From Isosphaera pallida ATCC 43644 (GTDB lineage: Bacteria > Planctomycetota > Planctomycetia > Isosphaerales > Isosphaeraceae): a stretch of 64,000 bases of DNA. How positions within the stretch are numbered: position 1 is the first letter of the stretch; each line of letters begins with the position of its first letter. The notes beneath the pieces are model-generated. The model worked only from the letters and a program-made list of their open reading frames with translations, searched no databases and was not told the origin of the DNA. Below, in pieces: positions 1 to 64,000 of the stretch. Location of the stretch: contig NC_014962.1 of the NCBI RefSeq assembly GCF_000186345.1, positions 1,240,001 to 1,304,000 on the forward strand, read 5' to 3'. A program made the position numbers and the translations under genes.

Positions 1-632
1 AACGCGGGCAGACCCAGACCGCCGAACACCAGCCAGACATCGAGCGCGGCGTTGATCACGTTGGCCGCAATCATCACCACCATGACCGAGCGGACGATTC
101 CCACGCCTTGAAGGTAGCGTCTCCAGGCGACGTAGAGCATCAGCGGCAAGGTGCTGAAATTGAGGCCCAGGAGGTAGGAGCGGGTCGCCTCGGCCAGTTC
201 CGGCTCGATACCCCAGGGTTCCAGAAGGTGGCTTACTGCCCAGACGATCAGCATCATCGGGGCGGTCATGGCGATGGCGAGCCAACCGCCGTGAAACAGG
301 GTCTGGCGGGCGTCGCGACGTTCGCCCGCGCCATGGGCTTGCGAGACCATTGGATCCATGCCGGCCAGCAAGCCCATGCCAACAATGATGGTCATAAAAT
401 GGAGCGTGGAGCCAAGGCTCGCCGCGGCGATCGCCTTGACGCCCACCCGTCCTAGAACGAGCAGGTCCACCAGATTCATGGTCGCCCAGGCGAGTTCCGA
501 AGCAGCCACGGGCAGGGCCAGTTTCCAAACCGAACCCAACTCGCTCAACCAGGAATCCGTTCGCGCGGGTCGTCGTTTCAATCCGAGGAGGTTGGGTCGC
601 CGAGGCGGGGGGAGCGGATGATCCGAGGTCAT
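1..632 (-). CDS. MATE family efflux transporter, N-terminal part (runs off the left edge)
   Basis: Reading leftward from ATG at 632-630 gives 210 uninterrupted residues to the window edge with no stop, so the gene is cut. The translation has about 20 proline/arginine-rich residues and then hydrophobic helices typical of the MATE (NorM/DinF) Na+ or H+ drug antiporters of the inner membrane. Visible family signatures are WATMNLVDLLVLGRVG (about 49-64), the loop MDPMVSQAHGAGE (about 92-104), WRRYLQGVGIVRS (about 170-182) and NVINAALDVWLVFGGLG (about 191-207). About half of the usual 450-residue family length is present. No convincing ribosome site precedes the ATG, but the next in-frame Met lies inside the first helix. 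The substrate cannot be told. Confidence 0.88.
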   Translation of the reverse strand, partial: MTSDHPLPPPRRPNLLGLKRRPARTDSWLSELGSVWKLALPVAASELAWATMNLVDLLVLGRVGVKAIAAASLGSTLHFMTIIVGMGLLAGMDPMVSQAHGAGERRDARQTLFHGGWLAIAMTAPMMLIVWAVSHLLEPWGIEPELAEATRSYLLGLNFSTLPLMLYVAWRRYLQGVGIVRSVMVVMIAANVINAALDVWLVFGGLGLPA

Positions 633-938
633 GCTTCGATCGTCTGGAGTGCTTGAGTTTTGGGAAGGTGGAACCTGCTCGCGTGACGGATCGAGCGCGA
701 CGTCGAGACGAGGTGTCGCGGTTGGGCGAGCGATCCCCAGTCGGGTTTTGGCGGTGGTTTGGGGCACGCGCGTCGTCGATTACTCTGGAAGCGGTGACCT
801 GGTTGGCGTGTTCGGGACACGGTGGAAGCCCTGTGTTGCGCTTGGGGGACATGGTGGGGATTCACGCAGAGGTTCACTCGACCCGCGTCGTTAGCCTCCG
901 ACAGTTGCCTGCCGCGATGGGGAGGATTGGGTTCACGT
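633..938. other. Intergenic stretch without a supported gene
   Basis: About 300 bases separate the start of the MATE gene from the stop of the FlhB-like gene. Open frames crossing it on either strand run into the neighbouring genes and have no recognisable protein content. It presumably carries the promoter of the MATE gene, but I see no clear -35/-10 pair. Confidence 0.5.
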
Positions 939-1871
939 TCAGGAGGCGCTTTCGCCGGGGTCTCGGCGTCCAATCGAACCAATAGGAAGGGACGGATCGG
1001 CGGGACGTTCGAGGTTGGAGGGAACACTCAGCGAGGGGGGGGTGGCGGCGAGGTTGGCGGTGCGATCCTGACGGGGATCGAGGCGAAGTCCACGCTGTCG
1101 GGCCAGTTCACGCCGTCGCGCCCTCCAGGCTGGGTTGCTTTCCGAGGAGCGTCGTTCGTCCCGATTTTCCTCGGGCGTTCGCATCAGTCGTCGTTCCACG
1201 TCCCGCCAGCGCCAGGCGAATTCCAGAAGACCCAGGATTGCCAACCCCGCAGTCAAACTCAACGACCAGCGCCAGGTAAGTTGGACGGCCTGGGCAAATC
1301 GGCTAGGCAAGGCGTTAGGAAGGGGGAACGTGGTCATGGTCTCCGAAACGTGATCGACAGCCATCAGACCCCAGCCCACCACGCCGATCGTTGCGCCGAG
1401 GAATCCCAAGAATCGCAATGCTTCGCCGACACCCCGGCCGAGGGCTGTTCCCATGCCCAATTCCTCCCAATGATGGGGCCGCCAGAGTCGGCGGGGGTCT
1501 GGGATGAGGCGAGCGGGGGTGATATTCCCGAGGGTCTGGGTGACATGAATCAACGTCATCGCCACGACAGGTGCCAGAATGATGTTGAGCGTTGGGGTGA
1601 CAGTGGCCAGGACCAAGCTTGTAACTGAGGTGGTGGCGTGGTTGATTGAGAGCGGGGCGTGGGAGGGAGGGTTGAGCATGAGGTCGGACCAGGAGCGGGT
1701 GGCCAGACCGATCCAGCCGCTTGCGGCCGCGTTGCCCCAGGCGGCCAGCCCAACCAGCCCAGCGGCCAGTCCGGCGGCGGCGGTGAGGTTGGGCGCGAAG
1801 GGAACCAGGCCGTTGCGACGTGCTTCGGCCCGCTGCCGGGGCGTGGGTGCTTGAGTCCGTTCTTCCGACAT
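939..1871 (-). CDS. FlhB/SctU-like export-gate protein lacking the autocleavage domain
   Basis: A 310-residue protein. The start at 1871 (MSEERTQAPTPRQRAEARR) gives the FlhB-style opening (E-x-T-x-x-P-T-P-x-R-x-x-A-R). Four hydrophobic segments follow at about 30-47, 84-110, 153-175 and 200-220. Then comes a charged stretch (about 222-262) ending in NPAWRARRRELARQR, which resembles the FlhB linker 'DPxxKxRxRxxxREMARxR'. FlhB and SctU sit in the type III export gate of flagella or injectisomes and switch substrate after self-cleavage at NPTH. Here the NPTH motif and the rest of the FlhB C-domain are missing and replaced by about 45 low-complexity residues. No other flagellar or type III gene lies in the window. 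It may be a relic or a repurposed membrane protein. The family call is from remembered motifs; the function is unknown. Confidence 0.7.
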   Translation of the reverse strand: MSEERTQAPTPRQRAEARRNGLVPFAPNLTAAAGLAAGLVGLAAWGNAAASGWIGLATRSWSDLMLNPPSHAPLSINHATTSVTSLVLATVTPTLNIILAPVVAMTLIHVTQTLGNITPARLIPDPRRLWRPHHWEELGMGTALGRGVGEALRFLGFLGATIGVVGWGLMAVDHVSETMTTFPLPNALPSRFAQAVQLTWRWSLSLTAGLAILGLLEFAWRWRDVERRLMRTPEENRDERRSSESNPAWRARRRELARQRGLRLDPRQDRTANLAATPPSLSVPSNLERPADPSLPIGSIGRRDPGESAS

Positions 1872-1970
1872 CCCTGAGAGCCTCCCCTTCCCTCCAGCAG
1901 CGCCCACAATGAGGCATGAAATTGTGTCGCGACGTTCTGATCCAGGCCGATTCCGTAGTGGGGAATCGAC

Positions 1971-2903
1971 TTAGGTTGGCTCGGAACGCGAAGGCGAAGC
2001 CGTGGCCTGGTTGGCGGCTCGCAGCTGATCCTCGTGACGAAGGCGGGGTTGGGAGGCGATCCAGAACCAGAAGGCTACACCTCCCATGAGCATCCAAATA
2101 CTGATGGTTTGAGAGATGGTCATTCCGGCGAGGAAAATGCCTTCATCATTACGCAGAAATTCAATAAGGAAGCGGGTGATCGGCAGCGCGATCATGAGCA
2201 AGGCGATCACCTCCCCATCGCGGCGGCGGATGGGGTAGTACGAGAGGGTCAGAACCATCAGAAGGAAGCCATCGATGGAGGAATACAGTTGAGTGGGATG
2301 AACAGGGAGCGAGGCTTCCCGCAGGGGCGGATTCTCGCGCAGAACGCGCTGAAGTGATTCTTCGGACATCGGTTTGAGACCCAGACGCTCTTCCTCAGGC
2401 AACCGATCGCGCACCTGTTGCCACCAGACGGGCGATTCAACCGGAAACCGCACTGACACCGGTAGGTCGCAGGCGTCGCCGTAGCAGCAGCCGTTGAGGA
2501 AGCAGCCGATTCGTCCCAGCGCGATGCCCAGGCCGATCGAGGGAGCGAGCACGTCGAGCATCGCCCGCAGGGGGTAGCGGGCGCGGCTCCAATGGATGAG
2601 GCCACCGATCGTGCCGCCCAGGATGCCCCCGTAAAGCACAATGCCGCCATTCCAGATTTGAAAAACCTCCGCGAAGGAGTCGATCCGATCGCGGTACTGG
2701 ATCACCCAGAACAGACGCGCGCCGATGATGCCGAAGAGAAAAACCCAGATGCCAAGATCATATACGTGATCGGGATTGAGACCGTGATTGCGAGCCAGAC
2801 GGCCGGAAAGCCACATGGTGGCGATCAACGCCAGACAAAGCATCATGCCGTAGCCGAAAATCGGCCAGTGGATGAAGGGAAGCTCGAAAAGGATCGGTCG
2901 CAT
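1971..2903 (-). CDS. lgt: Prolipoprotein diacylglyceryl transferase (Lgt)
   Basis: Lgt moves diacylglycerol from phosphatidylglycerol to the lipobox cysteine of prolipoproteins in the inner membrane, the first step of lipoprotein maturation. The 310-residue product has the expected run of membrane helices and the family signatures HWPIFGYGMML near the N-terminus, FGIIGARLFWV, GGIVLYGGILGG, ALGRIGCFLNGCCYG (the Lgt signature with the essential Arg/Asn region) and HPTQLYSS. An insert of about 45 residues between GCCYG and HPTQLY (SVRFPVESP...LPVHP) is longer than in E. coli. This is a common variation. The window itself encodes a likely lipoprotein substrate at 15427-16713. The panD start lies about 450 bases upstream, and lgt may be transcribed with the pan genes. 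Confidence 0.96.
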   Translation of the reverse strand: MRPILFELPFIHWPIFGYGMMLCLALIATMWLSGRLARNHGLNPDHVYDLGIWVFLFGIIGARLFWVIQYRDRIDSFAEVFQIWNGGIVLYGGILGGTIGGLIHWSRARYPLRAMLDVLAPSIGLGIALGRIGCFLNGCCYGDACDLPVSVRFPVESPVWWQQVRDRLPEEERLGLKPMSEESLQRVLRENPPLREASLPVHPTQLYSSIDGFLLMVLTLSYYPIRRRDGEVIALLMIALPITRFLIEFLRNDEGIFLAGMTISQTISIWMLMGGVAFWFWIASQPRLRHEDQLRAANQATASPSRSEPT

Positions 2904-2921
2904 AAGGCTCCAGTTTGGTTT

Positions 2922-3350
2922 TCAATGAGAGGGCAGGCCGAGGGAATCGACCAGAGGGGTCTGGTCCACCCAAGCGCGTTCGATCGGTGGAGAGTCGATG
3001 ACTTCAAGAATGCGGTTATGTTGATCCAAGATCACGACCCGGGGCTTGAAGCCGGGCAATTCTTGAGGCTCCAGGTCGGCAAAGGCCATGATAATGAGCC
3101 GATCGCCGACGGTTCCCAGCCGAGCCATCGCGCCGTTGAGTTCGATTTGACCTTGACCGGGGACGCCGGGGATCACGTAGGTTTCACCCCGCAACCCAGT
3201 GGCGGCGTTGCCCACCGTGACAGCTTCGTAGGGATGCAAGCCAACCGCGGCCATGAGCTCTGGGTCGATCGTCAGGCTGCCGTGATAATTCAGCGCCGCG
3301 TGGGTGACCGTAGCTTGATGCAGCTTGGCTCGAAGAATTTTCAACCGCAT
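2922..3350 (-). CDS. panD: Aspartate 1-decarboxylase proenzyme (PanD)
   Basis: A 142-residue pyruvoyl enzyme that makes beta-alanine from L-aspartate for pantothenate and CoA. The sequence opens MRLKILRAKLHQATVTHAAL and carries the self-cleavage site Tyr-His-Gly24-Ser25 at the position expected for the family, where cleavage makes the pyruvoyl group on Ser25. Lys9 and the NAATGLRGETYVIPG segment are also typical. I chose ATG at 3350. A GTG nine bases upstream (3359) would add MTS and overlap the panC stop, but gives an atypical N-terminus. panC ends only a few bases upstream, so panC and panD form one operon and both halves of pantothenate are made together. The length matches classical PanD plus about 15 C-terminal residues. 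Confidence 0.95.
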   Translation of the reverse strand: MRLKILRAKLHQATVTHAALNYHGSLTIDPELMAAVGLHPYEAVTVGNAATGLRGETYVIPGVPGQGQIELNGAMARLGTVGDRLIIMAFADLEPQELPGFKPRVVILDQHNRILEVIDSPPIERAWVDQTPLVDSLGLPSH

Positions 3351-3355
3351 CGACG

Positions 3356-4375
3356 TCACCCCTCTCCCGCGCGGAAATGTTCGTCGTCCCCCATGAACTG
3401 GGCGGTGATGGGATCACGTGGCTCGCGTGACCTTGGGGAAGCGGGCGTGAGCGGGTGATTGTCGATCAGCCGCACTTCGCCGAAGCGCACCGCCAGAGCG
3501 GCCACGGCTGGCCGTCCCTGAAAGCGTCCTTCTAGGCGGGTTAACTCGACCGGATCGAGAATCTCGGCGTAGTCAACCCGACCCCGTGGTTCTGAGTTTA
3601 GCGTGTCCCACAGAATCTGTCGAACCCGATCGACTTCCTCCTCGCCTTGGGAGACCGCCTCGGCGGCGCGTTTCAAAGCGCGGTACAGCACGGGGGCCGC
3701 CGCGCGATCTTCGGGACTCAAGAGGCGGTTGCGACTGGAAAGGGCCAGGCCGTCCGGCTCGCGGATGGTGGGACCGAACTTCAGCTCCACGCCCAGATCC
3801 AGGTCGGTCACCATTCGGGAGAGAATCACGGTTTGTTGAAAGTCCTTGAGGCCAAACCAGGCTACGTCGGGGCAGATTTGCTGGAAAAGTTTAAGAACCA
3901 CCGTGGCCACCCCTTGAAAGTGGGTGGGACGACTCGCCCCCTCCCAAACCGAGGAAAGCCCTTCGACCCGAACCGTGGTGGCGAACCCGGGCGGGTACAT
4001 TGCCGGCGTCGTCGGCGCATAGATCAAATCGACTCCGAGCTCGTCACAGAGTCGGCAATCTTCGGCGAAGGTCCGAGGGTAGCGGTCCAAGTCCTCGTTT
4101 GGGCCAAACTGGGTGGGGTTGACGAAGATCGAGACAACCAGAACGTCGCAATCCTTGCGACACGAGGTGATCAACGAGGCGTGACCGGCATGCAGGGCTC
4201 CCATCGTTGGTACCAAGCCGATCCGCTTTCCGGCGGCGCGCGCCGGTACCAGGTGCTTGCGCACGTCCGATGGGGTGGCGACCACCACAGCTTTGAGGCC
4301 CGAGGCTGCGGCATTGACGAGGGGATCCGGGGCAACCATGCTCACGTGACGGCTTTCCAGAAGTGATGGGTCCAA
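3356..4375 (-). CDS. panC: Pantothenate synthetase (pantoate--beta-alanine ligase, PanC)
   Basis: PanC joins pantoate and beta-alanine with ATP in the cytoplasm. The 339-residue product shows the nucleotidyltransferase-fold motifs: VPTMGALHAGHASL (HxGH-type ATP site), SIFVNPTQFGPNEDLDRYPRT, GLKDFQQTVI and the KMSKS-like loop LALSSRNRLLSPEDR. An N-terminal extension of about 28 residues and a C-terminal tail of about 35 residues (polar, PRSREPRDPITAQF) make it longer than the usual 280. A second Met at residue 13 is an alternative start. The stop at 3356 nearly abuts panD, whose product supplies beta-alanine, so the two enzymes are co-expressed. Confidence 0.95.
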   Translation of the reverse strand: MDPSLLESRHVSMVAPDPLVNAAASGLKAVVVATPSDVRKHLVPARAAGKRIGLVPTMGALHAGHASLITSCRKDCDVLVVSIFVNPTQFGPNEDLDRYPRTFAEDCRLCDELGVDLIYAPTTPAMYPPGFATTVRVEGLSSVWEGASRPTHFQGVATVVLKLFQQICPDVAWFGLKDFQQTVILSRMVTDLDLGVELKFGPTIREPDGLALSSRNRLLSPEDRAAAPVLYRALKRAAEAVSQGEEEVDRVRQILWDTLNSEPRGRVDYAEILDPVELTRLEGRFQGRPAVAALAVRFGEVRLIDNHPLTPASPRSREPRDPITAQFMGDDEHFRAGEG

Positions 4376-4433
4376 TCTCGACCACGCGCGGGTTGCCGAC
4401 GATGCTGCGCGACCCCAGAGAACTTAGGTCGCC

Positions 4434-4823
4434 TCAAACGCCAGCCCCGCCCGACCAGACGGGATGAATCTTGCAACGCCGGCCTGGGCAATCTCCGCAA
4501 TTCAGGCATTCCTCGGGAATTCGTAAGTCCTCCAAGATTTCTCCGTTGAGGATAGTGCGTTCAACGATTCGTGGCACGTCCTCGATCCGAACCCGCCCAT
4601 ACCAGATGTTCTGAGGATAGATCACCACCGTTGGACCCAGTTCGCACTGATCCAGGCACCCGGCATGGTTGGCGCGGACGGTGGAACCCAAACCCACCTT
4701 GCGAAACTCCTCCTTGAAGGCTTCCCTCAAGGGTTGTTTGCCGGTAGGGTCGCAACATCCCCGCGAGTGACCAGGAGCACGGGTATTTCCACAAATGAAA
4801 ACATGGTGGCTAAACGATGCCAT
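4434..4823 (-). CDS. Thioredoxin-like [2Fe-2S] ferredoxin with an extra C-terminal cysteine cluster
   Basis: A 129-residue protein whose first 90 residues match the thioredoxin-fold 2Fe-2S ferredoxins. It has FICGNTRAPGHSRGCC near residues 9-24, an amphipathic helix, then HAGCLDQCELGPTVVIYPQ with the second cysteine pair, and WYGRV. These proteins carry one [2Fe-2S] cluster and transfer electrons; the partner is unknown. Unusually, the C-terminus adds CLNCGDCPGRRC (C-x2-C-x2-C-x4-C), four cysteines that could hold a second metal or Fe-S centre. GGAGG lies about 14 bases before the ATG, a rather long spacing. It follows the LysM gene and precedes panC on the same strand with short gaps. Confidence 0.85.
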   Translation of the reverse strand: MASFSHHVFICGNTRAPGHSRGCCDPTGKQPLREAFKEEFRKVGLGSTVRANHAGCLDQCELGPTVVIYPQNIWYGRVRIEDVPRIVERTILNGEILEDLRIPEECLNCGDCPGRRCKIHPVWSGGAGV

Positions 4824-5018
4824 AATCGTTGAACTTGCCTCCGGTCATACCGGATGGAAGTGTCCGATCCGACCCTGCGGGAGGAATTGGCCCTTGTCCA
4901 TCCAGGAGAACTGGCTCTTGGGTGAGTTGCTCGCAAATGCCGATCAGGTCTGGTCCAAACGGCGATCGGGCGAACGGGTAGCGTTGGCATTGTAGGGCAA
5001 GCGTGCGGTCTTCGGCAA

Positions 5019-8000
5019 TCAACGACGCGGACGCGGCCGAGCGTCGGCGGGCATTCGGAGCCGTGTCCCCGGCTCTAGATGGAGCGGGTCGGCGATGCGA
5101 TCGCGGTTGAGTTCGAGGATTTCCGAAGCGCGACGGCTATCGCCCAGGTAGTCGCGGGCCAACCGCTTGAGGGTGTCGTAGGGCCGCACTCGGTAGAACA
5201 GACCCTCGCTGGTTGGTCGTTCTTCGGCCTCGGTGTCCACGACGTTGGACGACTCGGCGGTGGAACGGTCGAAGGAGTTGGAGTTGTCGTTGACCCGTCG
5301 GGCGGGGGGACGCGGGTTGGCGGGCGTCGCCTCGTCCCACGACCCGCTGGTGCGCTTCTTCGGAGTGTCCTGGTCCTGGGCCGATCCGGCCAAAATCGGG
5401 CTGATGTAGCGGCGATCGAGCCACTCCACGGGGGGAATCCGGATCGTCTTGCCCACCACGAGTTCATCGATTTGGGGGACGGTCGAACGGTTGGCTGCCC
5501 AGAGCGCCTGGTAGTAGCGGGCGGTGCCGTAGTAGGTTTTGGAGATGGTCCAAAAGTTTTCGCCCCGCTTCACTACATGAAGCAACGGTTCCTTGATCGG
5601 TGCGTCGCGGTCGTCAAACGGAATCGTCGCAAGGTCGGCGTCGGGATCGGAATTGGAGCCGGTGTCGGGTGCAACCTCGGTCCAACGGTCCATATTGGAA
5701 CGGTTGGATCGTTGCGACTCGGCGAAGGGATCGTTAGAAAGCGTGTCGGAGCCGATCGACGGGGAGGGTGAGACCGCGGTCGGTAACCCGAGTCGCTCGG
5801 ACGAGGCCGCCGCGGCTGGGATGGTTCCCCGTTCCATCTCCTCGGACGGGGTGGAACCTGCTCGCGAGGCCAACGAGGGAGCGTTGGGTAGGAGAATCAC
5901 CTCGTCGTCGTTGGACTGAACTCGCGGCGTGGCCGGCGTGGCGGCGTTTTCGGTCGAGGCGGGGGGCGGTTCCAGCGCGGATGGGCTGGAACTGGGTTGA
6001 GCCGACGGGGTGGCCGGGTTGGTTGGTTTCGGGTTGACGATCGGCGCGGGGACCGGGGTAGGTGCGGCCGGCGTTGGAGCCGTCTCGGATGGGTCCGGCG
6101 GCTCGGGTCGGGGGTCGGGGTCCGAAGCCCGCGCCACCGAGACCACCGGATCGGAAACCGATGCGCTTGAACCACGGGGTGAGCGCTCGAAGTTGGACGG
6201 CCCGGTGCCGTTCGACTGCCTGTGGGTCAGGTTCGGCAGGATGATCACCCCGTCGTCGTCCGCGCTCGCCGCCGGGTTGGCACCGCCCAGGCTTTCGGCT
6301 GGGGCGGGAGCGAGTGTCGCGGCTTGAGGTTGCTTCAGAGCCTCGGAGTTTTCAGCGTGAGGGGGGGGGTCAGTTGGCGCGACGATCCGGCCACCACTTC
6401 GAGCGGAAACCGTGGGGAGGACCGTCTCCAACTCATCCGATCGCTCTGGGGCAGAGTCCCGACTCGTCGCTTGATTCGAGAACGTGTTCAGAGAAGGGAC
6501 GTCATTCGCCGCCTTGGTCTCAGGTTGTGAAATGGTGGGAGCGTTGGGGGTTCCGGTGGTCGGTGCGTTTGGTGCGGACCCCGGGGACGCGATCCGATGA
6601 TCGAGATCACCCGCATTGTCCTTCGGAAATGGGAGGGGGCGAGAGTTGGAGTCGGTTTTGAAGGGAACGGTGGGAGCGGGAGCCTCTACCTCGAAGGGAT
6701 CGGGATGATTCGGCTTGGAATGGACGCGATCGGGGACGGCGACGTTAGCCTCCCGCGGGGGCAAGGCAACGGAGGGATCGAGATCCAGACCCAGTCCAGG
6801 GGCGGGTTGAGGTTTCGAGGCGGAATCCTCAGCGCTGTCGCCCGCGGGGTTCAGGGGTGGGGGGATGATGATCTTTGAACGAGGTGGTTCGGTCGCCGGA
6901 TCGAGTTCGAGCGACGGATCGGGGGCTGGAGTCTCCTCTAACAAATGGGATGACGGTGGTGGTGTGGGCACCTTGGTGGAGGTCACCGGAGGCAGGATCG
7001 GAGCTCGCGCGGCTTCCTCCGCGGCTTTGTTCATCGCGTCGCTGTCGGAAGCGGTTTTGGGGCGGGACTCGATGTTGAGATGAGAAGAACCCGGAGCCGT
7101 GATCGTGGGGCGGATCGGCTCTTCATTCACCTCCGCGGGCGCGGGAGCGGTTGGTGATGCGATTGTCTCAGCGGTTGTGGGCAGGGTTGTCGTTGGGGAG
7201 GGGATGGGCGGAGCCACAACCGAGCGACTAGGCATCGACAAAGGCGAATCGGACGAGTCGCCCGTCGTCGCGGTGGTGTTCGGAGATGGCTGCGGATTGG
7301 CGGGGTTGCCGCTTCGATTCGCCGTCAGGGGCGGTTGAACCTTTTGGGGGGCGGTGGACGAAGTGGACTCATCCGGCGCGGAAATTGGTTCTAGGGAATG
7401 AGACTCCCGCGCCGCCGTCGGCTCGTCGTTGGAGGTTGGCGGCACTTCGGACGGTTTTCCGAGTTCGGGCACCGAATCCGCTTCCGCGTCCGCTGATCCA
7501 CCAGGTTGCGGCTGCATCTCGGGAGATTCGGGCGTTTGAGGATCGGCCTGCGAAGGAGGTTCGATCGTGGGCAACTCGGGGAAATCAAGGGCGTCGGGCG
7601 ACATGTCGGAGGCCGAGCTTTGATCGGGCGCGGAGTCGGATGGCTCGGCGTTGGGTGCGGCCCGCTCTTCGAGAATGGGCGTGGAGGCGTTTGCGTTTGG
7701 GGTGGCCGTGATTCGGGAATCCCCGATCGGGTTATCTGGCGTGGGGATGGTCGCTTGGACCGGTGCAACAGGGAACGGTTGCGCCGGTGGCGTCATGTCC
7801 TTGTTCTGAACATCTTCGGTGGGGGGGGCTTGGTGCTGGGAATCGGATTGAGGTGTTTCAAGGGGTGGAGGAAGGACCGAATCGGGAGCGGGAAGTGGCT
7901 CCAACAACTCGGTCGCGGGAGGCGCGACGGAATCCCGATCCAACGGCGGCGCGACCAGATCCTCTTCGCGGGGTGCCGTCAGCGGCGGTTCGTTCGCAAC

Positions 8001-10076
8001 GTCGTCTTGGCTTTGGGCTTGAGGTTGATTTTCCGTGTGGGTTGAGGTCTGGTCGTCGGATTCGATTCGAGCCGGCGGTTGAGTCGTTCCGCTGGGCGGT
8101 TCCAAGGCGGGGGGAGTGTTGGTGGGCGCGGGTAGGGAGTCGAGTTCCTCAGGAGACGATTGGGGAGATGAAGACGCAGATGGCTTGTTCGACGGCAAAG
8201 CGTCGTTGGCGGATTCGGTTGAGGTCGGGTTGGGCGACGATTCGGATTCGTCTGGAGGGTTTCCAGGGGAGACCGAGGGCTCGGAGGAATCGGTTGTTTC
8301 AGTCGAGCGAACAGGCGGGTTGTGAGGCGAGTCCGATTCCGTTGGGGGTGAGGTTGTGTTGGAGTCAGCGGGGTTAGTCTCCGCCGACGAGTCGATCGAG
8401 GGGAGGGAATCCGACGGGACCGAGGCGGACTCCATCACCGGAACGAGCGGCTCCGGTGAAGTAGAGGGCATGTTGCTCACCAACGCGGCTGAGTTGGTTT
8501 TGGTCCCGGGATTCTCGGCAGAATCCAGCCTTGCGCTGTCATCCAAGCGAGGGATTGGTTCAACAGGCGGGTCGTCGCGACGAAGATCGGATTCACCCAG
8601 GAGCAACCCGCGTGGGTCGATTAAGAAGGCATTCTGATTTGTCGATTTATTGCGGCTAGGTGGATTCGACTTCGTTGGGTCGGGCCGAGTCGCCGGGGTT
8701 AGCGATTCGTTGAAGTGGTCGATCGTTGTTGGGGAGGAGGTGGCGGGATCGACTGTGGGGGCCGGTTGGCTCCGCAATGCCAGGATTGGAAGAGAGGAAG
8801 CGGGTTGAGGGGGAGGAGGAGCTTCGGCGCTGGAGTCGATTGGAATCGCTCCGGAGCCGGCGGTTGAATCCAACAACGAGCGGGCGATTAGCGCGACCGA
8901 CAAGGTGCCGGAACAAACGATTGCCGCCATACGGACGCGGCGTGCTTTCCAAGCGCGGCGACCGCGTGTCGCGGAGGAGGCGAGCCGAGCCGACGGAGAG
9001 GACGTGGTCGTGGTCGGGGTGAGGGGATGGGCGTGGTCTTGCTCGGGAGGGTTGAGGTTGGAATCGCTCGTCACTCGGGGAGAGGAGTTGAAATTGGATG
9101 GGGTCGGAGGCGTTGGAACCACCCCGTTGCGTTGCCGAGCGCGGCGGTTGGAAAACCACTTCGACAACCCAGTACGCCCAGGCCGCTCACGGTGGGGTGG
9201 GGCAGTGAAGGTGGTGGGGGGGAGGGGGTGGGGTTCAGTTATGACGGGAACCGGGTTCACCTCCGTGGGGAGATCGTGCGACAGGGGGAGGGACGACTGA
9301 TCGTCGGCAGACGTGAACTGGTTCCGGAGTTCGGAAGAGACCTCGTCGGGGGAGGCTTGGGTGGCCGGAGCACCGTTAGTTCGAAGCGCCTCTTGAAGGG
9401 CACCCCGATTCGCCGAAGCCTCGGGCGAGGTCGAAGTCGAGCCTTGAAGCGCGTCCGTTGCGATCTGGGGTGTGGATGGAGCGGGGGGGCCGTACTCGCC
9501 GTCATCCTCGTCACAGACCACAAAGCGAGTCTCCGAGGTGGACGAAGAGGGTTGAGAAGAAGGCCCCACTCGGGTGGAGGGACGAGATCCAACAGTCGAG
9601 GACGCGGTGATTGGCGGCATCGCAGCGCTCGGGGGGGCGATCAACGGTTGGGGATTGGTTTGTGGGATCAGGTCGGAGAGGGCCAATCCCTCGACGTCGG
9701 CGTCGGCGTCGGCGTCCTCCTCCTCGTCGGACTCCGACGGCGGGCCGTTGTCCCAGGCGTCGTCGTCGGTCCCAAACTCCTCTTCCAAACCGGCGTGGAG
9801 TTGAGCGTCGAACTCGTCGGCCGGCACATCGTGGATCGTCTCGTCCGGGTCGTCGGGTTCGTGGTCGCTGGTGAAGTCGGGGAGTCCAAGCGTCCCAAGC
9901 GCCCGGCCGGCGGCTGGGTTGGGCAACTTGGTGGGGACCAGGATCGTCGGGGGACGATCCTCGGTGGGGAAGGCGTCGGAACACGCCAGTTCGTGGGCGA
10001 CCGCGTCGGGGATCGGCACCGCGTTAGAGTCGGTTGCAGCGATCGCGTCGGTCGAGGTCCAGCCGGAGTTCCTCAT
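5019..10076 (-). CDS. Giant single-pass envelope protein with two C-terminal LysM domains
   Basis: The 1685-residue product starts at ATG 10076, which overlaps the rsmH stop as ATGA; an upstream in-frame start would lie deep inside rsmH. Residues 1-382 are polar and acidic (an Asp/Glu run EEEDADADADVEG) and are predicted cytoplasmic. They end in basic RGRRAWKARRVR and are followed by one hydrophobic helix at about 383-403 (AAIVCSGTLSVALIARSL). About 1100 residues of Pro/Ser/Thr/Glu-rich low-complexity sequence follow, and then two LysM domains: about 1500-1550 (HVVKRGENFWTISKTYYG ... GKTIRIPP) and the last about 55 residues (YRVRPYDTLKRLARDYLGD ... LEPGTRLRMP). LysM binds N-acetylglucosamine-containing peptidoglycan, so the protein should span the periplasm from membrane to wall. 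It sits where ftsL follows rsmH in dcw clusters. A role in wall attachment or division is inference. Confidence 0.85.
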   Translation of the reverse strand: MRNSGWTSTDAIAATDSNAVPIPDAVAHELACSDAFPTEDRPPTILVPTKLPNPAAGRALGTLGLPDFTSDHEPDDPDETIHDVPADEFDAQLHAGLEEEFGTDDDAWDNGPPSESDEEEDADADADVEGLALSDLIPQTNPQPLIAPPSAAMPPITASSTVGSRPSTRVGPSSQPSSSTSETRFVVCDEDDGEYGPPAPSTPQIATDALQGSTSTSPEASANRGALQEALRTNGAPATQASPDEVSSELRNQFTSADDQSSLPLSHDLPTEVNPVPVITEPHPLPPTTFTAPPHRERPGRTGLSKWFSNRRARQRNGVVPTPPTPSNFNSSPRVTSDSNLNPPEQDHAHPLTPTTTTSSPSARLASSATRGRRAWKARRVRMAAIVCSGTLSVALIARSLLDSTAGSGAIPIDSSAEAPPPPQPASSLPILALRSQPAPTVDPATSSPTTIDHFNESLTPATRPDPTKSNPPSRNKSTNQNAFLIDPRGLLLGESDLRRDDPPVEPIPRLDDSARLDSAENPGTKTNSAALVSNMPSTSPEPLVPVMESASVPSDSLPSIDSSAETNPADSNTTSPPTESDSPHNPPVRSTETTDSSEPSVSPGNPPDESESSPNPTSTESANDALPSNKPSASSSPQSSPEELDSLPAPTNTPPALEPPSGTTQPPARIESDDQTSTHTENQPQAQSQDDVANEPPLTAPREEDLVAPPLDRDSVAPPATELLEPLPAPDSVLPPPLETPQSDSQHQAPPTEDVQNKDMTPPAQPFPVAPVQATIPTPDNPIGDSRITATPNANASTPILEERAAPNAEPSDSAPDQSSASDMSPDALDFPELPTIEPPSQADPQTPESPEMQPQPGGSADAEADSVPELGKPSEVPPTSNDEPTAARESHSLEPISAPDESTSSTAPQKVQPPLTANRSGNPANPQPSPNTTATTGDSSDSPLSMPSRSVVAPPIPSPTTTLPTTAETIASPTAPAPAEVNEEPIRPTITAPGSSHLNIESRPKTASDSDAMNKAAEEAARAPILPPVTSTKVPTPPPSSHLLEETPAPDPSLELDPATEPPRSKIIIPPPLNPAGDSAEDSASKPQPAPGLGLDLDPSVALPPREANVAVPDRVHSKPNHPDPFEVEAPAPTVPFKTDSNSRPLPFPKDNAGDLDHRIASPGSAPNAPTTGTPNAPTISQPETKAANDVPSLNTFSNQATSRDSAPERSDELETVLPTVSARSGGRIVAPTDPPPHAENSEALKQPQAATLAPAPAESLGGANPAASADDDGVIILPNLTHRQSNGTGPSNFERSPRGSSASVSDPVVSVARASDPDPRPEPPDPSETAPTPAAPTPVPAPIVNPKPTNPATPSAQPSSSPSALEPPPASTENAATPATPRVQSNDDEVILLPNAPSLASRAGSTPSEEMERGTIPAAAASSERLGLPTAVSPSPSIGSDTLSNDPFAESQRSNRSNMDRWTEVAPDTGSNSDPDADLATIPFDDRDAPIKEPLLHVVKRGENFWTISKTYYGTARYYQALWAANRSTVPQIDELVVGKTIRIPPVEWLDRRYISPILAGSAQDQDTPKKRTSGSWDEATPANPRPPARRVNDNSNSFDRSTAESSNVVDTEAEERPTSEGLFYRVRPYDTLKRLARDYLGDSRRASEILELNRDRIADPLHLEPGTRLRMPADARPRPRR

Positions 10077-11002
10077 CGTTGGGCCACCCTCAGTTTCGCG
10101 CTCCTCGCGCGGGGATTGGCCGCGACTTCCTCCGGCGTGGCGACGATCGGCTTTTTGGTGATCACCGTCCATCGTGGATCGTTGCGAAAGGCGTGTTTCA
10201 CCTTTCGATCCTCCAACGAATGAAACGAGATCACGGCCGCGCGGCCACCCGGTTTCAGCAGTTCGGCCATTCCGCCGAGGAACTCCTCCAAATGCTCGAG
10301 TTCTCGATTGACCGCGATCCGCAGTGCTTGAAAAACCCGCGTGGCCGGATCAATCGGACCACGACGGCCTGGAATGGCGCGTCGCACAATGGTCGCCAAG
10401 CGTTGGGTCGTCAAGATTGGCGCGAGGCGTCGTTCTTCAACGATCCGTCGGGCCACCCGTCGGCTGAAGCGTTCCTCGCCGTAGCGATAAAACAGGTCGG
10501 CGAGTTGCTCAGCGTCGAGCTGGGCGACGAGATCGGCGGCGGTTTCGCCTTGAGTGGTGTCGAACCGCATATCGAGCGGGCCATCGTTTTGGAAGCTGAA
10601 GCCGCGGTGGGTCCAGGCTAGCTGGTCGGAGGACAATCCCAGGTCCAACAGGAGGCCATCGATCGCGGTTAGCCCACGAGCGGCAAGCACCTCGCGGGCT
10701 TCTGTGTAGGAGGCGTGGACGAGTTCGACGGGCAACCCGTGGGTCGCGCGGGCTGCCAACTCCAACATCGCGGGATCTCGATCCAATCCGATGACCCGTC
10801 CTCGGCCGGTCAAACGACGCGCCAGCAAGGCGGCGTGTCCCCCCGCGCCGACTGTGCCATCCAGGAGGATCACCTCGCCACCCGGCAATGCTTCGAGAAC
10901 CGCCTGCGGCAGGACCGGCACATGCACCTTGTCCGGAGAAGGGCCAAACCCTTCCTGCTGCGGCGTCGGCTCGGTCGTTTCCCGGTTCGGTTGGTCGGTC
11001 AT
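10073..11002 (-). CDS. rsmH: 16S rRNA (cytosine(1402)-N(4))-methyltransferase RsmH (MraW)
   Basis: RsmH methylates N4 of C1402 of 16S rRNA in the ribosomal P site. The 309-residue protein carries the SAM-binding motif LLDGTVGAGGHAALLARR, IGLDRDPAML, DGLLLDLGLSSDQL, GFSFQNDGPLDMRFD, the helical insert RYGEERFSRRVARRIVEER, TRVFQALRIAVNREL and the C-terminal AAVISFHSLEDRKVKHAFR. I chose ATG 11002 (MTDQPNRET), because the 51 further upstream codons are not rsmH-like. In most bacteria rsmH begins the division/cell-wall cluster (mraZ-rsmH-ftsL-ftsI). Here only rsmH is present and a giant LysM membrane protein follows with a 4-base overlap. This fits the known loss of most dcw genes in planctomycetes. 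Confidence 0.96.
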   Translation of the reverse strand: MTDQPNRETTEPTPQQEGFGPSPDKVHVPVLPQAVLEALPGGEVILLDGTVGAGGHAALLARRLTGRGRVIGLDRDPAMLELAARATHGLPVELVHASYTEAREVLAARGLTAIDGLLLDLGLSSDQLAWTHRGFSFQNDGPLDMRFDTTQGETAADLVAQLDAEQLADLFYRYGEERFSRRVARRIVEERRLAPILTTQRLATIVRRAIPGRRGPIDPATRVFQALRIAVNRELEHLEEFLGGMAELLKPGGRAAVISFHSLEDRKVKHAFRNDPRWTVITKKPIVATPEEVAANPRARSAKLRVAQR

Positions 11003-11488
11003 GGGTCGAGGACACCCCTCGGACTGGCAATCCCCGCCGCCCACAAAGTCGGCGGGGGTGGGTTGGTTCGACGCGATCCATGCTGTCGAATCAAGGGGTG
11101 CACGATCCGTCGTTACCCCTACCACGTCCCCATGAGGTCGGTCAATGCCGACCACACTCTTTTAGTGTACGGATATTACCTCGCGGAGCCAAGATGGTGT
11201 GGGGGGGAGATTTGGTCGAGAACGGGTTGATGGGGTCGAATTGGCGCGGTTGGGAGGATTGTTGGGGAGCGGGGGTGGCGTTTCCTGTGCTGTGGTTGCG
11301 GGGTTCGCGGGTGGTGTTGGCCGAGTGGGATTGCAAGGACGCAACGCTGGCGTTGGGTTGGAAAGGCGTTAGGATGGAACCTCGTCGGATCATTGCCGGT
11401 GGTTGATCTTGCGGGCTCGATTCGGAAGAGGGGTTCCAACCGCGCGATGCCACCGTACCTGCACGCATCCTTTCTGGAGATGACATCC
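11003..11488. other. Divergent intergenic region between rsmH and the ThuA gene
   Basis: About 490 bases hold the promoters of both neighbours. The only structure I see is a short inverted repeat ACACT/AGTGT (11154-11168) in an AT-richer patch, followed by GGATATTACC. Open frames across it look like shadows, with no recognisable protein. Confidence 0.5.
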
Positions 11489-12367
11489 ATGAGCATGACT
11501 CGACGCCAATGGCTTGCCGTGGCGGGCATGGCGGGCGTGGGGCTGTTCGGTTCGACCTCCCGGGTTCTGGCCGGTCCCAAAGCCAACCCTAAGGTGTTGT
11601 TTTTCACCAAAAGCGCGGGCTTCGAGCATTCGGTGATCGCTCGCAAAGAGAATCAACTCGGCCATGCCGAGACGATTCTCATGGAGCTGGGCAAAGCGGC
11701 GGGCATCGACGTGACCTGTTCCAAGGATGGGCGGCTCTTCGAGCCAGACCAAATCGGCGAGTGGGATGCCTTCGCCTTCTATACCACAGGCGACCTGACC
11801 AAGACCGGCACCGACGGCCAACCCCCTATGTCCTCCAAGGGCGAGCAAGCGTTTTACGAGGCGATCGAGGATGGCAAGGGGCTGGTTGGTTTTCACAGCG
11901 CCACCGACACCTTCGGCCATCATCGCGGCAAGGGGGCCGACGATCCCTACATTCAACTGATCGGCGGCGAGTTCTCTGGCCACGGGCCGCAACAAGTCGC
12001 CAAGTTCAAGGTCACCGCGCCCGACTTCCCCGGCGTCCAAGAGTTTGGCACCGAATTTGAGCTGCTGGACGAGTGGTATGGCCAGAAACACCTCAATGAC
12101 GATCTGCGCGTGGTGATCGTTCAACGCACCGAAGGCATGAAGGGGCGTGATTACCAGCGTCCCGACTACCCGATGACCTGGGTGCGGCGTCAAGGCAAGG
12201 GTCGCGTCTTCTACACTTCGATGGGCCACCGCGAAGACGTCTGGACCAACCCCAAGTTCCAGTCGCTGGCCATCGGTGGTTTGAAGTTCGCGCTGGGCCT
12301 GGTCGAGGCCAACGTGCCGGTGAATGTCGCCGAGGTCACTCCTGGCTATCGCGAATGGCCCAATTGA
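11489..12367 (+). CDS. Exported ThuA-domain protein (glutamine amidotransferase-like fold)
   Basis: The start at 11489 gives MSMTRRQWLAVAGMAGVGLFG, a twin-arginine-like signal (TRRQWL followed by a hydrophobic stretch), and has GGAG nine bases upstream. ATG 11480 is too close to that site. The mature 260 residues match the ThuA/trehalose-utilisation family: KVLFFTKSAGFEHSV, the WDAFAFYTTGDL strand, GKGLVGFHSATDTF (nucleophile-elbow position, with Ser in place of Cys), a long GGEFSGHGPQQ segment, PMTWVRRQGKGRVFYTSMGHREDVW and a C-terminal helix. ThuA proteins are linked to sugar or ketoglycoside breakdown and are abundant as secreted proteins in planctomycetes. The enzyme activity here is unknown. 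It stands alone, with an inverted repeat downstream at 12396-12443. Confidence 0.88.
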   Translation: MSMTRRQWLAVAGMAGVGLFGSTSRVLAGPKANPKVLFFTKSAGFEHSVIARKENQLGHAETILMELGKAAGIDVTCSKDGRLFEPDQIGEWDAFAFYTTGDLTKTGTDGQPPMSSKGEQAFYEAIEDGKGLVGFHSATDTFGHHRGKGADDPYIQLIGGEFSGHGPQQVAKFKVTAPDFPGVQEFGTEFELLDEWYGQKHLNDDLRVVIVQRTEGMKGRDYQRPDYPMTWVRRQGKGRVFYTSMGHREDVWTNPKFQSLAIGGLKFALGLVEANVPVNVAEVTPGYREWPN

Positions 12368-12395
12368 TCGAGGAGATGTGGAGGAGAACGAAGCG

Positions 12396-12443
12396 TTGCG
12401 CGACGCTGAGCGAGGCTTGCGACTTCCAGTCAACGTCGCGCAA
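12396..12443 (+). terminator. Inverted repeat downstream of the ThuA gene
   Basis: TTGCGCGACG at 12396-12405 is perfectly complementary to CGTCGCGCAA at 12434-12443, with a 28-base spacer, starting about 30 bases after the ThuA stop. There is no T-run, so it is either a weak or Rho-assisted terminator or a chance GC palindrome. Confidence 0.35.
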
Positions 12444-12856
12444 TGAGGTTGGCCATTGGTGAGAGGAGGGTCCGGCCTAGGCGGCGGGTTCCTCGCTTTT
12501 GTTCGGCGAGGCGAGTTTGAACGGATCGCAGCGGTCGCCGCGTTGAACCTTGCCGTCGCTTCGCTCCCTTGCCTTGAGGATCACAATCATCTCAAGCGAG
12601 CCGCGTTTGTCCGTCCGGCGAACTCGCCAACCTCGACCGGCCTGTTGATTGTCAGTCGATCGAGGGCTCCTTCGAGAGAGCGGACGAATGGTTCCACCGA
12701 AGTTCAAGCCGCGTGCCTTCCATTTTCGGTCTCCCAAGGCTTCGGAGTGAATGACGCGGAATGGGAGTCGGTTTTCTCAATATTGAGGATCAAGTCCGGG
12801 TGTTCGCCACCTTCTCCACGGTGTCCTCGTCTTCCACGCCCGAGCGGTCTTTGGGC
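12444..12856. other. Intergenic stretch before the ABC transporter genes
   Basis: No gene is supported here. One minus-strand frame (12477-12590, 37 codons) lacks a ribosome site and recognisable sequence. The region should hold the promoter of the ABC ATPase. Confidence 0.4.
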
Positions 12857-13873
<1,017 letters not shown>

Positions 13874-14034
13874 CCGCGGCATGGCGCGACCCCATTCCGT
13901 CAAACGGGGTCGATCTTCCGAGATTAATGATGATGATTAATTTGCGTTCAACGTTCCAACCACCGCCCCGCCCCACACCGTGAATGCTCTGGTTTGCGAC
14001 GCGGGATTCCAATCCGGTCCGGGGTCTGTCCATC

Positions 14035-15183
14035 ATGTCGAACGCCTCTTGCGACTCTCCCACGCCGGTAGGTCCATTTTCCGCCTGGCGCTCGCTTTGG
14101 GAACTGTATGTGACCCGGTTGCGCGAGTTCTTCCGCGAACCGGCTCGAATTTTCTGGGTCTACGGCTTTCCAACCATCCTGGCGATCTGTTTGGGAATGG
14201 CATTCCGCTCCAGCACGACCGAAACCTTCATCGTTGATCTGGTTGCACCTAGCGCGTCGGAGACCGAATCAACTTCGACCCAACGCGCTGCCTTCGAGAC
14301 TTTGGTCGAGGCGATCCAAGCCCGCAACAACGATCCCCAACGCCGTCCTGACCTGCCGATTCTGCAGTTCAAAGTGGTGGATGCTCCGCTCGGGTGGGAG
14401 CGTTTGATCACCGGCAAGACGGCGTTGCTAGCCCGCCTCGAGGGCGAGGACGGGATGGTTTATCACTACGACCCCACCCGCGCCGAGGCCCGAGCTGCCC
14501 GAGCTGCTCTCGACGATCTGGTCCAACGCGCACGGGGTCGGCTCGACCCGGTCCGCGTTGAGAACCAGTTGATTCAAGAGCCAGGATCACGGTACATCGA
14601 CTGGTTGATTCCCGGCTTGATCGGTCTGAACACGATGGGCGGCGGCATGTGGGGAATTGGCTTCCTGCTGGTCAACTTCCGGCGCAATGGCTTGCTCAAG
14701 CGGTTCCGGGCCACGCCGATGCCCCGCTGGCATTTTCTCTCGGCGATTCTCGGAGCGCGGTTGACCTTCCTGATTCCCGACGTGGCGGTGCTGCTGACGG
14801 TGGGAGTGGTGGTGTTCGGAATGCCGATCCGTGGCAGTCTGGCGACCGCCTTCGTGGTGGTCCTCGCCGGCGCGACCGCCTTCGCGGGGATTGGTCTGCT
14901 GATCGCCAGCCGGGTCAGCTCGACCGAAGCGGTCAACGGCATGATGAACCTGGTGATGTTGCCAATGTGGATGTTCTCCGGGATTTTCTTCTCATACGAG
15001 CGGTTTCCCGAAGTCATTCACCCGTTCATCCAAGCGTTGCCAATGACCCAAATGCTCGACGCATTGCGGGCGGTCCTGCTGGAAGGAGCCGGTTGGGCAG
15101 TGATCTGGCCTTCGGTGGCGATCCTCATGGCCTGGGGAGTGATTCCGTTTGTGGTCGCGGTGCGGATTTTTAAATGGACATAA
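14035..15183 (+). CDS. ABC-2 type transporter permease
   Basis: A 382-residue inner-membrane partner of the preceding ATPase. The N-terminal cytoplasmic helix LYVTRLREFFREPARIFWVYGFP leads into the first membrane helix. About 140 extracytoplasmic residues follow, and then five helices: YIDWLIPGLIGLNTMGGGMWG, LLKRFRATPM (coupling region), a segment ending PDVAVLLTVGVVVFG, AFVVVLAGATAFAGIGLLIAS, and the typical NLVMLPMWMFSGIFFSYERFPE ... LPMTQMLDALRAVLL pattern of ABC-2 permeases. A large soluble domain after helix 1 is characteristic of the YhhJ/YhgE-like group. The start is uncertain: ATG 13984 is in frame 17 codons upstream, and neither has a strong ribosome site. Substrate not inferable. 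Confidence 0.92.
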   Translation: MSNASCDSPTPVGPFSAWRSLWELYVTRLREFFREPARIFWVYGFPTILAICLGMAFRSSTTETFIVDLVAPSASETESTSTQRAAFETLVEAIQARNNDPQRRPDLPILQFKVVDAPLGWERLITGKTALLARLEGEDGMVYHYDPTRAEARAARAALDDLVQRARGRLDPVRVENQLIQEPGSRYIDWLIPGLIGLNTMGGGMWGIGFLLVNFRRNGLLKRFRATPMPRWHFLSAILGARLTFLIPDVAVLLTVGVVVFGMPIRGSLATAFVVVLAGATAFAGIGLLIASRVSSTEAVNGMMNLVMLPMWMFSGIFFSYERFPEVIHPFIQALPMTQMLDALRAVLLEGAGWAVIWPSVAILMAWGVIPFVVAVRIFKWT

Positions 15184-15426
15184 GAGACTCACCTCTGATT
15201 GAGTCTTTACGTGACGACACGACCAGCCGCTCCGCCCTCCCGACCCGGCGGAAACCCACCACGATCTCAAAAGAAACTCCACGGGACAAGTCAACCCCCT
15301 TCCGAAACCTTACTCCGAATGGCACAATGGAGGCATGGACCGGAATCCTCGACGGCGATTCGGCGGAACAGCCGGCGCGTCTTCCGGTCGGCGTCCTCGG
15401 TATTCCGTGCGAGGAGGTTGTTCCCC

Positions 15427-16713
15427 ATGACGCGCGACAGCTTGGCAATGCGGCCGGCGGCCTGGGCGGCCGCGGCGATGCTGACAACTTTGGCGGCTGG
15501 TTGTGGGGGCGGCTCAGCCTCCTACGAAGCCTCCCCCGAAGCCGCCTATGCCCCGGCTCCCGAAGTCCAAGCCTCAGGCGGCGGAGGCGCAGAGCTGGCC
15601 GCCGGTCCAGCCGGCGGGATGATGGAAAGCCAGGGAATCGAAGGTGGCACGGCTCCTGAAGCGCCTGCGAGTCCCGCCGGGGAATCGTCCGATGATCCGA
15701 CGCTGGCGATGTTGAATCAATCGGGCGGCGCGGTGGCACCAGCAGGAGTTCCGGCGGGCGGGTATGATGCGCCTCCGGGCTTGGGCGGCGGTCAACCACC
15801 AGCCGGCTACCCTGGTTTGGAAGCTGCGAGCATAGGTGGAGCTCCGGCGGGTTATCCTGGCGCAGGCGGCGGTCAACCACCAGCCGGCTACCCTGGTTTG
15901 GAGGCTGCGAGCGTAGGTGGAGCTCCGGCGGGTTATCCTGGCGCAGGCGGCGGTCAACCACCAGCCGGCTATCCCGGCTACGACGAAGAGGAGCGTGGCG
16001 GTGGCGGCGGGAAATTCGGACCAGTTGGCCTCGGGGTCACTTCGGCGGGGATGGCCAACCAGCCTCCTCCCGGCTTGGGTGGCTCGTCGGCGGGGATGGC
16101 TCCGGAAGGCTTGGCGGGTCGTGGGGCCGGCGGCCGTGGCTTTGGCGCTGAGGCCACTTTGAGCGGACCGCCGGGTTTGGGTGGTTCCTCGGCGGGGATG
16201 GCCGGTCCTGGTGGTGGATTCGGACCCGGCTTGGTCGGGGACGGCGACCCCCGAGGCGGTATGGGACCCGGTGGCATGATGGGCATGGAGGGAATGGGAG
16301 TCGGGGGCCATGACCCCAACGCCAAGCCCGACTTCTCCAATCCCATCAAAGCGGTGGAAACCTTCCTCAACGCCATCAAGAAACAGGATGTTGAAGCCCT
16401 CTCCGAGTGCATCGCCCGACGCGCTACTCAGGAACCCCACCCCCGCCTTCGGGACCTCTTCATGGGTCTGGAGGAAAAGACGATCAGCGCCGCCGACCTA
16501 GGTGAACTGGCCAATGATTTCGCAGACTACAAAGTGATGACCCTCAAACCGGCCAAGTCGAGCGGTCAACGCGAGGTCGTCCTCATCAAGCAGGAAGCGG
16601 ATCCGCAATATCGCTTTGCGCAGATCATTCACACCCGCACCGTCACCCTTCGCAAAGAACGGGACGATTGGAAGGTGATCGAGTTCAGCCGTCCCTCGCG
16701 GATGCGTCGTTGA
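15427..16713 (+). CDS. Gly/Pro-rich repeat-containing lipoprotein
   Basis: The start at 15427 (MTRDSLAMRPAAWAAAAMLTTLAAGC) gives a clear lipoprotein signal with lipobox LAAG-Cys26; upstream open codons do not. Residues 27-300 are low-complexity Gly/Ala/Pro with two and a half exact-length 27-residue repeats (GGGQPPAGYPGLEAAS/IGGAPAGYPGA, DNA 15784-15978) and further PPGLGGSSAGMA repeats. The last about 125 residues are folded-looking: NPIKAVETFLNAIKKQDVEALSECIARRA ... VVLIKQE ... VTLRKERDDWKVIEFSRP. That is the helix-then-sheet layout of SnoaL/NTF2-like or DUF4878-like domains, seen only by pattern. It is probably an envelope lipoprotein with a flexible stalk. Function unknown. Confidence 0.8.
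   Translation: MTRDSLAMRPAAWAAAAMLTTLAAGCGGGSASYEASPEAAYAPAPEVQASGGGGAELAAGPAGGMMESQGIEGGTAPEAPASPAGESSDDPTLAMLNQSGGAVAPAGVPAGGYDAPPGLGGGQPPAGYPGLEAASIGGAPAGYPGAGGGQPPAGYPGLEAASVGGAPAGYPGAGGGQPPAGYPGYDEEERGGGGGKFGPVGLGVTSAGMANQPPPGLGGSSAGMAPEGLAGRGAGGRGFGAEATLSGPPGLGGSSAGMAGPGGGFGPGLVGDGDPRGGMGPGGMMGMEGMGVGGHDPNAKPDFSNPIKAVETFLNAIKKQDVEALSECIARRATQEPHPRLRDLFMGLEEKTISAADLGELANDFADYKVMTLKPAKSSGQREVVLIKQEADPQYRFAQIIHTRTVTLRKERDDWKVIEFSRPSRMRR
15784..15978 (+). repeat. 81-base in-frame tandem repeat inside the lipoprotein gene
   Basis: Copies begin at 15784, 15865 and 15946, exactly 81 bases apart. The first two are nearly identical and the third stops after about 33 bases. Each encodes GGGQPPAGYPGLEAAS followed by a GGAPAGYPGA block. 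Because 81 is a multiple of 3, gain or loss of copies would keep the frame, so length variation between strains is likely. Confidence 0.9.
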
Positions 16714-17178
16714 ATCAGGAAATGCTCACCTAAAGTTAAAAGCCGTTCCATCGGTGGGACTGCCTTCCCTCCGATTGATTGATTGATCGTCCTCTTCGTG
16801 ACGAAACGACCCCAAGGCCGTTGTTCCATCGCCACCACGGCGAATCAACGGTGACTTGGGGTCGCGTTGTCTTGACACAGGTTGATTGGGAGCCAACCGG
16901 CCCCATGCGACGCATCATTGTCATCGCGTTGGTCGCGTTGATCGTCACAACCGACATCTCCGGCCCCGGTCGGGACGAAACAGGTCGTCAATCGTCATTC
17001 GAGCGGCCCATCCGTTCCGAACCATAATCCTGGAAGCGGACGGTTCATGTCGCAACGTCCCGGATTGTCATCCCGATCCCGCTGGGGTCGGAGGTGTCAA
17101 CCCGAGACGAACTGAATCTGCGATGGCTCCGCCCGCACTGGAACGTCCGCCAGTCGGCGAATGGGAAAGGATCTGCCC
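16714..17178. other. Intergenic stretch, possibly with one small ORF
   Basis: About 465 bases between the lipoprotein and BON genes. It has a short GATT repeat (GATTGATTGATTGATC near 16775-16790) and a 40-codon frame listed separately; otherwise nothing is recognisable. It should hold the BON gene promoter. Confidence 0.4.
16905..17027 (+). CDS. Possible small secreted peptide (40 residues)
   Basis: ATG 16905 opens MRRIIVIALVALIVTTDISG, which has the charge and hydrophobicity of a signal peptide or short membrane helix. A polar 20-residue tail (RDETGRQSSFERPIRSEP) follows. GGGAG lies about 12 bases upstream. I do not recognise it, and a random GC-rich frame could look the same, so it is a weak candidate only. 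Confidence 0.22.
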   Translation: MRRIIVIALVALIVTTDISGPGRDETGRQSSFERPIRSEP

Positions 17179-17916
17179 ATGACGACGGTGAAGAAATGGA
17201 TGTCTTGGGTCGCCGCGGCGACCCTGCTGCCCGCCTCGGTTGCTCTAGCCGAGAACCCCAACCAAATCCAGGCCAACCAGGTCGCTTCGCGTCTGGGGCA
17301 GGTCGAAGCGCTTCGCGGAGCCGACCTGACCGTTCGCGTCAAGGACGGCGTGGCCACCCTCTCCGGTACTGCTCTGACGGTGGAACAACTTCGCGCCGCA
17401 GTGGACGCGGCCCGCACCGTTCCCGGCCTCAGCCAAGTTCGTTCGGAAATCCGCGTCGTCGGCAACCGTGATGAAGCCTTCCGTCCGACCCAGATGATGG
17501 ATGGCGGCATGGTCATGGAGAGCGGGATGATGGACGCTCCGGTCTCCGGCGGGATGGTCGGCGCTCCCATCTCTGGCGGGATGGTCTCTGGAGTTGCAGC
17601 GGCCGATGGTGGCCCGACTCCCTTAGGACCGGCGGTCCTCAATGGCAACGCCGGCGCGTTTTCCTCGGCGAACTATCCCAACTATGCCTGGCCGCGCTAC
17701 GCCCCCTATCCCAACTTCTCGGCTGTCGGCTACCCCACCGTTTATCCCTGGCAAGCCTGGCCCAATATCGGCCCCTTCTATCCCTATCCCGAAGTGCCCC
17801 TCGACTGGCGTGCTGTGACGCTCCGCTGGGATGACGGCGTGTGGTGGCTCGACTTCAAGAAGCACTACACGCGGCCCTTCCTGACCCCGTATCCCTTCGG
17901 TCTCTGGGCCTATTAA
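17179..17916 (+). CDS. Secreted BON-domain protein
   Basis: A 245-residue product. The start at 17179 has AAAGGA eight bases upstream and gives a clean signal peptide (MTTVKKWMSWVAAATLLPAS, cleavage after ALA). Residues about 33-100 are a single BON domain: IQANQVASRLGQVEALRGADLTVRVKDGVATLSG..V...AAVDAARTVPGLSQVRSEIRVVG, with the glycine-containing VATLSGTAL turn. BON domains bind phospholipid or mediate protein contacts in periplasmic and outer-membrane proteins (OsmY family). The middle is Met/Gly-rich (MMDGGMVMESGMMDAP repeats). The C-terminal 90 residues are Tyr/Pro/Trp-rich (NYPNYAWPRYAPYPN ... YPWQAWPNIGPFYPYPE) and end in a conserved-looking DWRAVTLRWDDGVWWLDF segment. Family known, role unknown. 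Confidence 0.85.
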   Translation: MTTVKKWMSWVAAATLLPASVALAENPNQIQANQVASRLGQVEALRGADLTVRVKDGVATLSGTALTVEQLRAAVDAARTVPGLSQVRSEIRVVGNRDEAFRPTQMMDGGMVMESGMMDAPVSGGMVGAPISGGMVSGVAAADGGPTPLGPAVLNGNAGAFSSANYPNYAWPRYAPYPNFSAVGYPTVYPWQAWPNIGPFYPYPEVPLDWRAVTLRWDDGVWWLDFKKHYTRPFLTPYPFGLWAY

Positions 17917-18135
17917 TCGTCCGCGACCTGGATCTTCCACTCAGTCCCTGGATCCAGCGTCGTCCTCCGTTCCTCCCCACTCTCTCCCCTCCTCTTCCCG
18001 CCGATTGTTCGGATTCACTCCGATCGATCGGCGGTGGTTGTTGATCTGAGGTTATCTTGAACCCGGGTGAATTCCACTCAACCTGACGTCGTGCTCTTCT
18101 CGTGGTCGTTCGAGTTGGGGGAGAAACGCCGCGGC

Positions 18136-19608
18136 TCAGCGGGTCCGTTCCTGAATCCAATGGGTGATTCGTTCGAGCGCCGCAGGGCAAATCGTCTCCT
18201 CGATGCGGGCGTATTCGTCAGGCAAACCGGTTTCGGCGGTTTGGAACAAATGATTGACTCCTGGGATGACCTCGACCACCGCCTCGGGATTGCCCGCAAG
18301 AGCACGTTCTAGCGCGGGACGGTGCAAGGCGGGCGTCACCTGGGTATCCTTCTCGCCCAAGAGGGCCAGGACCGGGATCTTCAGTTCCGCTAAAACCGGG
18401 GCGGGGTCGTGGCGCAGGAAGAAACGGAACCAAGGTCCGTTGATTTGCTTGATCGCGGCTTCAACCTGAGCCTTCTGTTGGGCGAATGCCGCGCGTTGCT
18501 CCTGGGGACGTTGAGCGACGAACTCATCGATTGTCTGAATCAGCAAAGGCTCGGCTTTGGCAGGGTTGGGTTCCGCGAGGATGATGTCAAAGAGGCGGGC
18601 GTTGAGCGTCAGCGAAGCGGCGAGTTCCTCTTCGTGGGTCTTCATGCCGCGTCCAACGACCTTGGCTTGATCGAGGAGGATCGTTTTGCCATCGACGCCG
18701 GGACCGGCCCAAAGAATGAGGAACCGCAACAGCTTGGGGTCGGCTTGCGCGACGAGAGGTCCGATAAGTCCCCCCTCGCTGTGGCCAATCAACCCCAGTT
18801 TGGTCGGGTCGATTCGATCGGCTTGAGCTAAAAACCGGCAGGCGGCCAAGGCGTCGGCGGCGAAGTCGCGGCTGTCGGCCTGGGCGTGAACGCCGGTTGA
18901 TTTGCCCACGCCTCGGTCGTCATAGCGAAGCGTTGCGATGCCCGCGCGGGCAAGATGATCGGCTAACACCGCGAACGGTTGATGACCAAACAGACTTTCA
19001 TTCCGATCCTGAGGACCTGAGCCGCTGACCAGGACCACTGCTGGGAACGGCCCGTCTCCTTGAGGCAGGGTCAATGTCCCCGCCAGGGTCACGTTAGCCG
19101 GCTCATTGCAGAACGCGACCTCAATCACCTCGTAAGGGAACGGAGGCTTGGGTTCCTGGGGACGTTTGATCACGGTGGACTTGGCCACCCGTTGGAACGT
19201 GATCGGCAGCGTGCCGGTTTGTTCCCAGGAACCGACCAATTCGGTTCCCTCGGTGTTGAGTTTGCCGACGAATCGGGACCGAAGCGTCGGCATCTCAAAA
19301 ACCGCTTCGCGGTTTGCGGCGTTGAAGCGAACTGTGTCCACCTTCAAGCCCGAGGCGTTCTGGTCGAGGCTATCCAAGGTGGCGGACACCTCGTCGGGTT
19401 GATCCGGTTTGGCCTCGACGTTGAACCGCAACCGCAACTTGAATGCCCCGACGTTCAACGCTCCTTCCCACGTTCCCACCAGAATCGTCGGATCATCCAC
19501 CACGATGGGTTCCACACTTGCGCCACCCCGAGACGCCGAACCAGCCCCGGCCAACGTGGTTGCCGCTACAACGAGACAGGCGATACCAACGCGTCTCAAC
19601 ATGCTCAT
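18136..19608 (-). CDS. Secreted alpha/beta hydrolase with an N-terminal beta domain
   Basis: A 490-residue protein. ATG 19608 has GGAAGG eight bases upstream and starts a signal peptide (MSMLRRVGIACLVVAATTLAGAGS). Longer frames would overlap the kinase gene. Residues about 40-150 form a lipocalin-like beta segment (LVGTWEGALNVGAFKLRLRFNVEA ... LVGSWEQTGTLPITFQR). After that comes an alpha/beta-hydrolase: LTLPQGDGPFPAVVLVSGSGPQDRNE (oxyanion region), RYDDRGVGKSTG, nucleophile elbow GHSEGG with Ser277, acid LGEKD with Asp421, and His453 in GVNHLFQ. This architecture is common in secreted esterases/peptidases of Bacteroidetes and planctomycetes. The substrate is not predictable. The kinase gene ends 137 bases upstream on the same strand. 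Confidence 0.88.
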   Translation of the reverse strand: MSMLRRVGIACLVVAATTLAGAGSASRGGASVEPIVVDDPTILVGTWEGALNVGAFKLRLRFNVEAKPDQPDEVSATLDSLDQNASGLKVDTVRFNAANREAVFEMPTLRSRFVGKLNTEGTELVGSWEQTGTLPITFQRVAKSTVIKRPQEPKPPFPYEVIEVAFCNEPANVTLAGTLTLPQGDGPFPAVVLVSGSGPQDRNESLFGHQPFAVLADHLARAGIATLRYDDRGVGKSTGVHAQADSRDFAADALAACRFLAQADRIDPTKLGLIGHSEGGLIGPLVAQADPKLLRFLILWAGPGVDGKTILLDQAKVVGRGMKTHEEELAASLTLNARLFDIILAEPNPAKAEPLLIQTIDEFVAQRPQEQRAAFAQQKAQVEAAIKQINGPWFRFFLRHDPAPVLAELKIPVLALLGEKDTQVTPALHRPALERALAGNPEAVVEVIPGVNHLFQTAETGLPDEYARIEETICPAALERITHWIQERTR

Positions 19609-19744
19609 TTGCATTGCCTTCCCATGCTGCGATCGATCGTGCCCAAACCCGAGCGAGGTCCGTTTTAGTCCTGTTGTTCGACGCTTATCGAATGTGGAAA
19701 CCGTACAGATGAGGAGGTTCGTTGTCAAGGGACCAGCGGTCGGT

Positions 19745-21166
19745 TCAGCGGGCGAGAATGACGATGTTGGCCAGGAAGGAGAGAAGGAAGAGAAGGCCGA
19801 TGACCAGAAGTAACGTGGTGCGCAGGGCCAGTTGACTACGGAGCCGAATGAGTTCGGCCGATTCATCGTCAGCGTAGGAGCGTTGGGTGAGTTCGTCGGG
19901 GTCGGCGGCGTCGGCCTCGGCCTCGGCGGCCGCGAGGGCGGAGAGTTCGTCGGAGCGTTGTTCGGCGATGAGCGGGCGTTCGCCGCGTTGGAGGCACTCC
20001 AGGTCGATCAAGAGGTCGTCGGCTTTTTGATAGCGGGCAGCGCGGTCGCGGGCCATCATCGTTTCGATGACAATCGCCATACCGTCGGGGACCTTGGGGT
20101 TGACTTGATCAGGGGGAACTAGGTCAACGGTCTTGGAGATGTGTTTTTTCATGACCTCCACCGGGTCGTCGCCTTCGAAGGGGACTTTGCCAGTGACCAT
20201 GTGGTAGAAGGTCGCGCCCAGGGAGTAGATGTCGGCACGAACATCGATATCGGTACGTCCAAAGACCTGTTCGGGGGAGATGTAATAAGGGGTTCCAATA
20301 GCGAGTCCGGCTTCGGCCGATTTGAGCGAGTCGTCGTCCACGGGGCGGGCCAGGCCGAGGTCGGCGAGTTTCACCACGCCGTCCTTAGTGATGATGATGT
20401 TCTCTGGTTTGATGTCGCGGTGAATCAGACCTTTTTCCGAGGCGTGTTTGAGGGCGCGGGCGACGGCGATGACGATCTCCAGGGCGCGTGCTGGTTCGTA
20501 GGGCTTGCCTTGATCGAGTTGATCCTTGACGGTAGACCCTTCGACATATTCCATGACGAAGAAGTGGCGTCCTCGTGCCACGCCGGCGTCGTAGACGTTG
20601 ACGATGTTGTTGTGGGCGAGGCGAGCGGCATTTTTAGCCTCGCGGACGAAGCGGGTGACGAAGTTTTCGTCACTGGCAAGGGATTCGCGGATCATTTTGA
20701 GCGCGACGATCCGGTCTACGCTGGTTTGTCGCGCTTTGTAGACCATCCCCATTGAGCCTTGACCAATTGGGGCGAGGATTTCATAGCCGGGGATGTCGAG
20801 CTTGCCTGCGCCGGCTTCGGCGGCTTGAGCGAGTTCGCGGAGCAGTCGAACGGCCTGGGTTTGGGTCAGGTAACGGCGTCGGACCATTTCCTCCAGGAAC
20901 TTGCGAGCGTCCCGTTTAGCGGGTTCGCCGGGGCGTTGGCGTTCAATTTCCTGGACCGCCTCGTCGATTTCGGGCTTGATGGCCAGCCCGCGACTGGCGA
21001 CCTCCTGACGCGCCCGGAGTTCCGACACGAATGTGGGGGGTTTGGTGCCACTTGGTGGAGGAGAGCTAGGGGGAGCAGTGGGACGGGAGGCGGGCGTGGG
21101 GCTGTTGGACGCGGTGCCGGGTCGGGGTCCGCTGGGCGTGCCGCCCGAATCGGTCATCGGTGCCAT
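19745..21166 (-). CDS. Hanks-type Ser/Thr protein kinase with a C-terminal membrane anchor
   Basis: A 473-residue kinase (start ATG 21166; 21157 is an alternative). Residues 1-50 are Pro/Ser-rich. About 50-120 is a helical region resembling the short N-domain common in planctomycete kinases (FLEEMVRRRYLTQTQAVRLL). The kinase domain covers about 127-390: glycine loop IGQGSMGMVYKA, catalytic Lys157 in VALKMI, HRDIKPEN with Asp251, metal-binding DLG at 269-271 in place of DFG, and GTPYYISPEQ. An acidic/Ala stretch then leads to a single C-terminal helix (TTLLLVIGLLFLLSFLANIVI), so the kinase sits on the cytoplasmic face of the membrane. There are no PASTA or other sensor domains outside. All catalytic residues are present, so activity is expected. 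Substrates unknown. Confidence 0.93.
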   Translation of the reverse strand: MAPMTDSGGTPSGPRPGTASNSPTPASRPTAPPSSPPPSGTKPPTFVSELRARQEVASRGLAIKPEIDEAVQEIERQRPGEPAKRDARKFLEEMVRRRYLTQTQAVRLLRELAQAAEAGAGKLDIPGYEILAPIGQGSMGMVYKARQTSVDRIVALKMIRESLASDENFVTRFVREAKNAARLAHNNIVNVYDAGVARGRHFFVMEYVEGSTVKDQLDQGKPYEPARALEIVIAVARALKHASEKGLIHRDIKPENIIITKDGVVKLADLGLARPVDDDSLKSAEAGLAIGTPYYISPEQVFGRTDIDVRADIYSLGATFYHMVTGKVPFEGDDPVEVMKKHISKTVDLVPPDQVNPKVPDGMAIVIETMMARDRAARYQKADDLLIDLECLQRGERPLIAEQRSDELSALAAAEAEADAADPDELTQRSYADDESAELIRLRSQLALRTTLLLVIGLLFLLSFLANIVILAR

Positions 21167-21452
21167 GATGAGGATCACCCTTTCCAGACAAGCCGGGCCA
21201 AACGGGTCGTTACCCAAGTCAGGAACATCCTCGACATTCTCGGTCGCCGTTGCGATCTCGTGGTGCGAACACCACGCGGGGCGGGGCCGGTGCGCGTGGT
21301 TCAGTGCCTCGAGTCGCCTCGACGTTGCGGCATCACTACCGGGTGGTCGCTCGAACACGCCGAGGCTGATCCTACCCGCTCAATTTACCCCACAACTCCT
21401 CAGTTCGCCAACGAATGGTCGCCGGCACCGACCAACCGGTTTGCAAACCGCA

Positions 21453-22211
21453 TTAGGGGCTCGAATTCCGTTGGGGTTTGACGAGGCGGACGTTTTCGAG
21501 AACGCATACCACATCTTGAAAGTCGTCGTTGGTGGAGTATTCCCACCCCAACAGGTAAGCGTTCGGGACGAACTTGCCGGTGGTCTTGTCGCGATATGGA
21601 TAAATCATCACCTTGTAGGGTTGGTGAGCCAGGCGGGGATTGGCTGCTTCGACTGCGCGGGGCTCTGAGAAGACCCCTGGTTCGTCGGCGAACCCCGCGT
21701 TGGAAACCCACACGCCGAAGGGTTGGTCACCGGGATCGAACTCGACTTTGCTCCCTTCCATGAGGGGAGGTGGCAGGTTCATTCGGGTTTTCAAGTCGTG
21801 AGCCGTGTTTTTAAACTGATAGGACCAAATCTTGATTTGCGCGTGGGTCGGGTCGGGATGGGGTAAATAATAGCCGCCGTGGCTGGGGGTTTCCAGCCCC
21901 AGCGCGATCAGAGGGCGGTAGACGACGGGGCCTTTGCCCGCCTTGACGAACAAGCCGGGCACGTCGCGGGGGTCGGTTTGGACAGGGTTGGCGAGGTCCG
22001 CAACCGGGTCTAAACCGTATTCCTCCTCGAGCAGTTTCACCCAATCCGGCTCGTTGGGTCCGGGGGCGACCTTGGGTTGCTTGGCCGTTTGAGCGTGGAC
22101 CTGAACCGGAAGGGTCAGGACCATGATGAGGACCGCGGCTTCCTGCGCAAAGCGTGTGACTTGGATCGAGCAGTTGAACCGCGGAAGACGAATGCGGCGG
22201 AGAGATGTCAT
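21453..22211 (-). CDS. Secreted protein of unknown function, translationally coupled to the upstream membrane protein
   Basis: A 252-residue protein whose ATG (22211) overlaps the stop of the 1086-residue membrane protein gene as ATGA. It begins with a long positively charged signal (RRIRLPRF ... AAVLIMVLTLPVQVHAQ). The mature part is not recognised. It has GPNEPDWVKLLEEEYGLDP, GPVVYRPLIALGLETPSHGGYYLP, SYQFKNTAHDLKTRMNLPPP, FGVWVSNAGFADEPGVFSEP and VMIYPYRDKTTGKFVPNAYL followed by NDDFQDVVCVLENVR. The FxxGDQPFGVWVSN and DFQDVVCVLENV pieces look like parts of a carbohydrate-binding or phytase-like beta domain seen in planctomycete secreted proteins, but this is a weak impression. No catalytic motif is evident. 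Confidence 0.75.
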   Translation of the reverse strand: MTSLRRIRLPRFNCSIQVTRFAQEAAVLIMVLTLPVQVHAQTAKQPKVAPGPNEPDWVKLLEEEYGLDPVADLANPVQTDPRDVPGLFVKAGKGPVVYRPLIALGLETPSHGGYYLPHPDPTHAQIKIWSYQFKNTAHDLKTRMNLPPPLMEGSKVEFDPGDQPFGVWVSNAGFADEPGVFSEPRAVEAANPRLAHQPYKVMIYPYRDKTTGKFVPNAYLLGWEYSTNDDFQDVVCVLENVRLVKPQRNSSP

Positions 22212-25200
22212 GAAGTTGGTCTCGCGGACGGGTTGGCGGAAGCGACGTGGGGTGTGACGGTGGGCGTCGCGCGGCGATTGCGCACGTCGCGCCACGACCA
22301 AAGGCTAAGCGAACCCAACGCAATCATCCCGAACCCCGAGAGAACCAATCCCCAACGAAATGAATCGGGTTGGTAGCGGTATTCCAGACGATGACGCCCC
22401 GATGGAACGACCGCGCCCCTCATGAGGCGATTGACTCGGTAATGGGTGATTGGTTGATCGTCGAGCCGAGCCGTCCAGCCAGGATAATCCACCTCCGAGA
22501 GGATCACCAGAGCCGGCCGGGTCAATTCCGTCTCAATCACCACCCGTTGCGAGTCGCGTTCGACGATCCGGCAGACATCGTGGGCGATCTCGGGGTCGCT
22601 GGGACCGCTGGCCAGCGCCGAGAGGATCGCCGGACCATCCCGATGTTCCACCCAGGCGGTCCGAAGCGGGTCGAACACTGTCCGACTGGTCGAAGACCAA
22701 GCATAGTCGTCCCGGAACATCATTTCCTCCATGACCACGGTACGCGACTCCCGGTCCAGGTCGTCGATCACTCGAGCAATGACCCGTGGTTCACGGACCG
22801 CCCACACCCGTGGCAAGGCGGAGAGATTGCGGTAGATTTGATAATCCGACTGCTTCGCCCAGGTCTGGAATTGTTCGGGTGTTTGGTCCGGGGGGGGATA
22901 GATTCGTCGCGCGTTGTCGAGGAAGGTTAGGATGCCTCGATGTTCGTCGTCCCATTTGGGAATGGCGGGTAACACGAAGTAGCGGGTATTCCATAGGTCG
23001 AACGAGCGTCGTGGCGCGTAAACCACGCGGTCTCCCGGTGCCAGGCCGAACCGTTGTAGGAACTCGACGTACCCCGGTTTGCGGGGACTGGGGGGGTCCA
23101 AGGTGCGGTAGAACCCGGCCATGAAGAACGAGTGGTCGAAAAGCTCCATCGTGCCGAGGGTTTGGGTGTATTCCACCCCTCGGGGAATGCCGTACTTCGG
23201 TTGCAGCGTATTGTGTTCCCAGCGCGTCATCGCCTTCAGCACGTCGCGCTGATCCACAACCTCGGCCAACGCGGGAGGATGCCAAAGCGGAACCCGGTGG
23301 ATCCGATACGGACCTTCGGAAGGCTCCTGAGATTCGGCGCGTTGAATGATCTCCAAAACCTCGGGCGTTCGGTCGAAAATCGCTTGATCCACCAACAAAA
23401 TCAGGTGGCGGTTGGCGAGCGTCAGGTCCAGACCCACCAAAACGACGAGGGCGACGACGTGGGCGTAGCGGATGCGTGAAGGGATGAGCTGGCGACGCGC
23501 GATCGCCAGAACCGCGAGGGTTAGCGCGAGGACGACCGCGGCATGCAGCAGCCCGCGCTGAAGATCGGCCACCGACGCATCCGCGTTGAAGGCGGGGGGA
23601 CGGCCCGCCTTGTCGATCCAACTCTGAAACAACTCGTGGAGTGTTGGGGCTTTGATCAGAGCCACTAACCAAAGGGTCCAGGTGAGTCCCGTGAGTCCCA
23701 CGAGAAGGATCCAGGCCCGACGCGCTGGGGTCAGCTGGTCGGCGCGACGCGCTAAGCCCAGTCGATCCAAAGTCGAGGCGGCCAACACTGAGACGGCCAG
23801 ACAGGTCAGACCGAAGAGTTTGGCAGGGTAGCGGAATGAACTGAAACCGGGTAGAGCCTGACTCAGACCCCAGTAAAGGCTGCCGTCGCCGTCGCGGAGT
23901 TGGCCGTCCAGGCGGATCGGTGGGGTCGGGTCGGGATCGCGCGGCCCATAGGTTGCTTGTCCCCAGGGGGTCAGACGCGCCCAGAAGAGCGGGCCGGCGT
24001 ATTCTCCCAGCGCTGCGAGGGTGGCGATCAATGCCATCCAGGACAACCCAACCCGCCAAACTTCTCCCCGTTTCCAGGCTAAACCGCCCAACGCTAGCGC
24101 CACGACCGCTGCGCCTAGGTAATAGGAATGGTTCCAGATCTTTTTGGAGGCGGGCGGAGTCAAGTCCAAGATTGGCGCGTGGGCCTGGGCATAAGATCGT
24201 CCCAACACCTGTGGCCAGATCGTCTCTAGGAGTTGGTAGGGGGGAAGGCTAAAAGGATACACATCATGCGGTCCGACCCGCGCTGCGCGGACGGTGAGTC
24301 GGGAAAACTCCAGAACCGGCAGGAGTTGGGCGGAGGTGAGCAGGGCGGCCGTTGCGCCGGCGAACGCCAGACCGACGATCCGCCGGCGAGTGACATGAGG
24401 TTGGCTCAAGCGTCTCCAGGAAAACAGAACTCCTAACGCGATCACGATCCAGACCGCGGGCAGAACATAACGGAACTCAGCGGGTAGCAACGGTTCGGGC
24501 AATTCTGGCTTGAGCGGCACTGGCCGTCGCGGCGGTAGCCAAGCGGCCAGACCCAGAGTCGCCCCAATCCAAACGCCTACTCCAAGGAGCGGGATCAATC
24601 CGTTGAGAAGCGTGCGTATCCACTGGCGAGGTTGGGCGTTGGGATTCGTGGTCGCGTGGCGTTGGGAGCGTCGTTCGGCCCGACGCAGCGCCAATGTGTA
24701 GGCCACCCCGCACAGTCCGGTTAGGTAGGAGGTTTGGGGATCTCCTCCCAGGGTTTGCATCGCCAATGCCCAGCTCAGGATGACGAGTCCCCAACGTCGT
24801 CCTCGTCGCACCCAGAGGTCAATTCCAAGGATACCCAGCGGCAGCCAGGCAGCGCCCACGAGAAAGACGATATTGAAGATCTGGAACAGTACCGGAGCGC
24901 CGAAAGCATAACTGAGCGCGCCCACCGCTGCGGAGGGGTGGCTGATCCCCAAGCTTCGCGCTAGCGCGAAGAGGGTCAGGTAAGCCCCCAACACATGGAT
25001 CATCGCATAGAGTTTGGAGGCGAGTGGAAAGGGGGCGGCGAAGAAGATGAGTTTCAGTGGATAGAGCACGGCGGCAGTTGGATTGCCCAGGAGGGGCATT
25101 CCGCCGTTTTCCTCCGGTTCCCATAGGGGAACACGGCCCGCAGACCACTCGCGTTGAATCAGTTCATGCAGGGGATAGTAGAAGTGGGCGGCGTCGCGGA

Positions 25201-25468
25201 AGCCAAACTGCTGGCTTGGGTTCAAGGCGGGTCCCAAGATGAGGCCGCCCACGACAAGGGGAGGGAGCCACCACCAGACCCAGGCCGCGACGCCTTGAGG
25301 TTCGTAGCAGTGCGGGTTGGGTTCGCTTCGAGTTTGGAAAGGGTCTTCGAAAGAGGTTCGACCCCGCTCAACCGTCATCATGTCGGGTGAGGGGGGCCGA
25401 TCGTGTTCGGTTGAAGATGGGAGCGGGGACAGGTTCAATCCAAAACGGGATGGATCGGGTTGAGTCAT
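22208..25468 (-). CDS. Large polytopic membrane protein, YfhO-like
   Basis: 1086 residues. A polar N-terminus of about 65 residues is followed by roughly a dozen membrane helices. The pattern GFRDAAHFYYPLHELIQREWSAGRVPLWEPEENGGMPLLGN after helix 1 is typical of YfhO/GT-C-fold membrane proteins (FPDYPLYxxxxxxxxxGxxPLWNPxxxxGxPxLAN). The last about 400 residues are soluble (beta-rich, LVILSEVDYPGWTARLDDQPITHYRVNRLMRGAVVPSGRH). The 'YPGW ... G' segment is also characteristic of YfhO C-termini, and one more helix ends the protein. YfhO-family proteins are presumed lipid-linked-sugar glycosyltransferases for wall polymers or glycoproteins. The donor and acceptor here are unknown. The gene is coupled by ATGA to the secreted protein downstream, which could be its partner or substrate. 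Confidence 0.82.
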   Translation of the reverse strand: MTQPDPSRFGLNLSPLPSSTEHDRPPSPDMMTVERGRTSFEDPFQTRSEPNPHCYEPQGVAAWVWWWLPPLVVGGLILGPALNPSQQFGFRDAAHFYYPLHELIQREWSAGRVPLWEPEENGGMPLLGNPTAAVLYPLKLIFFAAPFPLASKLYAMIHVLGAYLTLFALARSLGISHPSAAVGALSYAFGAPVLFQIFNIVFLVGAAWLPLGILGIDLWVRRGRRWGLVILSWALAMQTLGGDPQTSYLTGLCGVAYTLALRRAERRSQRHATTNPNAQPRQWIRTLLNGLIPLLGVGVWIGATLGLAAWLPPRRPVPLKPELPEPLLPAEFRYVLPAVWIVIALGVLFSWRRLSQPHVTRRRIVGLAFAGATAALLTSAQLLPVLEFSRLTVRAARVGPHDVYPFSLPPYQLLETIWPQVLGRSYAQAHAPILDLTPPASKKIWNHSYYLGAAVVALALGGLAWKRGEVWRVGLSWMALIATLAALGEYAGPLFWARLTPWGQATYGPRDPDPTPPIRLDGQLRDGDGSLYWGLSQALPGFSSFRYPAKLFGLTCLAVSVLAASTLDRLGLARRADQLTPARRAWILLVGLTGLTWTLWLVALIKAPTLHELFQSWIDKAGRPPAFNADASVADLQRGLLHAAVVLALTLAVLAIARRQLIPSRIRYAHVVALVVLVGLDLTLANRHLILLVDQAIFDRTPEVLEIIQRAESQEPSEGPYRIHRVPLWHPPALAEVVDQRDVLKAMTRWEHNTLQPKYGIPRGVEYTQTLGTMELFDHSFFMAGFYRTLDPPSPRKPGYVEFLQRFGLAPGDRVVYAPRRSFDLWNTRYFVLPAIPKWDDEHRGILTFLDNARRIYPPPDQTPEQFQTWAKQSDYQIYRNLSALPRVWAVREPRVIARVIDDLDRESRTVVMEEMMFRDDYAWSSTSRTVFDPLRTAWVEHRDGPAILSALASGPSDPEIAHDVCRIVERDSQRVVIETELTRPALVILSEVDYPGWTARLDDQPITHYRVNRLMRGAVVPSGRHRLEYRYQPDSFRWGLVLSGFGMIALGSLSLWSWRDVRNRRATPTVTPHVASANPSARPTS

Positions 25469-25670
25469 GGAGCGGACATCCCGGAACGAGGCGATGGTCG
25501 AGCCGGGGACGTCACGGGGGGCGGATCAAGCGGGGAAACGCTCGGTCTGCACCTTCGTTCCGCGCCGGTGAGGATCAATCAAAAGGGGATCGGCGTGACC
25601 TCAGTCATGTCGTCGATCCAACCCGGATCCATTGGCCTCCACGCTTTGGAACCCAAGGAAAGGAAGCCGG

Positions 25671-27089
25671 TCACTCGGCGGCCTCTTGACCCTTGGTGGG
25701 AGTCATCAGAGCGCGGCGAGCGTCGGGAGCCTTGCCATCAGGACCGGGGGGCAATTGGGGAACCTCGACCTTGATGATTGCGCCGTCCAGCGCCTTCATA
25801 AAGGCGATGACGTCGGCGATTTCCTCCTTGGTGAGATTAAGCGGCTTCATGTCACGGTCAAGATAGGGGTTGGGGATGCCGCCCTTGTTGTAGAGGTCCA
25901 TGACCGCCTCCAAGGTCGGCTCAGAGCCGTCGTGCATGTAGGGGGCAGTGCGGGTGATATCGCGAAGCGTCGGCGTCTTGAAGGCACCGATGGCGTCTTC
26001 ATTCTTTTCACCGATCGGCAGAGCCAGCCAACGTCCCAGGTCCGAGAAGGTGCCGGATTCCGTGTCGTAGCCGACACCCAAGTTGTGGAAGGCGTTATCG
26101 GTGAAGTTGGCGCCGACGTGGCAAAGGGTGCATTTGGCCTTTTGGCGCTCGACCGGGCGGCTAAACTCAGTCTCGTCGTCAGGGCGTAGCGACAGGCCAA
26201 ACAGGACCATACCGCGCTTTTCGCTTTCGGTGAGGGCGTCAAGGTCGCCGTCCTGATACCTGTCGTAGCGTGAGTCGCCCGAAAGGGCGGTGACCCGTTC
26301 GAAGGAGGCGATCGCCTTGGCGATACCGTCGAGGGTCACGTTAGTGCCGAACACTTTCTTGAACTGCTCGACGTAGCCGGGAATCCCCCGCAGACGCTCG
26401 ACAATCTCACGGTAGCTCTGGTCGCCCATTTCGATGGGGTTTTGGGGTGGGCCCTGGCATTGGGCTTCTAGGGTGGCGACCCGACCATCCCAGAATTGGG
26501 TGGTGCCGTAAACCGTGTTGAGAACCGTGGGGGCGTTGCGGTTGCCCACTTGCCCGTCGATGCCGATCGAAAGCGTCTGGTTGTCGGTCCAGCCGGTTTC
26601 CGGGTTGTGGCAGGTCGCACAGCTGACCGTCCCATTTTTGGAAAGGCGGGGATCGAAATAAAGCTGGCGGCCCAACTCGACCCGTCCTTTGGTCAACGGG
26701 TTGGAAACCGGAATGTTGACCCCCTCGAACAGCGCCGGCAGACCGCGAGGTGGCTCCATTTCCAACGGCTCATCTTGAATCAGCGAGGGATCGGGCTTTT
26801 GATACAGGTAATCCTTGTCGTCGCCGAAGTTGCCAAGAGGATCCACAAGGGACTTGACCAATTGAGCCGCCAGTTTGTCCCCCGGTTGCTTTTCCTGGAC
26901 AGGAGGAAGCGTCGGTTTGGCGACCGAAACCAACGTCAGGTTGGCAGTGGGTGAGTCGGAACCACCAGAGGAATCCACCGGAACCATGTGGCAGGACGAG
27001 CAGGGGGCATACATGGTTTTGACGGCGACCATTCCTCCGGCCAGCACTGGCACCGTCAACACCAACCACGCCTTGAGAGGGCGCGTCAT
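25671..27089 (-). CDS. Cytochrome c peroxidase/MauG-like protein with three CXXCH motifs
   Basis: A 472-residue protein with GGAG eight bases before the ATG. The N-terminus is a signal or anchor (PLKAWLVLTVPVLAGGMVAV) immediately followed by CSSCH at 30-34. The bCcP/MauG core follows: ELGRQLYFDPRLSKNGTVSCATCHNPETGWTD (heme about 156), GNRNAPTVLNTVYGTTQFWDGRVATLEAQ, a second heme CTLCHVGANFTDNAFHNLGVG (about 320), FKTPTLRDITRTAPYMHDGSEPTLEAV and the end KEEIADVIAFMKALDG. Family members reduce H2O2 or oxidise protein or small substrates in the periplasm using a high- and a low-potential heme. The N-terminal CSSCH would be a third heme and is not usual for classical bCcP. A Fur-like palindrome lies 124 bases upstream, which may link expression to iron or oxidative stress. 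Confidence 0.92.
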   Translation of the reverse strand: MTRPLKAWLVLTVPVLAGGMVAVKTMYAPCSSCHMVPVDSSGGSDSPTANLTLVSVAKPTLPPVQEKQPGDKLAAQLVKSLVDPLGNFGDDKDYLYQKPDPSLIQDEPLEMEPPRGLPALFEGVNIPVSNPLTKGRVELGRQLYFDPRLSKNGTVSCATCHNPETGWTDNQTLSIGIDGQVGNRNAPTVLNTVYGTTQFWDGRVATLEAQCQGPPQNPIEMGDQSYREIVERLRGIPGYVEQFKKVFGTNVTLDGIAKAIASFERVTALSGDSRYDRYQDGDLDALTESEKRGMVLFGLSLRPDDETEFSRPVERQKAKCTLCHVGANFTDNAFHNLGVGYDTESGTFSDLGRWLALPIGEKNEDAIGAFKTPTLRDITRTAPYMHDGSEPTLEAVMDLYNKGGIPNPYLDRDMKPLNLTKEEIADVIAFMKALDGAIIKVEVPQLPPGPDGKAPDARRALMTPTKGQEAAE

Positions 27090-27487
27090 CTCAGGACTCC
27101 TTGACGAGTCGAACCGAACACCGGGTCAGGCGAACCATCCCCGCTGGGCGGAAAGGGGAATGGGGGACCAAACCAATGAGTCCCGTGGCCAGCATCAGCC
27201 AACCACCCGCGAACGAGAATCATTCTCGTCTAGTGAAAAGGGAAGGTCAAGAGGGACGCCATCGAATCGCTCAGCAGGGCGGGGAGTGGTTCCGAATCGG
27301 TTTGGCGTGGGGGTCTGGGAGCCTCCCGCCGAGTGAACTGAGGTAAGTTGTCGAATATGGTTGCGATGGATCCATTCCAGAGATAGGATCATACTAGGGA
27401 CAGTATGAACCCGACACTCCGGTCAATCCCTTTGGGATGGTTGGAGTTGCCTCCCGCCGCCGGATGGGATCGCCGAGGATCACGTTA
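27090..27487. other. Divergent intergenic region with a Fur-like palindrome
   Basis: About 400 bases between the cytochrome peroxidase (minus) and the FHA-GGDEF gene (plus). It holds the 17-base palindrome listed separately. Around 27390 there is an AT-richer patch (AGATAGGATCATACTAGG) that could be a promoter for the plus-strand gene. No gene is supported. Confidence 0.5.
27213..27229. promoter_or_regulatory. Perfect palindrome resembling a Fur box
   Basis: ACGAGAAT-C-ATTCTCGT is a perfect 8-1-8 inverted repeat. Its inner part GAGAATCATTCTC matches the 7-1-7 Fur consensus TGATAATNATTATCA at 11 of 15 positions, and GAGAATCATTCTC is itself a frequent Fur-box variant. It lies 124 bases upstream of the heme peroxidase start and about 260 bases upstream of the FHA-GGDEF start. 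Binding by Fur, PerR or a relative is inference. Confidence 0.55.
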
Positions 27488-29635
27488 ATGGGTGACGACG
27501 GCATCACCGATCAAAAACAAGGCTCTTGGGTTCCTTCGTCCGAAAATAGCCATCGTTCCCCGTACTTCATCGTCATTGGAGGGGGTACTCCCGGCGCGAT
27601 CCTGCCATTGTCGCCCGAAGGAACCAGTTTGGGGCGGTTCCCCGAAAATCAGCTTCAAATCCTCGAAAGCAGCATTTCCCGGCGGCACGCTCATTTCCAT
27701 GTGGACAAACGCGGCCGGTCGATGCTCACGGATTTGGGCACCACCAACGGCACCTTCGTCAACGGCGAACCCCTCCCGCCTCGCATCCCTCGGGAAATCA
27801 AAGACAACGACCTGATCCAGTTTGGATCGGCCCTGATGGTCAAGTTCGTCTGGCTGGATCAGTACGAGTACACCTTCCATCAAGATATGTACCGTCGCGC
27901 CGTGCGCGACCCGCTGACTGGCCTCTACAAACGCGATCATTTCATTGAGCAAATGAACATGTTGATCATGCGGAACACCAATCGCCAGATTGGCACGGCG
28001 GCGATGGTGTTGGATTTGGACTTCTTCAAGAGGATCAACGACACGTACTTGCATCAGGTGGGGGATCGGGTGCTGCGTGCGGTGGCGGAGGTGTTGGAGT
28101 CGGAAGTGGTTCAGGAGGAGCTGGCGGGTCGTTACGGCGGTGAGGAGTTCGTGTTCGCCTTGCCCGCGGTGGACCTCAACGAAGCGTATCAACGCGCCGA
28201 GCGCATTCGGCTCAAGATCGCCGACCTTTTGTTTCAGGTGCCGGGGCAGACCCGCCATCCAGTTCAGTTTCGAGTTACCACTTCGATCGGGGTGTCGTTT
28301 GCAGCCTTCGGGGAGCGTCAAACCTCGGCAGGGCTGATTGCCGACGCTGATCAGTGTCTTTTGATTGCTAAACGCCAGGGACGCAACCGTGTGGTTCCCA
28401 ATCTGCGTCCCATCGGATCGACCTTAGTTCGGGGCAGTGGGGTGATCGATCCGAGCTTGGTCACGGACCGTTGCAGCGACACGCTGGACGAAGCCCACTT
28501 CAACAATGAGAAGACCACCTCCTCCGCTTGGCATGCCGGGGTCCCGGTGGTGGGAGGACGTGATGCCGGCACGTCGGTCATCAACATCTTTCACCATGCT
28601 CCACAACCCGACGAATTGCCACGGACCCCCCGAAACGACCCCTTGTTCGAATCGAGCATGAAGAACGTGGTGGTTTCCACCAACGCCCTAACCAATTGTG
28701 CTTTGCCCTCCTCCGCAACGGAGTCGCCCATGACCTCCTCCTCGCCCGCTCCCGCCGTCAACCCCGCACAGTGGCGAATCGGAGTCTGTAGTTGGAGCCT
28801 GCAAGTCAGTTCCATCGCTCAACTTCAGGATCTCATGCGTCGGTTGAACTGTGAATTTGTTCAGATTGCGTGTGGTGATCCCCATCACGCCAGTTGGGAG
28901 GAAGGGGACGAGTTGCCGGAGCGGGCCCGATCGGCGGGGTTGACGCTTTTGGGAGCGATGTTGGGGTTTCCGGGTGAGGATTACACCACGCCTCAGACGA
29001 TCAAGCGAACGGGGGGGTTTGGCGATCCCTCAACCCGAGCTGAGCGTCTTCAACGGTTGGAGTGGGCGTTGGATCGGACGCGGCGGTTTGGGTTGAGCGA
29101 CTTGATGTTGCACGCGGGGTTCATTCCCCCCCTTGGCGATCCAGCGCGTGCTGGGTTTTTGGACACACTTCGCCGAGCCGCCGACTTAGCCGGGGCTGCG
29201 GGAATCACCCTAGCCTTCGAGACCGGTCAAGAGCCGGCCGAATTGTTGCGTCAGACCCTGGACGAACTGGACTCGCCTTGGCTCAAGGTGAATTTCGACC
29301 CGGCCAACATGCTGTTGTATGACATGGGCGATCCGATCGAGGCGGTGCGTCTGCTGGGACCCGACATTCGTTCGGTCCACTTGAAGGACGCCCGACGGCC
29401 CCAAACGCCTGGTCAATGGGGCGAGGAGACTCCACTGGGTCAGGGCGAGGTGCCGTTTCCACAATTTCTTCAGACCTTGGTCGAGGTAGGTTTTGATGGG
29501 CCGTTGTTCGTGGAGCGTGAAGTCGGCGATCGCGAGCAACGGTTCCAAGATATTCGACACGCGCTGGACTACGTGCGTCGGCTCATTGAGAACAACTTGG
29601 CTCCCCCCGCACCCGGTTTGACCAATGCCCGCTGA
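27488..29635 (+). CDS. FHA-GGDEF diguanylate cyclase fused in frame to a xylose-isomerase-like TIM barrel
   Basis: One uninterrupted frame of 715 residues (ATG 27488; GAGG about 10 bases upstream). Residues about 25-120 are an FHA phosphothreonine-binding domain (LGRFPEN, SSISRRHAHF, LGTTNGTFVNG). About 135-305 is a GGDEF domain: DPLTGLYKRDHF, LDLDFFKRINDTY, active-site GGEEF at 217-221 and TTSIGVSF. It should make cyclic di-GMP from two GTP. The inhibitory RxxD site five residues before GGEEF is absent (VQEE). About 110 low-complexity residues follow. From Met415 a complete sugar phosphate isomerase/epimerase-like (AP endonuclease 2) domain follows: WRIGVCSWSLQVSS, LLGAMLGFPGEDY, GITLAFETGQEPAELL, LKVNFDPANML, VHLKDARRP, GQGEVPFPQFLQTL and LFVERE. 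The metal-binding Glu, Asp, His and Glu positions are all visible. No stop separates the halves. An internal start at 28730 is possible. Confidence 0.88.
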   Translation: MGDDGITDQKQGSWVPSSENSHRSPYFIVIGGGTPGAILPLSPEGTSLGRFPENQLQILESSISRRHAHFHVDKRGRSMLTDLGTTNGTFVNGEPLPPRIPREIKDNDLIQFGSALMVKFVWLDQYEYTFHQDMYRRAVRDPLTGLYKRDHFIEQMNMLIMRNTNRQIGTAAMVLDLDFFKRINDTYLHQVGDRVLRAVAEVLESEVVQEELAGRYGGEEFVFALPAVDLNEAYQRAERIRLKIADLLFQVPGQTRHPVQFRVTTSIGVSFAAFGERQTSAGLIADADQCLLIAKRQGRNRVVPNLRPIGSTLVRGSGVIDPSLVTDRCSDTLDEAHFNNEKTTSSAWHAGVPVVGGRDAGTSVINIFHHAPQPDELPRTPRNDPLFESSMKNVVVSTNALTNCALPSSATESPMTSSSPAPAVNPAQWRIGVCSWSLQVSSIAQLQDLMRRLNCEFVQIACGDPHHASWEEGDELPERARSAGLTLLGAMLGFPGEDYTTPQTIKRTGGFGDPSTRAERLQRLEWALDRTRRFGLSDLMLHAGFIPPLGDPARAGFLDTLRRAADLAGAAGITLAFETGQEPAELLRQTLDELDSPWLKVNFDPANMLLYDMGDPIEAVRLLGPDIRSVHLKDARRPQTPGQWGEETPLGQGEVPFPQFLQTLVEVGFDGPLFVEREVGDREQRFQDIRHALDYVRRLIENNLAPPAPGLTNAR
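28720..28732 (+). promoter_or_regulatory. Possible internal ribosome site and start for the isomerase-like half
   Basis: GGAG at 28720-28723 stands six bases before an in-frame ATG at 28730-28732 (MTSSSPAPAV), just where the TIM-barrel homology begins. This could give a free isomerase-like protein besides the long fusion. It may also be the remnant of two formerly separate genes. Confidence 0.45.
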
Positions 29636-29937
29636 CGAATCAGCATGTTGAACCATCCTCGCGCGACGTAGCGTACGTGGTGGTGGTGGACACTTTGGTT
29701 GGGTTCGCCGGGGCGTCAGCGTCTCATGGATAACCCCACGGGTTGGGATAACTCGACTCGGGTTTTCTCCTGCTTGTGGACCTGACGATCGGCGACTGCG
29801 TCACCTCCTTGGTCTTCGGCTCGATCATCTTGTCGATCTAGTGGGTTCCGTCATGGGACAACCCCGCGTCAGCGTTCCACAAATCGTGCCGCCGCGGAAG
29901 ATGGCGTGGAACGGCCATGCCGTAAAATGATCGGAAA
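29636..29937. other. Intergenic stretch between convergent genes
   Basis: About 300 bases after the fusion gene, before the ArsR terminator. A short AACCC/GGGTT hairpin (29732-29746, within ATAACCCCACGGGTTGG) is the only structure noticed. It is too weak to call a terminator for the plus-strand gene. Confidence 0.4.
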
Positions 29938-29939
29938 TG

Positions 29940-29980
29940 AAAAAACTCGCGGATGGAGCTACGGATTGCTCCACCGCGAG
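29940..29980 (-). terminator. Intrinsic terminator of the ArsR-family gene
   Basis: Read on the minus strand, CTCGCGGTGGAGC (29980-29968) pairs with GCTCCATCCGCGAG (29959-29946) with one bulge and an 8-base loop, and is followed directly by six T (29945-29940). This is a textbook Rho-independent terminator, about 40 bases past the ArsR stop, and it supports that gene's orientation and end. Confidence 0.85.
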
Positions 29981-30022
29981 AGGGAATCCACGACAACCCC
30001 ATTTTATTTTTTTGTCGGTGTC

Positions 30023-30415
30023 TTAGGCGACGACCGATTTGAGGACTTCGGCGAGCTGACGTCCAGTTTCGGTTAGGCTGTAGAAGTTGTGCTTGCCTTG
30101 ACGACGCGGTTCGATCAGACGGCCGTGACGCAACAAAGCCAGGTGATGGCTGACGGACGGTTGGCTCTGGGCCGGCAGGTCGTTGCAAATCTCGGTGACG
30201 TTGAGTTCCTGCTTGGACAAGAGCATCAACACCTGGAGGCGGGTCGGGTCAGAAACCTGCTTGAGCAATTCTGCGGCGTGGCGGATATTGTCAATCTTCA
30301 TCGGGGTAACGCGAGGGGTTTCGCGGACCGGAGCTTCAGCTTCAGCCCGGGTGACGCGAGTCGCGCGGGTCTTGGGTGCAGGCTTCGCTGGCGTCTTGGC
30401 TTTGGCGGGGGGCAT
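30023..30415 (-). CDS. ArsR-family winged-helix transcriptional regulator
   Basis: A 130-residue protein. ATG 30415 has GAGG eight bases upstream. The first about 35 residues are Ala/Pro/Lys/Arg-rich (PPAKAKTPAKPAPKTRATR), a basic tail that may add non-specific DNA contact. The rest is a classical ArsR wHTH: AAELLKQVSDPTRLQVLMLLSKQELNVTEICNDLP, recognition helix QSQPSVSHHLALLRHGRLI, wing RRQGKHNFYSLTETG, and the dimer helix. There is no CVC metal site of the ArsR/SmtB type in the alpha-3 helix, so it is probably not a metal sensor. It is monocistronic, with its own terminator. The target genes are unknown; the divergent neighbour about 680 bases away is hemQ. Confidence 0.92.
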   Translation of the reverse strand: MPPAKAKTPAKPAPKTRATRVTRAEAEAPVRETPRVTPMKIDNIRHAAELLKQVSDPTRLQVLMLLSKQELNVTEICNDLPAQSQPSVSHHLALLRHGRLIEPRRQGKHNFYSLTETGRQLAEVLKSVVA

Positions 30416-31099
30416 GGTGCAAACCTCATCCAAGAGAGGTGAACAAGAAGACACTTTGGCCGAAGGGTCAGGTGGACCTGGATCGATCTGAGGGCGATCC
30501 GGTTAAAACGAGGCCGTACCCGTTTGGAGCGGGAGGGGTCACGTTGAGGAGTCGGTGGTACACAGCCTGATCCCAACGGACGGACGGTTGAACTTGTCTG
30601 TGGCAGATCGCTTCGCCCAGTGGCCTTCCCCGGTCTTATCAATAGGCAAGGGGAAGAACAGGCGACCCGAGCGTTCACATCCCGTCGTCGTAACCATTTT
30701 GGAACACAAAGGCGATTGTGTCAATATCCTTGTCGCGTACTCCGGGCGATTTCTACCGAAATGCAACCGATTGGATGTTGTCGAAACCGACCGATAAGGC
30801 AGCGATTGGGGTTCAACCGATCTGGAGGGGTTGGCTGAGTGTTGAATCTTCAAGCCAAATCGACGTGCCAACGGATTCGATCGTCCCCAGAGTCATGGCG
30901 TGTTAGCACCCAAGACCGTTGGGTTTTTGGTCGTTCGTACACACGTTAGTCCGAGCCGATCCGGGGACGTGGCGGGTGGGTGGGGCGGTGAGGACGGATT
31001 GTCGTGGTTTGCTACAATGGCGTGGGGAACCCTGGTTTCCCAGGTTACTAACGTTGTTTCACCCGCCCGGCTTTCTCCAAACCAAGACCGCTAAAGACG
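30416..31099. other. Long intergenic region between the ArsR gene and hemQ
   Basis: Nearly 700 bases without a supported gene, visibly lower in GC than the genes around it. Several 60-110-codon frames exist on both strands, but none has a ribosome site or recognisable sequence. A small hairpin followed by four T lies at 30908-30928. It should contain the promoters for the ArsR gene and for hemQ; TACAATG near 31012 could be a -10 box. An untranslated RNA cannot be excluded. Confidence 0.45.
30908..30928 (+). terminator. Small hairpin followed by a T-run
   Basis: ACCCAA (30908-30913) pairs with TTGGGT (30919-30924) over a 5-base loop and runs into further T (the pair's last T plus TTTT). It looks like a weak plus-strand terminator, but no supported plus-strand gene precedes it. 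The only upstream frame is an unsupported 62-codon ORF ending at 30906. Confidence 0.35.
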
Positions 31100-32056
31100 A
31101 TGACGATCGAATCCCGCGACTTGACCGACCGCCCTGACCCGGTCGCCAGCCAGGCGTCCCAGGACCCTGTGACCGCGACGCCCCAGGAACCGCCGCCAAT
31201 CAACGGCTCCACCAACGCAACCCCACGCGGCGCTGCAGACCTCTCTCCGGCTTCGCTGGTTCCTGCCGAGGGCTGGCATGTCCTGCACATGTTCTACCGA
31301 ATCGACCGGGCCGCGTTGACCCGACTCGACAGCGACGACCTCAAAAAGGGACGCCGGCAGTTCCTCCGCGCTCTGGATCCTCAAGGCGAGGGGGCTCCCA
31401 CGCGGTTGCAATGTTTCGCCGTTCCCGGCCATAAGGCAGATTTTGGATTCATCGCCGCCGGACCCGACTTGTACGCGGTTCATGGGGTCCAACGCGCTTT
31501 GGAACAATCCCGTTTGGGACCCGCGCTTCGGGCGACGGCCTCGTTCTACTCCCTGACGGAAATCTCCGAGTACGTCCCCGATCCCGCCGCATACGGGGAC
31601 ATCCTCAAACGTGACGGTCTGGATCCCGCCAGCGACTTGTTCAAGGCCAAGCTCGCCACTTATGAGCGTCGTCTAGGACCCATGAATGAACAACGGGTTC
31701 ACCCCGAGTTTCCCGACTGGCCGTGCCTCTGTTTTTATCCCATGTCCAAGACGCGTCTGGAAGGTCAAAACTGGTACCTGCTGCCGTTTGAACAACGTGC
31801 GGCCATGATGGCGCAACACGGCAAGAGCGGCATGAACTTCGCGGGTAAAGTGATTCAGGTCATCACCGCATCCACGGGGTTGGACGACTGGGAGTGGGGG
31901 GTAACCCTTTGGGCTCGCAATCCCTCTTACCTCAAGGAGATTGTTTACACCATGCGGTTCGACGAGGCGTCGGCCCGCTATGCCTTGTTCGGTCCGTTTT
32001 ACTTTGGTTACCTGATGAACGCCGAGGCATTGGCCAAGCTGGTGGGCTTGGAGTAA
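31100..32056 (+). CDS. hemQ: Heme-dependent peroxidase / coproheme decarboxylase (HemQ, chlorite dismutase family)
   Basis: HemQ (ChdC) oxidatively decarboxylates coproheme to protoheme, the last step of the coproporphyrin-dependent heme route. The 318-residue product has a polar Pro/Ala-rich N-terminus of about 55 residues. The chlorite-dismutase-family fold follows: EGWHVLHMFYRIDR, ADFGFIAAGPDLYAVHGVQRAL, YSLTEISEYV, then FYPMSKTRLEGQNWYLLPFEQRAAMMAQHGKSG and WEWGVTLWARNPSYLKEIVYTMRFDEASARYALFGPFYFG. In this family the proximal heme ligand is the His in AQHGKSG, and a Tyr near WYLLP is the reactive residue. The distal Arg of true chlorite dismutases is not evident, which supports HemQ. It stands alone, followed by the lipoyl-like gene. 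Confidence 0.9.
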   Translation: MTIESRDLTDRPDPVASQASQDPVTATPQEPPPINGSTNATPRGAADLSPASLVPAEGWHVLHMFYRIDRAALTRLDSDDLKKGRRQFLRALDPQGEGAPTRLQCFAVPGHKADFGFIAAGPDLYAVHGVQRALEQSRLGPALRATASFYSLTEISEYVPDPAAYGDILKRDGLDPASDLFKAKLATYERRLGPMNEQRVHPEFPDWPCLCFYPMSKTRLEGQNWYLLPFEQRAAMMAQHGKSGMNFAGKVIQVITASTGLDDWEWGVTLWARNPSYLKEIVYTMRFDEASARYALFGPFYFGYLMNAEALAKLVGLE

Positions 32057-32185
32057 GACCCTCCAGCTGAGCGATCCGGTCTGGTCAAGCCTAAGCGGCC
32101 TTGGTACGATGCTTCACCAAGGCGACCCGTTTCCGCCCGGAGGGTCGTTGGCCAGCCTGGATCGCTTCCCGCGGAATGAGACCCC

Positions 32186-32476
32186 ATGCGACGCAAGGCC
32201 GTGGTTCTCCCCGACCTCGGCGTCCCTCCCCGGACGGTGATGACGATTAGCCATTGGTTCGTCGAACCAGGGCGGACCGTCTGGCGGGGCGACCGCTTGG
32301 TCGAGGTTCTGGTCGGCGCGGCGACCTTCGACGTCTCCGCGCCTCATTCGGGCCGCCTGGTCAAACGCTTTGGCCGGGTTGACGACCCCGTCGCGCCCGG
32401 CACCATTTTGGCCTATCTGGACGCCGACGACGACCCGGAAGACGACCCGGAACCGGACGCCGACTCCGGGGACTAA
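32186..32476 (+). CDS. Stand-alone lipoyl/biotinyl-like domain lacking the modified lysine
   Basis: A 96-residue protein. Residues 5-80 align with the E2 lipoyl domain: VVLPDLGVPPRTVMTISHWFVEPGRTVWRGDRLVEVLVGAATFDVSAPHSGRLVK corresponds to the GxxVxxGDxLxEIETDKAxxEVxAPxSG pattern. At the hairpin where lipoyl or biotinyl domains have D-K-A, this protein has G-A-A, so there is no lysine to modify. The C-terminus is an acidic tail (DADDDPEDDPEPDADSGD). Without the lysine it cannot carry lipoate or biotin; it may be a structural or binding relative. The hemQ gene ends about 130 bases upstream and the Nudix gene starts about 75 bases downstream, so a small operon is possible. Confidence 0.8.
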   Translation: MRRKAVVLPDLGVPPRTVMTISHWFVEPGRTVWRGDRLVEVLVGAATFDVSAPHSGRLVKRFGRVDDPVAPGTILAYLDADDDPEDDPEPDADSGD

Positions 32477-32549
32477 ACTCGGGATGGGGATCGCCTCCCC
32501 GAACCCGCGTCTTCCCCCAGTTTCGGCCCGGATCGTCGGGACCGCGACC

Positions 32550-33176
32550 ATGACCGTCATCCCCGAACGTTCCGCCGGCGTCATCCCCTTTCGTCTTGAC
32601 CCCAAGGGCGAGCCGGAGTATTTGGTCCTCCACTCGGCCCTGGTACGTAACCCCCGCGCCAAGTGGGAATTCCCCAAAGGCACCGTCGAATCCGGCGAAA
32701 CCCTGGTTCAGGCCGCCGTTCGGGAATTTATCGAGGAAACCGGCCTGACCCATCATCGCCTCATCGACGGCTTTGAACGCTCCCTCTCCTACACGTATGT
32801 CCGTAAAGGCCGGAAAATCCAGAAAACTGTCACCTACTTCCTCGTCGAAGTCCTGGACGCCGCGTCACTAACCCGCTCGGCCGAACATATCGAGGACCTC
32901 TTTGGTTTTTGGTGCTTCTGGGGATCTTTCAAACAGATCCACAACCTGCTTTATCACGCGAAAATCCGTCAGGTTTTTCTCGAAGCCGATCAGTTCCTCA
33001 AGTGGCGGATCGTCTCCCCCCCCCACCAGATCGGGTCGCAACCGCCCACGCCCACCGAAACGCCCGACGGCCCAACCGCGGGCGGTGATCCAATCCCCCA
33101 CGCCGAGGATCTCCCCTCCTCGACCGGCTTCCAGTCGTTGCCGCCTGATTCCCACCTCCCACCGGAGCAGCCCTGA
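32550..33176 (+). CDS. Nudix hydrolase (Ap4A/diadenosine-type)
   Basis: A 208-residue protein. ATG 32550 (MTVIPERSAGVIPFR) begins the domain; ATG 32484 is an alternative. The Nudix box is complete: GTVESGETLVQAAVREFIEETGL (G-x5-E-x7-R-E-x2-E-E-x-G). It is preceded by KWEFPKG, typical of enzymes that cleave diadenosine tetraphosphate or dinucleoside polyphosphates. EHIEDLFGFWCFWG and an HNLLYHAKIRQVFLEAD helix complete the domain. The last about 50 residues are Pro-rich and disordered. Metal-binding Glu residues are intact, so activity is expected. The substrate is only a family guess. It ends two bases before tmk, suggesting co-transcription. Confidence 0.9.
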   Translation: MTVIPERSAGVIPFRLDPKGEPEYLVLHSALVRNPRAKWEFPKGTVESGETLVQAAVREFIEETGLTHHRLIDGFERSLSYTYVRKGRKIQKTVTYFLVEVLDAASLTRSAEHIEDLFGFWCFWGSFKQIHNLLYHAKIRQVFLEADQFLKWRIVSPPHQIGSQPPTPTETPDGPTAGGDPIPHAEDLPSSTGFQSLPPDSHLPPEQP

Positions 33177-33178
33177 CC

Positions 33179-33853
33179 ATGAATGGCGCGCTCGGCGGCT
33201 CGGTCGGCTGTGCTGGCCGGTTCATCGTGTTAGAGGGACCCGACGGCTCAGGCAAATCAACCCAGGCGTCGTTGTTGGCCCAATGGCTGCGCGACGCCGG
33301 CGTTCCACTGACCACCTGCCGGGATCCTGGAGGCACCAGGTTGGGGGACCGGCTACGTTCGATCCTACTCGACCGCCACGATTGCGCCATCGACATGACC
33401 ACGGAATTGCTCCTCTACATGGCGGGACGCGCTCAGCTGGTGCGGGAACGGATTCGCCCCGCGCTGGATCAAGGCCATTGGGTGCTTTCGGATCGGTTCC
33501 TCATGTCCAACTGGGTTTACCAGTGTTTCGCCGGTGGAGTCGATGACCGCGTATTCCACCAGGTCGCCGAGGTCGCGGTTGGCTCCACGCTGCCCGACCT
33601 GACGTTGGTGCTCGACCTAGAGCTGGAAACCGCGTTGGCTCGCACGGGAGGAGCGCGGGATCGAATCGAGGACCGCTCGTGGGAATACCGCCAACGGGTT
33701 CGTCAGGGCTTTCTCGAAGCCTCCAAGCGACGAATCGCCGTCAAGCCCGAGGGGGAGGTCAGAGTTTTGGACGCCTCACCTTGCCCGGACATTCTGCTGA
33801 CTCGTCTTCAACATGAGGTTCGCCATGCCCTGGGGTTCGATCCGAGGCCATGA
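33179..33853 (+). CDS. tmk: Thymidylate kinase (dTMP kinase, Tmk)
   Basis: Tmk phosphorylates dTMP to dTDP for DNA synthesis. The 224-residue product has the P-loop RFIVLEGPDGSGKSTQ, the CRDPGGTRLGDRLRSILL segment (DP(G/E)GT), AGRAQLVRERIRPALDQGHWVLSDRFLMSNWVYQ (the DR(Y/F) motif, with the usual YxxS replaced by FLMSN) and LDLELETALART, then a LID-type RIEDRSWEYRQRVRQGF. The RT in ALARTGG gives the arginine position of the LID. The gene starts two bases after the Nudix stop and overlaps the holB frame. tmk-holB is a conserved gene pair. Confidence 0.94.
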   Translation: MNGALGGSVGCAGRFIVLEGPDGSGKSTQASLLAQWLRDAGVPLTTCRDPGGTRLGDRLRSILLDRHDCAIDMTTELLLYMAGRAQLVRERIRPALDQGHWVLSDRFLMSNWVYQCFAGGVDDRVFHQVAEVAVGSTLPDLTLVLDLELETALARTGGARDRIEDRSWEYRQRVRQGFLEASKRRIAVKPEGEVRVLDASPCPDILLTRLQHEVRHALGFDPRP

Positions 33854-34871
33854 CCAGGTGGTGGAGACCCTTCGCGCCGTTATGCATAGCGGACGGGTCC
33901 CACACGCCTTGATCTTCGCCGGTCCCGAAGGGATCGGCAAAAACGCCTTTGCGACCCGGCTAGCCCAGGCTCTGCTTTGCACCCGGTCGCCCGAGCATCG
34001 GCTGGAACCGTGTGGACAATGCCCCTCCTGCCTGCAAGTCCAAGCCGGTTCGCATCCTGACCTGTTGCGCGTGGCCAAGCCCGAGGACCGCTCCGAGTTG
34101 CCGATTCAGGCGATGCGCGAGCTTTGCCGCGACTTGGGACTCAAACCGATGAGCGGTCATCGACGCATCGCCATCATCGAGGATGCTCAGACCATGAGTG
34201 ACGAAGCGGCCAACGCCTTCCTCAAAACCCTTGAGGAACCGCCCCCGGGCGCGGTGTTGATTCTGCTGACGACCTCCACCGAGTTGATGCTCGACACCAT
34301 CCTGTCGCGCTGTCGCGTCATTCGATTTGAACCGTTGAACGAGTCCGATCTCGCCGACGTCTTGATCGACAAAGGGTTGGCCGCCTCTCCTCAAGAGGCT
34401 CGCCGGTTGGCCCACTGGGGCGACGGCAGCGTGGAACGCGCTCTGGGGCTGGCGGATCCCTCCTTCCTCAAAGCCCGTCGGGAGCTTCTCGACGCCTTGG
34501 CCCACCCCAACGGCTTCGACCCCTCAGCCCTGGCCCGCGATCTCCACGAATTCATCCAAGAGGCCGGCAAGGAGGCCACGCTCCGTCGTCGTCGCGCAGC
34601 GCTTCTCTTGGACGAACTGGCGCGATTCTTCCGCGGCGTCCTCTGGTGCAACGCCGGACTCGTTCCACCCACCCCCGACCCCGACGACCACGCGGCCATC
34701 GAGCGGCTGGGAACCCGCCTGGAACCCGAGATCGTCTTCCTGTTGGCCGAACGCTGCCTGGAAGCGCATTACCAACTGGAACGCATGGCCTACCTCCCAG
34801 CGCTTTGGGACGCGCTGGCCTGCGACTTCGATCGGCTTCTTCACGCCTCCGCTTCCAAATCGGTCCAATAA
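33825..34871 (+). CDS. holB: DNA polymerase III subunit delta' (HolB)
   Basis: A component of the clamp loader that opens the beta clamp. The 348-residue product begins MPWGSIRGHDQVVETLRAVMHSGRVPHALIFAGPEGIGKNAFATRLAQALLC. ATG 33825 has GAGG six bases upstream; ATG 33813 is in frame too. It shows the AAA+ P-loop-like GPEGIGKNA, four cysteines of a zinc site (C-x10-C-x2-C-x2-C in LLCTRSPEHRLEPCGQCPSC), IAIIEDAQTMSDEAANAFLKTLEEPPPGAVLILLTTS (DExx and SRC regions), LSRCRVIRF and the C-terminal helical collar. The start overlaps the 3' end of tmk, so the two are translated together. Confidence 0.93.
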   Translation: MPWGSIRGHDQVVETLRAVMHSGRVPHALIFAGPEGIGKNAFATRLAQALLCTRSPEHRLEPCGQCPSCLQVQAGSHPDLLRVAKPEDRSELPIQAMRELCRDLGLKPMSGHRRIAIIEDAQTMSDEAANAFLKTLEEPPPGAVLILLTTSTELMLDTILSRCRVIRFEPLNESDLADVLIDKGLAASPQEARRLAHWGDGSVERALGLADPSFLKARRELLDALAHPNGFDPSALARDLHEFIQEAGKEATLRRRRAALLLDELARFFRGVLWCNAGLVPPTPDPDDHAAIERLGTRLEPEIVFLLAERCLEAHYQLERMAYLPALWDALACDFDRLLHASASKSVQ

Positions 34872-35048
34872 ACCGGGATGATGGGATGCGTGGTGGTGCG
34901 GTAGCCGGTTCCCAGAACTTGCGCCCTAGGCGTGTGGAACGACTTCTTCGGGGGCAAAACGAGGGGATCGGTGGGAACAAGTCGCTTCCCAACCATCCGT
35001 CCTGAATTGCAACGACCCGGTGATGGTCAAGAGAACTTGATTTAGTCA

Positions 35049-36449
35049 TCAGTTTAGACAATGAAATTGACATGCCGAGCGTCGCGCGTCTGTTCCATTC
35101 GATCGTCCACTCAGGATCGCAAACACCTCAAGGGCCTGGGCGATGATTTGAGAGGGTGACGGACGTGTTGGCGTTGGACCAAAACGGACCTGGTCGAGTT
35201 GGTCGGCCAACGCCTGGAGTTGGTTCCACGCCAATTGGTCAAAGCCTAAAGCGTCCGCGGCCTGTTGCCAACGAGTCCGAAGGTCGCGTGTCGCGGGGTG
35301 AGGATGGCCCGCCGCGTCGATGCCGAGAATCCGATCTAGCTCCTTGGTCAATTCCTCGGCCAGCGTGGATGATTCGAGCGACGCCGACGTTGGGGAAGCT
35401 TGGTTTGGCGAGTTCAACTGACCGAGTCGTTCTCTCCAGAGGCGCAACGCCCTGGAGGCGCGTTGTCGTGGAGAGCGAATCCGCAGCGACCGCCAAAGCA
35501 AACCGATCAAAACAAGTCCGGCGGTTCCAACCACGAGTCCCCAGATCAGCGAAGGTTTGATTCCATCTGGACTCGGTCGGGACGCGGACCGGGTTGGGTC
35601 GAGAACCAGGGGACCATCACGCTTGGGACCGGCGAACGACGCGAACGAACGATTTGGATCAAAACGCGGTACGATCACCTGAAGTTCGAGGGTCTGACTG
35701 GAGCGCGTCACGTAGCGTTGCCAGGCGGGATCGAAGACCGAGACCACCAGCGGCGGCAACCGCAGCGATCCCATCCGCGAGGTTCGAGCCGTTGCCCGCC
35801 ACTCCAGACGGTCGGCGGCGGGTTGGAACGCTTCGAGTGGTTCCACCTCGATCCCCAGTTGGTTCCAACGCGACAGGTCGGGTGGCTGAGTCGCGCTCAA
35901 GGCCGCCGTTCCATGAATCACCAGACGGAACGACATCGGTTCATCGGGACGAACCGGGTTAGGTTCCAGGGTGACTTCGACCTTCTCCAGGCTTCCGACT
36001 CCGCCGTTGAAGCTGGGAGGACGGCCCTGAGTGGGCAAGGGGAGCACCTGCCAATCAAGCCAACCCAGAGCCAGACGCTCGCCCCGCGTTGAACGCAGAC
36101 GCAACGGGCCAACCCGCATTCGTCCTGGGCGCGTCGGCACAATCCAGACCGCCGGTCGGTCCACGATGTCGCCCGGTGATGATCCGTCGAATCGGTCAAA
36201 CTCAACCCTTCGCCAATCGGGGGAGAACCCGACGTCCCACTCCCAGGTTTCAGCCGCGTTCTGATCCCCTCTTGGTTTCTCGGACGAAATCGGTTCGGCG
36301 AGTTGGACACGCACCGCTTGGCCCACGTAGGGTTGGGAGGGGTTCCAACGCAAGCGCGACGGGGTCGGTTGGAAACCGCGTTGGTGTAAGTCAGACATCA
36401 GATACTCGATTCGCATCCCTTTCGAGACAAAGGGCCAGTGGAGCTTCAC
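35049..36449 (-). CDS. BatD-like (oxygen-tolerance family) membrane protein
   Basis: A 466-residue protein. It has immunoglobulin-like beta segments (YVGQAVRVQLAEPISSE, VWIVPTRPGRMRVGPLRLRS, LEKVEVTLEPNPVRPDEPMSFRLVIHGTAALSATQPPDL) and GSLRLPPLVVSVFDPAWQRY, then one membrane helix (LIWGLVVGTAGLVLIGLLW). A cytoplasmic alpha-helical tail of about 110 residues follows. This is the plan of BatD, which works with BatA/B (vWA) and MoxR-type ATPases. No BatA/B or MoxR gene is nearby. The N-terminus has no obvious signal peptide. The listed start is a GTG without a good ribosome site; ATG at 36416 or 36398 (MSDLHQRGF) is equally possible. Function is inferred only from family resemblance. Confidence 0.68.
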   Translation of the reverse strand: MKLHWPFVSKGMRIEYLMSDLHQRGFQPTPSRLRWNPSQPYVGQAVRVQLAEPISSEKPRGDQNAAETWEWDVGFSPDWRRVEFDRFDGSSPGDIVDRPAVWIVPTRPGRMRVGPLRLRSTRGERLALGWLDWQVLPLPTQGRPPSFNGGVGSLEKVEVTLEPNPVRPDEPMSFRLVIHGTAALSATQPPDLSRWNQLGIEVEPLEAFQPAADRLEWRATARTSRMGSLRLPPLVVSVFDPAWQRYVTRSSQTLELQVIVPRFDPNRSFASFAGPKRDGPLVLDPTRSASRPSPDGIKPSLIWGLVVGTAGLVLIGLLWRSLRIRSPRQRASRALRLWRERLGQLNSPNQASPTSASLESSTLAEELTKELDRILGIDAAGHPHPATRDLRTRWQQAADALGFDQLAWNQLQALADQLDQVRFGPTPTRPSPSQIIAQALEVFAILSGRSNGTDARRSACQFHCLN

Positions 36450-36601
36450 TTATGTGAGAAGGCCGATACTCTACAACCTAGTCTTCATTGGTCCGAGGGC
36501 GGTTCGTAGGCGCATCCATCATCGCGGCGGGATGGTCAATCCGCGGGTGGTGCAATTGTCGCTTCGATCCAAACCGGAATGTCTGGTCTCATCACCTAGA
36601 C

Positions 36602-37792
36602 TCATGAAAGCGTGGGTGTGTTTGAGGCGGGAGCGGGAGCATGATCTCGCCAGTAGGTTTCGAGATGCCGACGTGACAGGTCGTGAATGACCTGCATCGA
36701 GGCGTGGAGTGCCTCCAGGCTGGTAGCGACGTACCGTTCGCACAGCGCCGAGGCGATCTCGAAGGCGACCACGTTCTCAACGATGACACTGGCCGCTGGG
36801 ACCGCGCAGACGTCAGAGCGCTCGTAAGTGGCCGGGTGGGGAGACTTGTCGGCGAGGTTGACCGAGGGTCCGCGTTTGGCCATCGTGCTGATTGGTTTCT
36901 TGGCAGCGCGGATGAGAATTGGTTCGCCGTTGCTGAGTCCCCCTTCGATGCCACCGGCGTGGTTGGTAGGGCGTCGGAAACCGAAGCGGCGATCGTTGGG
37001 ATCGTGGTCGTGTTGGTATTCGATCGGGTCCATGACTTGGGAGCCGGGGCGTCGAGCGGCCTCGAACCCCAGACCGATTTCCACTCCCTTGATCGCTTGG
37101 ATGCTCATAACCGCAGCGGCGAGGCGAGCGTCGAGTTTGCGGTCGTGCTGGGCGTGGCTGCCCAAACCGATTGGGCAACCCGTGACGATCGTTTCCAGAA
37201 CCCCGCCCAAGGTGTCGCCGGCCTGACGCGCTTTGTCGATCGCCGCCACGATCGACGGGTCGATCTCAGGGTTGAGGGTGTAGACGGGGGAGGCGTCGCG
37301 GATCGCCCGATCCCAAGCGATCGGCGGGGCCTCAATGCCGCCGAGTTCCCGAACATAGCCGAATACGTCGATGCCCACCGCGTTGAGCAGGCAGCGGCAC
37401 ACCGCCCCCACCGCCACCCGCGCGGCGGTCTCGCGGGCGCTAGAGCGTTCGAGAACCTGACGGATGCCGGTTTGACGACTGATTGCTCCCGCGAGATCAA
37501 CGTGGCCACCGCGTGGCGCGATCGGCTCCTTGAGTCGTTCTAACTTGGCGTCGTTGTTGATCAGACGCAACGCGATCGGGGCACCCGTGGTTTGGCCGTG
37601 ATAAAGCCCAGACTCCAGGTGGATGAGGTCGGTCTCCAACGTCTGACGTTTCCCCCGACCATAACCGCCTTGACGACGCTTGAGTTCGTAGTTGATGAGT
37701 TCGACGTCAAGACGAACTCCGGCGGGGAACCCTTCCAGAATGGCCGTCAACGACGGTCCGTGCGATTCACCCGCGGTAAAGTAACGTAGCAT
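36602..37792 (-). CDS. aroC: Chorismate synthase (AroC)
   Basis: AroC eliminates phosphate from 5-enolpyruvylshikimate-3-phosphate to give chorismate, using reduced FMN. The 396-residue protein starts at ATG 37792 (MLRYFTAGESHGPSLTAILEGFPAG, family signature 1). It contains RRQGGYGRGKRQTLETD, GPRGGHVDL-like PIAPRGGHVDLAG, QVLERSSARETAARVAVGAV (signature 2) and GIEGGLSNGEPILIRAAKKPISTM with the RPTNHAGG approach. It ends in AASVIVENVVAFEIASAL. Length and motifs are standard, so it should be a functional enzyme. It is followed downstream on the same strand by the BatD-like gene, and purC precedes it by about 115 bases, likely one transcript. Confidence 0.97.
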   Translation of the reverse strand: MLRYFTAGESHGPSLTAILEGFPAGVRLDVELINYELKRRQGGYGRGKRQTLETDLIHLESGLYHGQTTGAPIALRLINNDAKLERLKEPIAPRGGHVDLAGAISRQTGIRQVLERSSARETAARVAVGAVCRCLLNAVGIDVFGYVRELGGIEAPPIAWDRAIRDASPVYTLNPEIDPSIVAAIDKARQAGDTLGGVLETIVTGCPIGLGSHAQHDRKLDARLAAAVMSIQAIKGVEIGLGFEAARRPGSQVMDPIEYQHDHDPNDRRFGFRRPTNHAGGIEGGLSNGEPILIRAAKKPISTMAKRGPSVNLADKSPHPATYERSDVCAVPAASVIVENVVAFEIASALCERYVATSLEALHASMQVIHDLSRRHLETYWRDHAPAPASNTPTLS

Positions 37793-37906
37793 GTCGGGAA
37801 GTCCAATCCGTCGAGGCACCCGGGAATGGGAATCAATCGAATGGAATCACCTTCAATCAATCAACCTGGGCGATGGCAACCAACCGACCAAGCCCAAGGA
37901 AGCGCA

Positions 37907-38818
37907 TCAGGTCCAGGGAAAGACACGCCCGGTGAGCTGTTCGTAAGCCTGAATGTACTTGTCGCGGGTCCGTCGCACGACCTCGTCAGGTAGTTCGGGG
38001 GGAGGGCTTTCACGGTCCCAGTTGGTGGCCAGCAGCCAGTCGCGGACGTATTGCTTATCAAAGGAGGGTTGGGGATGGCCGGGGTGATAACGATCCGCGG
38101 CCCAGTAGCGCGAGCTATCAGGAGTCAGCACCTCGTCAATCAGCATGAGTTCGCCTGTTTCACGGTTCATGCCCCACTCGAATTTGGTGTCGGCCAAAAT
38201 CAAACCACGTGTCAGAGCATATTCGGCAGCCTGGCGATAAAGGCGTAGGCTTTCGGTTCGCAGCTTGAGCGCCAACTCCGAACCGATCGCGTTGGCCATG
38301 ACCAGGAACGGCACGTTCTGGTCGTGACCGACCTCGGCTTTAGTGGCGGGGGTGAAGATCGGTTCATCTAATTTGGCGCATTCCAGCAGACCTGGACGCA
38401 ACGGCACACCGCATACCCGTTGGGTTTCCAGGTATTCCTTCCAGGCCGAACCCGCTAGGTAGCCCCGCACCACACACTCGAAGGGCACCACCCGCGCCGG
38501 CTTGACGACCATGACCCGCCCCATCAGGTATTCCAGAACCTCTTCAGGCAACTCCAGGCCGATTTGGTCTACCTCGGTGGAGATCAGGTGGTGGGCAACC
38601 CCAAGTCGCTCGAACCAAAACGCGCTCAGACCGGTCAAAACCCGTCCCTTGTCGGGAATCTCGGTGGGCAAGACCCAGTCAAACGCGCTGATGCGATCGG
38701 AGGCGACCAGCACGATCCGGTCGCCCAAATCATAAATGTCGCGGACTTTGCCGCGGCGGGGAACCCAAGCTCCCGGCTGCGGGTCGTGGTTCCAAGTCAA
38801 TTCGGCACCACCTTCCAA
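37907..38818 (-). CDS. purC: Phosphoribosylaminoimidazole-succinocarboxamide synthase (PurC)
   Basis: PurC joins aspartate to CAIR in purine synthesis with ATP. The 303-residue product is the long form: PRRGKVRDIYDLGDRIVLVASDRISAFDWVLPTEIPDKGRVLTGLSAFWF, then VVPFECVVRGYLAGSAWKEY, IFTPATKAEVGHDQNVPF, GLILADTKFEWG and DEVLTPDSSRYW. The listed start is TTG 38818. A second TTG at 38800, nine bases after GGAAGG, is at least as good, and would give MTWNHDPQPGAW. Both are non-ATG, and no ATG precedes the conserved core. The gene is complete and divergent from the hybrid kinase. Confidence 0.95.
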   Translation of the reverse strand: MEGGAELTWNHDPQPGAWVPRRGKVRDIYDLGDRIVLVASDRISAFDWVLPTEIPDKGRVLTGLSAFWFERLGVAHHLISTEVDQIGLELPEEVLEYLMGRVMVVKPARVVPFECVVRGYLAGSAWKEYLETQRVCGVPLRPGLLECAKLDEPIFTPATKAEVGHDQNVPFLVMANAIGSELALKLRTESLRLYRQAAEYALTRGLILADTKFEWGMNRETGELMLIDEVLTPDSSRYWAADRYHPGHPQPSFDKQYVRDWLLATNWDRESPPPELPDEVVRRTRDKYIQAYEQLTGRVFPWT

Positions 38819-39213
38819 TATCCAATTCCATTCCGACCAGACCGGGCCTTGTCACGGAATCCTGGAACAATCCCCTTCCCGTCGTTGGACTCGCGCGGCC
38901 TATTGGGTCCACCCGCGACGCGATGTCCGTCGCGGTCACGAGCGCTTCCACCGGATCAACGAACTCCGCGACACGCCGACGCGGTTGCGTTTATTGTATC
39001 ATTGCGGAGGCGAACATCACGACCTACACTTGGGCAGCAAGGCTTTCCGCTCTGATGAGATCGCTGCGCTGGTCCTGTCCCCGAAGGTTCGACTCGGCTT
39101 GGACGCACGTGTAATCTTGGATGCGTTCTTCCCGCCTTCAGCGTCCGAGTTGGCGGCCGACTTTCATTTCGCCATCTTCGTCCCGCGTCATCTTTTGGGA
39201 TCGGGTTGACTCT
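38819..39213. other. Divergent intergenic region between purC and the hybrid kinase
   Basis: About 395 bases. An AT-richer spot near 38985-39000 (GCGTTTATTGTATCATTG) could supply a plus-strand promoter. Frames crossing the region are shadows. Nothing else stands out. Confidence 0.45.
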
Positions 39214-41661
39214 ATGTCGTTCCACGCCAGACCCGAAGAGCATGTCCTTCCAACCGACTTGCCCGAATGCGATCGCGGGCCAAGGGAGTTGGATTCTTTC
39301 GTCGCCCAGGTGGCGTTGCGACTGGCCCGCCCACGGTCAATGATGGAGTTGTTCAACGAGGTTGCCCAGCTCGTTCAAACCGCTCTCAAAATCGACTTGG
39401 TCCAGATTTGGTGCCGCGACCAGGCGGAGGGTCCAATGGTCCTTCTCGCGCGGGTCGCAAGCCCCGCGCTTTGCACGAGCGCTTCATCGTGGAGCCTCAC
39501 CCCCGATCATTGTGACGAGAGGGATCGCGGCGGTCAATTAGACCAGGTTGGATGGACGAATGATTCGACGCGCTTGGAGTGGTCCACCGATCCCTTCTGG
39601 TCCGCGAATCTTGGACTCCAAAGTGGTCTCAAACGGCCTCTGACCTGGGACGGTCGGGTGGTGGGGATGTTCGAACTCTTCGCCCGCCGTCCCTTGAGTC
39701 CCGGCGAGGTGGCCTGGATCGAGGCGGTCGAGCCGTTGCTGTCAGAAGCGATCGACCGTCACCTGGTGACTGCCTCGATGCGGCGATCGCTTGACCTGCT
39801 CCGTTCGATGAGACAGGCCCAAGGTCACTACATCCTCAGCAAAGACCACCGTAAAGTCTTCGACGGGATGCTCAACGCTGCCCTGGAACTGACCGCCAGC
39901 GAGTACGGCTTTCTAAGTAGGGTGCTGACCAACGACGCGGGCCAGCCCTACATGAAGACCTTCAGCATTACCAATATCACCTGGGACGAGTCATCCCGTC
40001 GGTTCTATGAGCAAAATTTCGCCGAAGGGTTGGAGTTTCACAATCTCGACACCCTCTTCGGTCAGGTGATGGTCACTAAGGCCCCGGTGATTTCAAATCA
40101 TCCCGCGCGTGATCCCCGCGCCGGCGGTATTCCCGCGGGTCATCCACCCCTGCGGTCGTTTCTCGGCTTGCCGATCATGATGGGCGATCACATGGTGGGG
40201 CTTTTGGGTTTGGCCAATCGCCCTGGAGGCTACGACGAAGCGTTGGTCGCGTTTCTCCAACCCTTTCTCCAAACATGCGCTGGCATCATTGAAGCGCATC
40301 GGGTCGAACAGCTCCAACGTGAGACCGAAGAGGAGCTACGGCGGGCCAAACAGGCCGCCGAGGAGGCCAATCAGGCCAAGAGCCGGTTCCTGGCCAACAT
40401 CAGTCATGAGATTCGAACGCCGATCGCGGCCCTGTGCGGTTATTCCGAAATGGTTCTGGAACCTCAAATGGAGGAGCCGGAACGCCGCCAAACCTTGTTG
40501 GCCATCCGCCGCAACAGCCGCCACCTGCTGGAACTGGTGGACGACATCCTTGACTTCTCGAAGATCGAAGCCGGGGAGATGACGATCGAACATTGCCCGG
40601 TGAGTCCCCGATGGATCCTGGAAGATCTTCTTACCACAATGGGCGGCCGCGCCCGTTCCAAGGGGATTGCGATTCATCATCGCATCGTCGAGCCGATCCC
40701 CGACACCATCACGACCGACCCTACCCGTCTGCGGCAAATCCTGCTCAACTTCCTATCCAACGCCATCAAGTTCACCGACCGGGACAAGCGGATCGACCTG
40801 ATTTTGCAGGTTGAACCCGTCCCGGCGAGCGGCACCCTCCACTCCGCCGCCAACCGTCTGGTTTTCACGGTCGAAGACCAAGGCCCCGGCATCGCCCCCG
40901 AAAACCTGAGCCGGCTGTTCCAACCTTTCTGGCAGGTTGACGGATCGATTACTCGACGCTACGGCGGTACCGGTCTTGGTTTGAGCATCTCCCAACGTCT
41001 CGCTGAGTTATTGGGGGGCGTCATCGAGGTCGAGTCGGAGGTAGGTCGAGGCAGTCGGTTCCGCTTCGCCTTGCCGCTTCAAAGCGGGGTTGTCCCTTGC
41101 GTTGCTCCCACCGTCGTTTCGACGGGCCAGACAAGCTCTCTCGTTTCGTCAACGACCTCATCCAGCGAGGAGGACACCCAGTCCAGTCATTCCGAGTTCC
41201 AGCCTCGGCTTTGGGCAGCGCGCTACCCCTGGAGCAGTCGTCGTGTGCTCGTCGTCGAGGACAGTCCAGACATTCGCAATCTGATCCGCTGGGTGTTCAA
41301 GACGTTGGGCTTGCCCGCCGACTTCGCCGAGAACGGCCGCGTTGGCATCGAATGCGCTTTGAGTCAATCCTATGATCTCATTTTGATGGATCTCTCTATG
41401 CCCGAGCTGGATGGTTACTCTACTTTGGAGGAACTGCGGCGGTTGGGCTTCACCACTCTTCCGGTCGTCGCGTTGACCGCTCATGCGTTTGCCGAGGATC
41501 GCGAGAAATGCCTGGCCGCGGGCTTCAGCGCCCATTTGACCAAGCCGATCGGGTTTAAGCCGTTGGTCGAAACGTTGGTGAGGTTGCTCAACCTGGAGGA
41601 ACTCGCCACTCCTTCGGCTGGGTCGAGTTCGACGGCAACCAACTCCGCCGCCTCCGGCTGA
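39214..41661 (+). CDS. Hybrid sensor histidine kinase (GAF-GAF-HisKA-HATPase-REC)
   Basis: An 815-residue soluble kinase. The start at 39214 (MSFHARPEEH) is the first that precedes the domains. Two GAF-like sensor regions come first: about 30-200 (RPRSMMELFNEVAQLVQTALKIDLVQIWC ... VVGMFELFARR) and about 215-370 (HRKVFDGMLNAALELTASEYGFLSR ... SFLGLPIMMGDHMVGLLGLANRPGGY). A coiled coil (EELRRAKQAAEEANQAKS) leads to HisKA with phospho-His398 in NISHEIRTPI. The HATPase follows (NAIKFTD N-box, DQGPGIAPENLSRLF, GTGLGLSIS), and then a Ser/Thr-rich linker and a C-terminal receiver with phospho-acceptor Asp726 in LMDLSMPELDG and Lys in TKPI. No membrane helix is seen, so it senses a cytoplasmic signal. 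No HPt or output partner is encoded nearby. Confidence 0.93.
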   Translation: MSFHARPEEHVLPTDLPECDRGPRELDSFVAQVALRLARPRSMMELFNEVAQLVQTALKIDLVQIWCRDQAEGPMVLLARVASPALCTSASSWSLTPDHCDERDRGGQLDQVGWTNDSTRLEWSTDPFWSANLGLQSGLKRPLTWDGRVVGMFELFARRPLSPGEVAWIEAVEPLLSEAIDRHLVTASMRRSLDLLRSMRQAQGHYILSKDHRKVFDGMLNAALELTASEYGFLSRVLTNDAGQPYMKTFSITNITWDESSRRFYEQNFAEGLEFHNLDTLFGQVMVTKAPVISNHPARDPRAGGIPAGHPPLRSFLGLPIMMGDHMVGLLGLANRPGGYDEALVAFLQPFLQTCAGIIEAHRVEQLQRETEEELRRAKQAAEEANQAKSRFLANISHEIRTPIAALCGYSEMVLEPQMEEPERRQTLLAIRRNSRHLLELVDDILDFSKIEAGEMTIEHCPVSPRWILEDLLTTMGGRARSKGIAIHHRIVEPIPDTITTDPTRLRQILLNFLSNAIKFTDRDKRIDLILQVEPVPASGTLHSAANRLVFTVEDQGPGIAPENLSRLFQPFWQVDGSITRRYGGTGLGLSISQRLAELLGGVIEVESEVGRGSRFRFALPLQSGVVPCVAPTVVSTGQTSSLVSSTTSSSEEDTQSSHSEFQPRLWAARYPWSSRRVLVVEDSPDIRNLIRWVFKTLGLPADFAENGRVGIECALSQSYDLILMDLSMPELDGYSTLEELRRLGFTTLPVVALTAHAFAEDREKCLAAGFSAHLTKPIGFKPLVETLVRLLNLEELATPSAGSSSTATNSAASG

Positions 41662-41671
41662 GGCGGCGGAG
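41643..41671. terminator. Strong GC hairpin at the end of the hybrid kinase gene
   Basis: CTCCGCCGCCTC (41643-41654) is perfectly complementary to GAGGCGGCGGAG (41660-41671), with a 5-base loop containing the start of the stop codon. It lies between convergent genes. There is no T-run, so it probably acts as a bidirectional roadblock or processing structure rather than a classical intrinsic terminator. Confidence 0.5.
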
Positions 41672-41716
41672 CACCCGCGGCGCATCCGCCCGGTGCGCCT
41701 CACCAATGTTTTCATT

Positions 41717-43249
41717 TCACAGGGTCTTGAGATATTCGATGATGGCAGCCCGTTGCTCCTCGGTAAGCGAGTCGCCGAAGGTGTGTCCTCCAACGCTCAA
41801 CCCTTTACGGGTGGAATCGAATACGAACCGCGCGCGGCGGGGGTTAGTTTCGGCCTGAAGTTCGTCGCGGCTGATGGGTTCGACCTTCCAGCCGACCTTG
41901 GTTTGGTCGTAATAGAGGAAATCGGTCGAAGGGGGACGGCGATACAACGTCGGGCGGGTCGGCGAGTTTAGCACGTCGTACAAGGTTGGCACCGCGCCGT
42001 TGTGGAAGTAGGGGGCGGTGGCCCAGATTCCGTCCAGTGGTGGGGCTTGGTAACCGATCATGTCGAGATCGCCGGGGTGGTGTTCGCCAAACCAAGTGGA
42101 ATTGTAGTGGGCCACCAGACCGCGCGACAGCCCCTGAGCGCGGACAGGGTCGGTCCCGATGCGCTCGAGTTCGACCACCACGTTGGGATAGGTCGGGTGG
42201 GGTCCGTAAGTTCCGTGGCACTTGGAGCAACGGCCCTCGAATAGGACTCGACCCCGTTCGGCGAGATCGCGGTCGATGGGGAAGGGGTAGGCGGGCGGTT
42301 TGAGGCTCAGGAAAAACTGGCGGATGTCGGCGAAGACCGGTTCCAATTCCCGGAACTGCTCTGGCCTAAGCTCACCCATGAGGAACTGCATGTTGGTGCG
42401 AACCGATTCGGCGTCGGTTCGACCGTCGCAGTACATGGTTTTCTTCTTTTTGAGCAGCCACCAAGCGGGAACGTCCATTTCGGGAAGGTCGGCCTTCAGA
42501 GGTAGCGGGAAAAGCCGGAGGGAAAGGTCGGGGTTGCGCAACGCGATTAAGAAGGCGGCGATTTGACCAGCGTTGACCGCGCCTCGCACCGTGTTGAGCG
42601 TGAAGGGGAAAATCAGTTTGCCGCGGCCTTCAATCGCGTGGAACTCGGTGAAAAATCCGGTCAAATCGAGTTGGGTATTGCCCAGCCCCACGTAACCTTG
42701 TCCATTGAGCGACCCGCCGTGACAGATCATGCAATCAATCATCAAGCCGGTTTTTCCAGTTCGGTGCGAGACGGCTTTGCGGATCCCCATCGGCAAACCG
42801 TCGTTGGGGAACGGAGCGGGATGGAGGCCGTAGCGGTGTTGAAACGCCTGAGCGTAGGCTTGAGGATCGCGTTCCGGGTCGGGAGGGGAGGGTTCGGAGT
42901 CGAGCCGGTCGTTCCAGAGTTCGACGACCCGTTTGTAAGCGGATTCGCTCCAGACAGGAGAGAGGAACGAGCGTCCAACGAGGGCGGCTCGTCCCCGGGC
43001 GGCGGCGTCCGGGTCGTAAGGTCGCGCGGCCGGTCCTTGATCCACCCAACCCGGCGGAGTTGGCCCGAAGCTCGACACCGCGTCGTCAGGTTTGGCGGTG
43101 TTCCCAGATGGGTCGGGAGGCATCGCCCGAACCGCGTCGTTCCAGGGATGATCCCCTCCCAACGTCAGACCCACCCCACCGATTCCAAGCAAGACCACCA
43201 TCACCGCCGCGAGCGACCCCTTGTCGCGGCTACGTCGGCGCAGAACCAT
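41717..43249 (-). CDS. Secreted di-heme c-type cytochrome (RoxA/MauG-like)
   Basis: A 510-residue protein. ATG 43249 has GGAG nine bases upstream (a GTG at 43264 is also possible), and the N-terminal anchor is LAAVMVVLLGIGGVGLTLGG. Two CXXCH motifs are present: CMICHGG (about 173) and CSKCHGTYGPHPTYP (about 341). The spacing and the C-terminal YQAPPLDGIWATAPYFHNGAVPTLYDVLNSPTRPTLYRR block resemble the RoxA-type di-heme dioxygenases and bacterial CcP/MauG relatives. ENDS with SLTEEQRAAIIEYLKTL, the usual final helix of a c-type domain. Function (oxygenase, peroxidase or electron carrier) cannot be decided. KKKKTMYCDGRTDAESVRTNMQ is a conserved-looking inner segment. Confidence 0.88.
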   Translation of the reverse strand: MVLRRRSRDKGSLAAVMVVLLGIGGVGLTLGGDHPWNDAVRAMPPDPSGNTAKPDDAVSSFGPTPPGWVDQGPAARPYDPDAAARGRAALVGRSFLSPVWSESAYKRVVELWNDRLDSEPSPPDPERDPQAYAQAFQHRYGLHPAPFPNDGLPMGIRKAVSHRTGKTGLMIDCMICHGGSLNGQGYVGLGNTQLDLTGFFTEFHAIEGRGKLIFPFTLNTVRGAVNAGQIAAFLIALRNPDLSLRLFPLPLKADLPEMDVPAWWLLKKKKTMYCDGRTDAESVRTNMQFLMGELRPEQFRELEPVFADIRQFFLSLKPPAYPFPIDRDLAERGRVLFEGRCSKCHGTYGPHPTYPNVVVELERIGTDPVRAQGLSRGLVAHYNSTWFGEHHPGDLDMIGYQAPPLDGIWATAPYFHNGAVPTLYDVLNSPTRPTLYRRPPSTDFLYYDQTKVGWKVEPISRDELQAETNPRRARFVFDSTRKGLSVGGHTFGDSLTEEQRAAIIEYLKTL

Positions 43250-43622
43250 CGGCACGAACTCCACGACCTCTTAGGATGACGGCCTAAACCCTATATCCGT
43301 GGGTTCAGACCTGCTCCGACGTCTGAACTCGATTGCACCGGAGCCGCGAAACCAGACGGTTGGATTGTATCACCGTGGAAGAGTCTCGACCACTCTTCTC
43401 TTCAATTCCCACGCGGCCGCGTCATCCACGATCTAAACTGGAGCAAGCGCGCAACTCGCGTTGAGTCCACCCCCAGCGCCCGGATGGTCTAGATTCTCCC
43501 GTTCGTCCATCCAACTCCTGTTGCGCTGATCGTGGTGATCTTTTGGTTAAGGTCACTCGACACGACTCCTCTGGCCCAATCCTTCAACCCCATCGACCTG
43601 ACCGAGAGGGTGAACGCTGCCA
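43250..43622. other. Divergent intergenic region between the di-heme cytochrome and the LolA-like gene
   Basis: About 370 bases with no supported gene. An inverted pair GGTTCAGAC/GTCTGAAC (43302-43329) lies within it and could be a regulator site or a hairpin. AGAGGG shortly before 43623 is the likely ribosome site of the plus-strand gene. Confidence 0.45.
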
Positions 43623-45503
43623 ATGAGCCGCCTGCTTCACGACCCGACTACCGGGAAACCCGCTCGTCGCGGCTTCCTCGTTTGGCTGTGGCTGATCTGC
43701 CTAATGGGCTTGGGATTCGCCCCGGCGGTGATTCCGTGGGGTTCGGGGAGGGCGTGGGGACAAACAACTGACTCATCGTCCCAGCCGGCACCCGCACCAG
43801 CGTCGCCGTCGCACGGGGAGGCCGTGGTCAAGTCGCTCGATCAACCATCTGCTTCGGGTTCCTCGCAACCCCCGGCCACGACCTCATCCGGAACTCAACC
43901 TCCGTCGTCGGGTGGAACCTCCGACCCTGTGGGCGACACCGCGCGCAAGTCGCTCGGCTCCTCTGCCCCCAAGACCACGACCTCAGCGGCTCAGCCCAAG
44001 ACCCCCGCGGTTGATCCGTCTCAGGAGGCCACCGAGTTTCGAAGCGACAAGCCGGTGCCGCCCATCCAGCCCGAGGCGGACGATCTCTTCAAGCGGATGA
44101 TCGAAGCGCATCGTGAATTGCAAACCTTCACTGTGGCCTGGCAGACCATCCTGAACGAGCCGCTGCAACCCCCCGTCGCCTCGGTGGCGGTGATGGCGAT
44201 GGATCGGCCTCATGGTCGGATTTCAGTCCAACGCGGCGGGATGCGTCTGCTCCAGGTCGAAGATCGTCTTATCTGGGCGACGCGGGGTGTTTGTCAAGTC
44301 AGCCGAGGCGCGCCGACCCCGCCCAGCTACGAAAGTCTGTCGGATCCCCGTTTCGGACCGGATCGCATTTTTGGCCGCATTCTCATCGATGGGCCTCTGC
44401 GGATGACCATGATCCTCGCACTCTCGGAATCACCCCGCGACCAGTTGCTCAACGTCATACGACGACCAGGCAAACCGGCGGTTCGAGCAGTGGGAATGCG
44501 TTTGGAACAGGATTACACAACCGCGACGGGGAAGCGTTATCACACCCTACGCTTCCTCAATGCGCTAGGACGCGACTGGCGGGTTCTGGTCGATCCCGAA
44601 ACCCTTCGAATCGTGGCTTACCAACGCATCGTCAATCTTGAGACCAATGGCTGGAGTGATTTTCCGGCTGACTTTGGTTCATTTCAGTTTCAGTTGCTCA
44701 AGGAATCAACCCAGTCGCCGGACCCACGGTTTTTTGAATCCAACGACTTGCCGGGCACACCCTTTGGCGACGTGCTGGGCGAGTTGGAGATTCAGTCGCT
44801 CAAGTTGTTGGAGGATCCCACCAAACCCTTGACCCGTGAAAACTTCCGAATCGTTTTCCAACCGGAGCGTTTGCTGAGGATCGAACGGCTTAGCGATGGA
44901 TTTCTGGTCAAGACGCCTGCCGTCAACGCATACAAAATCCTGACTCTGAACGAGCCGGGACCCGACGCGCTTCGATTCACGATCAAGGAGCCCATTCAAC
45001 TGGGCGACAATCTTCCCACCAGGATCGGTTCGAGTATCAACGAGGAAGGGGAGTTGGTAGAGGCGACGATGGAGGTCACCCCGGACCTTCTCCGCAACTA
45101 TCGCGTTGTCTTTTTCTTCTGGAGCGGTGACGACAAGGAGGAGGTCACCACTCGCCCCCTCCAGGAGATGTTGAACACCGACTTGCTCAAACGTTACGAA
45201 AACAATCCCCTGCCCCTTCGCTTCGTGGTGGCTTGCGTCTCGTCGGGAGTGACCACTGAAGAGCAGTTGCTGGAGATTTTGGACAAACGGCGAATCTCCT
45301 TGTTCGAGAAGGGGGAAGATAAGGTTTGGCTGGTGGTGGGCAACACGACCAACCTGCAAGAAGCCTTGGGTGTCAGGGACGCGGTGATGCCGGTGATCAT
45401 TGGTTTGGACGAACGCAATCGCATCCGTTTCCGGCAAGACGGGTATCGACCCAACAAAGAAAAGGAACTGGCTGATCAGATCACCCTTCTGATGGGGAAT
45501 TGA
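43623..45503 (+). CDS. Secreted protein with LolA-like and redoxin-like regions
   Basis: A 626-residue protein with a signal peptide (RRGFLVWLWLICLMGLGFAP ... AWG). A Ser/Pro/Thr-rich linker covers about 45-140. Residues about 145-370 look like the LolA/LppX fold or DUF1571/DUF2092 family: DDLFKRMIEAHRELQTFTVAWQTI, GRISVQRGGMRLLQVEDRLIWAT, GKRYHTLRFLNALGRDWRVLVDPETLRIVAYQRI. The last about 130 residues have the layout of a thioredoxin-like domain (LLRNYRVVFFFWSGDDKEEV ... PLRFVVACVSSGVTTEEQLLEILDKRRISLFEKGEDKVWLVVG ... VMPVIIGLDERNRIRFR, with cis-Pro-like MPV). However, no CXXC is present (FFWSGDD at the active-site place), so it would not be a disulfide enzyme. The domain calls are pattern-based. 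Confidence 0.72.
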   Translation: MSRLLHDPTTGKPARRGFLVWLWLICLMGLGFAPAVIPWGSGRAWGQTTDSSSQPAPAPASPSHGEAVVKSLDQPSASGSSQPPATTSSGTQPPSSGGTSDPVGDTARKSLGSSAPKTTTSAAQPKTPAVDPSQEATEFRSDKPVPPIQPEADDLFKRMIEAHRELQTFTVAWQTILNEPLQPPVASVAVMAMDRPHGRISVQRGGMRLLQVEDRLIWATRGVCQVSRGAPTPPSYESLSDPRFGPDRIFGRILIDGPLRMTMILALSESPRDQLLNVIRRPGKPAVRAVGMRLEQDYTTATGKRYHTLRFLNALGRDWRVLVDPETLRIVAYQRIVNLETNGWSDFPADFGSFQFQLLKESTQSPDPRFFESNDLPGTPFGDVLGELEIQSLKLLEDPTKPLTRENFRIVFQPERLLRIERLSDGFLVKTPAVNAYKILTLNEPGPDALRFTIKEPIQLGDNLPTRIGSSINEEGELVEATMEVTPDLLRNYRVVFFFWSGDDKEEVTTRPLQEMLNTDLLKRYENNPLPLRFVVACVSSGVTTEEQLLEILDKRRISLFEKGEDKVWLVVGNTTNLQEALGVRDAVMPVIIGLDERNRIRFRQDGYRPNKEKELADQITLLMGN

Positions 45504-45521
45504 CCGACTCGCCAAAGTCGG
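45504..45521 (+). terminator. Short hairpin just after the LolA-like gene
   Basis: CCGACT (45504-45509) pairs with AGTCGG (45516-45521) over a 6-base loop, immediately after the stop codon. A GC stretch and then TTTT follow about 10 bases later. A weak terminator candidate. Confidence 0.35.
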
Positions 45522-45925
45522 CCCCGCGCGGTTTTATGCTTCGAACCGCCGACGGCGTCGTCGAACAGGTTTGTAACGAAAGCGCGGTGGTCGTTGGTCG
45601 GATGTTGACAAGAACGAATCCGGCAGCGGAGAAGAGAAGGAAGGCGGGCCTGTCGCAAGGCTTGGGTCGGTTGCGATTGACAGGAGGAACCAAGACCGGT
45701 AAAACTCTCCGTGGCGTCACGGTAGCGGCTTGGTCCGACCGATTGAGTTCGAAGCGATCGAACCGGAGCGTCCCGCCGACCGCGACCCCACCGCTTCGCT
45801 TGGCCTCTTCGGCCTCCGACCCTGTTCGATTCGATCGGATTCGACTCGACTCACACCTTCGCCCTGAACGGCGCGGCGAGTCGTCCGCGCTCGGTCTTGA
45901 GCGTTCAACCATGGATGGGACACCC
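45522..45925. other. Intergenic stretch before the SDR gene
   Basis: About 400 bases. Frames on both strands exist, one of them an upstream extension of the SDR gene, but none has recognisable sequence. It should carry the promoter for the nucleotide-sugar genes downstream. Confidence 0.4.
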
Positions 45926-46855
45926 ATGCGCATCCTCGTCACCGGGGGGGCGGGCTACGTTGGCTCGACCCTGGTTCCGATGCTCTTGGAACAAGGCCAC
46001 AAGGTCCGGGTGCTGGACCTCCTCAAGTTTGGCGGCCACGGTCTGCTGCCCTGCTGTCAACATCGCGGCTTCGAGCTGATTCGGGGGGACATCGGCGACG
46101 ACGCCACCGTCAAGACGGCGATCCAGGGGGTGGACGCGATCATCCACTTGGCCGCGGTGGTCGGCTACCCGGCGTGCAAGAAGGAACCCCAGGTCGCTCT
46201 CGCCACCAACGTTGAAGGAACCCGCACCCTGTTGCGTCATCGCGTCAAATCGCAAGCCTTCCTCTACGCTTCAACCGGCTCGATCTATGGCACCGTGCCC
46301 GACTACATCTGTCGGGAGGACACGCCCAAAACCCCCATCACCCTCTACGGTGAGACTAAAGCCGCCGCCGAGGACATGGTGATGGAGGCCGGCAACAGCA
46401 TCGCTTACCGCTTTGCCACCGCCTTCGGCGTTTCCAACCGCATGAGGCTGGACCTCATGCCCAACGACTTCACCTATCAAGCGGTCCGCAACCGCAGCCT
46501 CATCGTTTACGAGGCAGGGTTCAAACGCACCTTCGTGCATGTCCGCGACATGGCCCGATCCTTCATCTTCGCGCTGGAGCGATGGGACGCGGTCAAGGAC
46601 GACGTGTACAACGTTGGTCACGAGTCAATGAACTTCACCAAGGAGCAGGTCGCCCGCAAGGTGATGGAACACGTCGATTACTATCTGCACTTCGCCGAGG
46701 TGGGCAAGGACGCCGATCAGCGCAACTACGAAGTCTCTTACGAGAAGATTCGGGCCAAGGGGTTTGAAACCACGATCGACCTGGACACTGGGGTGGCGGA
46801 GTTGGTCCGCGCTGCTCGTTTGATCGAGTTTCAAAATCCGTTCGCCAATGTCTGA
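45926..46855 (+). CDS. NAD-dependent nucleotide-sugar epimerase/dehydratase (extended SDR)
   Basis: A 309-residue cytoplasmic enzyme. The start at 45926 (MRILVTGGAGYVGSTLVPMLLEQGHKV) begins at the Rossmann strand; ATG 45911 would add five residues. The cofactor motif is GGAGYVGS (GxxGxxG). An acidic residue ends strand 2 (VLDLL). DAIIHLAAVVGYPACKKEP, ASTGSIYGT (catalytic Ser/Thr) and YGETK (Tyr-x3-Lys) complete the SDR active site. The C-terminal substrate part (RTFVHVRDMARSFIFAL, YNVGHESMNFTKEQVA) is typical of NDP-sugar enzymes. It sits upstream of a GDP-fucose-synthase-like SDR and a GT4 glycosyltransferase, so it probably makes an activated sugar for surface polysaccharide. The exact sugar is unknown. 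Confidence 0.9.
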   Translation: MRILVTGGAGYVGSTLVPMLLEQGHKVRVLDLLKFGGHGLLPCCQHRGFELIRGDIGDDATVKTAIQGVDAIIHLAAVVGYPACKKEPQVALATNVEGTRTLLRHRVKSQAFLYASTGSIYGTVPDYICREDTPKTPITLYGETKAAAEDMVMEAGNSIAYRFATAFGVSNRMRLDLMPNDFTYQAVRNRSLIVYEAGFKRTFVHVRDMARSFIFALERWDAVKDDVYNVGHESMNFTKEQVARKVMEHVDYYLHFAEVGKDADQRNYEVSYEKIRAKGFETTIDLDTGVAELVRAARLIEFQNPFANV

Positions 46856-47073
46856 GCGTCCTTTGTGTCATCCCAAGCCGGTTCAATCCCGCGCTGGCGA
46901 TTTTAGGTCCGTCCGCCCGTTCCAGGTTGGTTCGGGCGGCGGTCGCTCGCCCGGGGCGAAGGGGACTGCCGCATACGGTTTGGAAGCAACAAACGCGATC
47001 AACCCAAACCGGATGAGTTTCGATGTGACGTCTTGAGATCACAACACCCTGTTGATTTAAAGGATGTTCAGCA

Positions 47074-48042
47074 ATGGCGACACAAGCCATTTGGTCGGGA
47101 CGCCGCGTGACCGTCACCGGAGGGTCCGGCTTTCTGGGCGGCCACTTGGTCAAACGTCTGCATACCCTGGGGGCCAAGGTGTTCGTGCCCCGAAGCGCCT
47201 CTTACAATTTGGTCCGCCTGGAGGACTGTCTGCGCTGTTTGCTGGAGCATCCTTGCGACCTTTTGATCCACGCCGCGGCCTTCTACGGCGGGATCGGTAT
47301 CAACCAGACCCATCCCGGCTCGATCTATTACACCAACCTGGTGATGGGAGCCAATATCATGGAGGCGGCCCGCCTGGCCAAGGTCTCCAAGGTGGTCAAC
47401 ATTGGTACGGCCTGCTCCTATCCCGGCTACCTGGAGGGGGAACTCAAGGAGGAAGATCTCTGGGCCGGCCCCTGCCACGCCTCGGTGGTCAACTACGGTC
47501 TGACCAAAAAAATGCTGGCGGTTCAAGGATTGGCCTACCGCAAACAATACGGCCTGGATTCGATCCACTTGATTCTGACCAACTTGTATGGACCCGGCGA
47601 CTCTTACAACCCTGAACGTTCGCACGTCGTCGCCGCGCTCATTCGCAAGTTCGTCGAGGCCGAAATGCACAAGGCCGACTCGGTCGAGGTCTGGGGCACC
47701 GGTCAACCAATCCGCGAGTTCATCGAAGTCGGCGACTGCGCCGAGGGTATCCTGCTGGCGGCCGAACGCTACGACGACCCAGAGCTTCCTCTCAACATCG
47801 GTACTGGCGTTGGTACGTCGATTCGTCAACTAACCGAACTGATCCATGAACTCTCTGGCTTCAAGGGACGAGTGGTCTGGAACGCCGACAAGCCCGACGG
47901 CGCGGCCAAGAAGGTGCTGGACATTACCCGGATGACCCATGTGTTGGATGGCTGGACGCCTCCCACCTCGCTACGCGAGGGTCTGGCCCGCACCATCGCC
48001 TGGTATCGCGCCCATAAGGCCCAAGCCGACGCCAAGTGGTGA
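47074..48042 (+). CDS. NAD(P)-dependent nucleotide-sugar reductase/epimerase, GDP-L-fucose-synthase-like
   Basis: A 322-residue SDR. ATG 47074 has AAAGGA nine bases upstream. The N-terminus RRVTVTGGSGFLGGHLVKRL carries GxxGxxG. LLIHAAAFYGGIGINQTHPG, VVNIGTACSYPGYL and the YGLTKK catalytic pair match the GDP-L-fucose synthase (WcaG) subgroup, as do the NLYGPGDSYNPERSHVVAALIRKF and VEVWGTGQPIREFIEVGDCAEGILLA segments (W-G-x-G-x-P-x-R-E-F). GDP-fucose synthase makes GDP-fucose from GDP-4-keto-6-deoxymannose in two steps. No GDP-mannose dehydratase is in the window, so the substrate is uncertain. Likely co-transcribed with the following GT4 gene, which starts about 210 bases downstream. Confidence 0.9.
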   Translation: MATQAIWSGRRVTVTGGSGFLGGHLVKRLHTLGAKVFVPRSASYNLVRLEDCLRCLLEHPCDLLIHAAAFYGGIGINQTHPGSIYYTNLVMGANIMEAARLAKVSKVVNIGTACSYPGYLEGELKEEDLWAGPCHASVVNYGLTKKMLAVQGLAYRKQYGLDSIHLILTNLYGPGDSYNPERSHVVAALIRKFVEAEMHKADSVEVWGTGQPIREFIEVGDCAEGILLAAERYDDPELPLNIGTGVGTSIRQLTELIHELSGFKGRVVWNADKPDGAAKKVLDITRMTHVLDGWTPPTSLREGLARTIAWYRAHKAQADAKW

Positions 48043-48255
48043 GTGGTGAGTCTGGCGCGACAGCCAGGCACCCTGGCCCCGCGGCGTCCCTCCAACCCAA
48101 CTTTGCTTTCCCAAACCTGTCGATCGATTCCCTCGACCGCCAACCCGTCCACGAGGGATCGGGACGGCTCCGGTCAAGCCGAGTGCGTCGCCCCGCGGCG
48201 CGCCTTTGTGTTGCTTTCCCATCCCGCAGCATGGCCCCGCGATGGAATGCTCGCC

Positions 48256-49695
48256 ATGTCTTCCACCTCCTCCGTTCCCCCACGGGCCGCCCGACTCCCG
48301 CGCTTGGTCCTCCGACCCAACCGACCGCCGGAACCCGCGGCCCGACCTCGTGTTCCCCGAATCTTGTTTATCAATCAGTACTACTGGCCCGATCATGCCT
48401 CAACAGCGCAGCACCTGACCGATTTGGCCGAGGCGTTGGCGGTTCAGGGGTTCGAGTGCCACGTTCTTTGCGGTCGAGGCAAGTATAAACCCAAACCGGG
48501 TGGCGATCCGCCGCCCCCTGCGTGGGAAGTGCGCCACGGGGTCACGATCCATCGGGTTTGGGCCTCGTCATTGGGCCGCCGGTCGGTCGTGGCGCGGATG
48601 ACCGACTACCTGAGCTATTATGCCGGAGCGGCGCTCAAGACCCTCGCTCTGCCTCGGTTCGATGCCGTGGTGACGCTCACGACTCCGCCGCTGATCGGCT
48701 TGGTGGGATCGGTCGCCAAGAAAATCAAGGGATCCAAACACATCATTTGGAGCATGGACCTTCATCCCGACGCCAGCATCGCCCTCAAAGCGCCGAAGCC
48801 GCCGGGACGGTTGTTTCGCGTGTTCCAGTGGTTGTCCGACGGGGTGGTTCGTAGCGCCGATCGCGTGGTGGCTCTAGGACCCTACATGGCCGAGCGTTTG
48901 CGGTCCAAAGGGACCAAGCCGGGTCGAATCGTGGAGATTCCGGTCTGGAACCGCCGCGACGAGATTCAGCCTCTACCTCGCGCGGGTCATCCTTTGCGAG
49001 CAGAACTGGGCCTCGCCGACAAGGTGGTGGCGATGTACTCGGGCAACCTCGGCCTAGCCCACACCTTCGACGAATTCCTCGAAGCTGCTCGACGGTTGCG
49101 GCACCGCTCAGACCTTGCCTTCCTGTTCGTCGGCGGCGGCCCACGGCTCAAGGAGGTGATCGCTGCCAAGGAGGCCGACCAACTTGAAAATCTCTTGATT
49201 CTCGACTATTTTCCCCGCGAGCAACTACGATTCTCACTCTCCGTGGCCGACCTTCACCTCATCTCGATGCGGGCGGCGATGACCGGCATCGTGGTGCCCG
49301 GCAAACTTTACGGCATCATGGCCTCTGGACGCCCCGCTCTGTTCGTCGGTCCACGCGCTTGCGAATCGGCGCGGACCATCTTGGAGGCTGACTGCGGCGC
49401 GGTCGTCGCCGAGGGGGATGTCGATCATCTGGTGCGGACCTTGGAGCTGTGGGCCGACCACCCCGAATTGCGTGAGGCGATGGGCCAACGCGGACGCCAC
49501 TACTTCCTGGAACACCATGAAGCCTCGACCTGTTGTCAAATGTGGGCCGATCTGCTCAAGGCGGAACTGATCACCACCCCGTCCCGCGACTCGGTTCCCG
49601 GCGTTCCGCCCGCCCCCCACCTTGCCTCCAGGGGGCCGGGGCAAACGACTCGGACCCGAGCCGTCGGTGAAACGTCCCGCTTCTGGCTCTCCTAA
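48256..49695 (+). CDS. Glycosyltransferase family 4 (WcaI-like)
   Basis: A 479-residue protein; the upstream 71 open codons are unlikely to be coding. Starts at 48256 and 48247 are both possible. The body is a GT-B glycosyltransferase: N-domain RILFINQYYWPDHASTAQHLTDLAEALAVQGFECHVLCGRG, DAVVTLTTPPLIGLVG, HIIWSMDLHPDASI, LSDGVVRSADRVVALGPYMAERL, then the C-domain VVAMYSGNLGLAHTFDEFLEAARRL and LAFLFVGGGPRLKEV. The nucleotide-sugar-binding part is VVPGKLYGIMASGRPALFVGP with E in CESARTI. The WcaI-like 'INQYYWPD' opening is typical of colanic-acid-type transferases. It uses an activated sugar, perhaps from the SDR enzymes just upstream. The last about 40 residues are low-complexity. Confidence 0.92.
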   Translation: MSSTSSVPPRAARLPRLVLRPNRPPEPAARPRVPRILFINQYYWPDHASTAQHLTDLAEALAVQGFECHVLCGRGKYKPKPGGDPPPPAWEVRHGVTIHRVWASSLGRRSVVARMTDYLSYYAGAALKTLALPRFDAVVTLTTPPLIGLVGSVAKKIKGSKHIIWSMDLHPDASIALKAPKPPGRLFRVFQWLSDGVVRSADRVVALGPYMAERLRSKGTKPGRIVEIPVWNRRDEIQPLPRAGHPLRAELGLADKVVAMYSGNLGLAHTFDEFLEAARRLRHRSDLAFLFVGGGPRLKEVIAAKEADQLENLLILDYFPREQLRFSLSVADLHLISMRAAMTGIVVPGKLYGIMASGRPALFVGPRACESARTILEADCGAVVAEGDVDHLVRTLELWADHPELREAMGQRGRHYFLEHHEASTCCQMWADLLKAELITTPSRDSVPGVPPAPHLASRGPGQTTRTRAVGETSRFWLS

Positions 49696-49883
49696 CCCAA
49701 TCAGTCGATAGGATGAGCCTCCGTCGTGCGCTGCTAACCATATTGATTCCCCGCGAATCGTCGAATAAGCTGCTTAACCAAGGTTAAACCTACGTGGCAT
49801 CCGCCCAGATTCTATCCTTGGTTTGAGCGCGTCGCCTCGTCCTTCGTTCTGAGGGGCGCTCGCCCTGCGCGGGGAGATTCCTT

Positions 49884-52800
49884 ATGGTTTTGCGCCAACG
49901 ATCGGTCCGCGTTGGTTTGGCGATCATTTTGGCGATGATCGGCACCAGCTGGATTCTCCAAACCAGCCTGGATGCTCCAAGAGCCGCCACAGTACGAATG
50001 GTTCCCGCCAGCATCACCTTGGCCCCGGCGACGGCCACGCCGTCCCTAAGCCGAGTGGCTTCTCACGCGCTGAGTTTTCAGGACGACGAGGATCCCTTTG
50101 AGGATGAACAAGCCAAGCCCCAAACCATCCTCCGCGATCCCAACGACCGTTCGCCTCGCCTTGGCGGTTACAAACGTTGGCCACGCGGCCCGGAACAAGC
50201 CGTGGCTCGCGGGCTGACACTGCTCACCGAACTCAACTGCGTCGCCTGCCACCGCGACCCCGATGGGCTGATCGCGGCCAACGGTCCCTTCAAGCCGAGG
50301 GTCGGCCCCGATCTGAGCCTGGCGGGGGATCGTTTGCAAGCCTGGTGGTTGGTGGATTACCTCAAGGATCCCCGCGGGACGGTTCACGGCACCACCATGC
50401 CCGACCTGCTGCGCGACCGTCCCGAGGCGGAACGCGCTGAGATCGCCGAAGCCCTGGCCCACTTCCTCGCCACCAACGGCGGCGTTTTGGTGCAACCGGT
50501 TAGCCGCGACGCCGTCATTCGTGGCTCGAAACTTTATCATACGATCGGCTGCGTCGCCTGTCACGGTCCACGGGATGGTTCCCCCGTGGACGACGCGGCC
50601 CTCCATCCTCTCGGAACGCTCAGTACCAAATACCATGTCTCAGGACTGGCCGCGTTCCTGGCCAACCCCCGCGTCGCGCGTCCTTCGGGACGAATGCCCC
50701 ACTTCGGTCTCGACCTCAACCAGGCTGGGGATCTGGCCAACTTCCTGCTCAGCAACCAACGCCTGTCCTACAACGTCACCTTCATCCGATCCAACGGCGA
50801 CTTCAACGTCATCCCCGACTTCGATGAGGTCATCCCGGTGGAAACCGGGAACAGCGTCGGATTCGAAGTGGCCCGCGGCCAAGATCAATTCGCCATGCGG
50901 TTTGAGGGATTCCTGACGCTTGAACAAGCCGGAACCTACGTCTTCTTCCTCTTCGCCGACGATTTGGGACGCTTAACCATCGACGACCAAGTCATTATCG
51001 AATCGACTTATCCCAACGAATCGAAGGTCAAGGTTCCTTTGGAGGCGGGGGTCCACCGGGTCGTAGTCGAATATGTCGAGTTCTTCGGTGAGGAGAATCT
51101 TCGTGTGGAGATTCTCGGTCCGGGGTTACCTCGTCAGCGTTTGGACGACCTGCTAACAATCACACCCCAAGCTGCTCCGCCTGTCTCCAGCCCGCCGCGG
51201 GCCGACGCCGAGGCGCTCGAGCGTCCCGTCTTCAAGCCGAACGCCGAACTGGCCCAACGCGGCCGACGGCTCTTCGGCGAATTGGGTTGCGCGTCGTGTC
51301 ATGCCCACAACGGTTTAGGTGAGAATGAATCGGACACCCTCGCGCGGATGACCGCGCCCAAACTCGATGCCCTCCGGATCGATCGGGGGTGCTTGAGCGC
51401 GACGGGGGAAGCCGGCGCGATTCCCGCTCAATACGACCTCAGCGAGGGGCAACGTCTTGATCTGATCGCGGCGTTGAGCGATCTCCAAGCGGTGTCGAAC
51501 CTGGCCAAGAACGCAGGAGCGCGGATTCATCAAACCTTGGTGAGTTTCAACTGCGTCGCCTGCCACCAAAGGGACGATCTGGGTGGTCCGCTGGCTTCGA
51601 CTTGGGAGTGGTTCAAGACGACGACTCCCGAGATGGGCGACGAGGGCCGTCTGCCCCCCAACCTCACAGGAGTGGGCGACAAGCTCCGACGCGACTGGCT
51701 GCGGAACGTGCTGCACAACGGGGCCAAAGAGCGGCCCTACATGCTGGTCAAAATGCCCGGCTTCGGACCCGATGCGCTTGGAGACCTGGATGGGCTGCTC
51801 GAAGCCCACGACCTCAAACCACCCTTGGACCCGGTCGCGCCGTTGCTCGACCCGTTGCGAATGAAGGCTGCCGGGCGGGTGATCGTGGGCGACAAGGGGG
51901 TGTCCTGCATTGCCTGCCACGTCTTCGGCGATCGCTCCACGGCCGGTATCAAAGCGATCGACCTGACTCGAATGCACGCGCGGTTGCGTGAAGACTGGGT
52001 GACACGTTACTTGTACGATCCCCAAGCGTATCGTCCCGGCACCCGAATGCCCGCCTCCTGGCCCGATGGAAGAAGTCTCCTACCCGATCTGCTTGAAGGA
52101 TCAACTGCCCAACAGATCCTCGCCCTCCAACTTTACCTGGCCGACGGCCCCCAGGCCGCTCCGCCCTCGGGACTGGGCGGCAATCCGATCGAACTGGTGC
52201 CTAAGGATGCCCCAATCCTCTATCGCAACTTCCTTCAAGGAGTCGGCCTACGCGGCATCGCCGTGGGCTTCCCGGAACAGGCTCACTTCTTCTATGACCT
52301 GGAAGCGGCTCGCCTAGCGGTGATCTATCGTGGCGCATTTCTCGATGCGTCTTTACACTGGGAGGGGCGGGGGCAAGGAAACCAGCGTCCCCTGGGCGAC
52401 GTCACGGTGAATCTGCCCTTCGGGACGCCTCTGGCACGGCTCGCTAAGCCCGAGGACCCCTGGCCGACCCATTCCCCCCGCGATCAAGGTTATCGCTTCC
52501 TGGGCTATCGGCTCGACGACCGAGGACAACCGATTTTCCGTTATCGTTGGAACAACCTGATTGTCGAGGACTTCATCCGGCCATTCATCCCCACGGATGA
52601 GTCGGAACCGATCTTCTTGCGCACCTTGACTCTCTCCGCCTCCTCGGAGGTTCGAGAGTCGCAACCACCGGGTTCCATCTGGTTGCGGCTAGCTCAGGGC
52701 CCGGAGATTCGAGCGACCGACCACCCCGGCGAGTTCCAGGTTGGTCCCATCCTGCGGATTCGCTCGCGGATCGCGTCCTCCTCCGCTCCTGAGCAGGCTC

Positions 52801-52901
52801 CCCGACGGGTCGAAACCACTCAGGGACCGGCCTTGCTCGCGCCCGTAAGGCAACCCGACCCCGACCAGCCCACCATCGTCGAGTGGGAATATCGCTGGTG
52901 A
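49884..52901 (+). CDS. Secreted multiheme cytochrome c with a PA14-like domain (five CXXCH)
   Basis: 1005 residues. ATG 49884 has GGGGAG eight bases upstream. The N-terminal signal or anchor is [17 protein letters not shown]. Heme motifs are at about residues 119 (CVACH), 222 (CVACH), 470 (CASCH), 556 (CVACH) and 675 (CIACH). The region about 305-420 ([60 protein letters not shown]) is a PA14-like beta-barrel of the kind that binds sugars. The end, about 760-1005, is a beta-rich region without recognised family. Similar cytochrome/PA14 mixtures are typical of planctomycetes. It probably passes electrons from an exported sugar- or alcohol-oxidising enzyme. The next gene, 37 bases downstream, encodes a glucose/sorbosone dehydrogenase-like propeller, which fits this. 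Confidence 0.9.
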
Positions 52902-52938
52902 ATCAACCATCATCCTGTATGATCAGAAAAGGCATCCC

Positions 52939-54417
52939 ATGTGTCCACATCTCCAAGTGACGACCGCTCTGCTCGTCGCGGTGGCGGGTACCGCGACGGT
53001 TATGGCTCAGGAACGACCTTCCGAGGCCGATTTCTATCCACTGTTGACCTACACGCTGCCGCCCAACGAGGTGTTAGAGGTCGGCGCGATCACCGAATTG
53101 CCCGACGGCATCGTGGCCTTCGTCACCCGTCGGGGGGAAATTTGGTTGGTCGCTAACGCCCTGGCCGCCGATCCTCAGCAAGCGAGATTTACCCGTTGGG
53201 CGCATGGATTGCACGAGCCGCTGGGACTGGCCTGGCGTGATGGTTGGCTCTACGTCGTCCAGCGCGGCGAGGTCTCCCGCCTCAAAGACACCAACAACGA
53301 CGGCCAGGCCGACCTGTTTGAGGTGGTCAGTGAGGCCTGGGGAATCACTGGAGATCATCATGAATATAACTTTGGGTCTCAATTCGACAAGGACGGCAAT
53401 CTTTGGGTGGTATTGTGTTTGACCGGGTCGCACACTAGCGAGGCACCGTTTCGGGGTTGGTGTTTGCGGATCACCCCTGAGGGCGAGGTGATTCCGACCT
53501 GTTCGGGGATTCGTTCGCCCGGAGGAATCGGAGCCAATCTGGCCGGTGACATGTTTTACACCGACAACCAGGGATGGTGGAACGGCACTAGCGCGCTGAA
53601 GCATCTTCAGCCCGGTAAATTTCTTGGCAATCCGGCGGGCAATCGCTGGTATGAACTGGCTCCCGGAATGGGGCCCCGCCCTGCTGATCCTCATGACAAG
53701 AGCCGTTTTCATATCGAGGCGAAGAGGATTCCGGAGTATCTGCCGCCGGCGATTCTCTTTCCTCATGCCAAGGTCGGTCAGTCGGCTTCGGGGATTGCGT
53801 GCGACGCGTCGGAAGGAAAGTTCGGCCCTTTCGCCGGACAGTTGTTTGTCTCGGATCAGACGTACAGCCTGATCAACCGCGTCTTTTTGGAGAAGATTGA
53901 CGGTCTGTATCAGGGCGCGTGTTTCCCGTTCCGCGAAGGGTTCAGTTCGGGTAACGTGCCGACAATTCAGGCGAGCGACGGCTCGTTGTTGGTGGGTGGA
54001 ACCAATCGGGGCTGGGGGTCGCGCGGCACCAAACCGTTCGCGTTGGAACGTCTGATTTGGTCCGGCAAGACGCCGTTTGAAGTCAAGGAAATGCGAATTC
54101 GCCCTTGGGGGTTCGATCTGATCTTCACCCTGCCGGTCGATCGCACTACGGCGGCCGATCCGGCCTCCTATGCTCTCAAGACCTACACGTACATTTACCA
54201 GGCAGGTTACGGCAGTCCCGAGGTGGACGCCACCACTCCGATCATCGCTGCTGCGGAAGTGTCTGACGACGGTCTGACCGTTGCTCTGAAGGTCGAAGGT
54301 CTCCAAATCGGTCATGTTCACGAGCTGGATTTGCCCGGTGTGAGATCGGCACGCGAAGGGTGGCCGCTGCTGCATCCCAAAGCTTATTACACCCTCTGGA
54401 AAATCCCAGTTGAATGA
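52939..54417 (+). CDS. Secreted beta-propeller protein, glucose/sorbosone-dehydrogenase-like (membrane-bound dehydrogenase domain)
   Basis: A 492-residue protein. ATG 52939 has AAAGG seven bases upstream, and a signal peptide ends at VMAQ. Repeating WD-like blades ([80 protein letters not shown] and [37 protein letters not shown]) match the planctomycete 'membrane-bound dehydrogenase' propeller, a relative of PQQ-dependent glucose/sorbosone dehydrogenases. [10 protein letters not shown] loop probably binds calcium. PQQ-binding residues cannot be confirmed by eye. Its start lies 37 bases after the five-heme cytochrome gene, so the pair is probably one transcript and one electron-transfer unit. 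Confidence 0.87.
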
Positions 54418-54472
54418 TCATACTAAATCAATATGATGAAACGCTATGAGTTCTACGGTTGCCATTCCAGCT

Positions 54473-54507
54473 CACGGCCGTTTGTTTCGAGGTTTCAAAC
54501 GGCCGTG
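54473..54507. terminator. Perfect 12-bp stem-loop between convergent genes
   Basis: CACGGCCGTTTG (54473-54484) and CAAACGGCCGTG (54496-54507) are fully complementary across an 11-base loop, between the propeller gene (plus) and the GTPase-cluster gene (minus). No T-run follows on either strand, so it is a candidate bidirectional terminator or protein-binding site. Confidence 0.55.
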
Positions 54508-54521
54508 GGTGAGGGAGAGCG

Positions 54522-55559
54522 TCAGTTGTCAGAGTCGTCAGCAGCGGCGCTGTTGTTGGGGTTGGCCGGTTCATAGGAGGTGGTGGAGGGGGAGTCGCCG
54601 GTTCCGACGCCGTTGAGGAAGGCCAACACAGCGAAAAGGAAGATCAAAAAGATCAGAACGACCCTTGGCGATTGAGTGGGGTGAGCGAAGCATCGGGCTT
54701 CGCTTGGGTCGGGGTCGTTGAGGCTGGAGGCGGGGCGGTGGCTGGCGGGAATTGGGACAGGCGGACGAGCCAGCGCCACCAGGTGGGGGCTATGCGGGTT
54801 GAGGTGAAAGGCGCGGGTGGCCAGCGTCAGCTTGCGACGCCGTCTCAAAGGCAGGAGGCATAGACAGAGGCGAACGAGGGCGTCGATCTCGGCGGGTGAA
54901 CCCGGTCGATCAATCACCACCTGTTGACCTCGCAACAGCGCCGCGGCGATCCGGGCGGCCTGGGGATCAAGGTCAGCGGGTAGATCCGGGAACGGAACCG
55001 GTGTCACCATGCCAACCTGTTTGGGCCAGGGCGAGCGGAGGTCATCAGGACCGAAGTCGCGTCGCAAGAGAGGCTCAAGAGTGAACGGGTCGTAGAAGAG
55101 CTTGCGGGCTTGATTGGGGCTGAGAAACAGGGCGTGAAAGCCCATCGCCCCTGGTCGTCCCCGATCGTCGGCACCGGGGCTGAAGGGGGCGACGACCATC
55201 CAGGTCCCATCGGCGAGCCACTGGGTGACCAGACCAAACTCGGTTTCCTCAATCCCTCGCGCAGGTTCTCCAAAGCGTTGGGCCGTCTCCTTGAGAGCAG
55301 TTTGCCAGGTCGGTCGGCAGCCTGGGGAGTATCCAAGCATCGCGTAGCCACCACCACGGAAGGGAAAGCTGCCGTAGGCGGCCTGCTCCAGTTCGAGCCG
55401 AATGGCGGGCTTGGGTTTGCCCAGCACGGCCGACCATTCAGGTGGGCGGTGCCAGGGCCGGGGACCGCTAAGAGGTGAGAGCCCCGACGTCGTCGGTTCT
55501 GGTTCGGAATCCTGAGACGGGGTGATCAAGTCAGTGGGAGGGGAGTTGGGAATGGTCAT
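54522..55559 (-). CDS. Unknown protein of the GTPase cluster, with a possible GAP1-N-like domain and C-terminal membrane helix
   Basis: A 345-residue protein. A polar Pro/Ser-rich N-terminus of about 50 residues is followed by LEQAAYGSFPFRGGGYAMLGYSPGC (about 57-81). This pattern (x-Q-x-x-YGS-x-x-x-x-GGY-x-x-L-x-x-SPG) recalls, from memory, the GAP1 (GTPase-associated protein 1) N-terminal domains of conflict systems. WMVVAPFSPGADDRGRPGAMGFHALFLS and EPLLRRDFGPDDLRSPWP continue the domain. A helical basic segment (LCLLPLRRRRKLTLATRAFHLNP) and a C-terminal hydrophobic helix (RVVLIFLIFLFAVLAFLNGVG) follow, so it is membrane-tethered with its main body in the cytoplasm. The gene lies 139 bases after the GTPase gene on the same strand, which supports a link to GTP-driven regulation. 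Function unknown; no catalytic motif seen. Confidence 0.72.
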   Translation of the reverse strand: MTIPNSPPTDLITPSQDSEPEPTTSGLSPLSGPRPWHRPPEWSAVLGKPKPAIRLELEQAAYGSFPFRGGGYAMLGYSPGCRPTWQTALKETAQRFGEPARGIEETEFGLVTQWLADGTWMVVAPFSPGADDRGRPGAMGFHALFLSPNQARKLFYDPFTLEPLLRRDFGPDDLRSPWPKQVGMVTPVPFPDLPADLDPQAARIAAALLRGQQVVIDRPGSPAEIDALVRLCLCLLPLRRRRKLTLATRAFHLNPHSPHLVALARPPVPIPASHRPASSLNDPDPSEARCFAHPTQSPRVVLIFLIFLFAVLAFLNGVGTGDSPSTTSYEPANPNNSAAADDSDN

Positions 55560-55698
55560 AAGCGATGCCCAGTCCGGTAGAGGAAGTCGAGCCGGACGAA
55601 GTCGGCTTGACGTGTCCTTGAGTTGCGAGCAAGGTGGGGTGGAAGCCTGAGGAGTCGATCACCTCAAGGCCATGCCTTGGCCCAGGGGGAGCAGTGGC

Positions 55699-58008
55699 TC
55701 ATTCCGGCTTGGGCAGGGAAGGAAGGTTGAAGTCGGACTCGAACACCAGGAGGGTCTTGCCGCCCCCGGCCGGCCGGATGGTGGTCGAGAGCAGCTTCAT
55801 TGCCAGCGGGTCGTCCTTGGCGGAGTAAAGGGTGTAGATATCCCTTGAACCAAGGAATCCATGTTTGGTGATCGTGATAGCGACTGGGTCGCCCCGCTTC
55901 CAGACCACGGGTTTGGGGAAGGTGTAATCCCAAACCGGACTGGAGGTTCCAGGGATCGTGGGGCTAGGCCCGTAGGTGACCCCGCCGACTTCAATGGTCA
56001 CCGACAAGTCGGGATTGCTGCCCACGCTGTCCTCAACCTGGCCCCGCTTGAGAGTCACCTGGTATTCATGGGGTTCGGAAATCTTCCGAATCCAATCCAG
56101 ATAGGCCTGCGCGGCGGCGGTGAACCGCCCGTTGGGATGGACTCGCAGATAATCATTGAGCCGTCGGGCACCTTCATCCAGATCGTTCGGAAACTCACGG
56201 ATATGTTGATACGCTTGGCGATATGAGTGAAGATCCCATTCTTTGAAGATTTCGCTCTTGGCTTGAAGTGCTTCGGTCAGGTGCCGTCCGCCACTGGCAT
56301 AGGTTTTGAGGTAGGCGTCGTATTTCTCGATGCGGGCGGCGAACTGGGTGGGGAAGCGACGGGAGAACTCGACGGCTGAGGTGAAGTCGCGGTCGTCCAT
56401 CCGGGCGGTGAATTTGGCGATGAGTTCCTCGGCTTCGACGCGGTAAATTGATTGGGGATGCTCTTCGAGGAAGGTTCGCGTTCGATCCAGCAGGTCGCCG
56501 AGATCGGCGTTAGGCAGTTCCGCGGCGCGTCGGATTGAGTCGAGGCGTTGCTTGTCGCGGGTGGACTGGCGTTCGGTGCGGAACTGGATGAGGGCGTTCG
56601 CCAATCTAATGGCTTCCTCGCGGTGGGGTGAGTCAGGGAATTCCCGCAGGAAGCTGCGGAGGTCATCGATTTGCCGGCTGGGGTCGTCGTCTGGCAGTTC
56701 GGCTTCGGCGCGGAGCAGACGCCACCGGTCGTCGTGGCGGCGTTTGGCTTGCACTTCTTCAATCTGACCAATCTCGGCAATGCGCTCGGGGGCCAGTTCC
56801 TTGAGTTCGATCAGCCGATTCTCGCGATCCGGGTCGGAGCGTCCCGCCAGGACGCGGGCTTTCTCCGCTTGAATTTGGGCGTCGCGGCCGCGTTCCAACG
56901 CCTCGTTGTAGCGTGCGGGGAAGAGCCAGCGGAAGGTGGGGTGCCACTGACGGAACTCTTCCCAGCGGCGGGCGACGGCCTGGGCGGGGTTCTTCTCGGC
57001 CTCGAAGCGGCGGGCCATTTCGTAACCCGCGAGGTCGTAGGCCACTAGCGCCGCGGCGGTGGCCACCAGGAGGAGCAACGCGGTGCCCAAACGTCGGGCC
57101 AGCCGGGCGCGTCCCAGTTTGTTGAGGCGTTTGCGGTAGGCGGCGGCTTGGGGCGATTCGGGATAACGCCGCTCGAACGACTTGACGCAACGGGACAGCC
57201 GGACGTAGTCGTGGGGCGCGAGATCCCAGAGCCAATCGAGTTGGTCGCGGTCGATGGTTTCGAGTTTGGAGGCGACCCAGAGCAGGGGGGCATCCAATCC
57301 TTGGGGTTCAAGTTCGGCCGGTGGCGACCCGTCCTCGCCGCCGGAGGGACCATACGCGCTGACGGCGAAGGTGGCCGCGTCGGGGGCATTGTGCTTAATG
57401 GCGTGCAGGGTCATGCCGAACCGCTTTTCCAGCAGGGTTTCAACAGGGATGGGGCCCTGGGTGGCCACCACGCGGTCGTACTTGGTGACGACGATGGCGA
57501 TGGGACGTTGGACTTTGAGGGTGCGTGACTGCTCCAGGTAGGTTTCCAGCAGACCTTCGACCTCTTGTTGGCGTCGGAGCCGCTCGGCAGGTTCGGTGGA
57601 GCCGGTGGGGTCTAGGCAGAAGAGAACTGCGTCGCAGTCGGCAAAGAAGTCCAGAATCGGCTCGTTGCTGCCAAGGGTCACGTGTTCACCCTGGTAGTCT
57701 TTGACGATGAGGTCATAGCGAGCTGAGCCGTGATAGAGCCGAAGCTTGAGTTCGGTTTCCGAGAGGGTACCCGCAGGGGGTTCGCCAGCCTCGATGCGGG
57801 CGATCTTCTCCGCGAGGTATTCGGCGGTTTCTGGTTCGGGGGCCGAGAGTCGCAAGTCGGGCACCTGGCCGGTTGACGCCTGGCGGTAGAACATCGCCAG
57901 CAAGGTGGTTTTGCCGACGTTGCGATGGCCGAACAGCCCGACTTTGCGGGGCGCAGTCAGATGACGTTCCAAATGGTCCAGAATTTCCCGGGCAGTGGGG
58001 TCGGCCAT
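55699..58008 (-). CDS. Membrane-anchored GTPase with helical repeats and a C2-like C-terminus
   Basis: 769 residues. ATG 58008 has GGAG about 10 bases upstream. Residues about 20-225 are a P-loop GTPase: G1 GHRNVGKTT (27-35), G3 DYQGEH (Asp104-Gly107), G4 TKYD (175-178, a variant of NKxD that keeps the guanine Asp) and a G5-like VSAYG (216-220). About 305-325 is one membrane helix (LGTALLLLVATAAALVA). About 330-640 are charged helices resembling TPR/coiled-coil repeats (FLREFPDSPHREEAIRLANA, FLEEHPQSIYRVEAEELIAKF). The last about 115 residues are beta-rich and look like a C2-type domain (LKRGQVEDSVGSNPDLSVTIEVGG, SSPVWDYTFPKPVVWKRGD). The GTPase should be cytoplasmic and the C-terminus extracytoplasmic. 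It resembles the GTPases found with GAP1 proteins; pathway unknown. Confidence 0.82.
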   Translation of the reverse strand: MADPTAREILDHLERHLTAPRKVGLFGHRNVGKTTLLAMFYRQASTGQVPDLRLSAPEPETAEYLAEKIARIEAGEPPAGTLSETELKLRLYHGSARYDLIVKDYQGEHVTLGSNEPILDFFADCDAVLFCLDPTGSTEPAERLRRQQEVEGLLETYLEQSRTLKVQRPIAIVVTKYDRVVATQGPIPVETLLEKRFGMTLHAIKHNAPDAATFAVSAYGPSGGEDGSPPAELEPQGLDAPLLWVASKLETIDRDQLDWLWDLAPHDYVRLSRCVKSFERRYPESPQAAAYRKRLNKLGRARLARRLGTALLLLVATAAALVAYDLAGYEMARRFEAEKNPAQAVARRWEEFRQWHPTFRWLFPARYNEALERGRDAQIQAEKARVLAGRSDPDRENRLIELKELAPERIAEIGQIEEVQAKRRHDDRWRLLRAEAELPDDDPSRQIDDLRSFLREFPDSPHREEAIRLANALIQFRTERQSTRDKQRLDSIRRAAELPNADLGDLLDRTRTFLEEHPQSIYRVEAEELIAKFTARMDDRDFTSAVEFSRRFPTQFAARIEKYDAYLKTYASGGRHLTEALQAKSEIFKEWDLHSYRQAYQHIREFPNDLDEGARRLNDYLRVHPNGRFTAAAQAYLDWIRKISEPHEYQVTLKRGQVEDSVGSNPDLSVTIEVGGVTYGPSPTIPGTSSPVWDYTFPKPVVWKRGDPVAITITKHGFLGSRDIYTLYSAKDDPLAMKLLSTTIRPAGGGKTLLVFESDFNLPSLPKPE

Positions 58009-58270
58009 GCCGAAAACGCTCCGTCTCGGAATCGAAGGCCAGGCGAAACCCACGCGACTTCAACTCGGAAAGCCGCCCGGTTCGCCTTGGGTGCGACGCG
58101 GACGAGGGGAAAGAGAAAGTGGGAACAAGCGGGGAATTAGGTCGTGGTTGGTTCAAGGAGGGGAACGGAAATCGAAACGTTTCCCAACCAACCCGAGTTC
58201 AACTCCATCCAACCGCCCCAATCGGGATAGGAGCGCGTTGAATTCTAGTATGACCGGGATACCGGAAGGC

Positions 58271-59287
58271 TCAAGCCCGACCTGACGCGCCGATGGAAGG
58301 GTTGGCGGAACGGCCGCGACGTCGCAGCCATTGAATTGGCCAGAGGATTGGGGTCAGGGCGGTTCGTAACGGCAAACCGACCAAGACGAGGAGGGCCATC
58401 ACCGCCACGGTGAGGGCAGCGAAGAGACCGAGGATTCGGGTGAGCCAGCCGGTCAGGCCGAGACGTTGCTCGATCACCCCTTCCAAGCCCGTCATTGCTC
58501 CCGAGGCGACTGCGCCGGCGACCGCCACGCCAGCTTCGGCCAGCACCCGCGCTCCGTATTCGGTAACGTGGCCCACTGAATCGACGAATTGTTCAGGATT
58601 GGCCAGATAAAGGCTCAAAACGCCCGCCGCCGCCAGTTTCTTGCGGTGGGCCAAGATCGTGTTGGTGTAGAATTCCCAACCGGGTCGCCCAGTCTTGCGT
58701 AAAACGTCGATGGCTTCGGGCCCTTCGCGAACAATCACCTCAGCCACGTCGGGGCCATACGCCCGGACTGCCGCCAAGCCCTGGGGTCCCAGGGAATCGA
58801 TGAGCGCCGCGGGATTTCCCGGCGTGGCTCGAACCAGGTCGCCGGCGGTCTCACCCAGTTCGACCAGCATCTTTTTTTCGGCCGGTGCGAGTCGCGCGAA
58901 CGCTTCGGCGAGCTGGGCGTCCCCTTTGCTGAGCGCCTTGAAACGTTGGTCCAGTCCCAGTTCGCTTGGCGAGTTCATGGCTCGTCCACCGCGGGCTGCG
59001 GCTTGGGTGGTCAAGTCGTTGTAGTTGCGGAGCATGGTCTCGAATGACTGATTCGTCGCGCGCAACGCCATCGAACCGGTCGCTTCGGAAGTCTCGCGTC
59101 CCGTGACGCGGGCTTTGGTGACGATGAGTTCCATCAGCTTGTCGTACAAGCGGGTCTTCACGTCGGCCTGGGCCGAGGTGGGCGCGAGTGTCAGAAGACC
59201 CCAGATCAACGCAATCCCGAGCGAAGTCCGCGACGCGGGACCGCGATGAATCCAGGTCAAACAAGGGAAAGCCAACCGAACGCGCAT
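58271..59287 (-). CDS. Exported or membrane helical protein of the GTPase cluster
   Basis: A 338-residue protein; GGAG lies nine bases before the ATG. The N-terminal signal is long (ASRTSLGIALIWGLLTLAPTSAQA). The mature part is almost entirely helical, with no known domain: NYNDLTTQAAARGG, LDQRFKALSKGDAQLAEAFARLAPAEKKMLVELGETAGDLVRATP and a repeat-like PQGLAAVRAYGPDVAEVIVREGPEAIDVLRKTG. Two long hydrophobic segments near the end (GAVASGAMTGLEG, LTRILGLFAALTVAVMALLVLVGLPL) suggest membrane insertion. The AVRAYGPDVAEVIVREGPEA motif recurs in looser form in the 669-residue neighbour (RYGEEGEKALRQVGSWAVPIV), so the two are probably paralogues. Function unknown. No catalytic motif seen. Confidence 0.75.
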   Translation of the reverse strand: MRVRLAFPCLTWIHRGPASRTSLGIALIWGLLTLAPTSAQADVKTRLYDKLMELIVTKARVTGRETSEATGSMALRATNQSFETMLRNYNDLTTQAAARGGRAMNSPSELGLDQRFKALSKGDAQLAEAFARLAPAEKKMLVELGETAGDLVRATPGNPAALIDSLGPQGLAAVRAYGPDVAEVIVREGPEAIDVLRKTGRPGWEFYTNTILAHRKKLAAAGVLSLYLANPEQFVDSVGHVTEYGARVLAEAGVAVAGAVASGAMTGLEGVIEQRLGLTGWLTRILGLFAALTVAVMALLVLVGLPLRTALTPILWPIQWLRRRGRSANPSIGASGRA

Positions 59288-59460
59288 CAGTGGGGACTCC
59301 GTCTCCGAAGCGGGATTCGGGGGAAGGGTTGAGACAAGCTAGACAAGAAGAACAAAGCAAAACCGCGAAGGGGGTTGTCAAGGATATTCAACGCGGCGGC
59401 AACGACAGACTCCCACGAACTAGGTCCAGCCGGAGCCCGAGGTTCAGGTTGGGGACGCGA

Positions 59461-61461
59461 TTATTCATTCGATGCCGTGCGTGAGGGATGCGGAGCGCGA
59501 CGGGATTGGAGATATTCTTCCATCTTCGAGATTGCTACAATTCCCACCCCGGCCGCGATCAAGTTGTCACTCATATACTTGGTGCCCCGGATGGCGATGG
59601 GGCGAACCGTCTCAACCCCGGAGTGAAGCAACCGCACTGGGGCGAACCGGGCGAGGTTGATCCGGAGCTTGGCGGCCAGGGGCCGGGCGAGATCGGCCAT
59701 TTCACCGGGGGTGAGTTTGGGAAGGACTTCGGGCAGGCGTTTCAGAGTGGCGAACAGGCCGCCGGCTTGCTCGACTGCCAACCGGCGTCCAGTCCAACCG
59801 AGGACGTCACGCGCGGGATGGCCGGTCATTCGTGTCGTTGCGCCCTCGCCGACTTCGCGCAGGGTCGCCCTGGCGGAGGAACGCAGGTTGGTCCGCGCCG
59901 CTTCAATCGCCGCGACTCCTTCGGGTTGGAGGCTACCTAGGCTCACCACGTCCATGATGATGAAGGCCACGTCGAAGAGGGCGAAGGTGAGTTCGCCCAT
60001 GGATGGGGTCCAGCCCCGCGACAGGACGTTGGCAAGGTTGACTACCTCATAGAGAGGCAGGAGTTCCTGAGGTTGCAAGCCTTCAGCCGCATGAAGCCAG
60101 GCGACTCGTTCCATCCCCTCGTCCTTGATCGTTTGAATGACGCCTTGACCACTCTCGCGACCGATCGCCATCAAGCCCTGGATGAAGACTTGCGACAGGG
60201 ACGGGTCGGGATTCTCCTTGAGCTTCTGGAGCGTTTCGGGAATCTGATCGACTCGGGCGATGGGGGGAATCACCGCTGGACCGTAGGTTTTGAGGATCAA
60301 GCGGAAGTCGGCGTCGTCCGCGTACTTGCTGAGGATGCGGTACCCTTCCTGTCCATGAACCGCCATTGCGCGGACCGCCTGGTTGGCTAGGGTTGGATCG
60401 CTCTCAAAAGCGGACACAATGGGGACGGCCCACGAACCGACTTGTCTCAACGCCTTCTCGCCCTCCTCCCCGTACCGGGAGACGAATCGGAGACCTTGGG
60501 GTGCTCCGCCTACCTCCTTGACCAAGTTGACAGCCGCCACATGCCGAATCAGCCGCGCCAGGTCGTCGGGACGACGAATCCGAAGTAATTGATCGAGGTC
60601 GTCCGAGTTGGCCTCGATGAGGGTCAAGACGTCGTTGAGCGGCGGGTGGTCGCCGATTTCTTGAATCAGATCCCCGTACAGGCAGACCAGGATAAATCCA
60701 CTGATGCCTCGGACCCGGTATGCCTCCATCGCCAGCGGTCCATGAAGCCGCAAGCCCCGGACCGCGATGCGCAAGTCGGCTCCCCTCGATTCGAGGTCGG
60801 CGAAGCTGAGGATGGCCAACACGTCGCCTAGACGCTCGGGGGTGTCCCGCCAGTCGTTGATCAGATCGAGAACCCCTTGGGGGTCGGTGAGCAGGAGGGG
60901 CAAGGCGTTGGGATATTCGGCGGCCGCTTTGCGGGCCGCGCGGGGAAGTGAGGCCACGGCGTTGACGAGTGCGCGGCGATCCTGATGGTCGGTCAACTTG
61001 GTTCCAAAGTAGTCCCGCCATTGCAGCAGGATGGTGGCGGCCGCGTCGTCATCCCGCAATGCGTCGCGGAGGGTGCGAAACTCGGTGGGATGGGACTCGT
61101 ACAGAGTGACCGCGTTGAGATCCAGCGCTTCGAGCAGCTTAAGGCCCCGGAGTCCGTCGGTCGCCTCGATGCGAACCGCGGTATAGGCGTACTTGTCGAG
61201 CATCCTCAAAGCGAGTTCGGCGTCGTTGGCTGTGGCCCATGAGCGGGCTGCCCACGCGACGCGGATGGCGTCCAGTTCCGTCAAGGCGTGCTGGGCAACC
61301 ATCGGTGTTTGGTCGGAAATCCCCGACTGGGAGGCGTTTTGAGGGCTGGACCGATTCGCCGTGGTGATGTTCAGACGCGCGGAGAGGGCAAGGTGAGACG
61401 CCAGTTTCAGCGTCGCTCCCAATGCGGCCAGAAGGATGACCAAGGCGAACAAGCGTTTCAT
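59461..61461 (-). CDS. Large exported helical-repeat protein of the GTPase cluster
   Basis: A 666-residue protein with an N-terminal hydrophobic segment (MKRLFALVILLAALGATLKL) that is either a signal or an anchor; ATG 61461 has AAGG eight bases upstream. The mature part is built of short alpha helices without known domain: LSFADLESRGADLRIAVRGLRLHGPLAMEAYRVRG, GLRFVSRYGEEGEKALRQVGSWAVPIVSAFESDP and VRAMAVHGQEGYRILSKYADDADFRLILKTYGPAVIPPIARV. The pattern recalls HEAT-type or 'AL-G-A' repeats. Near 500-560 there is a hydrophobic piece (LTFALFDVAFIIMDVVSLGSL). It is the first gene of the minus-strand cluster with the GTPase and the GAP1-like protein, and shares a repeat motif with the next gene. 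Function unknown. Confidence 0.75.
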   Translation of the reverse strand: MKRLFALVILLAALGATLKLASHLALSARLNITTANRSSPQNASQSGISDQTPMVAQHALTELDAIRVAWAARSWATANDAELALRMLDKYAYTAVRIEATDGLRGLKLLEALDLNAVTLYESHPTEFRTLRDALRDDDAAATILLQWRDYFGTKLTDHQDRRALVNAVASLPRAARKAAAEYPNALPLLLTDPQGVLDLINDWRDTPERLGDVLAILSFADLESRGADLRIAVRGLRLHGPLAMEAYRVRGISGFILVCLYGDLIQEIGDHPPLNDVLTLIEANSDDLDQLLRIRRPDDLARLIRHVAAVNLVKEVGGAPQGLRFVSRYGEEGEKALRQVGSWAVPIVSAFESDPTLANQAVRAMAVHGQEGYRILSKYADDADFRLILKTYGPAVIPPIARVDQIPETLQKLKENPDPSLSQVFIQGLMAIGRESGQGVIQTIKDEGMERVAWLHAAEGLQPQELLPLYEVVNLANVLSRGWTPSMGELTFALFDVAFIIMDVVSLGSLQPEGVAAIEAARTNLRSSARATLREVGEGATTRMTGHPARDVLGWTGRRLAVEQAGGLFATLKRLPEVLPKLTPGEMADLARPLAAKLRINLARFAPVRLLHSGVETVRPIAIRGTKYMSDNLIAAGVGIVAISKMEEYLQSRRAPHPSRTASNE

Positions 61462-61785
61462 CACCTCCACCTTCTCCGATCCAAGAGGCCGTCGCTTCGG
61501 ACTCGTCGCGTGACGGATGGGTGACGAATCGCGGGCTCAACACCGCTTAGGACGGATCGAGCATTTTCTATGCTATGCCCGGCACCGGGAATTCGTCAAC
61601 GCGGAACGAGCGGTTCCATTCGGCACCACGACCAGTTCGAGTCGCATACCTTCAGGCCGTGGTTTCACGCAGGGAATTTCGATGGTCGGAGGTGTTTCTT
61701 GCGAGAGAAGTGAGAAATTAAAGCGGATCGGATGGAGACGCCGCAGTGTCCCGCGCTACAGCCAGGGGGTTCATTCGAGCGTGTT
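61462..61785. other. Intergenic stretch between the GTPase cluster and the sugar transferase
   Basis: About 320 bases between two minus-strand genes. No gene is supported. It presumably carries the promoter of the GTPase cluster; GAAATTAAAG near 61713 is the only AT-rich patch. Confidence 0.4.
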
Positions 61786-62904
61786 TCAACCAAGTCTGCC
61801 CACAACGCGGTCGAGCGAAGCGGTTGGGGTGGGGAGAGAAACCAAACGAAGGAATTCGCCACCGGAGGGGGCGTGGTCACTGGGAAGGGGACGAGAACCG
61901 GAGCGACCAGGTTTGTCGTGAGGAATCAAGGTAACGTGGTTCCAGGTCGAGGCGTCGGCGGTGACGCTCGCCGCCTCGTCCTGAGTTAGACAGCGCTCGG
62001 TTGCCGACCCGGGAAGGTGGGTGGGAATGTCCTCCGAGCTTGGGTTCTCCAGACGCCTGGCCTGCTCGAGCGCTGCCAAGCGGGATTCGGGAGCGGGTGG
62101 GGTGTGCCGCCAAGGGGGAGGAGCCCAGCGAGAACGACCCCAAAGCACATGTAGAACCGTCATGGCCAGAATTTTGAGATCTAGACCTAAGCTCCAATGG
62201 TCGAGATATTCCAGGTCGTATTCGAGTCGTTTCGAGATGGAGGTCCGACCCCGGTAGCCGTGGACCTGGGCCCAGCCGGTCATTCCGCCTGGGCCTTCGT
62301 GGCGGCGGTGGTAAAGCGGGAGGTCGCGGGCGAACTGCTCCACGAAGACCGGGCGCTCCGGGCGTGGCCCCACCAGACTCATTTCGCCTTTGAGAACATT
62401 CCAAAGTTGAGGCAATTCGTCGATGTTCGTTTTACGCAGCCATGCGCCAACGCGGGTGCAGCGATCATCGTTGGCGGCGGCCCAGATGGGGCCGGTACGG
62501 GTTTCGGCGTCCCGCCTCATGCTACGGAACTTCCACATTTGGAAAATTCGCCCGCCCCGACCGACTCGTTCCTGAACATAGAAGATGGGTCGGCCGTCGG
62601 TCAGCCAGATCGCCAACGCCACCACTCCAAACAACGGGGTCAACAGAATCAGACCCACGGTTGCGCCCACCAGATCTAAAGCCCGTTTGAGCGGATGACT
62701 CAACCCGGTCGAAGTCGAGCATGGCAGCGCGTTCGAGGGTTCGCAAGCATGAGACCGTGCAGGGAAGGTGGCGAGGTGAGAGTGTGGGTATGTGAGCCTT
62801 CTCCAGCCTCTCAAGCGAACCAGGCGACGCTGGGCAGCGTTCCTGAACGAGACGCGGGAGGGTATGGTTACACTCCCCGAGGCCGATTCCGGGAATCCCT
62901 TCAT
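61786..62904 (-). CDS. Undecaprenyl-phosphate sugar-1-phosphate transferase (WcaJ/PglC-like)
   Basis: 372 residues from ATG 62904; the true start is uncertain because the first about 70 residues are low-complexity and several in-frame Met codons lie upstream. The catalytic module is clear: KRALDLVGATVGLILLTPLFGVVALAIWLTDG (reentrant membrane helix), PIFYVQERVGRGGRIFQMWKFRSM, RVGAWLRKTNIDELPQLWNVLKGEMSLVGPRPERPVFVEQFA (Asp-Glu pair and phosphate-binding GPRP) and GMTGWAQVHGYRG. These enzymes move a sugar phosphate from UDP-sugar to the lipid carrier and start exopolysaccharide or O-antigen synthesis. The large N-terminal membrane domain of WcaJ is absent, so it is the short monotopic form. The about 110-residue C-terminal tail is unlike the family. 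Confidence 0.9.
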   Translation of the reverse strand: MKGFPESASGSVTIPSRVSFRNAAQRRLVRLRGWRRLTYPHSHLATFPARSHACEPSNALPCSTSTGLSHPLKRALDLVGATVGLILLTPLFGVVALAIWLTDGRPIFYVQERVGRGGRIFQMWKFRSMRRDAETRTGPIWAAANDDRCTRVGAWLRKTNIDELPQLWNVLKGEMSLVGPRPERPVFVEQFARDLPLYHRRHEGPGGMTGWAQVHGYRGRTSISKRLEYDLEYLDHWSLGLDLKILAMTVLHVLWGRSRWAPPPWRHTPPAPESRLAALEQARRLENPSSEDIPTHLPGSATERCLTQDEAASVTADASTWNHVTLIPHDKPGRSGSRPLPSDHAPSGGEFLRLVSLPTPTASLDRVVGRLG

Positions 62905-63401
62905 GGACACTTGCCCCATGCCTGACGCTTCCGGCGCACTGGATTCGCAGGTCATCGTGACGTCGGAACCAAGCCGCTTGGAAGCGGGTGCCACCCGCGG
63001 CGAACCGGGGGCGGATTCTAACCCGCTCCCCCAATCGGTCAACCGCCATTGGTCGGGAACTGTCAGGAGGTGAAGTCGGCCACCCCATGTGTGTGATCGG
63101 TTCGGAACGGGTTCGCGGTTTGGCCCTCAAAACCATTTTCCGACCTTGCTGGGCCGAGTCCGTGGGTCACAACCTGAAATCCCCAAGACGCGGAGGTTAA
63201 ACAAACAGACCCGGTTTCTTGGGTTCCCATCGCTGTGAGTCTTTCCTTCTTTCGTCGTCCTTCCGGTTCGCCTTGAGGGATCGTTGGCTTGGCGGTAAGG
63301 TCCACCGCGGGGATTTCCCCCAACGAGTTCCGCACTCGGGATCGTCAAAGTCGGCGTTCTCGATGAAATCGTTGCCACGCCACGCGCGGGAGAGTTGAGG
63401 C
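62905..63401. other. Divergent intergenic region between the sugar transferase and the GT2 gene
   Basis: Up to 500 bases, depending on the real start of the sugar transferase. Frames on both strands continue into it, but none looks coding. No clear promoter or hairpin noticed. Confidence 0.4.
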
Positions 63402-64000
63402 GTGTTGCCTTCAAGCGACCGACCGTTGGCCACGGCAATCGTGGTCAACTACGACGCCTGGACCGAGACGGTGGAGTTGGCTGGTCGTTTGGCCGATTCT
63501 ACCGCCGCTCGTGCTGGTCGCTTGGACGTGCTCGTTGTAGACAACGCCTCGCCCGCCCCGCCTCCTCCAGTCACCCAGACCTGGCGTCGCTTGCCGCTCA
63601 GCGGCGAGGCCTTGGGGTGGGGGGAGCTTGCCTCGGCGACGAGTCGCAACAACGAACCCCCACGCTCCCTCATCTGGTGGCTGCCACGTCCAATCAACGA
63701 CGGCTTCGCCGCCGGGATCAACGCCGGTCGCCGCTACGCCCGGAGCCCCTGGCTGTGGGTCTTCAACCCCGACGTGGAACTCGACTCCTCGACGATCGAA
63801 GCGACCCTTGACTGGTTGGAGCGGCTCGACCACAACCGCCATGACCACGCCCGGCTGGGGATCGTTGGCCTGCGGCTCACCAACCCCGATGGTTCGACCC
63901 AACCCTCGGTGGGACCGTTTCCCACCTTGGCGCGGGTCTTCCGCGAGCTTTGGCTGCCACGCAACCAACGCAAGTACCACCCGCCCGAACGAGTAGACCG
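63402..64000 (+). CDS. Family 2 glycosyltransferase, N-terminal part (runs off the right edge)
   Basis: From GTG 63402 an open frame runs 199 codons to the window edge. A TGA stop lies two codons upstream, so the start is confined to GTG 63402 or TTG 63405; GGGAG stands about nine bases upstream. The protein begins LPSSDRPLATAIVVNYDAWTETVELAGRL and shows LDVLVVDNASP (nucleotide-binding Asp), the acceptor-side motif NDGFAAGINAGRR and FNPDVELD (the metal-binding D-x-D equivalent). These are the marks of rhamnosyltransferase-like GT2 enzymes (WbbL group). An insert of about 25 residues between VDNASP and NDGFAAG is longer than usual. With the divergent sugar transferase it suggests a polysaccharide locus continuing to the right. 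Confidence 0.9.
   Translation, partial: MLPSSDRPLATAIVVNYDAWTETVELAGRLADSTAARAGRLDVLVVDNASPAPPPPVTQTWRRLPLSGEALGWGELASATSRNNEPPRSLIWWLPRPINDGFAAGINAGRRYARSPWLWVFNPDVELDSSTIEATLDWLERLDHNRHDHARLGIVGLRLTNPDGSTQPSVGPFPTLARVFRELWLPRNQRKYHPPERVD

What the first reader, a model, noticed from the sequence alone, without database searches (positions are those of the whole stretch)
54522..61461. Undescribed four-gene cluster around a membrane-anchored GTPase
Four minus-strand genes in a row have no neighbours of other function. They encode an exported helical-repeat protein (666 residues), a second exported protein sharing the same repeat motif (338), a GTPase with a membrane helix, extracytoplasmic repeats and a C2-like end (769), and a membrane-tethered protein whose Gln-Tyr-Gly-Ser...Gly-Gly-Tyr...Ser-Pro-Gly pattern recalls the GAP1 N-domains of GTPase-based conflict systems. 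Seen directly: order, signals, G1/G3/G4 motifs. Known: GAP1 proteins occur with GTPases in NTP-dependent conflict or regulatory systems. Inferred: these four act together across the inner membrane, with GTP hydrolysis inside and helical partners outside. Defence, envelope stress sensing and secretion are all possible.
Basis: partly seen in the sequence, partly recalled or inferred. Interest (0 to 1): 0.8.

Follow-up and report, generated by a model that had tools for sequence, protein, structure and literature searches.

The report
Membrane-spanning GTPase complex in planctomycete bacteria
Four neighbouring genes of one planctomycete family encode a GTP switch inside the cell that is wired through the inner membrane to a long arm with a C2-type domain outside it, plus partner proteins; the set looks like a core part of these bacteria rather than a mobile defence system, and its job is untested.

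Summary
The four genes are real, in the stated order and sizes. The GTPase (55699-58008) is a DO-GTPase with an Arf/Rag-like predicted fold inside, one membrane helix, then outside a TPR-like stalk and a C-terminal C2-fold domain. The 54522 gene belongs to a diverged GAP1-N2 family: the window protein itself gives no GAP1-N2 hit, but 12 of 18 aligned members do, and two orthologues pass Pfam's cut-off. The two exported helical proteins match no known family. In the window's family (read as Isosphaeraceae) the GTPase is in 45 of 45 genomes, all four genes in 41 of 45, and each gene in 26 of 26 high-quality genomes, also where they are scattered. Divergence follows genus. The FNIII partner and patchiness of published GAP1-N2 conflict systems were not found. 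Best mechanism, partly inferred: a GTP-switched envelope tether acting through the stalk and C2 domain. Side lead: in two remote planctomycetes a related membrane-anchored GTPase lies beside an ABC-MlaE lipid-transporter fusion. New variant of a known kind.

The parts
59461..61461 (-). repD: 666 aa, N-terminal membrane anchor, exported alpha-helical repeat protein, no known family; a second hydrophobic segment about residues 491-509
   Evidence: ORF; match in 43 of 45 family genomes; model helical, mostly confident for residues about 60-410, residues 459-666 below pLDDT 50; no Pfam family at E <= 1, in 13 aligned members only scattered hits, best 0.025; hydrophobic segments
58271..59287 (-). 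repC: 338 aa, signal segment, C-terminal hydrophobic segment with basic tail; no known family
   Evidence: ORF; match in 43 of 45 family genomes; directly upstream of gtpB in 34 of 36 genomes where both are on one contig; Pfam none for the window protein, scattered hits in 20 members, best 0.0036
55699..58008 (-). gtpB: 769-aa membrane-spanning DO-GTPase
   Evidence: Pfam DO-GTPase2 7.8e-11; 27 of 27 aligned members; 45 of 45 family genomes
57223..58008 (-). gtpB cytoplasmic GTPase domain, residues 1-262
   Evidence: model (residues 101-120 of lower confidence); VIA-align top row 9edr_G Z 16.4, rmsd 4.3, 189 residues; most of the 50 rows shown are Arf/Arl/Rag GTPases at Z 14-16; motifs
57907..57930 (-). 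G1/P-loop GHRNVGKT
   Evidence: 27 of 27
57688..57699 (-). G3 DYQG, followed by an invariant Glu
   Evidence: 27 of 27
57475..57486 (-). G4 TKYD
   Evidence: 25 of 27
57025..57081 (-). gtpB transmembrane helix, predicted N-in/C-out
   Evidence: hydrophobicity and flanking charge
56077..56985 (-). gtpB extracytoplasmic TPR-like helical stalk, residues 342-644
   Evidence: model; Pfam YfiO 1.5e-6 over residues 430-595, 13 of 27 members
55729..56076 (-). gtpB C-terminal C2-fold domain, residues 645-760
   Evidence: model, block pLDDT 81-94; Foldseek rows to C2 domains of Itch, cPLA2, E-Syt and dysferlin, TMt 0.62-0.68, E 3e-4 to 1e-3, aligned range not shown; Pfam C2 in 8 of 27 members, best 0.009
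54522..55559 (-). gapA: GAP1-N2-family protein, 345 aa (301 aa if the GTG at 55427 is the start), one C-terminal helix
   Evidence: alignment A1; GAP1-N2 in 12 of 18 members, best 3.9e-6, not in the window protein, which has GAP1-M at 0.072; match in 42 of 45 family genomes
54606..54662 (-). gapA transmembrane helix

Best explanation
A core, vertically inherited inner-membrane complex of Isosphaeraceae built on the DO-GTPase/GAP1-N2 pair but put to envelope housekeeping. In the cytoplasm the GTPase acts as an Arf/Rag-like switch read or set by the GAP1-N2 protein. Its single helix carries the nucleotide state across the membrane to a TPR-like stalk that ends in a C2 domain. RepC (anchored at its C-terminus) and RepD (anchored at its N-terminus) assemble on the stalk in the periplasm. 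GTP binding would extend or cluster the stalks so that the C2 domain docks on a facing membrane (outer membrane, or the apposed face of a membrane fold), making a switchable tether that holds or feeds membrane contacts in an enlarged periplasm. Shown: genes, domains and predicted folds, predicted topology, co-occurrence, family-wide presence. Inferred: physical complex, coupling across the membrane, C2-membrane docking, tether role.
For: DO-GTPase kinship in 27 of 27; GAP1-N2 kinship; predicted GTPase, helix, TPR-like and C2 folds; charge bias N-in/C-out; all four genes in 41 of 45 genomes, each in 26 of 26 high-quality ones, with repC-gtpB adjacent in 34 of 36, repD-repC in 26 of 36 and gtpB-gapA in 27 of 35 same-contig cases; kept also when dispersed, e.g. 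the pairs repD-repC and gtpB-gapA 55 kb apart in G034; identity 0.83 within and 0.59 between genera for gtpB (30 genomes), nearest neighbour congeneric in 17 of 18 (gtpB) and 22 of 22 (repD). C2 loop acids: D667 in 26, D715 in 26 and D717 in 24 of 27; that these match Ca2+-ligand positions of known C2 domains is recalled. A second repD-like/TM-DO-GTPase gene pair in the same genome. Remote relatives beside an ABC-MlaE lipid transporter. The planctomycete periplasm can be greatly enlarged, wall pits are always in close contact with the cell membrane, and the periplasm is said to lack ATP and GTP (PMC5394234, passages).
Against: No experiment, and no complex prediction could be run. The window's own C2 domain has lost both loop-3 acids (K715, G717), so Ca2+-dependent docking would not hold here. 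The C2 match rests on one predicted model; the second aligner's rows covered mainly residues 18-253. repD has a second hydrophobic segment in 11 of 13 aligned rows, so where its last third lies is unsettled. 9 of 18 gapA rows are short (220-294 aa) with no terminal helix called. No MlaE row shares a contig with gtpB closer than 157 kb (8 of 45 genomes have both on one contig). The C2 part is not detected by profile in the MlaE-linked relatives. The gtpB-repD identity correlation (0.88, 24 genomes) is hardly above that of gtpB with unlinked MlaE (0.83, 12 genomes), while repD-MlaE is 0.49 (13 genomes), so it shows common descent at most, not interaction. pTM of the GTPase model is 0.44, so the domain arrangement is not fixed.
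Confidence: 0.4

Rival explanations
1. A GAP1-N2 conflict (defence) system as described by Kaur et al. 2020: the GTPase switch releases an effector on invasion.
For: Shared core pair DO-GTPase plus GAP1-N2; the paper says GAP1-N2 systems occur in planctomycetes and often carry TM segments and extracellular domains (PMC7159879, passages). Weak PADLOC hits of the GTPase to PDC-S01 models, 0.0015 and 0.0073; EAD1 in 1 of 27 GTPases at 0.028; a PIN-domain gene between repC and gtpB in L003 (1.2e-11).
Against: Family-wide and tracking genus rather than patchy; no FNIII hit in the four protein families (for the GTPase, 25 of 31 families were shown) nor in 10 flanking ORFs scanned; no phage match of the GTPase.
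Confidence: 0.12
2. An envelope-stress sensor: periplasmic RepC/RepD and the TPR-C2 arm sense damage and flip the cytoplasmic GTPase, with GAP1 passing the signal on.
For: Same topology and partners; a DO-GTPase occurs in some gammaproteobacterial Psp operons and is called membrane-stress related (PMC11237479, passage).
Against: None of the four proteins matches a regulator family in the tables shown; flanking genes were not annotated systematically, so a linked regulator is not excluded.
Confidence: 0.25
3. A lipid-transport regulator: the GTPase gates an Mla-type phospholipid transporter encoded elsewhere in Isosphaeraceae.
For: In two genera of family f30 (L111, L112) a TM-anchored DO-GTPase, closer in its GTPase domain to gtpB (8e-34, 2e-31) than the window genome's own paralogue is (1e-15), is packed beside an ABC-MlaE fusion. 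All 45 Isosphaeraceae genomes have MlaE genes.
Against: Found in only 2 of the 4 genomes held of that family; no MCE (MlaD) domain detected in the neighbours; MlaE is not near gtpB in the 8 Isosphaeraceae genomes that could be judged.
Confidence: 0.15

Closest known systems
DO-GTPase/GAP1-N2 systems (Kaur, Burroughs, Iyer, Aravind 2020, eLife e52696; Pfam PF19993, PF20013)
   Same: DO-GTPase and a downstream GAP1-N2 gene; membrane association; domains beyond the GTPase's TM segment, as the paper reports for some
   Different: Single GTPase with one central helix, TPR-like stalk and C2 domain; no FNIII partner or zinc ribbon found; two new exported helical proteins; family-wide and vertical
Arf/Arl/Rag GTPases
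   Same: Predicted GTPase fold
   Different: Carries its own TM helix and extracytoplasmic domains; by profile it is a DO-GTPase
C2 domains of membrane tethers and lipases (E-Syt, cPLA2, dysferlin)
   Same: Predicted fold, TMt 0.62-0.68; acidic loop residues in most orthologues
   Different: Predicted to lie in the periplasm on a bacterial GTPase; loop-3 acids lost in the window protein
Mla/MlaE phospholipid transporters
   Same: Neighbour of remote relatives in L111 and L112
   Different: Not linked to the four-gene cluster; no MCE domain found

Membership tests
DO-GTPase/GAP1 core pair | DO-GTPase domain | tested here: met
   P0002 7.8e-11, 42.5 bits vs cut-off 27; 27 of 27 aligned members match
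DO-GTPase/GAP1 core pair | GAP1-N2 protein encoded downstream | tested here: met
   By orthologues: GAP1-N2 in 12 of 18; over the cut-off of 24 bits in L031 (27.4) and L146 (34.7), under it in 5 and absent in 2 of the other 7 checked; the window protein itself has no GAP1-N2 hit. Downstream adjacency 27 of 35
DO-GTPase/GAP1 core pair | conserved Glu in Walker B | tested here: inconclusive
   E108 right after DYQG is invariant, but I could not verify that this is the residue meant in the paper
DO-GTPase/GAP1 core pair | GAP1-M and GAP1-C domains | tested here: inconclusive
   GAP1-M in 3 of 18, best 0.0014; no GAP1-C hit; half of the rows are short
GAP1-N2 conflict system | FNIII-repeat component | tested here: not met
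   no FNIII hit in the four protein families (25 of 31 families shown for the GTPase) or in 10 flanking ORFs of seven loci; one encoded elsewhere in the genome was not sought
GAP1-N2 conflict system | two N-terminal zinc ribbons on the GTPase (usual, not universal) | tested here: not met
   the GTPase domain starts about residue 20 with no room for them
GAP1-N2 conflict system | highly variable effector components between close relatives | tested here: inconclusive
   the four-gene set is constant in 41 of 45 genomes, but flanking and inserted ORFs were scanned only in part: 10 ORFs, one PIN domain, one ankyrin protein, one pyruvate kinase, seven without a hit
GAP1-N2 conflict system | protects against invaders | not testable with these tools
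   needs experiment
C2 domain | C2 beta-sandwich fold | tested here: met
   predicted model with Foldseek C2 rows, E 3e-4 to 1e-3
C2 domain | Ca2+-ligand acids in loops 1 and 3 (positions recalled) | tested here: inconclusive
   kept in 24-26 of 27, but loop-3 acids lost in the window protein; not mapped on a solved structure
Mla lipid transport system | MlaE/ABC genes in the locus | tested here: not met
   none of the four genes is one; MlaE elsewhere in 45 of 45 genomes, nearest 157 kb in the window's genome; beside remote relatives only

The most novel reading that the evidence does not exclude
A bacterial GTP-driven membrane-contact machine: an Arf/Rag-like GTPase in the cytoplasm operates, through its own membrane helix, a periplasmic TPR stalk tipped with a C2 domain, with helical-repeat partners, to make switchable contacts between membranes and control lipid exchange; related GTPases in other planctomycetes are wired directly to an MlaE lipid transporter. 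This would let planctomycetes use GTP energy for work in the periplasm, which is said to hold no GTP of its own.
Probability: 0.18. Interest if true: 0.88.

Novelty: new variant of a known kind. Interest (0 to 1): 0.62.

Why it matters
GAP1-N2/DO-GTPase pairs have been read as conflict systems. Here the same pair is a fixed component of a whole family, tied to the envelope by new partners, so the pair's general role may be membrane work rather than immunity. It also offers a concrete, testable machine for the old question of how planctomycetes shape and connect their enlarged, folded membranes.

Tried and rejected
Defence reading: tested by distribution and mobility and set aside. Shared repeat motif of the two exported proteins: not significant. 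Fold of repD: no clear PDB match (none with E <= 0.001; best Z 6.2, 114 residues, a designed protein; TAL-effector rows at Z 3.8-5.5 with rmsd of 20 or more), taken as common helical-repeat geometry; a fold missed by Foldseek is not excluded. repC and gapA were not folded (two jobs only). Sequence searches of solved structures gave nothing useful (FhuC 0.045; LexA 0.027 for repD, taken as chance). MCE domain in the 764/606-aa neighbours of L111/L112: my impression by eye, not supported by Pfam. GAP1 kinship of the TM proteins in those loci and of the third gene of the own-genome paralogue locus: not supported. A conserved ~350-aa ORF upstream of gtpB in the Gemmataceae-like loci: its frames do not look like protein and have no Pfam hit, dropped. 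Promoter and terminator patterns: no clear excess over shuffles. A first repD profile had taken in the paralogue L002 and gave circular E-values for it; I rebuilt the profiles from A1-A4 only and use those. Phylum-wide searches scored only 2-5 candidates per genome, so absence there is weak for remote relatives.

Literature: full-text searches. No paper held MlaE, planctomycet and GTPase together, nor Isosphaeraceae and GTPase; subscription papers are mostly not in that library. PMC7159879, PMC11237479 and PMC5394234 were seen in passages only, PMC3422733 as abstract and outline; all other papers in listings only.
Full report
Genes. The window lies at G000:C2:1240001-1304000 of a 5.53-Mb, 99.97% complete genome. 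Orthologue alignments support the starts of gtpB (ATG, 58008) and repD (ATG, 61461); for gapA they favour the GTG at 55427 over the ATG at 55559. Intergenic gaps are 139-262 bp and simple promoter or terminator patterns show no clear excess, so one operon is likely but not shown.

Domains. gtpB matches DO-GTPase2 (7.8e-11) and DO-GTPase1 (2.1e-9), as do 27 of 27 aligned members. G1 and G3 fit in 27 of 27, G4 in 25 of 27. The AlphaFold2 model (mean pLDDT 86.4, pTM 0.44, 27 sequences) shows a GTPase domain, a long helix 286-337 holding the membrane segment, helical hairpins 342-644, and a beta-sandwich from 645. VIA-align places the first with small GTPases, mostly Arf/Arl/Rag (top row 9edr_G Z 16.4, rmsd 4.3, 189 residues). 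Foldseek also lists C2 domains, which can only fit the sandwich, though the table gives no range. Charge flanks put the GTPase inside and the rest outside. Three acidic positions in the C2 part are kept in 26, 26 and 24 of 27; the window protein alone lacks both loop-3 ones.

GAP1. The window's gapA gives only GAP1-M at 0.072. Of 18 aligned members 12 give GAP1-N2. Among nine orthologues scored one by one, GAP1-N2 is above the curated cut-off in L031 and L146, below it in five, absent in two. L031 and L146 lie next to gtpB orthologues, so the family is GAP1-N2 by transitive homology. Lengths run from 220 to 469 aa in A1; a helix near residues 230-320 is called in the long forms and the window form, not in the nine short ones.

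Partners. repD and repC have no Pfam hit at E <= 1 in the window, and only scattered weak hits among 13 and 20 members. repD models as an alpha-helical repeat over about residues 60-410, with residues 459-666 of very low confidence, and no clear solved relative. A second hydrophobic segment is called in 11 of 13 repD rows, so its topology is not settled.

Distribution. Among 45 family genomes gtpB is found in 45, repD in 43, repC in 43, gapA in 42; each is in 26 of 26 with at least 90% completeness and at most 5% contamination. All four are in 41 of 45; missing are repD in G010 (98% complete), three genes in G012, repC and gapA in G024, gapA in G035, the last three being incomplete assemblies. 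Counting pairs on one contig, repC-gtpB is adjacent (same strand, right order, under 2 kb) in 34 of 36, repD-repC in 26 of 36, gtpB-gapA in 27 of 35; all three junctions hold in 14 of 45. In some genera the set is dispersed but retained: repD lies 12-15 kb from repC in four of six g17 genomes, and two pairs lie 55 kb apart in G034. In 392 genomes sampled from the phylum repD was found only in the two of this family, repC also weakly in four others, and gtpB, in part, in five others; those searches scored few candidates per genome. gtpB also occurs in 10 of 95 genomes of the family of L031, a record titled Gemmataceae, next to gapA in 4 of the 10 loci examined, one of the rest (L143) ending at the contig end. 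No repC was found in L031's genome, an empty answer without a control. So gtpB-gapA looks like the wider pair and repC-repD the Isosphaeraceae addition.

Descent. Identity tracks genus: nearest neighbour congeneric in 17 of 18 (gtpB) and 22 of 22 (repD), against 12 of 14 for MlaE. Identity correlations are 0.88 (gtpB-repD, 24 genomes), 0.83 (gtpB-MlaE, 12) and 0.49 (repD-MlaE, 13), so the first does not by itself show interaction.

Neighbours. Ten ORFs flanking or lying inside the set in seven loci were scanned: a PIN domain between repC and gtpB in L003, an ankyrin protein and a pyruvate kinase beside other sets, and no hit in seven. No FNIII.

Second copies. The same genome holds a paralogous pair (L063): a 720-aa repD-like protein (A3 profile 5.9e-5, 2.4e-6) directly upstream of a 673-aa TM DO-GTPase (2e-17), followed by a 423-aa TM protein. 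An independent repD-like/DO-GTPase pairing supports a functional link.

Lipid lead. Two genera of a remote family (f30; L111, L112; 2 of 4 genomes held) carry TM-anchored GTPases whose GTPase domain matches gtpB at 8e-34 and 2e-31. In both, the gene is packed between an ABC-MlaE fusion and a TM protein, with a second TM protein before the fusion, in conserved order; L112 has two such GTPases in tandem. Stalk similarity is weak and their C2-like ends are not detected by profile. In Isosphaeraceae MlaE is present in 45 of 45 genomes; in the 8 genomes where a listed MlaE shares the contig of gtpB the nearest is 157 kb away.

Judgement. Membership: the core pair qualifies as DO-GTPase/GAP1; the published conflict-system layout is not met on the FNIII partner and zinc ribbons, and is undecided on effectors. 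I commit to an envelope role, most likely a GTP-switched tether; the steps from co-occurrence to complex, and from C2 fold to membrane docking, are inference.

Noticed in passing
L063:8612-13987 (own genome, G000:C2 3796611-3801986): Paralogous trio: repD-like 720 aa, TM DO-GTPase 673 aa, 423-aa TM protein.
   Followed up: partly
L111:149-8257 and L112:3143-13015: Conserved gene set: TM protein, ABC-MlaE fusion, one or two TM DO-GTPases, second TM protein; a GTPase beside an Mla-type lipid transporter.
   Followed up: partly
window 55858-55866 (gtpB residues 715 and 717): The window species alone among 27 lacks both loop-3 acidic residues of the C2 domain.
   Followed up: partly
L113:8770-9969; L118:9041-10819: Proteins matching the gtpB stalk without a GTPase; L113 also matches the C2 part (1.9e-6), L118 has repeated stalk matches.
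   Followed up: no
L115:8735-9805, L116:9392-9901, L117:8983-9801, L102: Remote repC-like proteins in other planctomycete lineages; L116 matches both repC and repD profiles.
   Followed up: partly
L003:6875-7930: PIN-domain gene lying between repC and gtpB in one genome.
   Followed up: no
L143, L144, L145: In the Gemmataceae-like family gtpB lies near ornithine carbamoyltransferase, class-III aminotransferase and RNase PH genes (L143) and directly before seryl-tRNA synthetase (L144, L145).
   Followed up: partly
NZ_AP027060.1:54500-55423: Haliovirga abyssi plasmid encodes a remote match to the GTPase (25.5% identity, 38% of query).
   Followed up: no
window 49884-52901 and 61786-63042: Flanking genes look like a multi-haem c-type cytochrome (CxxCH motifs) and a sugar transferase, by eye only.
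   Followed up: no
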